From contig DYFA01000012.1 in assembly GCA_020725425.1 (NCBI GenBank), positions 1-44,818 on the forward strand: a stretch of 44,818 nt of DNA, given 5' to 3'. Origin of the DNA: Aneurinibacillus sp. GTDB taxonomy: Bacteria; Bacillota; UBA5301; DYFA01. Within the stretch, counting starts at the first letter, position 1. Every line of letters begins with the position of its first letter. The notes beneath the pieces were generated by a model. It was not told the origin of the DNA, did no database searches, and saw nothing but the letters and a program-made list of their open reading frames with translations. Both the position numbers and the translations under genes were made by a program. This document shows positions 1 through 44,818 of the stretch, piece by piece.

Positions 1-1
1 C

Positions 2-523
2 GCCGACATGCTCCAGATCGGGGCGCGGAACATGCAGAACTTCGCCCTGCTCACGGCGGCGGGCGAGGCGGGGCGGCCGGTCCTCCTGAAGCGCGGCCCC
101 TCGTCGACCATCGAGGAGTGGCTCCTGGCCGCCGAGTACGTCCTGCTCACGGGGAACGACCGGGTGGCCCTCTGCGAGCGCGGCATCCGCACCTTCGAGC
201 GGTACACCCGCAACACCCTCGACCTGGCGGCGGTGGCGGCGGTGAAGGAGTTGTCCCACCTGCCGGTGATCGTCGACCCCAGCCACGGGACCGGGAAGTG
301 CCGGCTGGTGACGCCCCTGGCCAAGGCGGCGGTGATGGCTGGGGCCGACGGACTCATGATCGAGGTCCACCCGGATCCCGCGAAGGCCCAGTCCGACGGG
401 TACCAGTCGCTGACCCCCGAGGAACTGCGCCGGCTGGCTGGGGAACTGCCCGCGGTCGCCGCGGCGGCCGGACGGGCGTTCAGCGCGGGAACAGATGTCG
501 AGGCGGGAGGGGAACGAGCATGA
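2..523 (+). CDS. aroF: 3-deoxy-7-phosphoheptulonate synthase, C-terminal part (5' end outside window)
   Basis: This is the last 173 codons of a DAHP synthase, which condenses phosphoenolpyruvate and erythrose 4-phosphate in the first step of the shikimate pathway. The type I-beta family (related to KDO8P synthase) is recognised from [10 protein letters not shown], then [40 protein letters not shown] (metal and substrate loop) and [10 protein letters not shown]. The reading frame is open at the left edge, so the N-terminal half, including any ACT or FLR regulatory domain, is not seen. Its stop overlaps the pheA start by four bases (ATGA), so the two are translationally coupled in an aromatic amino acid operon. 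Confidence 0.93.
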
Positions 524-1398
524 CGACCAACGACAGACTCGGCTACCTGGGACCCCACGGGACGCTGAGCGAGGAGGCGGCTGAGCGGTTCGCCTCAGCG
601 CTGGGAGTGCCGCCGGACGGCCTGGTGGCCCACGTGAGCGTCCCGGCAGCCCTGGACGACGTCCGGGCGGGGAACACCCGCTGGGCGGTGGTCCCGGCAG
701 AGAACTCCCTGGAGGGGTCGGTCGGGTTGACCTGGGATTATCTCATTTCTACCGCCGAGTTGGCGATCGCCGGGGAGGCGGTCCTGCCGGTGGTCCACCA
801 CCTGCTTGGGAAGCGGGGGTTGAAGCTCGGTTCGGTCATCGCCGTGCTCTCGCACCAGCAGGCCCTCGGGCAGTGCCGGGCCTTTCTGCAGAGCCGCCTG
901 CCCCGGGCCAAGCAGTATGAGACCGCCAGCACGGCCGAGGCGGCCCGGGTGGTCTCGGTCAACGAGCTTCCCCTGGCGGCGGTCGGGTCGGAGCGGGCCG
1001 CCCGCCTGTACGGGCTGGACATTCTGGAACGGAACATCCAGGACGTGGCCGAGAACGCCACTCGCTTCCTGCTGGTGGGCAGAGCGGCGGAGCCGGTGGA
1101 ACCGACCGGCTGCGACCGGACCTCCCTCGTCTGCGCCCTGGAGCGCGACCGCCCCGGCGCCCTCTACCAGATGCTGGGTGTCTTCGCCGCGCGGGGGATC
1201 AATCTCTCCCGGCTGGAGTCCCGGCCGGCCAGGAAACAGCTCGGGGAGTACGTCTTTTTGATTGACGCCGAGGGACATGCCGCTGTCGAACCGCTGGCCG
1301 GCGCCTTGGCCGAGTTGAAGGAGCAGGGTTCGCTCCTGCGGATCATCGGTTCCTACCCGGCGGTGCTCCCGTCTCACCGCCTTCATCTGAAGGATTAA
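520..1398 (+). CDS. pheA: prephenate dehydratase
   Basis: A 292-residue monofunctional prephenate dehydratase that makes phenylpyruvate, the committed step to phenylalanine. The N-terminal PDT domain opens with [14 protein letters not shown] and contains [11 protein letters not shown] and the catalytic TRF-type motif ([10 protein letters not shown]). A C-terminal ACT domain (about residues 205-285, [24 protein letters not shown]) carries the ESRP motif that binds phenylalanine for feedback inhibition. The ATG at 520 overlaps the upstream stop and follows GGAGGGGAACGAGC. A longer frame extending upstream inside aroF is a shadow. There is no chorismate mutase domain. Confidence 0.95.
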
Positions 1399-1492
1399 AA
1401 TACCAGATGGCGAAGGATAGAAAAGGATCGCCAAGGATGTATGGGTACTGTCTAAGATGCCTTCCGTCAGAACGCGCCTGGGGGTAGTAAGG

Positions 1493-3463
1493 ATGAGCTT
1501 GCGTAAGAAGACCCTGCTGATTCTCGCCGTGGCGCTGGTTGCTTTGGTCGCCATTCTGAGTGCGATCTTCACCTACCTCCTGCCTGGACCGGCCGGTGTG
1601 GAAGCACCTCGACGGCTGTACCAGCAAGGATTTATGCGAACAAATGTCGCGTTTGCGATTCTGGTGCTTGCGGGTCTCCTGTCTATAAACGCCGTCGCCT
1701 GTTTTCTGGAGAGGGACATCCTCTCGAGAGTGGCCCGGCTCACTCAAGCCGTATATCAGGTTGTCGCGACCGGAGACTTGTCCGTGCGGGTTCCCACGGA
1801 CGGAAAGGATGAGTTCTCTCGCCTGAGAGAAGCGATTAACGCCATGCTCACGGCGCTGCAGCATTCCATACGCTTACGAGGGAATGAGGGTAACTGCAAC
1901 ACTCTGGTGAACGAGCTATGCATTGCCCAACAGCAGCTCCTTGACATTATAGAGTTCCTTCCGGACGCCACCTTCGTGGTCGGTCGGGACGGAAAGGTCA
2001 TCGCCTGGAATAAGGCGATGGAAGAGATGACGGGGGTTCGCAAGGAAGACATCATCAACAAGGGGGACTATGCCTACGGAGCGGCGCTTTACGGGACACC
2101 CCGGCCCTGTATCGTTGATCTCCTCGCATGTCCGCCGGAGTACTTGGCTGATCTAGGGTACAAGGACGTACATAAACGGGGTACCACCCTGTACACAGAG
2201 ATGTTCCTGCCGTCCCTGTACGGGGGGCGGGGGGCGTTCGTCGGGGTAGCCGCTTCTCCGCTCCTGGACGGCGAAGGGAACATCGTCGGAGGCATTGAGT
2301 CGTGGCGAGACCTGACGGAACGCAAGCAAGCAGAGCAACAACTGGAGTACTTGCGGTTCTATGATCCAATTACGGGTCTCCGTAATCGCTCCTGTTTCGA
2401 AGGGGAGTTGCAGCGCGCCATATCTGCCGGTGCCAGGATTGGGCTGATCCTCTGCGATGTGGATGGGCTCAGGCTGGTTAACCGTGCGGCAGGTCATCTT
2501 GCTGGAGACGCTCTGCTTCTGGCAACTGCCGGCATCTTGCGGGAAACCTTCGGCGCAACCGGTGTGCTGGCGCGGATTGGTGACGACGAGTTCGCCGTGC
2601 TCATGCGCGATGCCGATGAGGTCACGCTGAGAGAAGGTTGTCTCCAACTCAGACGCGCTGTGGACCGGTACAATGCGTGTGGAGCGGAGCCCCAGCTGAT
2701 CCTCTCCATCGGGTGCGCCATCAGGCATGATGGAGCGGGAGGCGCAGTTGACCTGGTGCAGCAGGCGACCGCTGCCATCTATCGTGAGAAGATGGCCAGC
2801 GACTACAGTCTGCTGGGCGCGGCGTTCCGGTGCTTTACTAAGGCTTTGAGTACCCTGGATGGCTTGCCTGAAGGCAGTGAAGAACAGTTGGAGACCGCGG
2901 TCAGGCAGTTGCTTGAGGAAGACTTGTGGGGCAAGAACGTACAGCACGCTACAAGTGAACGGGAGATCGCGCCCCGGGTATACGGGCGATGCTGCTCCTT
3001 GCTGACGCCTAAAGGGAGATTTCAGGCGCTTCCTGTTGAGGAGGTGGAGGCCCGCATCGTCGGCCGGCAGTTGACCGCGGTTGACGTCTGCGGGCCGGAC
3101 GGAATCATTCGCGCCAGGGAAATGGTGGGTCAAGCTGCAGGCGGCTTGCTGATTCCCCGCCAGACAGTCTGGCGCATGACGCTGGCCATATCGGAAGCCT
3201 TGATCCAAGGGCTAAGGCTGGTCGACACCGCTCGCCTGAGGCTGGTGGAAAACGGCGATACGTTGTTCGTCGCGCTGCATCTCCCCGGGTCGGTTTCGAG
3301 CCTTCTGCTCCTGAGCGGCGAAATGCTTCGGCATCTGGCCAGCGAGGTTATTTGGGACACGACCGGCGACACGCTGGTTCTCAGGTTCAATCTGCCCCCC
3401 GTGGCGATCAAGCGACAGAGCCTGGAAGCGACGGAACGCAGCTCAGGGGTGGTGGGTGAGTGA
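1493..3463 (+). CDS. membrane HAMP-PAS-GGDEF protein with degenerate active site and unassigned C-terminal region
   Basis: About 656 residues. Two N-terminal membrane helices (about residues 6-28 and 48-70) flank a short outside loop. A HAMP-like segment follows (RVPTDGKDEFSRLREAINAM), then a PAS domain (about 150-275, DATFVVGRDGKVIAWNKAMEEMTG) and a GGDEF domain (about 285-440). The metal Asp (C321-DVD) is kept, but the signature reads G363-D364-D-E-F, so the second glycine is Asp, and the usual Asn-Asp of the DxxGH segment is altered (LVNRAAGHLAGD). Catalysis is therefore doubtful; it may bind GTP or only signal. Residues 450-656 match nothing I recognise. The ATG at 1493 follows a GGGGG site; an in-frame ATG at 1457 is the alternative. 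Its stop overlaps the FapA start. Confidence 0.8.
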   Translation: MSLRKKTLLILAVALVALVAILSAIFTYLLPGPAGVEAPRRLYQQGFMRTNVAFAILVLAGLLSINAVACFLERDILSRVARLTQAVYQVVATGDLSVRVPTDGKDEFSRLREAINAMLTALQHSIRLRGNEGNCNTLVNELCIAQQQLLDIIEFLPDATFVVGRDGKVIAWNKAMEEMTGVRKEDIINKGDYAYGAALYGTPRPCIVDLLACPPEYLADLGYKDVHKRGTTLYTEMFLPSLYGGRGAFVGVAASPLLDGEGNIVGGIESWRDLTERKQAEQQLEYLRFYDPITGLRNRSCFEGELQRAISAGARIGLILCDVDGLRLVNRAAGHLAGDALLLATAGILRETFGATGVLARIGDDEFAVLMRDADEVTLREGCLQLRRAVDRYNACGAEPQLILSIGCAIRHDGAGGAVDLVQQATAAIYREKMASDYSLLGAAFRCFTKALSTLDGLPEGSEEQLETAVRQLLEEDLWGKNVQHATSEREIAPRVYGRCCSLLTPKGRFQALPVEEVEARIVGRQLTAVDVCGPDGIIRAREMVGQAAGGLLIPRQTVWRMTLAISEALIQGLRLVDTARLRLVENGDTLFVALHLPGSVSSLLLLSGEMLRHLASEVIWDTTGDTLVLRFNLPPVAIKRQSLEATERSSGVVGE

Positions 3464-5412
3464 GTTTCCGGAGTTGGCTCCAGGGGAAAAAAGGTGGAAC
3501 GGCTGGTCGCGACCGGAAGGAGCTGCCGTCGTCTCATTCTCCGCGCCACCTCGACTTCGAGGGAAGACTGCAAGAGCTCTTGGACACGGTTGCAAAGGCC
3601 CCCGAGTCATGCTCCACTACGGAGAGGCCTGCCGATGCCGCGGGCACGGTGGCTATCCGGAACGGAAAAGTCGTGATAACGGATCCGGCGGGGCGAGGCC
3701 AGTTTCCGACAATTGCCCCCGGGGCTGGTGTGGTGGTTTTCGTCAACGGGAAACCTATTCAGGGACCTACCATCGTCACCTCGCGCTTCAAAGTTGAGGT
3801 GTACGCGCCCCGGCGCGCGGCCGAATGCCGGATGAAGGTGCGTGTCTCCGAGTCCAAGCTGGAAGCCTATCTTACCATCGAACGCCGCAAAGGCCAAGAA
3901 TTCAAGCTGGATGACGCGGCCCCCTCCCCGCGGTTGACCGTAACCGCCACGGTGGTCCAAGAGACCGAACCCGAGGCGCCTACGGTCGAGGATGTGCTCC
4001 GACTGCTGGCTGAGGAGGGGATCACTTACGGTATCGACTCGGGAGCCGTCTTGAACGCCTTGGAACACGAAGGAACCGTGCTTGTCGCCCGCGGCGACCC
4101 TCCAGTTCCGGGAGAAGACGCTCGCATCGAGTACTATTTTCCGGACAGTGAGTCTGTTCCCCGCGTCTTCACTGGCGACGAGGATCGCGTTGACCTGCTG
4201 GCGCGGAGTGACTTGGTGTGCGTAGCTGAAAGGGAAGTATTGGCACGGAAGACACCGGCGCGGCCTGGAGCGCCAGGGATGACCGTTACAGGCGAAGCCA
4301 TACCGGCGCCTCCGGTAAACGATGTAGAGATTATAGTCGGACCGGGAGTCAAATTGCTGGAGGACGGGCTGGTCGCAGTGGCGACGCGGCAGGGGCGTCC
4401 GCTTCTTAAGAACAATCAGCTCTCCGTCTTGCCGGTGTACGTCGTGGAGGGCGACGCGGACGTAGCGACTGGTCATTTGACGTTCCAGGGGCACATCTTG
4501 ATCAAGGGCAGTGTCCGTTCCGGCATCAAAGTCCGGGCAACCGGCGATATCAAGATCCTGGGCGACGCCGAGCAAGCCAGCATAGTGGCCGGTGGAAGCA
4601 TAGACATCCGAGGCAATCTGATAAGTTGCGTGGTGCGGGCAGGCGGCCTGGATGCCATTGAAAGCACCATGGTGTTGCGGCTTGAAGAGCTGGCTCTGGA
4701 GCTTGAGCTACTCGTCAAGTCCATCTATGAAATCAAGTCACACCCGTCATTCCGGACTGTGGGGGCTAACCTGGAAAACGACGGCCCGTTGGTGAGGTTA
4801 CTGCTGGACAGAAAGTTCCACGCTATTCCGTCATTGTTGGCCGACATCCTTGAGCCACAGAATTCGCCGCCAGATGAGGAGATTCTTCATTTCGTGGAGG
4901 AGTGCGCCCAACGGTACACGGGACTAGGTCCGGTGAACATCCGGAGTGTGGTGGAGATCGCCGCGGACGTTGAGAGATTCAAGAGAATCATCTCGACCTG
5001 CAAGAGGAACATTCAGGCGCCAGGGCACCTTTATGCCAGTTATGTGCAGAACTGCACGCTTGAAGCAAGCGGCCGCATCCGCATCGTGGGGGACGGCTGC
5101 TACGGTTCGGAGCTTCGCGCCGGGCAAGACGTGCGCGTCGAAGGACGACGTGGAGTGTTCCGTGGTGGTTCCATCACCAGCGGCGGCAATGTCCACGTCA
5201 AGTCATTAGGTTCGCCGGCTGGATCGCCGACAAAAGTCAGCTTCCTGCCGGGGAAGCGGGTTACCGCTGAAGAGGTCGAACCGAATGTCATCCTGAAGGC
5301 AGGCCGGCAGACAGCGACCGTCGAGAGTACAGGACGGCTGATGGAAGCTTACCTTGACAAGGATGGACTGCTGCAAGTGATCAAACTTCGTCCTGATCGT
5401 GTCAAGGGTTAG
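3460..5412 (+). CDS. FapA/DUF342 family protein
   Basis: A 650-residue cytoplasmic protein of the DUF342 (FapA, flagellar assembly protein A) family. The N-terminal part has the family layout of a low-complexity lead followed by domain pieces around GTVAIRNGKVVI and GVVVFVNGKPI. The core around residues 180-300 contains EEGITYGIDSGAVLNAL and the ARKTPARPGAPGMTVTGEAI segment typical of the family. The C-terminal third is a repeated beta-helix-like stretch (GHILIKGSVRSGIKVRATGDI onward) with a helical insertion. The GTG start at 3460 overlaps the preceding stop (GTGA). FapA proteins are linked to polar localisation and c-di-GMP signalling in other bacteria. No flagellar genes are adjacent, so the role here is inferred only from the GGDEF and HD-GYP neighbours. 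Confidence 0.82.
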   Translation: MSFRSWLQGKKGGTAGRDRKELPSSHSPRHLDFEGRLQELLDTVAKAPESCSTTERPADAAGTVAIRNGKVVITDPAGRGQFPTIAPGAGVVVFVNGKPIQGPTIVTSRFKVEVYAPRRAAECRMKVRVSESKLEAYLTIERRKGQEFKLDDAAPSPRLTVTATVVQETEPEAPTVEDVLRLLAEEGITYGIDSGAVLNALEHEGTVLVARGDPPVPGEDARIEYYFPDSESVPRVFTGDEDRVDLLARSDLVCVAEREVLARKTPARPGAPGMTVTGEAIPAPPVNDVEIIVGPGVKLLEDGLVAVATRQGRPLLKNNQLSVLPVYVVEGDADVATGHLTFQGHILIKGSVRSGIKVRATGDIKILGDAEQASIVAGGSIDIRGNLISCVVRAGGLDAIESTMVLRLEELALELELLVKSIYEIKSHPSFRTVGANLENDGPLVRLLLDRKFHAIPSLLADILEPQNSPPDEEILHFVEECAQRYTGLGPVNIRSVVEIAADVERFKRIISTCKRNIQAPGHLYASYVQNCTLEASGRIRIVGDGCYGSELRAGQDVRVEGRRGVFRGGSITSGGNVHVKSLGSPAGSPTKVSFLPGKRVTAEEVEPNVILKAGRQTATVESTGRLMEAYLDKDGLLQVIKLRPDRVKG

Positions 5413-5413
5413 A

Positions 5414-6460
5414 CTACGCTTCACCGACGAGGTGGATCGCCGACTGCCGGCTCAGGTCGATGAGGCGCTTTCCAACGGCGACAATCGGCCGCTGGGGGTC
5501 GCGCTCATGCACAAAAACGACCTGTCCCACCAAGCCGTTGCTGAGTCGCACCGTTTGTCCGTGAACTCGTTGGACGACATGTTCCACAAAGGTTTGGGTG
5601 ACTCGCGGATCGAGCACGGAGAAGCTGCTTTCCTGAAGCTGCGCCAAGACCGCGTACCCGGGCTGTCGGGGCTGGTAGACTCTATCAGAGGTCATTGCGT
5701 CATAGACGTCGGCCACTGCCACTATCCGGGAAGTCAACAGAGTATCCTGGGCGCGAAGGCGTTGTGGGTACCCACTTCCGTCCATCCGTTCATGATGTTC
5801 GAGCGCTGCTCGGGATGGTATGGAGTCAGAGCCGAAATCAGGAGAAAGAAGACTGTGCCCGGCCAGGCAATGAGTCCTCACCACCGCCAACTCTTCGGTT
5901 GTCAGTCTACCCGGCTTGTTCAGGATTTCGAGTGGCACCAGAGCTTTGCCCAAGTCATGCAAAACTCCGGCCGTGGCCACCTGCAGATGTTCGCTAGGAG
6001 GCATCTTGAGCCACTGGGCAAGAAGTGTGGCCAGGACCCCTACTTTGACCGAATGCTGGAACGTGTAATCGTCCCAGTAGTTGAGCAGGTGGAGGTAGCT
6101 CAACACGTCAGGTTCGGAGGCGATCTTCATGACCAGCTGGGAGCATGACCGGCCTAGTTCCATGAGGGGTACGCAGTCCCCGCGCCGCAGCCCCTCCATG
6201 GCCTGCCGGATCTTGTCGACAGCCTGCCGATACGCCCGGTTGACGGTCGCGGGAATAGGACCTGCCTTGATAGTTCTTGGCTGTTCCTGGCTTTCTTCCT
6301 CCTCCACGTAGACCTCGGACAAACCCCACTTGCTGAGAAGCAGCCTGATGCGTTCATTCACCTTAGTCCCCTTGGGAAGAAGAAGTTCACCTGAAGGAGC
6401 GTAGATAGAGTGGGCAAGGACTTTGCCCGTCACAAGACCGGATAATGACATGCGGCGCAT
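5414..6460 (-). CDS. HD-GYP domain c-di-GMP phosphodiesterase
   Basis: A 348-residue soluble protein. The N-terminal segment (MSLSGLVTGKVLAHSIYAPSG) is the short domain often found ahead of HD-GYP domains. The catalytic HD-GYP domain (about residues 125-300) shows H168-D169-LGK, HCLAGHSLL, HHERMDGSGYP (222-232) and ADVYDAMTSDR, so metal ligands and the GYP motif are intact. This predicts hydrolysis of c-di-GMP to pGpG or GMP. It is convergent with FapA, the two stops being one base apart. The start is well supported: AAGGAGG precedes the ATG at 6460. It probably opposes cyclic-dinucleotide signalling from the neighbouring GGDEF protein or from elsewhere. Confidence 0.92.
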   Translation of the reverse strand: MRRMSLSGLVTGKVLAHSIYAPSGELLLPKGTKVNERIRLLLSKWGLSEVYVEEEESQEQPRTIKAGPIPATVNRAYRQAVDKIRQAMEGLRRGDCVPLMELGRSCSQLVMKIASEPDVLSYLHLLNYWDDYTFQHSVKVGVLATLLAQWLKMPPSEHLQVATAGVLHDLGKALVPLEILNKPGRLTTEELAVVRTHCLAGHSLLSPDFGSDSIPSRAALEHHERMDGSGYPQRLRAQDTLLTSRIVAVADVYDAMTSDRVYQPRQPGYAVLAQLQESSFSVLDPRVTQTFVEHVVQRVHGQTVRLSNGLVGQVVFVHERDPQRPIVAVGKRLIDLSRQSAIHLVGEA

Positions 6461-6573
6461 GGTGAAGTCCTCCTTGAATCGGTCGAGCGTAACGGCATCG
6501 ACTCCCGGTGCAAGTATTCTTCACACTTCTAAAGGCTTCCTTTCAGAGGGGCGGCCAGAAGGGGGGGCGGGGC
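6461..6573 (-). promoter_or_regulatory. leader and possible promoter of the HD-GYP gene
   Basis: This 113-base gap lies between two minus-strand genes. Read on the minus strand it has TTGCAC, a 16-base gap and TACGCT, then AAGGAGGACTTCACC before the ATG. The promoter match is only moderate; the ribosome binding site is excellent. Confidence 0.35.
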
Positions 6574-7494
6574 TTACGGCCGGAGCCCGCCCTTCCTGCC
6601 GGGCCGGCCGGTGCCCGGTGCCGGGACGAGCACGTCCAGCGCCGCCCGGCGGACCCGGGCGTCCAGGGGAGCGTCGCCGAAGAGGTCGCCGTCGAACATC
6701 TTGACCAGCGGACGCTCAGCCTCGAGCCGGACCGAGCGGGCACGGAAGAAACTAACCTTGGGGTGGCTCGCGTGGCGGCCGGAGTAGGCCTTGGGCAGGG
6801 TGGCGAGGAAGTCCAGCCGCCCGATGTCCCGCATCAGGCAGAGGTCGAGCAGCCCGTCGTCAGGCACGGCCTCCGGGCAGATCATGAGACCTCCCCCGGT
6901 CGTGCGGGTGTTCATGACGAAGAGCGCGGTCATCAGTGCTTCGAAGGGTTCCCGGTCGTCGAGGATCAAGCGGACCGGCAACGGCTTGAGCTGCGCCACG
7001 GTCTGAAGGATCGAGAGGAAGATCGCCGCTGACCCCTTCGCCGGTCCCCGGCGCAGGTTGGCCTGGCGCATCACGTCGGCCGCGAAGCCCACCCCCACGA
7101 TGACGCCGAACAGCCGTTCGCTCTCCTCCCCCAGGTCGATGCGGCGCCGCACGGCGGTGGCGAGGCCCGCCACCGCCTCTTCGAGCGAGCGGGGGATACC
7201 GAGGTTGCGGGCCAGGTCGTTGCCGGTCCCGATGGGCACTATCCCGAGAGCGGTGCCCGTGCCGGCGAGGGCGTTGAGCGTCTCCCCGACGGTGCCGTCC
7301 CCCCCTACGACGGCCACCCGGTCGCAGCCGGCGGCGGCTGCCTCCCGGGCCAACGCTTCAGCGTGGCCCGGAGCTTCCGTGAGCTGAAGGTCATACTCGC
7401 CCACGCAGGCCTCGAACAGGCGGCGCAGGTGCGGAAGCACCTGTTTTACCCGGCCGCGGCCGGCAATGGGGTTGGCAATCACGCGCAGGGTCAT
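6574..7494 (-). CDS. YegS/DgkB-type lipid kinase (diacylglycerol kinase catalytic domain)
   Basis: A 306-residue soluble lipid kinase. The N-terminal nucleotide-binding domain starts RVIANPIAGRGR and carries the signature VVGGDGTVGETLNAL and PIGTGNDLARNLGIP. The C-terminal beta domain has NTRTTGGGLMICPEAVPDDGLLDL and ends VKMFDGDLFGDAPL, as in the YegS/DgkB/BmrU group that phosphorylates diacylglycerol or related lipids. The frame is open far upstream into the cyclase gene, but the conserved family start (MTLRVIANP) fixes the ATG at 7494; the site before it is weak. It is divergent from the adenylate cyclase gene. A separate DgkA-family kinase is encoded at 18.3 kb. Confidence 0.9.
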   Translation of the reverse strand: MTLRVIANPIAGRGRVKQVLPHLRRLFEACVGEYDLQLTEAPGHAEALAREAAAAGCDRVAVVGGDGTVGETLNALAGTGTALGIVPIGTGNDLARNLGIPRSLEEAVAGLATAVRRRIDLGEESERLFGVIVGVGFAADVMRQANLRRGPAKGSAAIFLSILQTVAQLKPLPVRLILDDREPFEALMTALFVMNTRTTGGGLMICPEAVPDDGLLDLCLMRDIGRLDFLATLPKAYSGRHASHPKVSFFRARSVRLEAERPLVKMFDGDLFGDAPLDARVRRAALDVLVPAPGTGRPGRKGGLRP

Positions 7495-7596
7495 GCTGGC
7501 AAATTCGCCCGCCGGGACGGCAATCCTCCCGCCGCGGCCACCGCTTGGAGGGAAAGACGACCGCCGGAACGTAATGTTGAGTGGGGGAGGATCGCC

Positions 7597-9468
7597 GTGG
7601 TTGACGCGACCCCGCGACTCAAAGGCAGTGGTATCGGTCACCCGCTGCGCCGGCACCAGAAGAAGCGGGGAGGTTGGATCCTCGTCGGGCTGGCCGTCCT
7701 CGCGGCCGCACTGACCTTCGGACTCGAACGGGCCGGCCTTTTGGAACGGGCCGAGGGCTGGTCCTACGACCGGCGCCTGCGGCTGCTGGCACCGGCGCGC
7801 GGGAGCGAGCCGGAGAAGAGCCCGGTGGCGGTCGTCGCTGTCGACGAGGAGAGCCTCCGCCGCTACGGCCAGTGGCCGTTGCCCCGCCACCTCTATGGAC
7901 AATTGCTGGAAATCCTGAGAAAGGCCGGCGTCCGTGCGGTGGGGTTCGACCTGCTCCTGGCGGAGCCGGACCGCCATGGCCCGGAGAGCGACGACGCTCT
8001 GGCCCGGGCCATCGGCGACGGCCCGCCGGTGGTCCTGGGGTTGGCGGGGGCGGCCAAGGTGCGGCGCGCCGGGGAGCCGGTCCTGACTCTGCTTCCGCCC
8101 TTCTCCGAGCCCTTGCCGCGCTTCGCCGAGAGCGGAGCATCGGTGGGCCACCTCCTGGCGGTGCCGGACGTCGACGGCGTGGTGCGACGGCTCCCGCTTG
8201 AGGTCGAAGTCGCCGGCCGCGGGAGGGTGCCGGCCTTCTGCCTGGCGCTGGCGCGGCTGGCCGGGGGGAGCGCCGCGGTGCCCTCCGTGATCGCTGGAGC
8301 CCGGGCTGAACTGCTGCTTGACTTCCGCAAGGGCGGGATTCCCGTCTACTCCCTGGCTGAAGTGCTCGAAGGCTCTGTGAGCCCGGCTGCCCTGAGAGGC
8401 CGGGCGGTCGTGGTGGGGGTGACGGCCTCGGGTCTGCCTGACCGCTACCACACCCCGTTGACTCCCGCCGGCGACCCGGTCCCCGGCGTCGAGCTCCAGG
8501 CCCTCGCCGTCGCCACGCTGCTCTCCGGAGGCGTACAGGCGCTGCCGCTGTCCTGGCTGTCCGGGAGCACCCTCCTCGCGGCGCTGCTGGGGGTTTTGGC
8601 CGGGCGGACCGGTTGGGGAGCGGTTCCCCTGGGACTGGCCGGCCTTCTTCTCCTGGCTGGGTCGGGCGTAGTGGCCCTGGCGGCGGGATACTGGCTTCCG
8701 GTGGCCGCGCCGGCCACGGGTCTCTTCGGCGCGCTCCTAGCCTCGCTGGGCTGGGGGCTGAGTGTCGAACGCCGGGAGCAGGCGCGGCTCGCCGCGCTCT
8801 TCGGACGCTACCTGTCGCCGGAGGTCTGCCGCGAGCTCCTCCGGCGCCCTGACCGGCCCTCGCTGGCGGGCGAGCGGGTGCATTTGACCGTCCTGTTCGC
8901 CGACCTCCGGGGGTTCACCGCCTTCAGCGCCGGCTGTGCGCCGGAGGAGGCGGTGGACACCCTCAATCGGTACCTTGGGATCATGGTCGAGGCGGTGCAG
9001 CGCCAGCGGGGGACGGTCGACAAGTTCCTGGGCGACGGGATCATGGCCTTCTTCGGGGCGCCGCTGCCCAGCGCGAATCCGGGCCGGGCGGCCCTCGCCG
9101 CGGCCCGCGAGATGATGACCCGGACGGCCGCCCTGGGGCGGGAGCTCGCTGCGGCCGGCCGACCGGCGCTGCCGCTCGGGGTCGGGTTGGCCTCCGGAGA
9201 GGCGCTCGTCGGGAGCATAGGCACGGATACCCGCTCGGACTACACCGCCATCGGCAATCCGGTGAACCTGGCCAGCCGGCTGGAGGACCTCGCCCGGCCG
9301 GGGGAAATCCTGGTGGATCAGGAGACCTGGACCGCGGCCGGCGAGGAGGTGCCCGCCGGCTCCAGGGTCGAGGAGATGGAAGTCGAAGGGTGGCCTGTTC
9401 CCGTCACCGTCGTCCGCCTGTCTTGTGACGGCCATCACTGCGCCGCCCAGCCGTGGCAGCTAGAGTGA
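7597..9468 (+). CDS. CHASE2-domain receptor adenylate cyclase (class III)
   Basis: A 623-residue membrane sensor that should make cAMP. One N-terminal helix (GGWILVGLAVLAAALTFGL) is followed by an extracytoplasmic CHASE2 domain (about 45-300, VAVVAVDEESLRRYGQWPLPRHLYG, GFDLLLAEPDR), then three helices (about 315-395). A cytoplasmic class III cyclase domain (about 425-600) ends the protein. Metal Asp residues are D436 (FADLRGFT) and D480 (KFLGDGIMAFFG). K476 and D548 fit adenine selection, and N557 and R561 (NPVNLASR) fit transition-state stabilisation, so all key residues are present. The GTG at 7597 follows GGGGGAGG. The FecR, CRP and Q/N-rich genes follow directly, suggesting cAMP acts on the adjacent CRP. 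The CHASE2 ligand is unknown. Confidence 0.93.
   Translation: MVDATPRLKGSGIGHPLRRHQKKRGGWILVGLAVLAAALTFGLERAGLLERAEGWSYDRRLRLLAPARGSEPEKSPVAVVAVDEESLRRYGQWPLPRHLYGQLLEILRKAGVRAVGFDLLLAEPDRHGPESDDALARAIGDGPPVVLGLAGAAKVRRAGEPVLTLLPPFSEPLPRFAESGASVGHLLAVPDVDGVVRRLPLEVEVAGRGRVPAFCLALARLAGGSAAVPSVIAGARAELLLDFRKGGIPVYSLAEVLEGSVSPAALRGRAVVVGVTASGLPDRYHTPLTPAGDPVPGVELQALAVATLLSGGVQALPLSWLSGSTLLAALLGVLAGRTGWGAVPLGLAGLLLLAGSGVVALAAGYWLPVAAPATGLFGALLASLGWGLSVERREQARLAALFGRYLSPEVCRELLRRPDRPSLAGERVHLTVLFADLRGFTAFSAGCAPEEAVDTLNRYLGIMVEAVQRQRGTVDKFLGDGIMAFFGAPLPSANPGRAALAAAREMMTRTAALGRELAAAGRPALPLGVGLASGEALVGSIGTDTRSDYTAIGNPVNLASRLEDLARPGEILVDQETWTAAGEEVPAGSRVEEMEVEGWPVPVTVVRLSCDGHHCAAQPWQLE
9424..9466 (+). 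promoter_or_regulatory. CRP operator and class II-type promoter for fecR-crp (inside the 3' end of the cyclase gene)
   Basis: TGTGACGGCCATCACT (9424-9439) matches the E. coli CRP consensus TGTGA-N6-TCACA at nine of ten positions. A -10 box TAGAGT lies at 9461-9466. The operator centre (9431.5) is 29.5 bp before the -10, which puts it at -41.5 for a start near 9473, the class II activator position. No good -35 exists. Caveat: the resulting leader before the fecR GTG is only about 13 bases, though it includes a run of G that can serve as the ribosome site. Confidence 0.65.
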
Positions 9469-9485
9469 GAGTGGGGGGATAGACC

Positions 9486-10388
9486 GTGAAGACGACCCGC
9501 CCGACCAAGGTTCCACCGCTCCGCCCAGCCGTCGGCCTTGCGCTTTTGGCCGGATTCCTCCTGGGGTCGGTCTGGTTGGCCGCCGCGGCGGAGTCCGGAA
9601 AGACCAACCCGGCCGGCGAGTCCCTGGCCGCGCTCCCCCCGGGCGTGGCAGCAGTGGTCAGGGCGGTGTCGGGCGACGCCCGCTGGTCCACCCAGACGGA
9701 GGCGGTGGAGTGGCAAGCGTTACGGCCGCAACTGCTCCTTCCCGCCGGGGCGCTCATCCGGACCGGGCCAGGGGCCTCGGTGGACCTCGAACTCGGTCCG
9801 GACCGGCGGGTGAGGCTGACCGGAGGGTCGGTGGTGGTGGTGGCGCCTCCCGCCCTCCAGGCGGGGGACAGCCACAGCCTCTTCCTCTATCTGGGGCGGG
9901 TATGGGTCAACCTCCGGCGGGAGCTGCTCCCCGGCGAGCGGTTCACCGTAGAGACGCCGGCCGCGGTCGTCGGGGTGCGGGGGACGCTCTTCACGGTGCT
10001 GGTCACCGAAGACAAGCGCACCGTGGCCGCGGTACACCGGGGGAAGGTCGAGGTCACGGGCGCCGGGGTGACCGTGACCGTGGGTGCGGGGAACCAGGTC
10101 GTCGTGGCGTTCGAGGGGCGTCCGGAAGGGCCGGGGCCCTTGTCGAGCGGTGAGCGGGAGGCCGCCCAGCGGGAACGGGCCTGGTTCGAGGCCCAGGGCG
10201 AGAAGGTGCAGGACGAGAGCGACCAGCCCTGCGGCCAGAAGAAAACCGGCGACGGCGGTTCCCTTGACGGGAAGGGCAGCGGAGGATCCCCGCCGTCGAG
10301 CGGCGCGGGACGGGAAGGGGTGTCCGATGGGTACGGAGACGGGAGCGGGAGCCAATTCCAGCCCGGTCCGGCCGGCGGAACGCGTTGA
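9486..10388 (+). CDS. secreted FecR-domain protein
   Basis: A 300-residue exported protein. A signal peptide is clear (MKTTRPTK... then LALLAGFLLGSVWLAAAA, cleavage near AAA-ES, residues 30-36). The FecR domain spans about 55-205: AVSGDARWST, ALIRTGPGASVDLELGPDRRVRL, then VETPAAVVGVRGTLFTVLV with the conserved GVRGT. The last 75 residues are hydrophilic and rich in Gly, Ser and charged residues. There is no transmembrane anti-sigma region, so it is probably a cell-surface or periplasm-like FecR variant and not a classical sigma regulator. It lies 17 bases after the CHASE2 cyclase and overlaps crp by 62 bases. The GTG at 9486 is chosen for the signal peptide and the GGGGGG site. Confidence 0.85.
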   Translation: MKTTRPTKVPPLRPAVGLALLAGFLLGSVWLAAAAESGKTNPAGESLAALPPGVAAVVRAVSGDARWSTQTEAVEWQALRPQLLLPAGALIRTGPGASVDLELGPDRRVRLTGGSVVVVAPPALQAGDSHSLFLYLGRVWVNLRRELLPGERFTVETPAAVVGVRGTLFTVLVTEDKRTVAAVHRGKVEVTGAGVTVTVGAGNQVVVAFEGRPEGPGPLSSGEREAAQRERAWFEAQGEKVQDESDQPCGQKKTGDGGSLDGKGSGGSPPSSGAGREGVSDGYGDGSGSQFQPGPAGGTR

Positions 10389-11055
10389 ACGGCTGCGGGA
10401 AGTCTCGCTCTTCCGTGAGCTGAACCCGACGGAGCTGGGTGACCTGGCGCTGGCCGCGACCGAACGCCTCTATCCCCGGGACGCTACCCTCTTCGAGGCC
10501 GGTGACCCGGCGGAGGCGGTTCACGTGATCCTGACCGGCGCGGTCAAAGTCTTTCAGCGCAGCGCCGACGGGCGGGAGAAGACCCTCGCCATTCTGGGAC
10601 CCGGCGATTGCCTGGGCGAGGTCGCCCTGTTGGACGGAGGGGACCGGTCGGCGAGCGCCCAGACGATGGCGGAGACCCGCCTCCTGAGCCTTCCCCGGGC
10701 GGCTTTCCTCCGGGCGCTGAAGCGTCAGCCGGTGATGGCCGAGAAGCTCCTGGCGCTGCTTGCCAAGCGGCTGCGGGTCGCCAACTACCAGGTGGAGCAG
10801 TTGGCGTTCTGCGACGCCCGGGAACGGGTGGCTGCCACTCTCCTGGCGCTGGCGGAGGTCCACGGAACCGGCCCGGACGGCGCGAAGCGGATCGACCTCC
10901 GCCTCACCCATCAAGAACTGGCCAATCTGGCCGGAACCACCAGGGAGACCAGCAGCCGCATCCTGTCCGAACTTGCCGGGCTCGGCCTGATCGAGGTCGA
11001 CCATCGCCACCTGGTCGTGCGCAATCCCCAGGGTCTGCGCCGGCTTCTCCCCTGA
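10327..11055 (+). CDS. CRP/FNR-family transcription regulator, cAMP-binding type
   Basis: A 242-residue regulator. The cyclic-nucleotide pocket reads G97-E98-VALLDGGD-R107-S108-A, the pattern that binds cAMP in E. coli CRP; no FNR-type cysteine cluster is present. The helix-turn-helix (about 190-225) contains TTRETSSRILSEL, with R206, E207 and R211 at the three base-contacting positions of E. coli CRP (RETxxR). It should therefore recognise TGTGA half-sites, and two such operators flank this gene. The ATG at 10327 has GGAAGGGGTGTCCG before it and sits inside the end of fecR (62-base out-of-frame overlap). The in-frame extension upstream is a shadow of fecR. The upstream operator suggests autoregulation. 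Confidence 0.93.
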   Translation: MGTETGAGANSSPVRPAERVERLREVSLFRELNPTELGDLALAATERLYPRDATLFEAGDPAEAVHVILTGAVKVFQRSADGREKTLAILGPGDCLGEVALLDGGDRSASAQTMAETRLLSLPRAAFLRALKRQPVMAEKLLALLAKRLRVANYQVEQLAFCDARERVAATLLALAEVHGTGPDGAKRIDLRLTHQELANLAGTTRETSSRILSELAGLGLIEVDHRHLVVRNPQGLRRLLP

Positions 11056-11106
11056 TCCTCTGCACTCAACCCTTCCTTCCCCCCCTTCTTCAGTTCCGCC
11101 GTGGAG

Positions 11107-11149
11107 TGTGACTCTGGTCACAGCCCCGCTTCAGGCGACAGGTTAGACT
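11107..11149 (+). promoter_or_regulatory. perfect CRP operator and class II-type promoter for the Q/N-rich secreted gene
   Basis: TGTGACTCTGGTCACA (11107-11122) is an exact TGTGA-N6-TCACA palindrome in the gap after crp. A -10 box TAGACT is at 11144-11149, exactly 29.5 bp from the operator centre (11114.5), giving -41.5 for a start near 11156. There is no -35 hexamer, as expected for an activator-dependent promoter. The leader would be about 38 bases with GGAGG before the ATG at 11194. Confidence 0.78.
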
Positions 11150-11193
11150 TGAAGTGCGGGGTGAAGTCTCGCACAAACGAGGAGGGTTTGACC

Positions 11194-11739
11194 ATGAACG
11201 CCAAGCGAGCGGAAATAAGGGGTCTGACCGGTCTTCTGGCCCTTGCCCTGGTCCTGGGGGCAGCCTGGCCGGCGGCGCTGGCGGCTGATCCCGACCCAGT
11301 GGCGGAGTTGCAGGTCTACCTGGGGAGTCTGAACACCGAGCCGGCCAGGGTCGGCGCCGCCGTGCAGGCGGTCAGGGAGGCGCTGGCAGCCGGGGCTGAC
11401 CCGGTGGCGGTCCAGGAGATGATCCGGACCATGGCCCGGGAAAAGGCCTCAGACGAGGCGTGCCTGCACCTCTGCGAGCGAATCAGGGCGATGACCCAGC
11501 GCCGGCTGAACCTCGGGGAGATCCTGCGCGAACTCCAACTGGCTTTGCGGAAAGGGCAGAGCCTCGAACAGGCCATGGAGACGGCTGAGCAGTCCATCCA
11601 GGCCCAGCACCAGAACCAGAATCAGAACCAGAATCAGAATCAAGGGCCGCCTGGCCAGCAGGTGCAGGGCGGCGAGCAGGAGACGGAGCGCGAACAGGAA
11701 GGCGCAGGCGGCCCGGGAGGCAAAGGGCCCGGCAAGTGA
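11194..11739 (+). CDS. exported protein with Q/N-rich tail, unknown function
   Basis: A 181-residue protein I do not recognise. It has a signal peptide (MNAKRAEIRGLTGLLALALVLGAAWPAALA, cleavage near ALA-AD). Residues 33-132 are helical and charged with two cysteines three apart (ACLHLC). Five Gln-Asn dipeptides (about 139-149) follow, then a Gly/Gln/Glu-rich disordered tail ending GGKGPGK. No membrane anchor or lipobox is visible. The start is secure: GGAGGGTTTGACC before ATG. A perfect CRP operator lies upstream and an 11-bp stem-loop downstream, so it is a monocistronic unit and a probable target of the adjacent cAMP-CRP system. Function unknown; a secreted adaptor or matrix-like protein is only a guess. 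Confidence 0.8.
   Translation: MNAKRAEIRGLTGLLALALVLGAAWPAALAADPDPVAELQVYLGSLNTEPARVGAAVQAVREALAAGADPVAVQEMIRTMAREKASDEACLHLCERIRAMTQRRLNLGEILRELQLALRKGQSLEQAMETAEQSIQAQHQNQNQNQNQNQGPPGQQVQGGEQETEREQEGAGGPGGKGPGK
11611..11640 (+). repeat. hexanucleotide tandem repeat, five units of CAGAA(C/T)
   Basis: Five consecutive six-base units encode (Gln-Asn)5 inside the exported protein gene. Repeats of this kind can change in number by slippage, which would lengthen or shorten the tail in frame. Confidence 0.9.
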
Positions 11740-11767
11740 GAGCGGGGCTGGTGGGGGGACCGGACAG

Positions 11768-11796
11768 GTAGCGGGAGGCGTAAGACCTCCCGCTAC
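11768..11796 (+). terminator. stem-loop after the Q/N-rich gene
   Basis: GTAGCGGGAGG pairs perfectly with CCTCCCGCTAC around a seven-base loop (11 bp). No T-run follows, so intrinsic termination is uncertain, but it separates the cAMP module from mtaB. Confidence 0.55.
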
Positions 11797-11848
11797 CGCC
11801 GTTCGAGGGGGCAGAGTACGGCGGCGGCTCAGTCTGCCTGGTCTGGCG

Positions 11849-11878
11849 TTGACGGGCCGGCGGAAGGGAAACTATAAT
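11849..11878 (+). promoter_or_regulatory. sigma-A type promoter for mtaB
   Basis: TTGACG, 18-base spacer, TATAAT. A start near 11885 leaves a leader compatible with the GTG start at 11932 but hardly with the ATG at 11896. Confidence 0.8.
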
Positions 11879-11931
11879 TGACCCGTCACTGCAGGATGAC
11901 GGCGAAGGTCGCCGGAGAGCGAGGGCGAGCT

Positions 11932-13281
11932 GTGGCGCCGCGCGTCGCCTTTCATACGCTGGGGTGCAAGGTCAACCAGTACGATACCCGGGCGGTAGCG
12001 GCTTTGTTTCGGGACGCCGGGTACGAGGTCGTCGACTTTTCGTCTCCCGCTGAAGTCTATGTGATCAACACCTGCACCGTCACGAGCCTGGGGGACAAGA
12101 AGTCCCGGCAGGCTCTTCGCCGGGCGCGGCGGCAGAATCCGGCGGCGGTGGTGGTAGCTATGGGGTGCTATGCCCAGACCGCCCCGGACGAAGTGGCCTC
12201 GCTCCCCGGAGTGGACGTGGTGGTCGGCACCACGGGCCGCCGGAGGCTGGTGGAGCTGGTCGAGACCGCCCGCCGCCGCAAGGGCGCCGCGCCGGTCCCC
12301 CCGCCGCCGGCGGCCGGGGCAGCGGTGGCGGTTGCCCCCCTGACCCGGGAGAGCGAGTTCGAGGAGCTGGGCGAAGGGGCGGTACCCGAGCGCGCCCGGG
12401 CGACCGTCAAGGTCCAGGAGGGGTGCCGCCAGTACTGCTCCTACTGCAAGGTGCCGTACGCCCGAGGGCCGGAGCGGAGCCGCCCCCCGGCCGCGGTGCG
12501 GGCGGAGGTCGAGCGCCTCGTGGCGGAGGGCTTTCGCGAGGTGGTCCTGACCGGGATCCACCTGGGGAGTTACGGGCGGGACCTGCCGGCGGAGCCGCGC
12601 TGGGACCTGGCCCGGCTGGCGGGGGAGATCGCCCGGGTGCCCGGGCTGGCCCGGCTCCGCCTCTCCTCGCTGGAGCCGACCGACGTCACCGACGCTCTGA
12701 TCACCCTGGTGGGGGAGAACCCGGTGCTCTGCCGCCACTTCCACCTGCCGCTCCAGAGCGGGGACGACGCAATCCTGCGCCGCATGAACCGCCACTATAC
12801 CACAGCGGAATACGCCCGGGTGGTGGAGCGGATCCGGGCGGCAGTCCCCGGGGCGGCGCTGACCACCGACCTCATCGCCGGCTTTCCCGGCGAGACGGAG
12901 GAGCACTTCCAGCGCACCCTGGCCTTCGTGAGGGAGATGGCCTTCTCCCGCTTGCACGTCTTTCCCTACTCCCGGCGGCGGGGAACCCCGGCAGCCTCCT
13001 TCCCCAGCCAGGTTCCGGAGGCGGTCAAGCGGGAGCGGGCGGGTCGCCTGATCGCCCTGGGGCGGGAGCTCTCCCTCGCCTTCCACCAGCCGCTGGTCGG
13101 CCGGACAGTCACCGTCCTCTTCGAGGAAGCCGCCGGGTCATGGTGGAGCGGTTTGACCGACACCTACGTGCGCGTGCTCGCCCTTTCCCCGGTCCCGCTG
13201 GGGGGGGAGATCAAGCCGGTGAGAGTGGAGCGGGCAGAGGCGGAAGAGGTCTACGGGCGGGTGGAAGAAGGAGAGGGGTAG
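11932..13281 (+). CDS. mtaB: tRNA (N6-threonylcarbamoyladenosine37-C2) methylthiotransferase
   Basis: A 449-residue radical SAM enzyme of the MiaB family that adds the 2-methylthio group to t6A37 in tRNAs reading ANN codons. The N-terminal UPF0004 domain starts AFHTLGCKVNQYDTRAV and supplies three cluster cysteines (in TLGCKVN, INTCTVTSLGDKKSRQ and MGCYAQ). The radical SAM CxxxCxxC is QEGCRQYCSYCKVPYARG. The C-terminal TRAM domain holds VGRTVTVLFEE. Group assignment to MtaB rather than MiaB or RimO rests on HTLGCKVNQYDT. The GTG at 11932 is chosen because the promoter -10 is at 11873-11878 and GAGGGCGAG precedes it; ATG 11896 and TTG 11878 are in frame but too close to the promoter. It is followed by HIT and rpsU genes. 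Confidence 0.92.
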   Translation: MAPRVAFHTLGCKVNQYDTRAVAALFRDAGYEVVDFSSPAEVYVINTCTVTSLGDKKSRQALRRARRQNPAAVVVAMGCYAQTAPDEVASLPGVDVVVGTTGRRRLVELVETARRRKGAAPVPPPPAAGAAVAVAPLTRESEFEELGEGAVPERARATVKVQEGCRQYCSYCKVPYARGPERSRPPAAVRAEVERLVAEGFREVVLTGIHLGSYGRDLPAEPRWDLARLAGEIARVPGLARLRLSSLEPTDVTDALITLVGENPVLCRHFHLPLQSGDDAILRRMNRHYTTAEYARVVERIRAAVPGAALTTDLIAGFPGETEEHFQRTLAFVREMAFSRLHVFPYSRRRGTPAASFPSQVPEAVKRERAGRLIALGRELSLAFHQPLVGRTVTVLFEEAAGSWWSGLTDTYVRVLALSPVPLGGEIKPVRVERAEAEEVYGRVEEGEG

Positions 13282-13333
13282 CAGGAATCGGGTGGGAGAG
13301 GACGTATAACGTAGCACAGGAAGGAGGAGGCCC

Positions 13334-13678
13334 ATGGCGGAGTGCCTGTTCTGCCGGATCGCGGCGAAGGAGATCCCGGCCCAGGTGGTGTACGAGGACG
13401 AGTTGATCATAGCTTTCCGGGACATCAACCCCCAGGCCCCGGTCCACCTGCTGATCATCCCAAAGGGGCATGTGGCCAGCGTCCGGGAGATCGACGAGGC
13501 CCACCCCCTGGTGGCCGGCCGGCTGCTCCGGGTGGCGAGGGACTTGGCGAAGCAGGAAGGGGTAGCGGAGAGCGGCTACCGGCTGGTGGTCAACACGGGC
13601 CAAGACGCCGGCCAGGCGATCGCCCACCTCCACCTTCACCTGCTGGGGGGACGGGCTATGGGCTGGCCGCCGGGCTGA
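13334..13678 (+). CDS. HIT family protein (HINT-type nucleotide hydrolase)
   Basis: A 114-residue histidine triad protein. It begins CLFCRIAAKEIPAQVVYEDELIIAFRDINPQAPVHLLIIPK, the typical HINT start with a zinc-site cysteine pair, and ends with the catalytic triad motif AHLHLHLLGGRAMGWPPG. Such proteins hydrolyse AMP-linked phosphoramidates; the physiological substrate in bacteria is unclear. AGGAAGGAGG lies before the ATG. It lies between mtaB and rpsU, a common Bacillota arrangement. Confidence 0.94.
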   Translation: MAECLFCRIAAKEIPAQVVYEDELIIAFRDINPQAPVHLLIIPKGHVASVREIDEAHPLVAGRLLRVARDLAKQEGVAESGYRLVVNTGQDAGQAIAHLHLHLLGGRAMGWPPG

Positions 13679-13689
13679 GGCGGCGCGTG

Positions 13690-13719
13690 TTGACGGGGGT
13701 CTCCGGCCCGTTGTATAAT
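13690..13719 (+). promoter_or_regulatory. sigma-A type promoter for rpsU
   Basis: TTGACG, 18-base spacer, TATAAT (13714-13719), immediately after the HIT gene. It gives a leader of about 45 bases before the rpsU ATG. Confidence 0.85.
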
Positions 13720-13768
13720 GATCTTTAGTTGACCTGAAAAAAGCGAGGCCGCGGAGGGAGGGATATCG

Positions 13769-13945
13769 ATGTCCGAGGTGAGGATCGGAAAGAACGAGTC
13801 GATCGATAGCGCTCTCCGCCGCTTCAAGAAGGTAGTCCAGAAGGCCGGCACACTGGCCGAAGCGCGCAAGCGGGAGCACTACCTCTCTCCCAGCGTCCGC
13901 CGGAAGAAGAAGTCGGAGGCGGCCAGGAAACGCAGGTTCCGCTGA
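13769..13945 (+). CDS. rpsU: 30S ribosomal protein S21
   Basis: A short gene of 58 codons. The protein starts [20 protein letters not shown] and is rich in Lys and Arg to the end (KRRFR), the usual size and pattern of bS21, which sits near the anti-Shine-Dalgarno end of 16S rRNA and helps initiation. GGAGGGAGGGATATCG gives a strong ribosome site. It has its own promoter and an intrinsic terminator, so expression is at least partly independent of its neighbours. Confidence 0.97.
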
Positions 13946-13972
13946 GGCGGAGACCTGGGACAGGCAGTCGGG

Positions 13973-14009
13973 ACCCGGCGTCCAATACCGGATGCCGGGT
14001 TTTCTTATT
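13973..14009 (+). terminator. intrinsic terminator after rpsU
   Basis: ACCCGGC-g-TCC, six-base loop, GGA-t-GCCGGGT, then TTTCTTATT. This is the clearest rho-independent terminator in the window. Confidence 0.9.
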
Positions 14010-14053
14010 CCGGCCCGGCCTGGCATAGGATTGCGGAAGAGGGAGTGACCTCC

Positions 14054-14347
14054 ATGCGCCGCTCACCCCGGGATCGCCTGGCTCGCCGGGTGGCCGACCT
14101 CTTCGAACTGCCGAAGGACGTCATCCTGGACCTTCCGACTGCCACGGTGCTCGGCAACCTGCAGTGCGTCGTGGAGAACCATCGGGGGATCATCGAGTAC
14201 CTGCCGGAGAAGGTGCGGGTCAACACCGCCCGGGGCGAAGTCGTCATCACCGGCCGCGAGCTCGCGATCGGCTCGATCAGCCAGGACGAGATCGTGATCG
14301 AGGGACGGATAACCAGCCTGGCGTTGCAGGACTGGGCGGGCGAGTAG
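14054..14347 (+). CDS. yqfC: sporulation protein YqfC
   Basis: A 97-residue YabP/YqfC-family protein, needed for sporulation in Bacillus subtilis where it belongs to the mother-cell program. Family features: LPKDVILDLPTATVLGN, ENHRGIIEYLPEKVRVNTARGEVVITGREL. The ATG at 14054 follows GAGGGAG; a GTG nine bases earlier is possible. It is directly followed by yqfD, its usual partner. Its presence supports a spore-forming host. Confidence 0.9.
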   Translation: MRRSPRDRLARRVADLFELPKDVILDLPTATVLGNLQCVVENHRGIIEYLPEKVRVNTARGEVVITGRELAIGSISQDEIVIEGRITSLALQDWAGE

Positions 14348-14375
14348 GGGGTTCCGGCGCGGGAGGGGGCTGCCC

Positions 14376-15662
14376 ATGCACGTTCTTCGGCTGTGGTCGA
14401 TGCTTTCGGGATATGTTATAATCAGGGTCAAAGGTCCGGCCCTCGAACGGCTGGTGAATCTGGCCGCCAGCCGGGGCGTGCGGCTTTACGATATCCGCCG
14501 GGTGAGCCCGGACGTGATGTACGCCCAGACCTCGATCGGCGGCTTCAGGGCCCTGCGGCCGCTGGCCCGTCGCCTGAACTGCGCAGTGAGCATACGCCGG
14601 AAAGGCGGGGTTCCCTTCCTCCTGGCCTCTCTCGGACGGCGCAAGGCCCTCACCGCAGGGGTCTTTCTGTTTCTGGCGCTGCTTTACGCCCTCTCCTCCC
14701 TGGTCTGGTTCATCCAGCTGACGGGGGCCGCGCCGGCGCGCCGGGCGGAGATGCTCGCCTATCTGGAAAGCCAGGGCCTGCGGGTGGGGGCGCCGATCAG
14801 CCGGCTGGACCGGGAGGGATTGGCCAAGAACCTGCTCCGGCGGTATCCGAGCCTGACCTGGGCCAGCGTTGAGGTACGCGGGACTCTGGTCCGGGTGAAG
14901 GTGGTCGAGAAGACGCTGGTCCCGCCGGAGGAGCTGGCGCCGCGGCACCTCGTGGCCCGGCGGGACGGGCTGGTGACGGCCTGCCTGCCGTTGCGGGGAG
15001 AGCCGCTGGTGAAGCCGGGGGACACGGTGGTGCGAGGCCAGGTCCTGATCAGCGGGGTGGTGCCGCTCGGGCCGGAAGAGTCCCCGACCGGGAGCGGAGT
15101 CGCCGTCCGAGAGAGAGGGTTCGGCTACCTCCGGGCGGAGGGGACGGTCCGCGCCCGGGTGTGGTATGAGGCGGTTAGTGTGGCTCCTCTCTCCGGGGTG
15201 ATGGAGGTGCCCACGGGGAGGCGTCGGGCGGCCAAAGGGCTCAAGGTGGGCTCCTGGCGCCTCTGGCTGGGGCCGCGCTCCGCTCCGTTCCCGCGGTTCC
15301 GCCAGGCGGTCGCGCGGCGGCCGCTGCCCGGAGGGGTGACCAGGATTCTCGGCTTTCCGGTCGAACTGTTGGATGTAACCTTTGTTGAACTGCGCCAGGT
15401 CCACTACCACCGCGGGGTGGCCCTGGCGGAACAGGTGGCGCTCCAGGAGGCCGAAGGGCGGCTGCGCCGGCAGGTGGGGCCGGCCAAGCCGCAGCAGGTC
15501 TCCCGCGAGGTGGAGCGCACCTCCACCGCCGTGAGGGTGCGGCTTTTGTGGGAAGTTGAGGAGGAGATCCAGACTTCCTGTCCGATCCGGGCGGGTGAAC
15601 CCCCGCCGGCCGGTCTACCGGACCCGAGCAAGGCGGCCCAAAGGAGCGAAAAGCGTGACTAA
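14376..15662 (+). CDS. yqfD: sporulation protein YqfD
   Basis: A 428-residue membrane protein of the YqfD family, functionally linked to YqfC in endospore formation. It begins with a cytoplasmic segment (IIRVKGPALERLVNLAASRGVRLYDI), has one membrane helix (about 88-115, LTAGVFLFLALLYALSSLVWFIQLTG) and a long outside region resembling YqfD/POTRA-like folds (GLRVGAPISRLDREGLAKNLLRRYPSLTWASVEVRGTLVRVKVVE). The ATG at 14376 follows GGGAGGGGGC. Its stop overlaps the pgpH start by eight bases. In B. subtilis phoH lies between yqfD and yqfF; it is absent here. Confidence 0.92.
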   Translation: MHVLRLWSMLSGYVIIRVKGPALERLVNLAASRGVRLYDIRRVSPDVMYAQTSIGGFRALRPLARRLNCAVSIRRKGGVPFLLASLGRRKALTAGVFLFLALLYALSSLVWFIQLTGAAPARRAEMLAYLESQGLRVGAPISRLDREGLAKNLLRRYPSLTWASVEVRGTLVRVKVVEKTLVPPEELAPRHLVARRDGLVTACLPLRGEPLVKPGDTVVRGQVLISGVVPLGPEESPTGSGVAVRERGFGYLRAEGTVRARVWYEAVSVAPLSGVMEVPTGRRRAAKGLKVGSWRLWLGPRSAPFPRFRQAVARRPLPGGVTRILGFPVELLDVTFVELRQVHYHRGVALAEQVALQEAEGRLRRQVGPAKPQQVSREVERTSTAVRVRLLWEVEEEIQTSCPIRAGEPPPAGLPDPSKAAQRSEKRD

Positions 15663-17775
15663 GCCACAGACGAGTCCAGGCATCCGCTGGCTGCCCTGGC
15701 TGGACCGGGGAATCCTCCGCCAACCGGCGCTGCGCAAGTGGGGCCTGGCGGTCGTCGTCTTCTTCGCCATGCTCAGCATGGTGGCGGCCCCGCTCTGGTC
15801 CCGCCGGTACAACTTCACTGTGGGACAGGTGGCGCCGTACGACGTCGAAGCGCCCCGCACGGTCATCGACCGTGAGCGCACTGAGAGGCTACAGGCCGAG
15901 GCGCGCAAACGCGCCGTGGAAGAGGTCCTGCAGGATCCCCAGAGCTATGTCATCAACCATGCGACGGCGATGGAGGCGGAGAGCGCCGCCCAGGCCGTCT
16001 TCGCCCTCCTCCGACAGAACGCCGGCGAGGCCCCGCGCCCGGACGAGCTGGCCCGCCGCATACAGACGGAAACCGGAGTGGAGTTGCCGCTGGAGCTGGT
16101 CGAGTATGCCCTGCAGCGGAAGCCGGCAGACTTGGACCGGCTGGCCACCGAGGCCCGCACCCTGATCATCCGGCTGATGTCGCAGGAGCGGATCAGCGAG
16201 GAGACCCTGGACGAGGTGCGCCGGGCGGCAGACGAGGCGGCCGGCCGGGCGGCGGCAGGACAGCAGGGTGAGCTGCTGCGCCGCGTGGTCAAGGGGGTCC
16301 TCCGGCCCAACCTGGCCCTCGACCCCGACCGGCTGCCCCGGGCCGAGCGGGCGGCCCACGCCGTGGAGCCGGTGCGCATTCTGAAGGGGCAGACGATCAT
16401 CCGCAAGGGCGACATCGTGACGGCGGAGCATGTGCGGCTTTTGGAACTCCTCGGCCTGCAACGGGCCGAGTCGACCTACGCACGGCTCGGCGGGGTCTTC
16501 CTTCTGCTGGTCCTGTTGATGACGGTGCTCGGTGTGTATCTCCGCCACTTTCAGCCGGAGATCCTGCGCAACGAGAACCTGCTGGCTCTGCTCGGCTTTC
16601 TCCTGGTGATGCTGGCCTTCACCGCCCGACTCCTCTCCCAGCTCCCCTGGAGCGGGGCCGGCTTCGTGATCCCCATCGCCTTCGGCACCATGCTGGCAGC
16701 GATTCTTCTCGATTCGCGCCTGGCTGTGCTGGTGACCATGGTGATGGCGGTCTTCGTCGGCCTCGTCACCGACCTCGACCTGCGCTTCGTCCTGGTCGCG
16801 CTGGCCGGCGGACTCGCCGGGGTGTTCGGGGTCTCGCGGGTCAGCCAGCGCGGCGACCTGATGCGGGCCGGCCTGATTGTAGGAGCGGTGGACGGTCTGA
16901 CCATCGCCGGGTTCGGACTCTTCGCCTCGGACCACCTGACGGCCCAGGCGGCCTGGCTCGGGCTGGTCAACGGGGTCTTCTCCTCTGTCCTGGCTATCGG
17001 TTCCCTGGCCTACCTGGAGATGATGTTCGGCCTGACCTCCTCGGTGAGGCTTCTGGAACTGTCCAACCCCAACCAACCGCTGCTCCGCCGGCTTCTCCTG
17101 GAGGCGCCGGGGACGTACCACCACAGCATCATGGTGGGTAACCTGGCCGAGGCGGCAGCCGAGGCAGCCCACGGGGATCCGCTCCTGGCCCGGGTAGGGG
17201 CGTACTACCACGACATCGGCAAGATCCGCCGACCCTACTTCTTCGCCGAGAACCAGTTCGCCGGGGAGAACCCCCACGACAAGATCGCCCCGGGGCTTTC
17301 CACCCTGATCATCACCAGCCACGTCAAGGACGGGGTGGAGCTGGCCCGCGACGCCAAGCTCCCCGCCTGCGTGATCGATTTCATCCGCCAGCATCATGGC
17401 ACTGACCTGGTCCGCTACTTCTACCGCCGGGCGGTGGAGAACTCCCGGGAGAACGGGATCAACGAGCGGGACTTCCGCTACCAGGGGCCAAAGCCTCAGA
17501 CCAAGGAGACAGCCATCGTGATGCTGGCCGACCCGGTCGAGGCCGCGGTGAAGGGGCTGCAGAAGCCGACCCCCGGCCGGGTCGAGGGGCTCGTGCGGAA
17601 GCTGCTCAAGGACCGCCTGGTCGACGGGCAGCTCGACGAGTGCAACCTCACCCTGAAGGACCTGGACCGCATCGCCGACGCCTTCGTCCGGGTCCTGTCG
17701 GGGATGTTTCACACCCGGGTGGAGTACCCGGACAACCTGGCCCGGGAATTGGAGAACAAGAAAGCACAGACTTAA
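15655..17775 (+). CDS. pgpH: 7TM-HD c-di-AMP phosphodiesterase (PgpH/YqfF)
   Basis: A 706-residue membrane protein of the PgpH/YqfF family that cleaves c-di-AMP to pApA. An N-terminal helix is followed by an extracellular 7TMR-HDED domain (about 60-280, YNFTVGQVAPYDVEAPRTVIDRERT), seven membrane helices (about 285-475) and a cytoplasmic HD domain (about 485-700) with APGTYHHSIMVGNLAEAAAE, YYHDIGKIRRPYFFAENQ and RQHHGTDLVRYFY. All metal-binding His and Asp positions appear intact. The GTG at 15655 has AAAGGAGCGAAAAGC before it; an upstream in-frame extension within yqfD is a shadow. Its substrate links it to potassium and cell wall control; a Trk system is encoded 8.6 kb downstream. Confidence 0.93.
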   Translation: MTKPQTSPGIRWLPWLDRGILRQPALRKWGLAVVVFFAMLSMVAAPLWSRRYNFTVGQVAPYDVEAPRTVIDRERTERLQAEARKRAVEEVLQDPQSYVINHATAMEAESAAQAVFALLRQNAGEAPRPDELARRIQTETGVELPLELVEYALQRKPADLDRLATEARTLIIRLMSQERISEETLDEVRRAADEAAGRAAAGQQGELLRRVVKGVLRPNLALDPDRLPRAERAAHAVEPVRILKGQTIIRKGDIVTAEHVRLLELLGLQRAESTYARLGGVFLLLVLLMTVLGVYLRHFQPEILRNENLLALLGFLLVMLAFTARLLSQLPWSGAGFVIPIAFGTMLAAILLDSRLAVLVTMVMAVFVGLVTDLDLRFVLVALAGGLAGVFGVSRVSQRGDLMRAGLIVGAVDGLTIAGFGLFASDHLTAQAAWLGLVNGVFSSVLAIGSLAYLEMMFGLTSSVRLLELSNPNQPLLRRLLLEAPGTYHHSIMVGNLAEAAAEAAHGDPLLARVGAYYHDIGKIRRPYFFAENQFAGENPHDKIAPGLSTLIITSHVKDGVELARDAKLPACVIDFIRQHHGTDLVRYFYRRAVENSRENGINERDFRYQGPKPQTKETAIVMLADPVEAAVKGLQKPTPGRVEGLVRKLLKDRLVDGQLDECNLTLKDLDRIADAFVRVLSGMFHTRVEYPDNLARELENKKAQT

Positions 17776-17805
17776 GAGAACGGGCAGCCCAGAGGAGGAC
17801 TCGGG

Positions 17806-18345
17806 ATGGAAGTGCTCATCGCCAACGACCAGGAAAGGGTGGAGGTCGGGGAGGGGCTGCGGCGGTTGATCGAGGCCGTCGTCGGCGCGACGCTCGCGGC
17901 CGCCGACGCCCACTGGCGGGAGCGGGGTCTGGCCCCCGAGCCGTGGGTGGCGGCCGTTTTGTCGTCGCCGGCGGCGGAGGTGAGCGTGGCGCTGGTGGAC
18001 GACCTTCAGATCCACGAGCTCAACCGGCGCTACCGGAAGGTGAACCGCCCCACTGACGTCCTCTCCTTCCCCGGCGGGGAGGCGCCGGCCCTGGACGAGG
18101 CGCCGGCCCTCTTGGGCGACGTGGTGGTCTCGCTCGAGACCGCCTGGCGGCAGGCGGCCGAGTTCGGGCATTCCCCCGAGCGGGAGGTGGGGTACCTCGT
18201 GGCCCACGGTCTCCTCCACCTGCTCGGCTTCGACCATGAACAGGAGGAAGAGCGAGCCACCATGCGCCGTCTGGAAGAGGAGGCGCTGGCCCGGGCCGCC
18301 CTGCCGCGGGAGGAGGCGTCCGTTGAGAAACCGGACCCTCGCTGA
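17806..18345 (+). CDS. ybeY: endoribonuclease YbeY
   Basis: A 179-residue zinc metallo-RNase involved in 16S rRNA 3'-end maturation and ribosome quality control. Conserved elements are NRRYRKVNRPTDVLSFP, LGDVVVSLETA and the zinc motif AHGLLHLLGFDHEQEEE. The N-terminal half is slightly longer than in B. subtilis. The start follows AGAGGAGGACTCGGG. The gene lies after pgpH and before dgkA, the standard Bacillota order. Confidence 0.95.
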   Translation: MEVLIANDQERVEVGEGLRRLIEAVVGATLAAADAHWRERGLAPEPWVAAVLSSPAAEVSVALVDDLQIHELNRRYRKVNRPTDVLSFPGGEAPALDEAPALLGDVVVSLETAWRQAAEFGHSPEREVGYLVAHGLLHLLGFDHEQEEERATMRRLEEEALARAALPREEASVEKPDPR

Positions 18346-18697
18346 GAGTTTTCGTTGCGCTTTCGCCGGCCTCAGCCACGCCCTGCGGACCCAGCGCAAC
18401 CTCCGCCTCCACCTGGCGGCGGGCGTGCTCGTGCTGGGGTTGGCCGCCTGGCTGCGCCTGCCGCCGGCGGCGGTGGCGCTGTTGCTCGTCGCTGTGGCCG
18501 GGGTGGTGGTGGCGGAAGTCCTCAACACCGCCCTCGAGACGATGATCGACCTGGTCAGCCCGGACTACCATCCGCTGGCCGGGCTCACCAAGAACCTGGC
18601 GGCGGCCGCCGTCATCCTGGCCGCCCTGTTCGCCGCCGGGATCGGCTTGTTGGTGCTGGGGCCGGCCTTGTGGGCGCGCCTGGCCTCCAGCGGGTGA
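18323..18697 (+). CDS. dgkA: undecaprenol/diacylglycerol kinase family membrane protein
   Basis: A 124-residue DgkA-family kinase. The start is TTG at 18323 with AGGAGG six bases before, inside the end of ybeY (23-base overlap). It shows LAESFRCAFAGLSHALRTQRNLRLHL, three helices (about 31-120) and the active-site segment EVLNTALETMIDLVSPDYHPLAGLTKNLAAAAV. In Bacillota this family acts mainly on undecaprenol to recycle the cell-wall lipid carrier; substrate here is inferred. Confidence 0.93.
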   Translation: MRNRTLAESFRCAFAGLSHALRTQRNLRLHLAAGVLVLGLAAWLRLPPAAVALLLVAVAGVVVAEVLNTALETMIDLVSPDYHPLAGLTKNLAAAAVILAALFAAGIGLLVLGPALWARLASSG

Positions 18698-18714
18698 GGA
18701 GGATAAGGACAGAG

Positions 18715-19389
18715 ATGATTCTGGGCAAGGCCTTGCGGCGGGTCCGGAACTGGTTTTTCACGGGGCTGGTCATCCTCGCCCCCCTGGTTCTGACAGTGTA
18801 CTTCCTCGGGCTGGGCTTCCGGTGGCTTGACGCCCTTCTGGGCGGCCTCGCCTCCCGGACGCTGGGCCGGCAGATCCCGGGCCTGGGCGTTCTGGCCAGC
18901 CTGGTCCTGGCCGTCCTGACCGGGCTGATCGCCTCCAATCTGGTCGGCCGCCGCCTCATCGCCTGGGGGGAGCACACCCTGTTGCGGGTGCCGATCTTCC
19001 GGGGCGTCTACTCCGCCCTGAAGCAGGTGGTGGACGCCTTCGCCGGGCAGAAGCGCACGGCGTTCAAGCAGGTGGTGCTGGTCGAATATCCCCGCCGGGG
19101 GATCTGGTCGGTCGGCTTCGTCACCGGCGAGGCACCGGGTGAAGTCCGGCGGCGGACCGGCCGGGACTTGGTCAACGTCCTGATCACCACGACCCCCAAC
19201 CCCACCTCAGGCTTCCTGATCCTGGTCCCCCGGGAGGAGCTGTTGTGGCTGTCGATGCCGGTGGAGGACGGGCTGAAGCTCGTGATCTCCGGCGGGATGA
19301 TCGGGTGCGACGCCTCGGCCGGGGAACCGGGCGGGCCGCCGGCCGCGGGGGAGATGCGCAAGAAAGAGGGCGTGAGCGATGGTCAGTGA
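18715..19389 (+). CDS. DUF502 family membrane protein
   Basis: A 224-residue protein of the DUF502 family. Two N-terminal membrane segments (FFTGLVILAPLVLTVYFLGLGF and GLGVLASLVLAVLTGLIASNLVG) precede a soluble domain with the family motifs PIFRGVYSALKQVVDAF, GIWSVGFVTGEA, TTPNPTSGFLILVPREE and LSMPVEDGLKLVISGGM. Function is unknown. It occupies the gap between dgkA and cdd and overlaps cdd by eleven bases, so it belongs to this operon. The ATG at 18715 follows GGTGAGGAGGATAAGGA. Confidence 0.87.
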   Translation: MILGKALRRVRNWFFTGLVILAPLVLTVYFLGLGFRWLDALLGGLASRTLGRQIPGLGVLASLVLAVLTGLIASNLVGRRLIAWGEHTLLRVPIFRGVYSALKQVVDAFAGQKRTAFKQVVLVEYPRRGIWSVGFVTGEAPGEVRRRTGRDLVNVLITTTPNPTSGFLILVPREELLWLSMPVEDGLKLVISGGMIGCDASAGEPGGPPAAGEMRKKEGVSDGQ

Positions 19390-19795
19390 GCGGGTATACG
19401 ACCGGGAGGCGCTGATCGCCGCCGCGGCGAGGGCGCGGGAGTCGGCCTATGCCCCGTACTCGAAGTTCAAGGTCGGGGCGGCACTCCTGACCGGCGGCGG
19501 GGGGGTCTTCACCGGCTGCAACGTGGAGAATGCCAGCTCGGGGGCGACGATCTGCGCCGAGCGGACGGCCGTGGTCAAGGCGGTCAGCGAGGGGGAGCGG
19601 GACTTCGTGGCCCTGGCGGTGGTGACCGACGTCCCGCGCCCGGCGTCGCCCTGCGGTATCTGCCGCCAGGTCCTGGTCGAGTTCAACCCCGCCCTGCCGG
19701 TGATCATGGCGAACCTCGCCGGCGAGTACCGGGTGGAGCGGGCGGACACCCTTCTGCCCCTGGCCTTCACCCAGGAGGCGATGGACCGGCCGTGA
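19379..19795 (+). CDS. cdd: cytidine deaminase
   Basis: A 138-residue homotetrameric-type cytidine deaminase that converts cytidine and deoxycytidine to uridine forms in pyrimidine salvage. The zinc site is seen in GCNVENASSGATICAERTAV (Cys ligand and catalytic Glu in CAE) and PCGICRQVLVEF (two Cys ligands). Its start overlaps the DUF502 gene and its stop overlaps the era GTG by four bases. Confidence 0.96.
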   Translation: MVSERVYDREALIAAAARARESAYAPYSKFKVGAALLTGGGGVFTGCNVENASSGATICAERTAVVKAVSEGERDFVALAVVTDVPRPASPCGICRQVLVEFNPALPVIMANLAGEYRVERADTLLPLAFTQEAMDRP

Positions 19796-20679
19796 GCCAC
19801 CGGTCGGGCTTCGTGGGGCTCCTGGGCCGCCCGAGTGTGGGCAAGTCCACCCTCCTCAACCGCCTGGTGGGGCAGAAGGTGGCCATCACCTCCCGCCGGG
19901 CCCAGACCACCCGCAACGTGCTGCGCGGGATCCTCACCCGCCCGGAAGGGCAGGTTGTCTTCGTGGACACGCCGGGACTGCACACCCCGCACCACCGGCT
20001 GGGCCAGTTGATGGTCGAGGCTGCCGAAGGGGTGGCGGGGGACGCGGACGTGATTCTACTGGTCATCGACGTCTCCAAGGTGCTGGGTCCCGGCGACGAG
20101 CTGGCCTTCGCTCTGGCGGCGAAGGCCAAGGTGCCGGTGATACTGGCGGCCAACAAGATCGATCTGGCCGCCGACCGGGGCGAGACGATCACCGCCGAGG
20201 CGCAGAAGCGGGCGGAGTTCGCCGCCGTCTGCCGGGTATCGGCTGTCACCGGGCAGGGCATCGAGGACCTGATAGAGCAGGTGTTTTCGCTGCTCCCCGA
20301 GGGGCCGGCGTACTACCCGCCGGAGATGGTGACCGACCAGGAGGAGCGGTTCCTGGTGGCGGAGACGGTGCGGGAGAAGGCGCTGGAGGTTCTGCGGGAG
20401 GAGGTGCCTCACGCCCTGGCGGTGGACGTCGAATTGCTCCGGGAGGAGGAAGGGAAGGACCTGATCCACGCCGCCGCCACGCTTTACGTCGAGAAAGAGT
20501 CACAGAAGGGGATCGTCATCGGGCGGGGCGGCCAGATGCTCAAGGCCATCGGCTCCGCGGCCCGTTACGACCTGGAAGGGCACTTCGGGAAACAGGTCCA
20601 CCTGGAGCTCTGGGTCAAGGTGCGGGAGGACTGGCGGAAATCCCCCCGGGACCTGCGGGAGTTCGGTTATGAGGAGTAG
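19792..20679 (+). CDS. era: GTPase Era
   Basis: A 295-residue ribosome assembly GTPase that binds the 3' end of 16S rRNA. G1 is GRPSVGKS, the switch region ITSRRAQTTRN, G3 DTPG, G4 NKID. The C-terminal KH domain contains GIVIGRGGQMLKAIGSAARYDLE. The GTG at 19792 overlaps the cdd stop and has CAGGAGG upstream. In many Bacillota recO follows era; here queA follows instead. Confidence 0.97.
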   Translation: MSHRSGFVGLLGRPSVGKSTLLNRLVGQKVAITSRRAQTTRNVLRGILTRPEGQVVFVDTPGLHTPHHRLGQLMVEAAEGVAGDADVILLVIDVSKVLGPGDELAFALAAKAKVPVILAANKIDLAADRGETITAEAQKRAEFAAVCRVSAVTGQGIEDLIEQVFSLLPEGPAYYPPEMVTDQEERFLVAETVREKALEVLREEVPHALAVDVELLREEEGKDLIHAAATLYVEKESQKGIVIGRGGQMLKAIGSAARYDLEGHFGKQVHLELWVKVREDWRKSPRDLREFGYEE

Positions 20680-20685
20680 CTGGCG

Positions 20686-21729
20686 GTGAAGGTCGCCGAC
20701 TTCGATTATCATTTGCCGCCCGAGTTGATCGCTCAGGCGCCGGCCGAGCCGCGGGACGCCTCGCGGCTTTTGGTCGTCGAGCGGGCCACCGGCGAGCTGC
20801 GCCACCGCCGCTTCCGGGAGATCGGGGAGTTCCTGCACCCCGGCGACCTGCTCGTGCTCAACGACACCCGGGTCATCCGGGCCAGGCTGTTCGGACGCAA
20901 GGAGCCGAGCGGGGGCAAGGTCGAGGTCTTCCTCTTGCGGCGGCTGCCCGGCGGCGAGGAGCGGTGGGAGGTCCTGGTCCGGCCGGGGAAGAGGGTCCGG
21001 CCCGGGGCGGCGCTGGCCTTCGGGGAAGGGGAACTGCGGGGACTGGTCACCGGGGAGGGCGCTGAAGGAAAGCGGGAGATCGCCTTCACGAGCGGGGACG
21101 GCCACCCTGCGGGGTGGCTCGAACGCCTCGGCGAGGTGCCGCTGCCGCCCTACATCACCCAGCCGTTGGCCGACGGGGAGCGGTACCAGACCGTCTACGC
21201 CCGGCGGGAGGGGTCGGTGGCGGCGCCCACCGCGGGTCTCCACTTCACCCCCGAGCTCCTGAAGAAGCTTGCGGCCCGGGGCGTCCGGCAGGCGTGGCTC
21301 ACCCTTCACGTGGGCCTCGGGACCTTCCGGCCGGTCCAGACCGAGACGGTCGAGGAGCACGTCATGCATTCGGAATACTACGAGTTGCCGGCGGAGACGG
21401 CTTCGGCGGTCAACGCCGCCCGCCGGCAGGGCAACCGGGTGGTGGCGGTGGGGACGACCGCCTGCCGGACGCTGGAGACGGCGGCCCGGGCGGCGGGGGA
21501 GGGCGGAGAACTGGAAGCCGGCGAGGGGTGGACCGACCTCTTCATCTACCCCGGGTACCGCTTCCGGGTGGTGGACCTCCTCCTGACCAACTTCCACCTG
21601 CCCCGCTCGACGCTTCTCTTGCTGGTCTGCGCGTTCGCCGGGCGGGAGCTCGTCTTCCGGGCGTACGCCGAGGCCATCCGGGAGCGCTACCGCTTCTACT
21701 CCTTCGGCGACGCCATGCTGATTCTGTAA
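20686..21729 (+). CDS. queA: S-adenosylmethionine:tRNA ribosyltransferase-isomerase
   Basis: A 347-residue QueA, which transfers and rearranges the ribosyl group of SAM onto preQ1-modified tRNA to give epoxyqueuosine. Motifs include FDYHLPPELIAQAPAEPRDASRLL, HPGDLLVLNDTRVIRARLFG, PLPPYI and VAAPTAGLHFTPELL, and the C-terminus TDLFIYPGYRFRVVDLLLTNFHLPRSTLL. The GTG at 20686 follows GAGGAGTAGCTGGC. It is paired with tgt. Confidence 0.96.
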   Translation: MKVADFDYHLPPELIAQAPAEPRDASRLLVVERATGELRHRRFREIGEFLHPGDLLVLNDTRVIRARLFGRKEPSGGKVEVFLLRRLPGGEERWEVLVRPGKRVRPGAALAFGEGELRGLVTGEGAEGKREIAFTSGDGHPAGWLERLGEVPLPPYITQPLADGERYQTVYARREGSVAAPTAGLHFTPELLKKLAARGVRQAWLTLHVGLGTFRPVQTETVEEHVMHSEYYELPAETASAVNAARRQGNRVVAVGTTACRTLETAARAAGEGGELEAGEGWTDLFIYPGYRFRVVDLLLTNFHLPRSTLLLLVCAFAGRELVFRAYAEAIRERYRFYSFGDAMLIL

Positions 21730-22878
<1,149 letters not shown>

Positions 22879-22919
22879 CTGCGGAGCTCAGAATTCCGGA
22901 GCAGAGAGGGAGGATTCGC

Positions 22920-23237
22920 TTGCAGATTTTCCTAGCCCCCGCCCCGGCCGTCAACCAGCAGGTGGCGGCCTTCAACACCTTCCTGCCGTTCGTGCTCATG
23001 TTCGTCATCTTCTACTTCCTGTTGATCCGGCCACAGCAGAAGCAGGAGAAACAACGCCGGGCCATGCTCGCCGCCCTCAAGAAGGGGGACGACATCGTCA
23101 CCATCGGAGGGCTGAAGGGCACCATCGTGGACTTCGAGGAGAAGGGCGCCGACCAGTACGTGGTGGTACGGGTGGCGGACAAGGTGGAGTTGCGGTTCCT
23201 GCGGTCGGCCGTAAGCCGGGTGATCAAGAAGGACTAG
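22920..23237 (+). CDS. yajC: preprotein translocase subunit YajC
   Basis: A 105-residue accessory subunit of the SecDF complex. It has one membrane helix (about 19-40, TFLPFVLMFVIFYFLLI) followed by the hallmark RPQQKQEKQRRAMLAALKKGDDIVTIGGLKGTI. The TTG at 22920 follows GAGAGGGAGGATTCGC; no ATG fits. It lies two bases before the HD-domain gene. Confidence 0.93.
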   Translation: MQIFLAPAPAVNQQVAAFNTFLPFVLMFVIFYFLLIRPQQKQEKQRRAMLAALKKGDDIVTIGGLKGTIVDFEEKGADQYVVVRVADKVELRFLRSAVSRVIKKD

Positions 23238-23238
23238 A

Positions 23239-23916
23239 TTGGAGCGGGTTCCCACGCCGGTCACACTGGATGACGTCCGGAAGAACCAGAGGATCGAGGT
23301 GCTTCTGCGCCAGGCCAACGACCATCTGGGGGTGGAGGGCTACACCGAACACGGCTTCCGCCACGCCCAGCTCGTCTCCTCCATCAGCCGCCAGGTCTTG
23401 TCCCGGCTGGGCTACACCGAGCGCGAGGGTGAGCTGGCCGCCATCGCCGGGTATCTGCACGACATCGGCAACGTCGTCTCCCGGGCCGACCATGGGCGCA
23501 GCGGAGCGGTCCTCGTGGCGCCGATCCTCTTCGAGCTGGGGATGGAAGCCGGCGAGGTGGCGCAGGTACTGGGGGCGATCGGCAACCACGAGGATGAGGT
23601 GGGCCGGGCGGTCAACGCCGTGGCGGCAGCTCTGATCCTGGCGGACAAGTCGGACGTCCACCGCTCCCGGGTCCGCAACGCGGATCTCGCCAAGTTCGAC
23701 ATCCACGACCGGGTCAACTACGCCGTGGAGCGCTCGTTCCTCAAGGTGGACACAGCGCAGCGCACGGTCACGCTGGAGCTGACCATCGACGTGAAGCTCG
23801 TCCCGGTGATGGAGTACTTCGAGATCTTCCTCTCCCGCATGGTGATGTGCCGGCGGGCGGCCGAGTTCCTTTCGACCCGGTTCGGGCTGGTCATAAACCG
23901 CACGACGCTCCTGTAA
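23239..23916 (+). CDS. HD domain protein of unknown substrate
   Basis: A 225-residue soluble protein with an HD phosphohydrolase domain (about 35-150): RHAQLVSSISRQVL, AGYLHDIGNVVSRADHG and IGNHEDEVG, which give a full set of metal-binding His and Asp. There is no GYP motif, so it is not a c-di-GMP esterase of the HD-GYP class. The C-terminal 80 residues have no motif I know. The TTG at 23239 is close to the yajC stop; no classical site is seen, so coupling with yajC is likely. Genes of this kind sit between yajC and secD in several clostridia, with no known job. Confidence 0.85.
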   Translation: MERVPTPVTLDDVRKNQRIEVLLRQANDHLGVEGYTEHGFRHAQLVSSISRQVLSRLGYTEREGELAAIAGYLHDIGNVVSRADHGRSGAVLVAPILFELGMEAGEVAQVLGAIGNHEDEVGRAVNAVAAALILADKSDVHRSRVRNADLAKFDIHDRVNYAVERSFLKVDTAQRTVTLELTIDVKLVPVMEYFEIFLSRMVMCRRAAEFLSTRFGLVINRTTLL

Positions 23917-23929
23917 AAATTGGTCACAA

Positions 23930-23960
23930 GCCCCGGAAATGCCTGCGAGCTCCGGGGGCC
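23930..23960 (+). terminator. stem-loop after the HD gene
   Basis: GCCCCGGA pairs with TCCGGGGGC (one bulged base) around a 14-base loop, without a T-run. It may attenuate read-through before the secD promoter. Confidence 0.4.
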
Positions 23961-23967
23961 GCCAAAT

Positions 23968-23997
23968 TGACAAGCCTTTTCGGCCGAAGTTATAATG
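23968..23997 (+). promoter_or_regulatory. strong sigma-A promoter for secDF
   Basis: TTGACA, 18-base spacer, TATAAT: both hexamers are consensus. It starts secD-secF about 35 bases before the ATG at 24041. Confidence 0.92.
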
Positions 23998-24040
23998 GCT
24001 TTGTGTCCCGATTGCCGGGGTGGAAAGGGGAAATAAGCCC

Positions 24041-25246
24041 ATGCAGCGCGGCTTGCAGTGGCGGGCGCTCCTGCTTTTGGCAGTGCTGGCGGCAGCCGGC
24101 GTCATTCTGTATCAGCTGCCGATCAAGCTCGGCCTCGACCTGCGGGGCGGGGTCCACATCGTCCTGGAGGCCCAGGATGCGCCGGGGACCAAGGTGGACG
24201 CTGACGTGATGGCCCGGGCCAAAGCGGTCATCGATCGAAGGGTCAACGCGCTCGGCGTGGCGGAGCCCATCGTTCAGCTCAAGGGCGAGCGGCAGATCAT
24301 CGTGGACCTGCCCGGCTCGCGCGATCCGCAGAAGGCGATCGAGGTCATCGGAAAGACGGCGGTCCTCGAGTTCCGGGACCCGGAGGGCAACGTCGTGGCC
24401 ACTGGGGCCGACTTCAAGGACGCTTACCTCGAGCAGGACCAGTACGGCCGCCCGGCCGTCGGGTTCGAGTTCAAGCCCGAGGGCGCCAAGCGTTTTGGGG
24501 AGATGACGGCGGCCAACGTCGGCCGGCAAGCGCCGATCGTCCTGGACGGCCAGGTCATCTCCAATCCCGTGATCCAAAGCGCCATCACTGAGGGCCGGGG
24601 GATCATCACCGGCAGCTTCACCTACGAAGAGGCCAAGAACCTGGTCACGCAGCTCCGGGCGGGCGCTCTGCCGGTGCCGCTCAAGGTGGTCGAGGACCGC
24701 TCGGTGGGTCCTACCCTCGGCCGGGAGGCAATCGACAAATCCTTCAAGGCGGCCGTGGTCGGAGTCATCCTGGTCCTCCTGTACATGCTCATCTACTACC
24801 GGCTTCCCGGAACCCTGGCCGACTTGGCGCTCGGGGTGTACGTGATCCTGGTGCTGGCGACCATGGCGGGGCTGCGGGCCACCCTGACCCTGCCGGGCAT
24901 CGCCGGGTTCATCCTCTCCGTGGGGATGGCGGTCGACGCCAACATCCTCATCTTCGAGCGGATCAAGGAGGAGCTGCAGGCCGGCAAGCAGCTGCGGCCG
25001 GCGATTGCCGCCGGCTTCCAGCGGGCCTTCACCTCGATCCTCGACTCGAACGTCACCACCCTGATCGCCGCCGGCGTCCTCTTCTTCCTGGGAACCGGCC
25101 CGATCAAGGGGTTCGCTGTGACGCTGGGCCTTGGTATTCTGGTCTCCCTGTTCACAGCGGTCGTGGTGACCCGCTTGCTCCTCTCGCTCTTGGTGGAGCG
25201 GGATCCGGACAAGTATGCGCCCTTCTTCGGCGTTGCCAGGGGGTGA
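24041..25246 (+). CDS. secD: protein translocase subunit SecD
   Basis: A 401-residue SecD, the proton-driven partner of SecYEG that pulls exported chains outward. It has an N-terminal helix (WRALLLLAVLAAAGVILYQL), a reduced extracytoplasmic region beginning GLDLRGGVHIVLEAQD, and five C-terminal helices with GMAVDANILIFERIKEEL and SILDSNVTTLIAA. The short P1 region is typical of Bacillota and thermophiles. The ATG is at 24041 after AAAGGGGAAATAAGCCC. It is separated from secF by four bases. Confidence 0.97.
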   Translation: MQRGLQWRALLLLAVLAAAGVILYQLPIKLGLDLRGGVHIVLEAQDAPGTKVDADVMARAKAVIDRRVNALGVAEPIVQLKGERQIIVDLPGSRDPQKAIEVIGKTAVLEFRDPEGNVVATGADFKDAYLEQDQYGRPAVGFEFKPEGAKRFGEMTAANVGRQAPIVLDGQVISNPVIQSAITEGRGIITGSFTYEEAKNLVTQLRAGALPVPLKVVEDRSVGPTLGREAIDKSFKAAVVGVILVLLYMLIYYRLPGTLADLALGVYVILVLATMAGLRATLTLPGIAGFILSVGMAVDANILIFERIKEELQAGKQLRPAIAAGFQRAFTSILDSNVTTLIAAGVLFFLGTGPIKGFAVTLGLGILVSLFTAVVVTRLLLSLLVERDPDKYAPFFGVARG

Positions 25247-25250
25247 GGGA

Positions 25251-26210
25251 ATGTACTTTCTCGATCGCATCAAGCTGAATGTCATCGGGCAGCGGAACTG
25301 GTGGTTCACACTCTCCGGCGCTCTCCTCCTGGCGGGACTCATCGCTCTCGGCACCCGGGGGCTCAACCTGGGGATCGACTTCAAGGGCGGCACCATCCTG
25401 CAGCGGACCTTCACCCAGAAGGTCACCGTCGCCCAGGTGAGGCAAGCGCTGAATAGAGCCTCGGCTTCCGGTTTGAAGCTGGGGGAGAGTCAGATCCAGT
25501 CGGCGGCGGGCAACACCGTCATTATCCGCACCCGGGACCTCTCGCCGGAAGAGGAGCGCCAGGTGGACGCGGCGCTGCAAGAGGCCGTGGGACAGATCGA
25601 CCTGACCAAGAACCAGACGGACACGGTCCGGCCGGTCATCGGGCGGGAGCTGACCCAGAACGCCTTCTGGGCCGTGGTGGTCGCCTCGATCCTGATGCTC
25701 CTGTACATCACGCTCCGCTTCGAGTTCAAGTTCGGGGTGGCGGCGATCGTCGCCCTGCTGCACGACGTCTTCATGATCATGGGCCTCTTCGCCCTCACCG
25801 GCAAGCAGGTCGACTCCCCGTTCGTGGCGGCGATCCTGACCATCATCGGGTACTCGATCAACGACACGATCGTCATCTTCGACCGGATCCGGGAAAACCT
25901 CCGGTTCCACCGCAAGGTCGAGAGCTACGCCCAGCTCGTGAACGACTCGATCAACCAGACGCTGGCGCGTTCGATCAACACCGTCGGGACGACTCTGGTC
26001 TCGATCATCGCCCTGTACTTCTTCGGCGGCGAGTCGATCAAGACATTCACTTTCGCTCTGCTCTTCGGCATCCTTTCGGGGTGCTACTCCTCGATCTTCA
26101 TCGCCAGCCCCCTCTGGGTCGTGTGGAAGGAGTGGGAGGAGCGGCGGAAGGCGGCGCGGCCCGCTGGGGCGGGCGGGAGGAAGCGCCTGGCCGAGGCCAA
26201 GGCCCGCTAA
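25251..26210 (+). CDS. secF: protein translocase subunit SecF
   Basis: A 319-residue SecF. It starts MYFLDRIKLNVIGQRNWWFTLSGALLL, has the GLNLGIDFKGGTIL motif at the head of the outside domain, and ends with five helices containing TIIGYSINDTIVIFDRIREN and INQTLARSINTVGTTL. The C-terminal tail is basic. The ATG at 25251 follows GGGGGTGAGGGA. SecD and SecF are separate here, unlike the fused SecDF of B. subtilis. Confidence 0.97.
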   Translation: MYFLDRIKLNVIGQRNWWFTLSGALLLAGLIALGTRGLNLGIDFKGGTILQRTFTQKVTVAQVRQALNRASASGLKLGESQIQSAAGNTVIIRTRDLSPEEERQVDAALQEAVGQIDLTKNQTDTVRPVIGRELTQNAFWAVVVASILMLLYITLRFEFKFGVAAIVALLHDVFMIMGLFALTGKQVDSPFVAAILTIIGYSINDTIVIFDRIRENLRFHRKVESYAQLVNDSINQTLARSINTVGTTLVSIIALYFFGGESIKTFTFALLFGILSGCYSSIFIASPLWVVWKEWEERRKAARPAGAGGRKRLAEAKAR

Positions 26211-26303
26211 GGGCTCGTGACGGCGTCCGGAGGCGATTGGCAGCGCGTGGCGTAGCCCAGATAATGCGGTTATGGCGCGTAGCAGGCGCTCGTCCGAAGC
26301 ACT

Positions 26304-26339
26304 GGAAGGCCAGGGTATATTGCTCTGGCCTCCGTTTTA
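26304..26339 (+). terminator. intrinsic terminator of the secDF operon
   Basis: GGA-a-GGCCAG, 11-base loop, CTGGCC-TCC, then GTTTTAC. It separates secDF from trkHA. Confidence 0.8.
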
Positions 26340-26411
26340 CTTGTGGCCGGAGACGTAGTACACTTACTCACATGCGCACCGCAAATTGACCTAGAGGGCG
26401 GGAACACTACG
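26340..26411 (+). other. leader of trkH, no clear promoter
   Basis: The 201-base gap between secF and trkH holds the secF terminator and then about 72 bases without a convincing -35/-10 pair. I see no conserved c-di-AMP riboswitch core, although potassium transporters are frequent targets of that switch. Confidence 0.4.
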
Positions 26412-27761
26412 TTGAACGGTGTCCTGACAGTTGAACCGCCAAAGAGATTTGCCCCCGGCCAAGTCCTGGTGTTCGGCTTCGCCGGCATGATCCTGGTCGG
26501 AGCCCTGCTTCTCTCCCTGCCCATCGCCTCACAGTCCGGCACTCCGACCGGAATTCTGGACGCCCTCTTCACCGCAACCTCCGCGGTTTGTGTCACCGGC
26601 CTGGTAGTCGTCGATACGGCCGACCACTACAGCCTCTTCGGTGAACTCGTCATTCTGCTGCTCATCCAGGCTGGGGGCCTTGGTTTCATGACGGTTTCCA
26701 CCCTGGTGGCACTTGTCCTTGGCAGACGCATCGGGCTGCACGAGCGGCTGGTCATCCGGGAGGGCTTCAACCAGGAGGAGCTCACCGGCATCGTGCGGCT
26801 GGTACTCAAAGTCCTGGCGACCACGGTGATCGCCGAGGCCGCCGGCGCCCTCCTGTTGTCCACCCGCTTCATCCCTGACTTCGGCCTGGCCAGGGGCGTA
26901 TACTTCTCCATCTTCCACGCCGTCTCAGCCTTCAACAACGCCGGGTTCGACTTGATGGGCAGTTTTCGCAGCCTGACGGCTTACGCCACTGACCCGGTGG
27001 TCACCCTGACCGTCATGGCCCTCGTGGTCACCGGCGGCATCGGCTTCACCGTCATCACCGACGTGGCGCAGAAGCGGCGCTTCCGCCAGTTGACCCTGCA
27101 CTCCAAGGTCGTCCTAGTCGTGACGGCCTTCCTGCTTTTCTTTGGCGCCTTGACCATCTGGCTGCTGGAGCGGAGGAATCCCCTGACCATCGGCGGCCTC
27201 GGACCGGGCGGGCAGTTCCTGGCGTCGCTCTTCCAGGCGGTCACCCCGCGGACAGCCGGGTTCAACACCATCGACATCGCCGCGATGTACTCCTCCACCT
27301 GGGTGTTCCTGATCATCCTCATGTTCATCGGCGCCTCCCCCGGCTCGACGGGAGGCGGCGTCAAGACCACCACCGTCGGCGTGCTCCTGGCCACGGTCTG
27401 GAGCACCATCCGCGGCGATGACGACGTGGTGGTCATGCAGCGGCGCATCCCCCTAGACATCGTCAGGCGCGCCCTGACCATCGTGAGCCTGGCGATCATG
27501 GTCCTTCTGGTGGCCGCCATGGTCCTGTGGCACACGGAGCACCTGGCGATGATCAGGCTCATGTTCGAGGCGACGTCCGCCTTCGGCACCGTGGGACTCA
27601 CCACCGGCATAACCCCCACGCTCTCTGCGGGGGGACGGTTGATGATCATAGCGCTGATGTTTACGGGCAGAGTGGGACCGTTGACCCTGGCGGCGGCGAT
27701 CGCGGCCCGGCAGAAGCCGGCACATTTCCGCGAGCCGGAGGGCCGGATCATGGTCGGTTAA
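26412..27761 (+). CDS. trkH: Trk/Ktr potassium uptake channel subunit TrkH
   Basis: A 449-residue potassium channel subunit with four repeated membrane-P-loop-membrane units. The filter loops read TATSAVCVTGLV, AFNNAGFDLMG, TPRTAGFNTID and ATSAFGTVGLTTG. It begins FAPGQVLVFGFAGMILVGALLLSLP, typical of the KtrB/TrkH group. TTG at 26412 is chosen; a GTG at 26343 would overlap the preceding terminator. The site GAGGGCGGGAA is a little far from the TTG, so the start is the weakest part of this call. trkA follows 15 bases later. Confidence 0.92.
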   Translation: MNGVLTVEPPKRFAPGQVLVFGFAGMILVGALLLSLPIASQSGTPTGILDALFTATSAVCVTGLVVVDTADHYSLFGELVILLLIQAGGLGFMTVSTLVALVLGRRIGLHERLVIREGFNQEELTGIVRLVLKVLATTVIAEAAGALLLSTRFIPDFGLARGVYFSIFHAVSAFNNAGFDLMGSFRSLTAYATDPVVTLTVMALVVTGGIGFTVITDVAQKRRFRQLTLHSKVVLVVTAFLLFFGALTIWLLERRNPLTIGGLGPGGQFLASLFQAVTPRTAGFNTIDIAAMYSSTWVFLIILMFIGASPGSTGGGVKTTTVGVLLATVWSTIRGDDDVVVMQRRIPLDIVRRALTIVSLAIMVLLVAAMVLWHTEHLAMIRLMFEATSAFGTVGLTTGITPTLSAGGRLMIIALMFTGRVGPLTLAAAIAARQKPAHFREPEGRIMVG

Positions 27762-27776
27762 GCGAGGGGAGAGAAC

Positions 27777-28442
27777 ATGGCAGTCAGACGAAAGCAGTTT
27801 GCGGTCATCGGCCTGGGTCGATTCGGCTGCAGCGTGGCCCGGACTCTGGCCCGCGCAGGAGTGGACGTGCTGGCGGTGGACAAGGATGAGGCCCGCGTTC
27901 AGGACATCGCCCCAGAGGTGACCCATGCCGTCCAGGGAGACACCACGGACGAGGCGGTGCTGACCAGCCTCGGGCTGCGCAACTTCGACGTCGTGATCGT
28001 GGCGATCGGTGCGGACATGCAGGCCAGCATCCTGACGACCCTGATGCTGAAGGACCTGGGAGTTCCGTACATCGTGGCCAAGGCGGCGACGGAGCCCCAT
28101 GCGCGGGTGCTGGAGAAGGTCGGCGCCGATCGCGTGGTCCGGCCCGAGTCCGAAATGGGGGAGCGCGTCGCCCACTCCCTCACTGACGTCAACCTGATGG
28201 ACTATATCGAGCTGGCTCCGGGCTTCAGCGTGGTAGAGATCGTCTCGCCCAAAGAGAGCCACGGCAAGAGCCTGAAGCAGTTGGACTGGGGCGCCCGGCT
28301 CGGGGTCAACATCGTCGCCATCCGCCGCGGGACAGCGGTCAAGGCGGCGTGCGGCGCGGAGGACGTGATCGAGCCGGGGGACGTGCTGGTGGCCGTGGGG
28401 CCGGACGACAAGATCCGCCGCATCGAGCACGGCGAATTCTGA
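27777..28442 (+). CDS. trkA: potassium uptake regulatory subunit TrkA/KtrA
   Basis: A 221-residue cytoplasmic RCK protein. The N-terminal Rossmann domain starts FAVIGLGRFGCSVARTLARAGVDVLAVDKDE and ends near residue 140, binding ATP/ADP or NAD(H). The C-terminal RCK_C domain (about 145-218, LAPGFSVVEIVSPKESHGKSLKQLD) is the part that binds c-di-AMP in KtrA-type proteins. GAGGGGAGAGAAC precedes the ATG. It forms a two-gene unit with trkH and lies ten bases before recJ. Confidence 0.94.
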   Translation: MAVRRKQFAVIGLGRFGCSVARTLARAGVDVLAVDKDEARVQDIAPEVTHAVQGDTTDEAVLTSLGLRNFDVVIVAIGADMQASILTTLMLKDLGVPYIVAKAATEPHARVLEKVGADRVVRPESEMGERVAHSLTDVNLMDYIELAPGFSVVEIVSPKESHGKSLKQLDWGARLGVNIVAIRRGTAVKAACGAEDVIEPGDVLVAVGPDDKIRRIEHGEF

Positions 28443-28452
28443 GGGGAGCAGC

Positions 28453-31400
28453 TTGAGCGGGCGTGGAGAGCAACGGTGGCTCTGGCCGGAGACGGTCGAG
28501 GAGCAGGTCGGCGCGCTGGTGAAGGGCGGAATCCACCCCGTCCTCGCCCGGATTCTCGTGAGCCGGGGCTTTACCGACCTGGCAGCGGCGCAGGCCTTCC
28601 TCGAACCCGGGCGATGTTTTGAGGACCCCTGGGCGCTCTCCGGAATGGCGGCGGCGGTGCGGCGGGTCGAGGCGGCGCTGGCGGCCGGCGAGCGGATCCG
28701 GGTCTACGGCGACTACGACGTGGACGGGCTGGCCAGCACCGCCCTCCTCGCGGAGTACCTGGCCGGCCGGGGCGGGCGGGTGGACTTCCGGCTCCCCAGC
28801 CGGTTCGAGGAAGGGTACGGCCTCTCCCGCCAAGCGGTAGAGGAGGCTGCGGCGGACGGAATCCGGCTCTTGATCACGGTGGACTGCGGCGTCACCGCGG
28901 TCGCCGAGGTCGCCCGCGCCGCTGAACTCGGACTCGACGTGATCATTACCGACCACCACGAGCCGCCCGCGGTCTTGCCGCGGGCGGTCGCCGTGCTCAA
29001 CCCGAAGCAACCGGGCTGCCCCTACCCCTTCAAGGAGCTGGCCGGGGTGGGGGTCGCCTTCAAGCTGGTCCAGGCGCTGGCCGGAGTGGGCTGCAACGAG
29101 GCCCGGGAGGCGCTGGCGAACCACCTGGACCTGGTGGCCCTGGGGACGGTGGCGGACGTCGTCCCTCTCGTGGGGGAGAATCGCCTGTACGCCCGCTGGG
29201 GGCTGGATCGGCTGCGGCAGGCGCCCCGGCCGGGCCTGGCAGCGCTTCTGCAGGTGGGGGGGCTTGACCGGAAGAGCGATTCGGCGGTCATCTCCTTCGG
29301 CCTGGCGCCGCGGCTGAACGCCGCCGGGCGGCTCGGCGACCCCACCATCGGAGTGGAGCTGCTTTTGGAAAGGGATCCGGCGCGGGCGGAGAGTCTGGCC
29401 GGCCAACTGGAGGCCGCCAACCGAGCGCGGCAGGCGCTGGAGGAACAGATCCTGGTAGAGGTCCTGGCTTCCCTGGCGGAGCAGGGTGACCCGACCGGGG
29501 CCCCGGTGCTGGTGGCGGCAGGGGAGGGGTGGCATCCCGGGGTCATCGGAATCGTCGCCCAGCGGGTGGTGGAGCTGTTCCACCGGCCGGCGGTCGTGAT
29601 CAGCCTGGAAGGCGGCGTGGGACACGGCTCCGCCCGAAGCATCGCCGCTTTTCACCTGTATGAGGCGCTGTCCGACTGCGCCGACCTGTTCTTGAAGTTC
29701 GGCGGCCATGCCATGGCGGCCGGGTTGACCCTGCCGGCGGAGAACGTGCCGCTGCTGCGGGTGCGCCTCGCGCAGGCGGCGGAAGCGCGGCTCACCCCGG
29801 AGGATCTCCAGCCGACCCTGCGCATCGATGCCTGCGTCGGCGAGGCTGACCTCACTCCCGCCCTGGTGGAGGAGGTGCTAAGGCTGGCGCCCTTCGGCGC
29901 CGGCAACCCCTCGCCAGTGCTGGCCCTCCGCGGGGTGGAGATCGCCGAGGAACGGCTGGTCGGGGAGGGCCGCCATCTGAAGCTGGCAGTCCGGCCGGCG
30001 GGGGGAACGGAGGTGTTCGACTGTATCGGCTGGCGGAAGGCCGCCTGCCAGGAGCGGTTGCGCTGTCACTTCGGCCCGGTGGACCTGGCCTTTTCCCCTG
30101 CCTTGGACGAGTGGCGGGGCGCCCGCCGGCTCCGGCTGGTCCTGCAGGACGTCAAGCCCTCGCCGGGTGAACCGACGCCGATCGATCAGCTTTTCGCCGC
30201 CGCCGAGGCCCCCGCTGATCCCTACGCTACTATCCTCGAGTCGGCCGGTTTCCATACCAAGGTAGTCGGCGTGAGCTTCGAGGGCCGCCAGGAGGTGCTG
30301 GCCGGCCTGCGCCCCGGTCAGCCGTTGCGTCTCGTCCGGGAGCCGGAGAACCCCCACGATCCGTCGGCGGTGCGGGTCGAGACAGAAGAGGGGGTGATTC
30401 TCGGCTATCTCCGGGCAGGGCTCGCCCGCCACCTGGGGCCGGCGATGGACCAGGGGGTCCGGTACACCGCCGCGGTCACTGCGGTGACAGGGGGAGAGGA
30501 CGGCCAACACCGGGGGGTCAACATCTTCCTCGACCGAGAGCCGGGGGAGGAGGAGCTGGCGGCCCGGGCGGAGGCCGGTACCCGTCGGGATAGCCTGGTC
30601 AGGGCCGGTGAGGAGGCTGTCTGGACTGCGATCCGTCAGGCCCTTCTCGAGGATTTCGCTTTCCGGGACAAGCAGTCCGAGGCGCTGGCCCGCCTGCAGG
30701 AGGGGCGCAACACCCTCGTCGTGATGGGGACGGGCCGCGGCAAATCCGCCATCTTCCAGGCGTTCGGGGCTTTCCAAGCTCTGTGTCAGGGCCGAATCAC
30801 GCTGATCCTGTACCCTCTGCGGGCGCTGGTCAACGACCAGCTCGAGGCAGTCCGGCGCCGTCTCTCCGCCCTGGGGCTCCGGGCCTACCAGGCCACCGGC
30901 TCGCTTTCGACCAGGGAGCGGGAGGAGCTTGCCATGGCACTGGCTCTGGGCGAGGCGGACTTCCTCCTGGCGACGCCGGAGTACGCCGAGCTCCATCTCG
31001 CCCGTCAACCGGAGGTCCTCGAGCGGCTGGGCTTCCTCGTGGTCGACGAGGCCCATCACCTGGCCCGGCCGAACAGCAACCGGGCGGCGTACCGGCGGCT
31101 GGGCCGGCTGAGGGAGGCTCTGGGCGGCCCGCTCACGCTGGCGGTGACAGCCACGGCGGACACGGCGACGGCCTCGCGCATTGTCGCTGAACTCTCGCTC
31201 TCCGCGGTGGTGGTGGACCGGACCGTCCGGACCAACCTCCGGATACGGGACGCCCGACAGACCTCCGACGCCGACAAGGCGCTGTATCTCGCGAAGCTTT
31301 TCCGGCGGGGCGAGAAGGCCGTGGCCTACGTGAACAGCCGGGACCAGGCGGTGGAGGTGGCCCGCCGGCTGCGCAAGGCCCACTTGGCCGAAAAGGACGC

Positions 31401-32064
31401 CATCGCCTTCTACCACGGCGGGCTGACGCCCTCCCAGCGGGCGATGCTGGAGGACCTCTTCCGGGAGGGCGCCGTGCGGCTGATGGTGGCGACCAGCGCC
31501 TTCGGCGAAGGGGTGGACGTTCCAGACATCCGCCACGTTGTCCACTACCACCTGCCGTTCAATGAGACCGACTTCAACCAGCAGTCGGGCCGGGCCGGGC
31601 GGGATGGGGAAGAGGCCTGGATCCACCTGCTCTACAACGACCGGGACGTGGAGCTGAACCGGCTCATCCTCAAGGCCAAGGCGCCCGATCGAGAGGCTCT
31701 CCGCCAGGTCTACCTGGCCCTCGAGCAGGTGGCGGCGGCCGGCGAGATCGACCTGGCCAACGCCGATCTTGCAGAGCTGGCGAACGTCACCCCCGACACG
31801 GTCTCCACCTCTCTCGGCATCCTTGTGGAACTGGGACTTCTGGACCGGGTCCGGGACGGGGCGGAGCGCCGTCTGTACCTGCGGGAGAAGCCTGAAAAGA
31901 AACTGGACTTAACCAATTCCATCCGATATAATGAAGGCATGCACGAGCGGGCGGCGTTTGAGGCCTTCCAGGTGGTGGCGAGAACGGCTCCCGCTCAAGA
32001 TTTGCTGGCCATGGTGAACCGGCCGATCGTGCCGGAGTGGCCGGACGAGGAGCGTCAGGCGTGA
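28453..32064 (+). CDS. recJ: RecJ single-strand exonuclease fused to a HIRAN domain and a RecQ-like helicase
   Basis: A 1203-residue fusion, about twice the usual RecJ length. Residues 1-570 are a complete RecJ: YGDYDVDG (D87, D89, D91), TVDCGVT (D144), TDHHE (D167, H168, H169), DHHA1 with GGHAMAAG (417-424) and the OB-fold region. Residues about 598-690 look like a HIRAN domain (FHTKVVGVSFEGRQEVL, ENPHDPSAVRV). Residues 710-1120 form a RecQ-type helicase: Walker A GTGRGKS (759-765), YPLRALVNDQLE, DEAH (865-868), TATAD and QQSGRAGRDG (1043-1052). A winged-helix-like end follows (1130-1203). No frameshift is visible across the joins. RecQ and RecJ jointly process stalled forks and ends, so the fusion joins partners. 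The TTG start follows GAGGGGAGCAGC. Confidence 0.93.
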   Translation: MSGRGEQRWLWPETVEEQVGALVKGGIHPVLARILVSRGFTDLAAAQAFLEPGRCFEDPWALSGMAAAVRRVEAALAAGERIRVYGDYDVDGLASTALLAEYLAGRGGRVDFRLPSRFEEGYGLSRQAVEEAAADGIRLLITVDCGVTAVAEVARAAELGLDVIITDHHEPPAVLPRAVAVLNPKQPGCPYPFKELAGVGVAFKLVQALAGVGCNEAREALANHLDLVALGTVADVVPLVGENRLYARWGLDRLRQAPRPGLAALLQVGGLDRKSDSAVISFGLAPRLNAAGRLGDPTIGVELLLERDPARAESLAGQLEAANRARQALEEQILVEVLASLAEQGDPTGAPVLVAAGEGWHPGVIGIVAQRVVELFHRPAVVISLEGGVGHGSARSIAAFHLYEALSDCADLFLKFGGHAMAAGLTLPAENVPLLRVRLAQAAEARLTPEDLQPTLRIDACVGEADLTPALVEEVLRLAPFGAGNPSPVLALRGVEIAEERLVGEGRHLKLAVRPAGGTEVFDCIGWRKAACQERLRCHFGPVDLAFSPALDEWRGARRLRLVLQDVKPSPGEPTPIDQLFAAAEAPADPYATILESAGFHTKVVGVSFEGRQEVLAGLRPGQPLRLVREPENPHDPSAVRVETEEGVILGYLRAGLARHLGPAMDQGVRYTAAVTAVTGGEDGQHRGVNIFLDREPGEEELAARAEAGTRRDSLVRAGEEAVWTAIRQALLEDFAFRDKQSEALARLQEGRNTLVVMGTGRGKSAIFQAFGAFQALCQGRITLILYPLRALVNDQLEAVRRRLSALGLRAYQATGSLSTREREELAMALALGEADFLLATPEYAELHLARQPEVLERLGFLVVDEAHHLARPNSNRAAYRRLGRLREALGGPLTLAVTATADTATASRIVAELSLSAVVVDRTVRTNLRIRDARQTSDADKALYLAKLFRRGEKAVAYVNSRDQAVEVARRLRKAHLAEKDAIAFYHGGLTPSQRAMLEDLFREGAVRLMVATSAFGEGVDVPDIRHVVHYHLPFNETDFNQQSGRAGRDGEEAWIHLLYNDRDVELNRLILKAKAPDREALRQVYLALEQVAAAGEIDLANADLAELANVTPDTVSTSLGILVELGLLDRVRDGAERRLYLREKPEKKLDLTNSIRYNEGMHERAAFEAFQVVARTAPAQDLLAMVNRPIVPEWPDEERQA
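31904..31932 (+). promoter_or_regulatory. possible internal promoter for apt-relA inside recJ
   Basis: TGGACT, 17-base spacer, TATAAT (31927-31932), about 130 bases before the apt start, in an A+T-rich patch that stands out in the recJ end. The -10 is consensus, the -35 is four of six. Confidence 0.5.
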
Positions 32065-32591
32065 ATCTGAAGGAGATCATCCGGGAGATCCCCGATTTCC
32101 CGAAGCCGGGGATCAACTTCAAGGACATCACCCCGATCCTGGCCAACGGCGAGGCGCTGCGGCACGTGATCCAGCTCCTGGCCGGCCACTTCCGGGAAAA
32201 GGGAGTGGACCGCATTGTAGGGGTGGAGTCGCGGGGCTTTCTCTTCGGCGCCCCTCTCGCCTACGAGCTGGGCTGCGGTTTTGCCCTGGTCCGCAAACCG
32301 GGCAAGCTTCCTTGCTCCGTGGAGCGGGTGGAATACGCCCTCGAATACGGGACCGACGCGCTGGAGATTCACCGGGACGCCGTGGGCGCCGGGCAGCGCG
32401 TCCTGATGGTGGATGACCTGTTGGCGACCGGCGGCACCATCGGGGCGGCGATGGACCTGGTCCACCGGCTCGGCGGGGAGATCATCGGCGCCGCCTTCGT
32501 GATCGAGCTGGCTTTCCTGGGCGGGCGGGCCAGGCTCACCGAGCGGGGCGTCACCGACATTCTGACCCTGGTAACCTACGACGCCGAGTAG
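32061..32591 (+). CDS. apt: adenine phosphoribosyltransferase
   Basis: A 176-residue salvage enzyme forming AMP from adenine and PRPP. It starts VNLKEIIREIPDFPKPGINFKDITPIL and contains GVESRGFLFGAPLAYELG, VRKPGKLPCSV and the PRPP loop VLMVDDLLATGGTIGAAM. The GTG at 32061 overlaps the recJ stop and has GAGGAG nine bases before. Its position between recJ and relA is conserved in Bacillota. Confidence 0.97.
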   Translation: MNLKEIIREIPDFPKPGINFKDITPILANGEALRHVIQLLAGHFREKGVDRIVGVESRGFLFGAPLAYELGCGFALVRKPGKLPCSVERVEYALEYGTDALEIHRDAVGAGQRVLMVDDLLATGGTIGAAMDLVHRLGGEIIGAAFVIELAFLGGRARLTERGVTDILTLVTYDAE

Positions 32592-32609
32592 GTCGAGAGA
32601 GAGGAGAGA

Positions 32610-32638
32610 GCGGCCGGTCGCCTGAGGCGGCCGGCCGC
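32610..32638 (+). terminator. strong stem-loop between apt and relA
   Basis: GCGGCCGG-t-CGCC, loop TGA, GGCG-g-CCGGCCGC: about 13 bp with one G-T wobble. No T-run follows, so it is not a textbook terminator. It ends nine bases before the relA ATG and may instead affect translation or mRNA processing. Confidence 0.5.
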
Positions 32639-32646
32639 CTTGCCCT

Positions 32647-34812
32647 ATGGTGCGCGGCACGCTCGACAAGCTGACCAGCCGGATCCTCGAAGCCAACCCG
32701 GAGGCGGATGTGGGCCTCGTCCGGGAGGCCTACGTCTTCGCGGCCCAGGCGCACGAGGGACAGACCCGCCAGAGCGGAGAAGCGTTCATCCGGCACCCCC
32801 TCGAGGTGGCGATCATCCTCGCCGAGATGGAGCTCGACGTGGAGTCCATCGTCGCGGCGCTGCTCCATGACGTGGTCGAGGACACGAGCGTGACGAGGGA
32901 CGAGGTGGAGCGCCGCTTCGGCAAAGAGATCGGGACTCTCGTCGACGGGGTGACCAAGCTCTCCCGCATTCCCTACCAGTCCAAGGAGGAGCAGCAGGCG
33001 GAGAGCCTGCGCAAGATGTTCCTGGCGATGGCGGACGACCTGCGGGTCATCCTCATCAAGCTGGCGGACCGGCTCCACAACATGCGCACCCTGCGCCACG
33101 TGGATGAGGAGCGGCGCAAACGGACCGCCCGCGAGACCCTGGAGATCTACGCCCCGCTGGCCCACCGCCTGGGGATGTCCGCCCTCAAGTGGGAGCTGGA
33201 AGACCTGTCCTTCCGGCATCTCGAGCCGGAAGCCTACTACACGATGGTGCAGAAAGTGGCCAAGAAGCGCAAGGAGCGGGAAGGCTACGTCGCCGAGATC
33301 ATCGACACCCTGCGCGACCGGCTGCAGAGCATCGGCATCGAGGCCGAGGTCCAGGGGCGCCCCAAGCACCTCTACTCCATTTGGAACAAGATGAAAGCCC
33401 AGGGGAAGGACTTCGAGGAGATCTACGACCTGGTGGCGGTGCGGGTCATCGTGGAGTCGGTGAAGGACTGCTACGGCGTCCTGGGTCTGGTGCACACGCT
33501 GTGGAAGCCGATTCCGGGCCGCTTCAAGGACTACATCGCCATGCCGAAGTCCAACATGTACCAGTCGCTCCACACCACGGTGGTCGGGCCCCGGGGGGAT
33601 CCCATGGAGATCCAGATCCGCACCTGGGAGATGCACCGCACGGCGGAGTACGGCATCGCCGCCCACTGGCGCTACAAGGAGGGGAAGACCGGCCGGGAGG
33701 ACTTCGAGGAGAAGATCGCCTGGCTCCGGCAGCTTCTCGAGTGGCAGAGGGAGACGAAGGACGTCGAAGACTTCATGGAGTCCTTGAAGATCGACCTCTT
33801 CGAGGACGAGGTCTTCGTCTTCACCCCCAAGGGCGACGTCAAGAATCTCCCGGCGGGGGCGACGCCGGTGGACTTCGCCTACTCGGTCCACACCGACATC
33901 GGGCACCGCTGCATCGGGGCGAAGGTCAACGGCAAGATCGTCCCCCTCAACTACCAGCTCAAAAACGGCGAGTTTGTGGAGATCCTGACGTCCAAGACCG
34001 GTGCTCCGAAGCAGGACTGGCTGGCCTTCGTGAAGACCGCCCGGGCGCGGAACAAGATCCGGGCCTTCCTCAAGGAGGAGCGGCGAGGCGAGTCGATCAT
34101 CAAGGGCCGTGACATGCTCGAGAAGGAAGCGCAGAGACACAATCTCGAGGTGGCGGAGGTCCTCAAAGAGGCGAGGCTGCTCGACGTGGCGAAGCGTTTC
34201 GGCTTCGTCGGCGTCGAGGACCTGGAGGCGGCGGTCGGTTTTGGCAAGGTCACAGTCGGACAGGTCTTCACCCGTCTCCTGGGCGAGCGGGAGTGGCGGG
34301 CGCGGCGCAAGGCCCTGCGGGAACAGTTCCGCCACACCCGGCCGGCCGAGAGGGTCGTGCGGCAGCAGGGAGTCGTGGTCCGGGGGGTCGACAACGTCCT
34401 GGTCCGCATGGCCCGCTGCTGCAACCCGGTGCCCGGGGACCGGATCGTCGGCTACGTGACCCGGGGGCGCGGCGTCTCGGTCCACCGGGTCGACTGTCCC
34501 AACGTCCGGAGCCTGACCGGGGAAGGTAGCCGGGCGATGGAAGTCGCCTGGGACGGCCAGGAGTTGGGCGCCTATCCGGTCGAGGTCGAGGTGGAAGCGA
34601 TCGACCGGGCGAACCTGCTGGCCGACGTGATGAACGCCGTGGCGGAGACCAAGACCAACATCGCCGCCGTCCAGGCCCGGACCACCCACGACCGTAAGGC
34701 GCTCATCCAATTGACCGTGGACATTCAGAATACCGTCCACCTGCGCCAGATCATTGAAGTCATCGGGCGGGTCGAGAGCGTGCTCAACGTCTACCGGGCC
34801 AACCCTACCTAA
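32647..34812 (+). CDS. relA: bifunctional (p)ppGpp synthetase/hydrolase RelA/SpoT
   Basis: A 721-residue RSH protein that makes and degrades (p)ppGpp in the stringent response. The N-terminal HD hydrolase domain is intact ([45 protein letters not shown]). The synthetase domain has [20 protein letters not shown] and [25 protein letters not shown] is the bifunctional-type motif. A TGS domain ([31 protein letters not shown]), a cysteine-containing region (RCCNPVPGD) and a C-terminal ACT domain follow. ATG 32647 has no evident ribosome site; GTG 32650 is the alternative. A stable hairpin lies just upstream. Confidence 0.97.
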
Positions 34813-34876
34813 ACCCTGGCTAACGCCTGGATACCCTTGGCGGGAGCCTGTCACCCGCCTCCGGGAGGTACGATCA

Positions 34877-35326
34877 GTGCGAGCGGTAGTCCAGAGAGTC
34901 AAGCGCGCTCAAGTCACGGTGGACGGACGGGTGGTGGGGAAGATCGGCCGGGGTCTCTGTGTCTTCCTGGGCGTAGCTCGGGGGGATACGGCGGAGGATG
35001 CCCGCTACCTCGCCCACAAGGTTGCTGAGCTGCGCATCTTCCCGGACGAAGCGGGGCGGTTCAACCGGGGACCGAAGGAGACCGGGGCGGCCGTCCTGGC
35101 AGTCTCGCAGTTCACTCTGCTGGGCGATGGCCGGCGGGGCAATCGACCCAGCTTCACTGAGGCGGCGCCCCCCGAGGAAGCCCGGGCGCTGTACGAGGAA
35201 TTCGTGGCGGCTCTCCGGGCGGAGGGGCTGCCCGTGGCGACCGGGGAGTTCCAGGCGCACATGCTGGTTGAATCGGCCAACGACGGGCCGGTAACCCTGC
35301 TCTTCGACAGCCGGAAAGCGTTTTGA
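34877..35326 (+). CDS. dtd: D-aminoacyl-tRNA deacylase
   Basis: A 149-residue DTD, which removes D-amino acids (and glycine from tRNA-Ala) from mischarged tRNA. Family features: MRAVVQRV-type start ([17 protein letters not shown]), [32 protein letters not shown] and the cis-proline motif [12 protein letters not shown]. The GTG at 34877 follows CGGGAGGTACGATCA. In B. subtilis dtd also follows relA. Confidence 0.96.
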
Positions 35327-35342
35327 CGGGAGGAGAGTGCCG

Positions 35343-35930
35343 ATGGGCGAGAAGGGCGGCTTGACCATCCAGACCTTGCTGGTCGGGGTGTTGGGAACCA
35401 ACTGCTACCTCGTGAGCGACCCGGAGAGCCGGGAGATGCTGGTCATCGACCCGGGGGCAGAGGCGGAGCGGATCCTTGCCGCCATCCGGGCCGGCGGGGT
35501 CAAGGTGGCGGCGATCGTAAACACCCACGGGCACTGGGATCACATCGGAGCCAACGGGGAGGTCAAGGAAGCCACCGGGGCGCCGCTGCTGATCCACGAG
35601 GCGGACGCCGGCATCACGAGCCCGCCGGCCGACCGGCTTCTGCACGGTGAGGAGGAGCTTCCCCTGGGCAGGTTCAAGCTCCGCGTGATCCACACCCCCG
35701 GCCATTCGCCTGGCAGCATCTGCCTCTACCTGCCCGGGGTGCTCTTTTCCGGCGACACGCTCTTCGCCGAGTCCGTCGGCCGGACGGACCTGCCCGGCGG
35801 GTCCCTGTCCCAGCTGGTCTCGTCCATCCGGGAGAAACTCTTCGTCCTGCCCGACGAGACGGTGGTCCATCCGGGCCATGGCCCCTCCACCACCGTCGGC
35901 GAGGAGCGGAGTCTGAACCCCTACGTGTGA
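35343..35930 (+). CDS. MBL-fold metallo-hydrolase (glyoxalase II-like)
   Basis: A 195-residue metallo-beta-lactamase-fold protein of the short glyoxalase II-like group. Metal ligands are visible in NTHGHWDHIGANG, HTPGHSPGSICLYL and VHPGHGPSTTVGEE. It lacks the C-terminal glutathione-binding domain, so true GloB activity is not expected. It follows dtd by 16 bases with GGGAGGAGAGTGCCG before the ATG, as YqgX-like proteins often do near relA and hisS in Bacillota. Substrate unknown. Confidence 0.9.
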   Translation: MGEKGGLTIQTLLVGVLGTNCYLVSDPESREMLVIDPGAEAERILAAIRAGGVKVAAIVNTHGHWDHIGANGEVKEATGAPLLIHEADAGITSPPADRLLHGEEELPLGRFKLRVIHTPGHSPGSICLYLPGVLFSGDTLFAESVGRTDLPGGSLSQLVSSIREKLFVLPDETVVHPGHGPSTTVGEERSLNPYV

Positions 35931-36000
35931 AGCCGCCCCGGCGCCGGATCAGGGCTCCGGTGAACTGGAAGGCGTTTGAAGCGGGGGGTATCGGTTCTAT

Positions 36001-36029
36001 TTGACATAGCCCCGTGCAAGGGTTAGAAT
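36001..36029 (+). promoter_or_regulatory. sigma-A promoter for the parvulin-TPR gene
   Basis: TTGACA, 17-base spacer, TAGAAT, in the 149-base gap between the MBL gene and the foldase gene. Leader about 44 bases. Confidence 0.85.
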
Positions 36030-36079
36030 GGCCTTGTCTATTGGGTTTCGCGGGCATAACGTCCTAAGGGGGAAAGTCG

Positions 36080-37531
36080 ATGGTCCTCACCCAGATGCGC
36101 AAGTCCGTCAAGGTGATCGTCTATGTCGTGGTGGTGGCCTTTGCGGCCAGCCTCCTGTATGTCGGATACAGCGGGCGGTTGCCGGTGGGCGGCGCGGCCT
36201 TGGGCGCTCCGATCGCTGTGGTGAACGGGGAGAAGATCTCCGCTCAAGAGTTTACCGAGCTCTACCTCCAGATCGTCAGCCTGCAGGAGGCGTCCGGGCG
36301 GAGCGTCCCCGAGAGCCAGGTGGAGGCGCTGAAGGCGCAGTTGCTCAACCAGATGGTCAACGGCAAGCTGGTGCTGCAGGCGGCCAGGCAGGAGAAGATC
36401 AAGGTCACCAAGGACGAGCTCAAGAAGGCCTATGACGAATACGCGAAGCAGTACCCGTCGGAGCAGGCCTTCCGTGAAGCGCTCAAGCAGCGCAACCTGA
36501 CGGTGCGGGAGTTCCGCGAGCGGTTGCGCAACCAGAAGCTCGTGGAGAAGATGGTCGAGCAGGTCCAGGAGAGCGCCAAGATCAGCGAGGCCGACCTCGC
36601 CAAGGCGTACGAGCAGGTTCACGCCCGGCACATTCTCTTCCGGGTGGAGAATCCGGAGGAGGACGCCGCAGTCAGAGCCAAGGCAGAGGAGACGGTCAAG
36701 AAGCTCAGGGCCGGGGCTGACTTCGCCCAGCTGGCGAAGAAGCTCTCGGACGACCCGGGATCCAAGGACAAGGGTGGCGACCTCGGCTTTTTCGGGCACG
36801 GCCAGATGGTGGCCGAATTCGAGAAGGTGGCCTTCGACTTGAAGGTGAACGAGTTCTCCGATCCGGTGAAGACCGCCTACGGCTATCACATCATCCAGGT
36901 TCTGGACCGCAAGGAGGCCAAGGGAGTCGAGTTCGAGAAGGCCAAGGAGGACCTGAGGAAGCGGGTGGCCGAGAGCGAGGGGCAGAAGGCGTTCAACGAG
37001 TGGTTCACCGGCCTGCGGAAGAAGGCCAAGATCGAGATCAAGGACGCCCAGCTCGCCGCATACAACGCCGCCGCCGAGGGGGACCTGGCCAAGGCGAAGC
37101 AGCTCTACCAGGAAGCCCTGAAGAAGCAGCCCCAGAACGGGTACCTCTACGGCGACCTGGCTCGGATCGCCGAGCAGGAGAAGAAGCCGGAGGAGGCCCT
37201 GAAGTACTACGAGCTGGCGGCCAAGTACGCCCCGGGCGAAGCGATCTTCCACTTCTCCCTGGGTGAGCTGTACCAGCAGAAGAACGAGCTCGAAAAGGCC
37301 GTCGCCGCCTACCAGAAGGCGTCTGACCTGGAGCCGAAGAACTTCTATCTCCACTACGCCCTGATGAGCGTCTTCAAGGAGATGAAGCGGACCGACCTGG
37401 CGAAGAAGGAAGAGGAGAAGCTGAACGCCATCGTGGAGGCGAGCCAGCAGAGCCAGCAGGGGCAAAGCGGCCTTCCTTCCGGACACCCGCCGGTCCCCGG
37501 CAACGAAGCGCAAAGCCAGAACAAGAAGTAA
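36080..37531 (+). CDS. exported SurA/PrsA-type peptidyl-prolyl isomerase with C-terminal TPR repeats
   Basis: A 483-residue exported foldase anchored by an N-terminal helix (VKVIVYVVVVAFAASLLYVGYSG); no lipobox cysteine is present, so it is not a PrsA lipoprotein. Residues 45-185 are a SurA-N-like chaperone region (AVVNGEKISAQEFTELY). The parvulin domain (about 175-285) has VHARHILF, GADFAQLAKKLSDDPGSKDKGGDLGFFGHGQMVAEFE and TAYGYHIIQVLD. Residues 325-455 hold three to four TPR-like repeats (GYLYGDLARIAEQEKKPEEALKYYELA), and the tail is Gln/Ser-rich. It has its own promoter and terminator. It probably folds secreted proteins outside the membrane; the TPR part may bind clients. Confidence 0.9.
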   Translation: MVLTQMRKSVKVIVYVVVVAFAASLLYVGYSGRLPVGGAALGAPIAVVNGEKISAQEFTELYLQIVSLQEASGRSVPESQVEALKAQLLNQMVNGKLVLQAARQEKIKVTKDELKKAYDEYAKQYPSEQAFREALKQRNLTVREFRERLRNQKLVEKMVEQVQESAKISEADLAKAYEQVHARHILFRVENPEEDAAVRAKAEETVKKLRAGADFAQLAKKLSDDPGSKDKGGDLGFFGHGQMVAEFEKVAFDLKVNEFSDPVKTAYGYHIIQVLDRKEAKGVEFEKAKEDLRKRVAESEGQKAFNEWFTGLRKKAKIEIKDAQLAAYNAAAEGDLAKAKQLYQEALKKQPQNGYLYGDLARIAEQEKKPEEALKYYELAAKYAPGEAIFHFSLGELYQQKNELEKAVAAYQKASDLEPKNFYLHYALMSVFKEMKRTDLAKKEEEKLNAIVEASQQSQQGQSGLPSGHPPVPGNEAQSQNKK

Positions 37532-37567
37532 ACCACCAGCCTGACCCCGCGGTCAGGTCAGCTACCG

Positions 37568-37599
37568 GGGGGGAAGCGGCAACGCCGCTTTCCCCCTTT
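37568..37599 (+). terminator. intrinsic terminator after the foldase gene
   Basis: A GGGGG-g-AAGCGGC arm pairs with GCCGCTT-t-CCCCC around AAC, followed by TTT. It lies between the foldase gene and hisS. The gap is too short for a T-box. Confidence 0.75.
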
Positions 37600-37619
37600 G
37601 CCAGCAAGGAGAGGTTGCG

Positions 37620-38909
37620 ATGCTGACCACCCGCCCCCGGGGGACACTGGATGTCACCCCGGCTGAGGCCTTCAAGTGGCACTACGTCGAGGAACAGATC
37701 CGCCGGATCACCCGCCAGTACGGGTACACCGAGCTGCGCACCCCGATCTTCGAACACACGGAACTCTTCGCCCGGGGGGTGGGGGAGACCACCGACGTGG
37801 TGCAGAAGGAGATGTACACCTTCACCGACAAGGGGGGGCGGAGCCTCACCTTGCGGGCTGAGGGGACAGCCCCGGCGGTGCGGGCCTACCTCGAGAACGG
37901 GCTGGAGGCAGAGGCCCAGCCGACCAAGGTCTACTACCTCGGGCCGATCTTCCGCTACGAGCGCCCGCAGGCGGGGCGGCTGCGCCAGCATACTCAGTTC
38001 GGGGTGGAGGCCTTCGGCTCGGCCAATCCGGCGCTGGACGCCGAGATCATTCACCTGGCCTGGGTCTTCCTCAAGCGCCTCGGCTTGTCCGGCCTGACGG
38101 TCGACGTCAACTCCCTCGGTTGCCCGGCCTGCCGCCCGGTCCACCGGCAGGCGCTGCTCGACTACTTCCGCCCTCATGCGGACGGTCTCTGCGCCGACTG
38201 TCGGCGCCGTTACGCCCAGAACCCGCTGCGCCTGCTCGACTGCAAGAACGGGGCCTGCCGGAGGGTGGCGGCCGGAGCGCCGGTCATCCTGGATCACTTG
38301 TGCGACGAATGCGCCGGCCACTTCGCCCGGCTCCGGCAGTACCTCGCCGAGTTCGGGGTGGAGTTCCGGGTCAACCCTTGGATCGTGCGGGGCTTCGACT
38401 ACTACACCAGGACGGTCTTCGAGATCATCCACGAGGGGTTGGGCGCCCAGAGCACGGTCTGCGGCGGCGGCCGTTACGACGGGCTGATCGCGCACCTCGG
38501 CGGGAAGCCCACCCCCGGCATCGGCTTCGGACTCGGCCTGGAGCGGCTCCTTCTCGCTCTGGAGAAGCAGGGGGTCCGGCTGCCGCCACCGGCGGCGGTC
38601 GATCTCTTCGTGGCCACCGTAGGCGAGGCGGCGGCCGAGCGGGCGCCGGCGCTCGTGGCTGAGCTGCGCCGCGAGGGGATGGCGGCAGACCTGGACTACC
38701 TGGGGCGGAGCCTCAAGGGCCAGTTGAAGTACGCTGACCGGCTCCGGGCCAGGTTCGTGGCGGTGCTGGGCGAGGCCGAGCTGGCGGAGGGGAGGGCCCG
38801 GGTCAAGGAGATGGCGACCGGGCAGGAGACCGAGGTGAAACTCGGCGAGCTGGCGTCCTGGCTGCGCCGGCAGCTGCCGCCGCCCCAAGGGAGGAACGCC
38901 GATGAGTGA
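37620..38909 (+). CDS. hisS: histidyl-tRNA synthetase
   Basis: A 429-residue class II synthetase. Motif 1 region GTLDVTPAEAFKWHYVEEQI, motif 2 FRYERPQAGRLRQHTQFGVEAFG, the histidine-A motif GFDYYTRTVFEI and motif 3 GFGLGLERLLLAL are all present, with the anticodon-binding domain at the end. Residues about 165-235 contain a set of cysteines (CPACRP, CADCRR, LDCKNGAC, CDECAGH) as in several other bacterial HisRS. It overlaps aspS by eight bases. AAGGAGAGGTTGCG lies before the ATG. Confidence 0.97.
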   Translation: MLTTRPRGTLDVTPAEAFKWHYVEEQIRRITRQYGYTELRTPIFEHTELFARGVGETTDVVQKEMYTFTDKGGRSLTLRAEGTAPAVRAYLENGLEAEAQPTKVYYLGPIFRYERPQAGRLRQHTQFGVEAFGSANPALDAEIIHLAWVFLKRLGLSGLTVDVNSLGCPACRPVHRQALLDYFRPHADGLCADCRRRYAQNPLRLLDCKNGACRRVAAGAPVILDHLCDECAGHFARLRQYLAEFGVEFRVNPWIVRGFDYYTRTVFEIIHEGLGAQSTVCGGGRYDGLIAHLGGKPTPGIGFGLGLERLLLALEKQGVRLPPPAAVDLFVATVGEAAAERAPALVAELRREGMAADLDYLGRSLKGQLKYADRLRARFVAVLGEAELAEGRARVKEMATGQETEVKLGELASWLRRQLPPPQGRNADE

Positions 38910-40707
38910 GACCTTCTATCGCACCCACGCCGCGGGCACGCTGCGCGCCCAGGACGCGGGTAACCTCGTCAGGCTTGCCGGCTGGGTCCACCGGCGCCGC
39001 GACCACGGCGGATTGATCTTCATCGACCTGCGGGACCGGTCCGGCATTGTGCAGGTGGTCTTTAACCCGACCGTTCCGGAGGCTTTTGCGCTCGCGGAGA
39101 AGCTGCGTAACGAGTATGTCATCGGTGTGGCCGGCCGGGTCGAACGCCGGCCGCCGGGCGCCGAGAACCCGAAGCTCCTGACGGGGGAGATAGAGGTCCA
39201 CGCCGAGCGCCTCGAGCTTTTCGCCGAGGCCAAGACGCCGCCCTTCCCCATCGCCGACTACACCGAGGTGGACGAGTCCGTCCGTCTCCGTTACCGGTAC
39301 CTCGACCTGCGCCGCCCGGAGATGCAGGCCAACCTGATCCTCCGCCACCGGGCAACCAAGGCGGTGCGCGACTACTTCGACGCCCGCGGTTTCCTCGAAA
39401 TCGAGACGCCCATGCTGACCAGGAGCACCCCGGAAGGCGCCCGGGACTACCTCGTCCCGTCCCGGCTCCATCCCGGTTCCTTCTACGCCCTGCCGCAGTC
39501 GCCCCAGCTTTTCAAGCAGCTTCTGATGGTGGCCGGCTACGAGCGGTACTTCCAGGTGGTGCGGTGTTTCCGGGACGAGGATCTCCGGGCCGACCGGCAA
39601 CCGGAGTTCACCCAGATCGACGTGGAGATGTCCTTCGTCGAGGCGGAGGACGTCCGGCGGGAGATCGAGGGTCTGATGGGGCATCTCTTCCGGGTGACGC
39701 TGGGCAAGGAAGTGCCCACGCCGTTCCCCCGTCTCACCTGGCACGAGGCGGTGGACCGCTACGGGTCGGACAAGCCGGATCTCCGCTTCGGGATGGAGAT
39801 CGTGGATGTCTCAGAGGCGGTCAAGTCCTCCGCCTTCCAGGTCTTCGCCGGGGCGGTCGCCGCCAGAGGCCGGGTCAAGGCGATCACGGTGAAGGAACAG
39901 GCGGGGATGAGCCGGCGCGACTTGGACGGCCTGGTGGAGCTGGCCCGGAGCTGCGGCGCCAAGGGACTGGCCTGGCTGACCCTCTCGCCGGAGGAAGGGG
40001 TCAAGTCACCCATCGCCAAGTTCCTGACCGAAGCGGAGCTGGACGCCCTGCTGAGACTGGCGCAGGCCGAGCCGGGCGACCTGGTCCTCCTCGTAGCCGA
40101 CACCTGGGAGGTCGCTTCGGTGACGCTGGGACAGCTCCGGCTGGAGCTGGGCCGGCGGTTTGGTCTCGCTGATCCGCGGCAGCTGGCCTTCGCCTGGGTG
40201 GTCGAGTTTCCCCTGCTGGAATGGGATCGGGACGAGAAGCGTTGGGTGGCGATGCACCACCCCTTCACGGCGCCGCTCGATGCCGACCTGCCGCTGCTCG
40301 AGGAAGGGGGCGAAGCGGCGGGGAGGGCCCGGGCGAAGTGCTACGATCTGGTCCTCAACGGGATCGAGCTGGGGAGCGGCTCCATCCGGATCCACCGGCG
40401 GGACGTGCAGGAGAAGATGTTCCGGGCGCTGGGATTGCCGGAGGCCGAGGTCCGGGAGAAGTTCGGCTACCTCCTCGAAGCCTTCGAGTACGGCCCGCCC
40501 CCGCACGGCGGCATCGCCCTGGGCTTCGACCGCCTGGTGATGCTGATGGCCGGATGCGACTCCATCCGGGAGGTCATCGCCTTCCCAAAGACCCAGTCGG
40601 CGAGCGACCTTTTGACGCAGGCCCCGGCGCCGGTCTCCCCGGCCCAGCTCAGGGAACTCTCGCTCAAGGTGGTGACGCCCCCGCTTCCAGGGGTTGCCGG
40701 GAAATAA
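38902..40707 (+). CDS. aspS: aspartyl-tRNA synthetase
   Basis: A 601-residue bacterial-type class II synthetase with an N-terminal OB anticodon domain (NLVRLAGWVHRRRDHGGLIFIDLRDRSGIVQVVF), the catalytic core (motif 2 FRDEDLRADRQPEFTQIDVEMSF) and a GAD insertion domain (about 290-410). Motif 3 is GIALGFDRLVMLM. Whether it also charges tRNA-Asn cannot be judged here. Its ATG overlaps the end of hisS. 6S RNA follows, as in B. subtilis. Confidence 0.97.
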   Translation: MSETFYRTHAAGTLRAQDAGNLVRLAGWVHRRRDHGGLIFIDLRDRSGIVQVVFNPTVPEAFALAEKLRNEYVIGVAGRVERRPPGAENPKLLTGEIEVHAERLELFAEAKTPPFPIADYTEVDESVRLRYRYLDLRRPEMQANLILRHRATKAVRDYFDARGFLEIETPMLTRSTPEGARDYLVPSRLHPGSFYALPQSPQLFKQLLMVAGYERYFQVVRCFRDEDLRADRQPEFTQIDVEMSFVEAEDVRREIEGLMGHLFRVTLGKEVPTPFPRLTWHEAVDRYGSDKPDLRFGMEIVDVSEAVKSSAFQVFAGAVAARGRVKAITVKEQAGMSRRDLDGLVELARSCGAKGLAWLTLSPEEGVKSPIAKFLTEAELDALLRLAQAEPGDLVLLVADTWEVASVTLGQLRLELGRRFGLADPRQLAFAWVVEFPLLEWDRDEKRWVAMHHPFTAPLDADLPLLEEGGEAAGRARAKCYDLVLNGIELGSGSIRIHRRDVQEKMFRALGLPEAEVREKFGYLLEAFEYGPPPHGGIALGFDRLVMLMAGCDSIREVIAFPKTQSASDLLTQAPAPVSPAQLRELSLKVVTPPLPGVAGK

Positions 40708-40746
40708 TCTGGCGGGATGAAGTATGATAGAAGCGTGACAATGCCG

Positions 40747-40766
40747 GGCCACCCGCCGCGGTGGCC
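40747..40766 (+). terminator. stem-loop after aspS
   Basis: GGCCACC pairs with GGTGGCC across a six-base loop. There is no T-run, so it is only a possible terminator ahead of the 6S promoter. Confidence 0.35.
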
Positions 40767-40778
40767 GAAGGGACGGGG

Positions 40779-40807
40779 TTGCCGGCTGGTGGCGGATGTG
40801 CTATCAT
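40779..40807 (+). promoter_or_regulatory. promoter of 6S RNA
   Basis: TTGCCG, 17-base spacer, TATCAT, placed 10-15 bases before the paired 5' end of the 6S RNA. Confidence 0.8.
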
Positions 40808-40817
40808 AGGACTTGGA

Positions 40818-41015
40818 CAAGGCAATACCCTACCGTGTGCGTGGTCAAGCTGACGTAAGTTGTGAACCAACACACATAACTTAGGGAGCCTGGCCTCTCC
40901 CAGTGGCGTGTGGCCGTGTACGGCACGGAAACCCAGGAACTGGGAGGAGGGCACCCACCTGCTGGGGGCAGGTTCATCCACCGTCAGCGGTTCAACGGCA
41001 CGGCGGGGTATACGT
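40818..41015 (+). ncRNA. ssrS: 6S RNA
   Basis: A roughly 195-base non-coding RNA that mimics an open promoter and binds sigma-A RNA polymerase. The ends pair (ATACCC 40825-40830 with GGGTAT 41006-41011, then CCGTG with CACGG). Inside this are GCTGACG with CGTCAGC, GTGAACC with GGTTCAT, an unpaired central region on both sides (about CACACATAACTTAGGG and GGGCACCCACCTG), then CTCCCAGT with ACTGGGAG and a terminal GCCG-tgta-CGGC hairpin. This long rod with a large central bubble is the 6S architecture. The position between aspS and tcdA is that of bsrA in B. subtilis. An open frame crosses it but has no coding features. Confidence 0.9.
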
Positions 41016-41023
41016 GGCGAAGG

Positions 41024-41050
41024 CGCCTGCCCGGAAGGGGCAGGCGTTTC
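41024..41050 (+). terminator. terminator of 6S RNA
   Basis: CGCCTGCCC pairs with GGGCAGGCG around GGAAG, followed by TTTC. Confidence 0.78.
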
Positions 41051-41086
41051 GCGCGTGCTACCTGGGTGCAGGCGAGGAGGTTACCT

Positions 41087-41842
41087 GTGCGCCGGAACAG
41101 CCTCCCGGCCACCGATCGTCGGTTCAGCCGGACTGAGCTCCTCATCGGCCCCGAGGGGGTCGCGCGGCTTCAGGCCGCCAAGGTGGCCGTCTTCGGCTTG
41201 GGCGGAGTCGGCTCCTATGCGGTGGAGGCGCTGGCCCGGGCCGGCGTGGGCCGCCTGGTCCTGGTCGACTTCGATGATATCTGTCTCACCAACATCAACC
41301 GCCAACTGCACGCCCTGAGCGACACCATCGGCCAGCCGAAGGTCGAGGTCATGGCCGAGCGGGTGCAGCGCATCAACCCGCAGGCCGCAGTGGAGGCCCG
41401 CCGGGAGTTCTACTCCGCAGCGAACGGAGAAACCCTGCTTACCCCGGACCTGGACTACGTCGTGGACGCCATCGACCACGTGCCGGCGAAGGTGGACCTC
41501 ATTCTGCGGGCCAAGGCCAAGGGGCTCCGGCTCGTCTCCTCAATGGGGGCGGGGAATCGTCTCGACCCGACGAAGTTTGTGGTGACCGACCTCTCGCAGA
41601 CCCACACCGACCCGCTGGCCCGGGCGGTCCGGCAGGAACTGCGCCGGGCCGGGATCGCGCACGGCGTTCAGGTCGTCTTCTCCACGGAGACGCCCCGGGC
41701 GACAGCCGGCCGGGAGTGGGACGAGAAGCTTCGCCGGGAGGCCCCGGGGAGCATCTCGTTCGTCCCGGCGGCGGCCGGCCTGATCCTGGCCTCGGTCGTG
41801 GTCAACGACTTGGTTAGGGACCTTTTGCCGGCAAACGGTTGA
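41087..41842 (+). CDS. tcdA: tRNA threonylcarbamoyladenosine dehydratase
   Basis: A 251-residue E1-like enzyme that uses ATP to cyclise t6A37 to ct6A. It begins RRFSRTELLIGPEGVARLQAAKVAVFGLGGVGSYAVEALARAGVG (nucleotide-binding fold), with VDFDDICLTNINRQLHAL, DAIDHVPAKVDLI and SSMGAGNRLDPTKF. The GTG at 41087 has GAGGAGG six bases before. The frame is open upstream through the 6S RNA, but that part is not coding. Together with mtaB, this window encodes two enzymes acting on t6A37. Confidence 0.94.
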   Translation: MRRNSLPATDRRFSRTELLIGPEGVARLQAAKVAVFGLGGVGSYAVEALARAGVGRLVLVDFDDICLTNINRQLHALSDTIGQPKVEVMAERVQRINPQAAVEARREFYSAANGETLLTPDLDYVVDAIDHVPAKVDLILRAKAKGLRLVSSMGAGNRLDPTKFVVTDLSQTHTDPLARAVRQELRRAGIAHGVQVVFSTETPRATAGREWDEKLRREAPGSISFVPAAAGLILASVVVNDLVRDLLPANG

Positions 41843-41876
41843 TGCTCAGAGCGCCATGAGACAAGGGGGCGGTGGA

Positions 41877-43307
41877 ATGGACCTCTTCGACCACGCCCAA
41901 AAGGCGGCGGGTGACCGGAGCGCGCCCCTGGCGGCCCGGATGCGGCCCAAGAAGCTCTCCGAGTTTGTCGGACAGACCCACCTGGTCGGCCCGGGTAAGC
42001 TCCTGCGGCGGATGATCGAGGCCGACCGGGTTCCGTCGCTGCTCTTCCATGGCCCCCCGGGCACCGGGAAAACCACTCTGGCCCACATCATCGCCGAGTC
42101 CACCCAGTCCCACTTCGAGCAGTTGAACGCCGTGGCGGCGGGGGTGGCTGACGTGCGGCGGGTGCTGGCCGAAGCCGAGGAACGGAAGAAGCTCCACGGC
42201 CAACGGACCATCCTCTTCATCGACGAGATCCACCGCTTCAACAAGGCGCAACAGGACGCCCTCCTCAAGGCGGTCGAGGAGGGCCTGGTGACCTTCATCG
42301 GCGCCACCACCGAAAACCCCTTCTTCGCCGTCACGGGGCCGCTCCTTTCCCGGGCCCGCCTCTTCCGCCTCGATCCGCTCTCTCCCGACGACCTGCGAAC
42401 CCTGGCCGGCCGCGCCTTGAGCGATCTCGAGCAGGGGCTGGGCTCTCGCCGGGTGGAGGTCGAGGAGAGTGCCCTGGAGCACTTGGTGCGGACGGCCGAT
42501 GGAGACGCCAGGGCGCTGCTCAGCTCCCTGGAACTGGCGGTTCTCTCGACGCCGCCGGGACCCGACGGGGTCATCCGGATCGACCGGGAGGCAGCGGCCG
42601 AGTCGAGCCAGCGGAGGGTCCTGCGCTACGACCGGGACGGCGATTTCCACTACGACGCCGCCAGCGCCTTCATCAAGTCCATGCGCGGCTCCGACCCCCA
42701 GGCCGCTGTGTACTGGCTGGCGCGCATGCTCAAGGCGGGGGAGGACCCGCGCTTCATCGCCAGGCGCATGGTCATCTTCGCCAGCGAGGACGTAGGCCTT
42801 GCGGACAGCGGCGCCCTCGTGGTGGCGGACGCCGCGGCGCGGGCGGTGGAGTTCGTGGGCATGCCGGAATGCGCGCTCAACCTGGCCCACGCCGCCCTCT
42901 ACCTCGCCCTCGCCCCCAAGAGCAACTCGGCCACCCGCGCCATCTCGGCCGCATCGCGGGAGGTGGAAAGGGGCGTGACGCAGGGCGTGCCCCTTCACCT
43001 CAGGGACTCGCATTACCGGGGAGCGGCCGAGCTAGGGCATGGAAAGGGCTACCTCTATCCCCACGACTACCCCGGCCATCACGTGAGGCAGGACTATCTA
43101 CCGGAAGGGATCAAAGGCGCGATCTATTACGAGCCGGCATGCGAGGGAGAGGAGCGTCACCTCGTCGAGGCCTGGAGGAAGCGGGTCATGGAAGGGGAGG
43201 GCGCCGTGGAAGGCCACGAGGTGGAGAGGAGCGGGGATGTCCCCGAGGGTCCCGCACCGGAGGAAGGGGAGGACGAGGGAGCAGGGCCTGCTAAACCTCG
43301 CGGCTGA
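41877..43307 (+). CDS. rarA: replication-associated recombination protein A (RarA/MgsA AAA+ ATPase)
   Basis: A 476-residue clamp-loader-like AAA+ protein acting at stalled forks. Walker A is HGPPGTGKTTLAH, Walker B LFIDEIHRFNKAQQDALL, sensor 1 GATTENPFF. The C-terminal tetramer domain has YDAASAFIKSMRGSDPQAAVYWLARMLKAGEDPRFIARR and SNSATRAI. ATG 41877 (MDLFDHA) matches the family start and has AAGGGGGCGGTGG; ATG 41856 is in frame. The last 35 residues are an unusual acidic tail (HEVERSGDVPEGPAPEEGEDEGAG). Arginine codons move from mainly CGG to CGC and AGG after about 42.63 kb, and CTA and CAT appear near the end, see findings. Confidence 0.93.
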   Translation: MDLFDHAQKAAGDRSAPLAARMRPKKLSEFVGQTHLVGPGKLLRRMIEADRVPSLLFHGPPGTGKTTLAHIIAESTQSHFEQLNAVAAGVADVRRVLAEAEERKKLHGQRTILFIDEIHRFNKAQQDALLKAVEEGLVTFIGATTENPFFAVTGPLLSRARLFRLDPLSPDDLRTLAGRALSDLEQGLGSRRVEVEESALEHLVRTADGDARALLSSLELAVLSTPPGPDGVIRIDREAAAESSQRRVLRYDRDGDFHYDAASAFIKSMRGSDPQAAVYWLARMLKAGEDPRFIARRMVIFASEDVGLADSGALVVADAAARAVEFVGMPECALNLAHAALYLALAPKSNSATRAISAASREVERGVTQGVPLHLRDSHYRGAAELGHGKGYLYPHDYPGHHVRQDYLPEGIKGAIYYEPACEGEERHLVEAWRKRVMEGEGAVEGHEVERSGDVPEGPAPEEGEDEGAGPAKPRG

Positions 43308-43615
43308 AAGGTGGAAAAACGCGCTTGCGCCCTAATGCCGCCGGGAGTCGCCGTGCCGCGCCTCCGGTTACCCGTGGGTTTTCTCGCCTCCGGTTGGGGA
43401 GCGGATATGATCTGACCACGCGGTGTAGGGTAACGCGAAAGAAAAGGATGATCCGGCGTAACCTTTATGGGCTCCGCCCGAGCGGGGTGAGAACCCGTAC
43501 CGGAGACGGGGGAGATTCCGCGAGCGGCCGTGCTCCTCGCTCTTGTTGACACCCCGAAAGAGCGGGTGCTATCCTCGAAAAAGTCATATTTACCTGCATA
43601 ATCAGGAGAAACAGC
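43308..43615 (+). other. 308-base gene-free region between rarA and nifU
   Basis: No credible gene. It contains two copies of CGCCTCCGGTT (43359-43369 and 43385-43395), a hairpin-prone stretch (CTCCG ... CGGAG around 43471-43505) and the nifU promoter. The usual iscR and nifS genes of this position are not here. Confidence 0.6.
43546..43575 (+). promoter_or_regulatory. promoter of nifU with inverted repeat in the spacer
   Basis: TTGACA, 18-base spacer, TATCCT. The spacer holds CACCC-N9-GGGTG (43550-43568), which could be an operator overlapping the promoter; this is speculative. Confidence 0.65.
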
Positions 43616-44014
43616 ATGTACAGCGATAAGGTCATCGAGCATTTTCAGAACCCTCGCAACGTGGGAGAGATACCGGATTGCGATGGCGTGGGAAAGGTGG
43701 GAAGCCCCGTGTGCGGGGACATGATGGAAGTGTACATAAAGGTAGAGGACGGCCGCCTGGTGGACGTGAAATACAAGACCTTCGGATGCGGAGCGGCGGT
43801 GGCCTCGGGGAGCATGGGAACGGAGATGGTCAAGGGCAAGACCATCGAAGAGGCGATGAGAATAACGGATCAGCAGGTGGCAGAGGCCCTGGACGGTTTG
43901 CCGGAGGAGAAGATGCATTGCTCGAACCTGGCGGCGGACGGGATCAGGGCGGCCATCGAGGATTACCTCTCACGGCGCGGCGGGGGCACCGGTACGGCCG
44001 GGGAGGCGGATTGA
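43616..44014 (+). CDS. nifU: iron-sulfur cluster assembly scaffold, NifU N-terminal domain (IscU-like)
   Basis: A 132-residue scaffold on which cysteine desulfurase sulfur and iron are built into clusters. It begins MYSDKVIEHFQNPRNVGEIPDCDGVGKVGSPVCGD (first Cys), then KTFGCGAAVASGSMGTEMVKG (second Cys) and EEKMHCSNLAADGIRAAIEDY (third Cys), the complete three-Cys, one-Asp site. It has the NifU-group form (CGD and FGCGAAVA) without the C-terminal Nfu domain. It has its own promoter and TCAGGAGAAACAGC before ATG. No nifS is adjacent. ATA is used for four Ile codons, which is rare in most genes of the window. Confidence 0.93.
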   Translation: MYSDKVIEHFQNPRNVGEIPDCDGVGKVGSPVCGDMMEVYIKVEDGRLVDVKYKTFGCGAAVASGSMGTEMVKGKTIEEAMRITDQQVAEALDGLPEEKMHCSNLAADGIRAAIEDYLSRRGGGTGTAGEAD

Positions 44015-44015
44015 G

Positions 44016-44405
44016 TTGGGCGGAACCGCGGCGCTCATCTGCGCCGTCTCCTTCGGTATCTTCATGCTCGCCGCAGCGCTGGTGACCCTGAAGCTGGCCC
44101 GGACCATGAGCATCACCAACCGCATGCTCGACGACATCCGCAAACAGGTTGTCCCGCTGATGGGAAAACTCCAGACCACCATGGATCACGTGAACACGGA
44201 GATGGGATACGTGGATGGCGTCCTGGCCGCGGTGGAGAGGCTGGCGGAACGCGCCGATTCCATGACCAAGGCGGCCCAGTCGCTCTTCAGCTCTCCCCTC
44301 GTCAAGGTGCTCACCCTGGGGATGGGCGCGAGAAAGGCCCTTGGGAGATCGCAAGACGACCGGGTTGGGGAGGGGTTCCGGTCTGGAGAAGAGGAGGGCG
44401 ACTAG
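44016..44405 (+). CDS. DUF948-type membrane protein
   Basis: A 129-residue protein with one N-terminal membrane helix (ALICAVSFGIFMLAAALVTLKLA) and a long amphipathic, coiled-coil-like segment (MSITNRMLDDIRKQVVPLMGKLQTTMDHVNTEMGYVDGVLAAVERLAERADSMTKAAQSLFSSPLVK), the layout of DUF948 proteins. Function is unknown. The TTG at 44016 lies just after the nifU stop, with GGGGAGGCGG upstream. DUF948 genes before alaS are common in actinobacteria. Confidence 0.8.
   Translation: MGGTAALICAVSFGIFMLAAALVTLKLARTMSITNRMLDDIRKQVVPLMGKLQTTMDHVNTEMGYVDGVLAAVERLAERADSMTKAAQSLFSSPLVKVLTLGMGARKALGRSQDDRVGEGFRSGEEEGD

Positions 44406-44818
<413 letters not shown>

Follow-up and report, generated by a model that had tools for sequence, protein, structure and literature searches.

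The four genes at positions 7597-11739 of the window (the whole stretch of 44,818 nucleotides that was analysed) probably constitute a cyclic-nucleotide signalling module, a reading to which we give a probability of a little under 0.8. As read from the sequence, a CHASE2 cyclase would supply cAMP to a CRP that serves two class II promoters, one in a fecR-crp loop and one in front of an exported output; that the module is CRP-controlled appears well supported. The design is known from S. meliloti, and what is new here is its form in Bacillota, the E. coli-type operator that this form uses, and how widely it has spread.

The block of CHASE2 cyclase, FecR protein, CRP and exported protein, put forward in an earlier note on this DNA, is borne out by the domain matches. 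The first gene (7597..9468, + strand) encodes a 623 aa CHASE2 class III nucleotide cyclase with its CHASE2 domain at about 7705-8589 and its catalytic domain at 8884-9390, per Pfam searches that returned E-values of 1e-53 for CHASE2 and 3.7e-18 for Guanylate_cyc, both above the curated cut-offs (183 vs 26.3 bits and 66.2 vs 21.9 bits, respectively). The complete set of catalytic residues that had been claimed for it is present, with metal-binding Asp at D436 and D480, substrate residues K476 and T550, and transition-state residues N557 and R561; the Lys476/Thr550 pair is of the ATP type. Going by these residues, the protein would be a membrane cyclase that faces outward with its CHASE2 domain and makes cAMP. 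It is the single PF00211 match in the host genome (2.38 Mb in 72 contigs, as scanned). The second gene (9486..10388, + strand) encodes a 300 aa exported protein with a FecR domain at about 9753-10052 (8.2e-12). YqfD is also encoded in the window (1.8e-95), which fits a spore-former lineage of Bacillota.

The crp gene (10327..11055, + strand) overlaps fecR by 62 bp, and its 242 aa product retrieved cNMP_binding, HTH_Crp_2 and Crp matches (PF00027, PF13545 and PF00325), all above cut-off. Alignment to the E. coli positions confirms the residues named earlier: the phosphate-ribose pocket G71 E72 R82 S83 of E. coli is kept as G97 E98 R107 S108, and the DNA-contact residues R180 E181 R185 correspond to R206 E207 R211 in the recognition helix. 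The adenine contacts are not kept, as T127 (which in E. coli contacts adenine N6) and S128 are replaced by A152 and N153, and in CRPs from other loci with the cyclase-fecR-crp triad the first of these positions is T, A or V and the second N or D. The protein scores 108.2 bits against the NCBIfam equivalog PRK11753, below the cut-off of 266 bits, and by its sequence it is best classed as CRP-type and not as an ortholog of the enterobacterial CRP. It is encoded two genes downstream of the cyclase and is the likely protein that cAMP would load.

The two TGTGA-N6-TCAC(A/T) operators claimed in the earlier note are present, one before fecR-crp and one before the exported-protein gene. Predicted operator 1 (TGTGACGGCCATCACT, 9424..9439, no strand assigned) has one mismatch and falls within the cyclase gene at its 3' end, ahead of fecR-crp, with a predicted -10 hexamer TAGAGT (9461..9466, + strand) 29.5 bp from its centre. 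Predicted operator 2 (TGTGACTCTGGTCACA, 11107..11122, no strand assigned) is exact and lies between crp and the exported-protein gene, and the predicted -10 hexamer TAGACT (11144..11149, + strand) again stands 29.5 bp from its centre. Across the 2.38 Mb of the host genome, exact TGTGA-N6-TCACA occurs five times against none for the reversed control. Sites with up to one mismatch are at background (15 vs 15 in the reversed control), and operator 1 would therefore not stand out alone. As a predicted site, operator 2 stands out by itself and operator 1 relies on outside support; its conservation in relatives and its correctly spaced -10 make it credible. When the palindrome with at most one mismatch is combined with an intact TANNNT at class II spacing, the two window sites are the only ones in the whole genome, and none of the four other exact sites is followed by an intact -10 at that distance. 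Hydrogenase and glnA genes are found near those other sites, and calling them CRP targets would be a guess. The statement that the operators occur only in this block holds within the window, apart from a weak one-mismatch match at 40861, and does not hold for the genome. Given the four further exact sites and the extra targets in relatives described below, "self-contained" was too strong a term for the circuit.

We searched 41 genomes (the host's own and relatives) and 399 genomes drawn from the phylum, and a related CHASE2 cyclase was found in 48 of them. Among the loci fetched, the order cyclase-fecR-crp is present at 23 including the window, and thus in 22 other genomes of the phylum, and two loci have cyclase-crp without fecR. 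G+C across these loci ranges from 0.31 to 0.71, suggesting that the arrangement is old or has often moved. The catalytic D, D, T and N are kept in all 25 cyclases; five of these (L194, L195, L180, L183 and L171) are without the substrate Lys or the transition-state Arg, so cAMP production need not hold at every locus. The R-E-R recognition residues are present in 24 of the 25 CRPs, the exception being L189, which has R-A-K and no operator in the scanned gaps.

The equivalent places in the 25 loci were scanned for operators with at most one mismatch and compared with shuffles and with the reversed pattern. Sites were found in the gap between cyclase and fecR at 13 loci (5 exact; shuffle mean 0.085) and downstream of crp at 9 (2 exact; shuffle mean 0.135), any one gap being empty of sites in about half of the loci. 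No locus had one upstream of the cyclase at this threshold, and the reversed pattern gave no sites in the 25 loci. The earlier note would have been contradicted by a loss of the operators from relatives that keep the genes; instead, the gene order recurs in the 22 other genomes, and relatives keep operators at both places, in the numbers just given. An additional exact site precedes the exported-protein gene of L032, outside the scanned stretch, and at L180, L194 and L195, where the exported gene is reversed and convergent with crp, a separate site precedes its start by about 94, 73 and 69 bp, respectively. The site after crp is followed by a kinase gene at L173 and at L188, the one in L173 being DegS-type by Pfam. 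Elsewhere in the phylum, the same CRP also seems to have a DegS-type histidine kinase gene under its control. As an output of the window itself the DegS kinase was rejected, its orthologue lying on another contig, where a scan allowing one mismatch gave no site. In a control set of 100 CHASE2-cyclase loci outside the CRP-linked set, one site was found after the cyclase (L192), where it precedes a different exported protein and fecR. At the level of whole genomes, 15 members of the set had 55 exact sites (reversed control 6) and 15 other genomes had 33 (reversed control 12), a moderate difference between the two groups.

The position of the sites relative to the promoters suggests how the CRP would act. 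In 19 of 27 promoters, a -10 hexamer with at least 4 of 6 matches is found precisely +29.5 bp from the centre of the site, against a maximum of 6 at any offset over 1000 permutations; this count includes six promoters (three convergent genes and three proximal weak sites) added after the spacing had been seen, stands at 13 of 21 without them, and comes from promoters that are not all independent, as some loci are close relatives. Both window promoters have the class II arrangement, with the -10 at 29.5 bp and the predicted site thereby at -41.5, and at L031, L160 and L162 there are paired sites 23 bp apart, the proximal one in the class II position. A chance origin of the operators was rejected on their positional conservation, the sites at convergent genes, the -10 spacing and the 100-locus control. 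Loaded CRP would bind TGTGA-N6-TCACA centred at -41.5 of the two class II promoters, the first of which would drive fecR-crp and so place a positive loop on the receptor, not on the cyclase, and the second of which would drive the exported helical protein with its hydrophilic tail. This geometry makes CRP-driven activation and a CRP/FecR positive loop well supported as predictions, and the CRP control of fecR-crp and of the exported-protein gene proposed earlier is supported by the class II spacing and by the operators conserved at both places.

Autorepression is common in the CRP family, and neither strand nor effect is defined for the other sites in the genome, both of which would suit a CRP that represses at these sites in a negative feedback. 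We consider this improbable, as the 29.5 bp spacing in 19 of 27 promoters is that of class II activation and the site occupies the -35 position. It is less probable still that a different CRP/FNR-family regulator, and not the neighbouring CRP, acts at the operators. The host genome does hold three HTH_Crp_2 matches above cut-off, the window CRP and one each on C55 and C20; nevertheless, the C55 protein is without the equivalents of R82, S83 and R180 of E. coli and has P-E-R instead of R-E-R, the C20 match resembles a broken gene, and the operators track crp linkage, given the one site among the 100 cyclase loci outside the CRP-linked set.

Activation by the neighbouring CRP leaves two further matters to weigh, namely the input to the cyclase and the ligand of the CRP. 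Known Lys/Thr class IIIb cyclases respond to bicarbonate, and the Thr at the T550 position is present in all 25 cyclases. FecR adjacency recurs in many phyla, and on this ground we take FecR to be a probable partner, or modulator, of the CHASE2 side in the envelope. The input might not be an outside signal at all, with the cyclase sensing intracellular bicarbonate, or FecR at the membrane. We regard this as unlikely, although it is the likeliest of the alternatives: the CHASE2 domain of the window cyclase is intact, and uL2 signals across the outer membrane to CHASE2 cyclases in S. meliloti. In that species, CyaD1 without CHASE2 yields constitutive cAMP, and the FecR protein gene smc02177 is dispensable for signal perception (PMC5498481). 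Slightly less likely again is the same circuit with a CRP whose natural ligand is not, or not only, cAMP (cGMP, both, or none). The replacement of T127-S128 by A152-N153 speaks for this, as does the Clr protein of S. meliloti, which carries Thr at the two places and answers both cAMP and cGMP (PMC10127613). In Firmicutes that have a genuine adenylate cyclase, the TrmD residue matching E. coli Tyr86 has been proposed to be Tyr/Phe (PMC5217690); in the host it is Ala, a mismatch to a cAMP-containing cell, and most of the other triad genomes that could be read have Leu, so the marker gives no support as an independent sign of cAMP. Against another ligand, the cyclase retains the Lys/Thr ATP-type pair, the CRP retains G, E, R and S in its phosphate pocket, and the CRP of M. 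tuberculosis, among the closest solved relatives, also has Asn at the second position. cAMP remains the likely ligand.

The last gene of the block (11194..11739, + strand) encodes a 181 aa exported protein with a signal peptide, a helical core over residues ~35-145, and a Q/N-rich, charged tail. It has no Pfam match. Its predicted structure is helical with a pLDDT near 90 over residues 35-145 (a prediction from one sequence), and a structure search with this model retrieved no significant PDB or viral fold match. BLASTP between the window and L032 exported proteins was not significant, and an all-against-all phmmer comparison of the exported proteins gave several groups with only weak links between them. 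On these results the output is conserved in where its gene lies, in having a signal peptide and a site, and in a low-complexity hydrophilic stretch, and not in detectable sequence. The exported helical protein is a probable envelope or surface output.

The evidence that Firmicutes make and use 3',5'-cAMP has been described as conflicting (PMC5217690). This locus makes the question directly testable, as it points to one cyclase and one receptor, together with two promoters and an exported output, in genomes of that group, with operators conserved across many of about two dozen genomes. We see even odds for a broader proposal, that large parts of Bacillota use genuine cAMP-CRP envelope signalling. 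One CHASE2 cyclase, with an autoactivating CRP linked to it, would there turn on an exported helical protein that evolves fast and, in some lineages, also a two-component system of the DegS type near Tad-pilus genes; such a use of cAMP would have no relation to carbon catabolite control.

Among known systems, E. coli cAMP-CRP shares the operator consensus, the R-E-R contacts and the class II spacing; it differs in having T127 and S128 where the window has Ala and Asn, in its type of cyclase (class III CHASE2 in the window), and in that crp is linked to the cyclase gene in the window. The best solved-structure matches to the window CRP are those of M. tuberculosis and related actinobacterial CRPs (PDB 3i54, 3r6s and 4byy; E ~1e-39 to 1e-37), and the Thr in the C-helix LRRTN of M. 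tuberculosis CRP corresponds to Ala152. The Burkholderia BiofilmReg operon likewise links a CHASE2 sensor to a FecR-domain protein; however, the CHASE2 sensor there is a histidine kinase that goes with a response regulator, and the operon has no cyclase and no CRP (PMC5192318). The Campylobacterota cluster of CHASE2 cyclase, phosphodiesterase, FecR and TPR proteins shares the CHASE2 cyclase-FecR linkage and differs in its phosphodiesterase and TPR members, and a CRP is not described as a member in the parts of the source drawn on here (PMC9239204).

The closest parallel is the S. meliloti cascade of CyaD1/CyaD2/CyaK, Clr and SMc02177/SMc02178 (PMC5498481, PMC10127613, PMC13001267). On the S. 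meliloti chromosome, clr (SMc02175), cyaD1 (SMc02176, CHASE2), smc02177 (FecR) and smc02178 (exported) lie near each other, and cAMP-Clr has been shown experimentally to activate smc02177 and smc02178 (PMC5498481). The view in the earlier note that no such closed circuit had been described is therefore mistaken, as cyaD1, clr, smc02177 and smc02178 are the same set with experimental support (PMC5498481). The window shares with this locus a linked CHASE2 cyclase, CRP-type regulator, FecR protein and exported protein, a likeness of gene kinds and linkage in which the exported proteins are compared by description and not by sequence. S. meliloti belongs to another phylum and has 28 cyclase genes, against the one PF00211 match of the window host, and Clr binds GTNNCNNNNGNNAC, in contrast to the TGTGA-N6-TCACA of the window operators. 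A plant symbiont is thus not the only kind of bacterium with the CHASE2-cyclase/FecR/CRP/exported-protein set, nor is the set peculiar to Proteobacteria, and its presence outside that group points to a general envelope-signalling module.

The cAMP block (7597-11739) of the window adjoins genes for GGDEF-like, FapA and HD-domain proteins at 1457-6460, and the presence of these genes suggests that this region is a cyclic-di-GMP neighbourhood. Elsewhere in the window, a 1203-aa open frame at 28453-32064 has an N-terminal half that looks like RecJ and a C-terminal half that looks like a RecQ-like helicase.

Among the loci with a related cyclase (L-numbered records), a kinase gene lies 3' of crp in L030, L032, L034, L173, L182 and L188, accompanied in several of these by a NarL-type response regulator; in L032 and L173, the two loci where its type was tested, the kinase is of the DegS type. 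Flp pilin or prepilin peptidase genes come next in L030, L032 and L173. A putative NADH-linked hydrogenase operon immediately precedes the cyclase-fecR-crp block of L173, and an exact TGTGA-N6-TCACA palindrome (1458-1473), a predicted CRP site, lies 5' of this operon. The exported-protein gene is preceded by two predicted CRP sites with a spacing of 23 bp in L031, L160 and L162, and tandem sites, the second weak, also occur in L165, L166 and L184.

The cyclases of L194, L195, L180, L183 and L171 have lost either the substrate lysine (to glycine or arginine) or the transition-state arginine. The linked CRP gene is kept in all five loci, and the predicted operators are kept in L194, L195, L180 and L183 despite this loss.

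At the position equivalent to Tyr86 of E. coli TrmD, a proposed marker of cAMP in Firmicutes, the host-genome TrmD (L258) carries alanine, while the other genomes with the cyclase-fecR-crp triad, counting those that were readable, carry leucine in most cases and phenylalanine in one.
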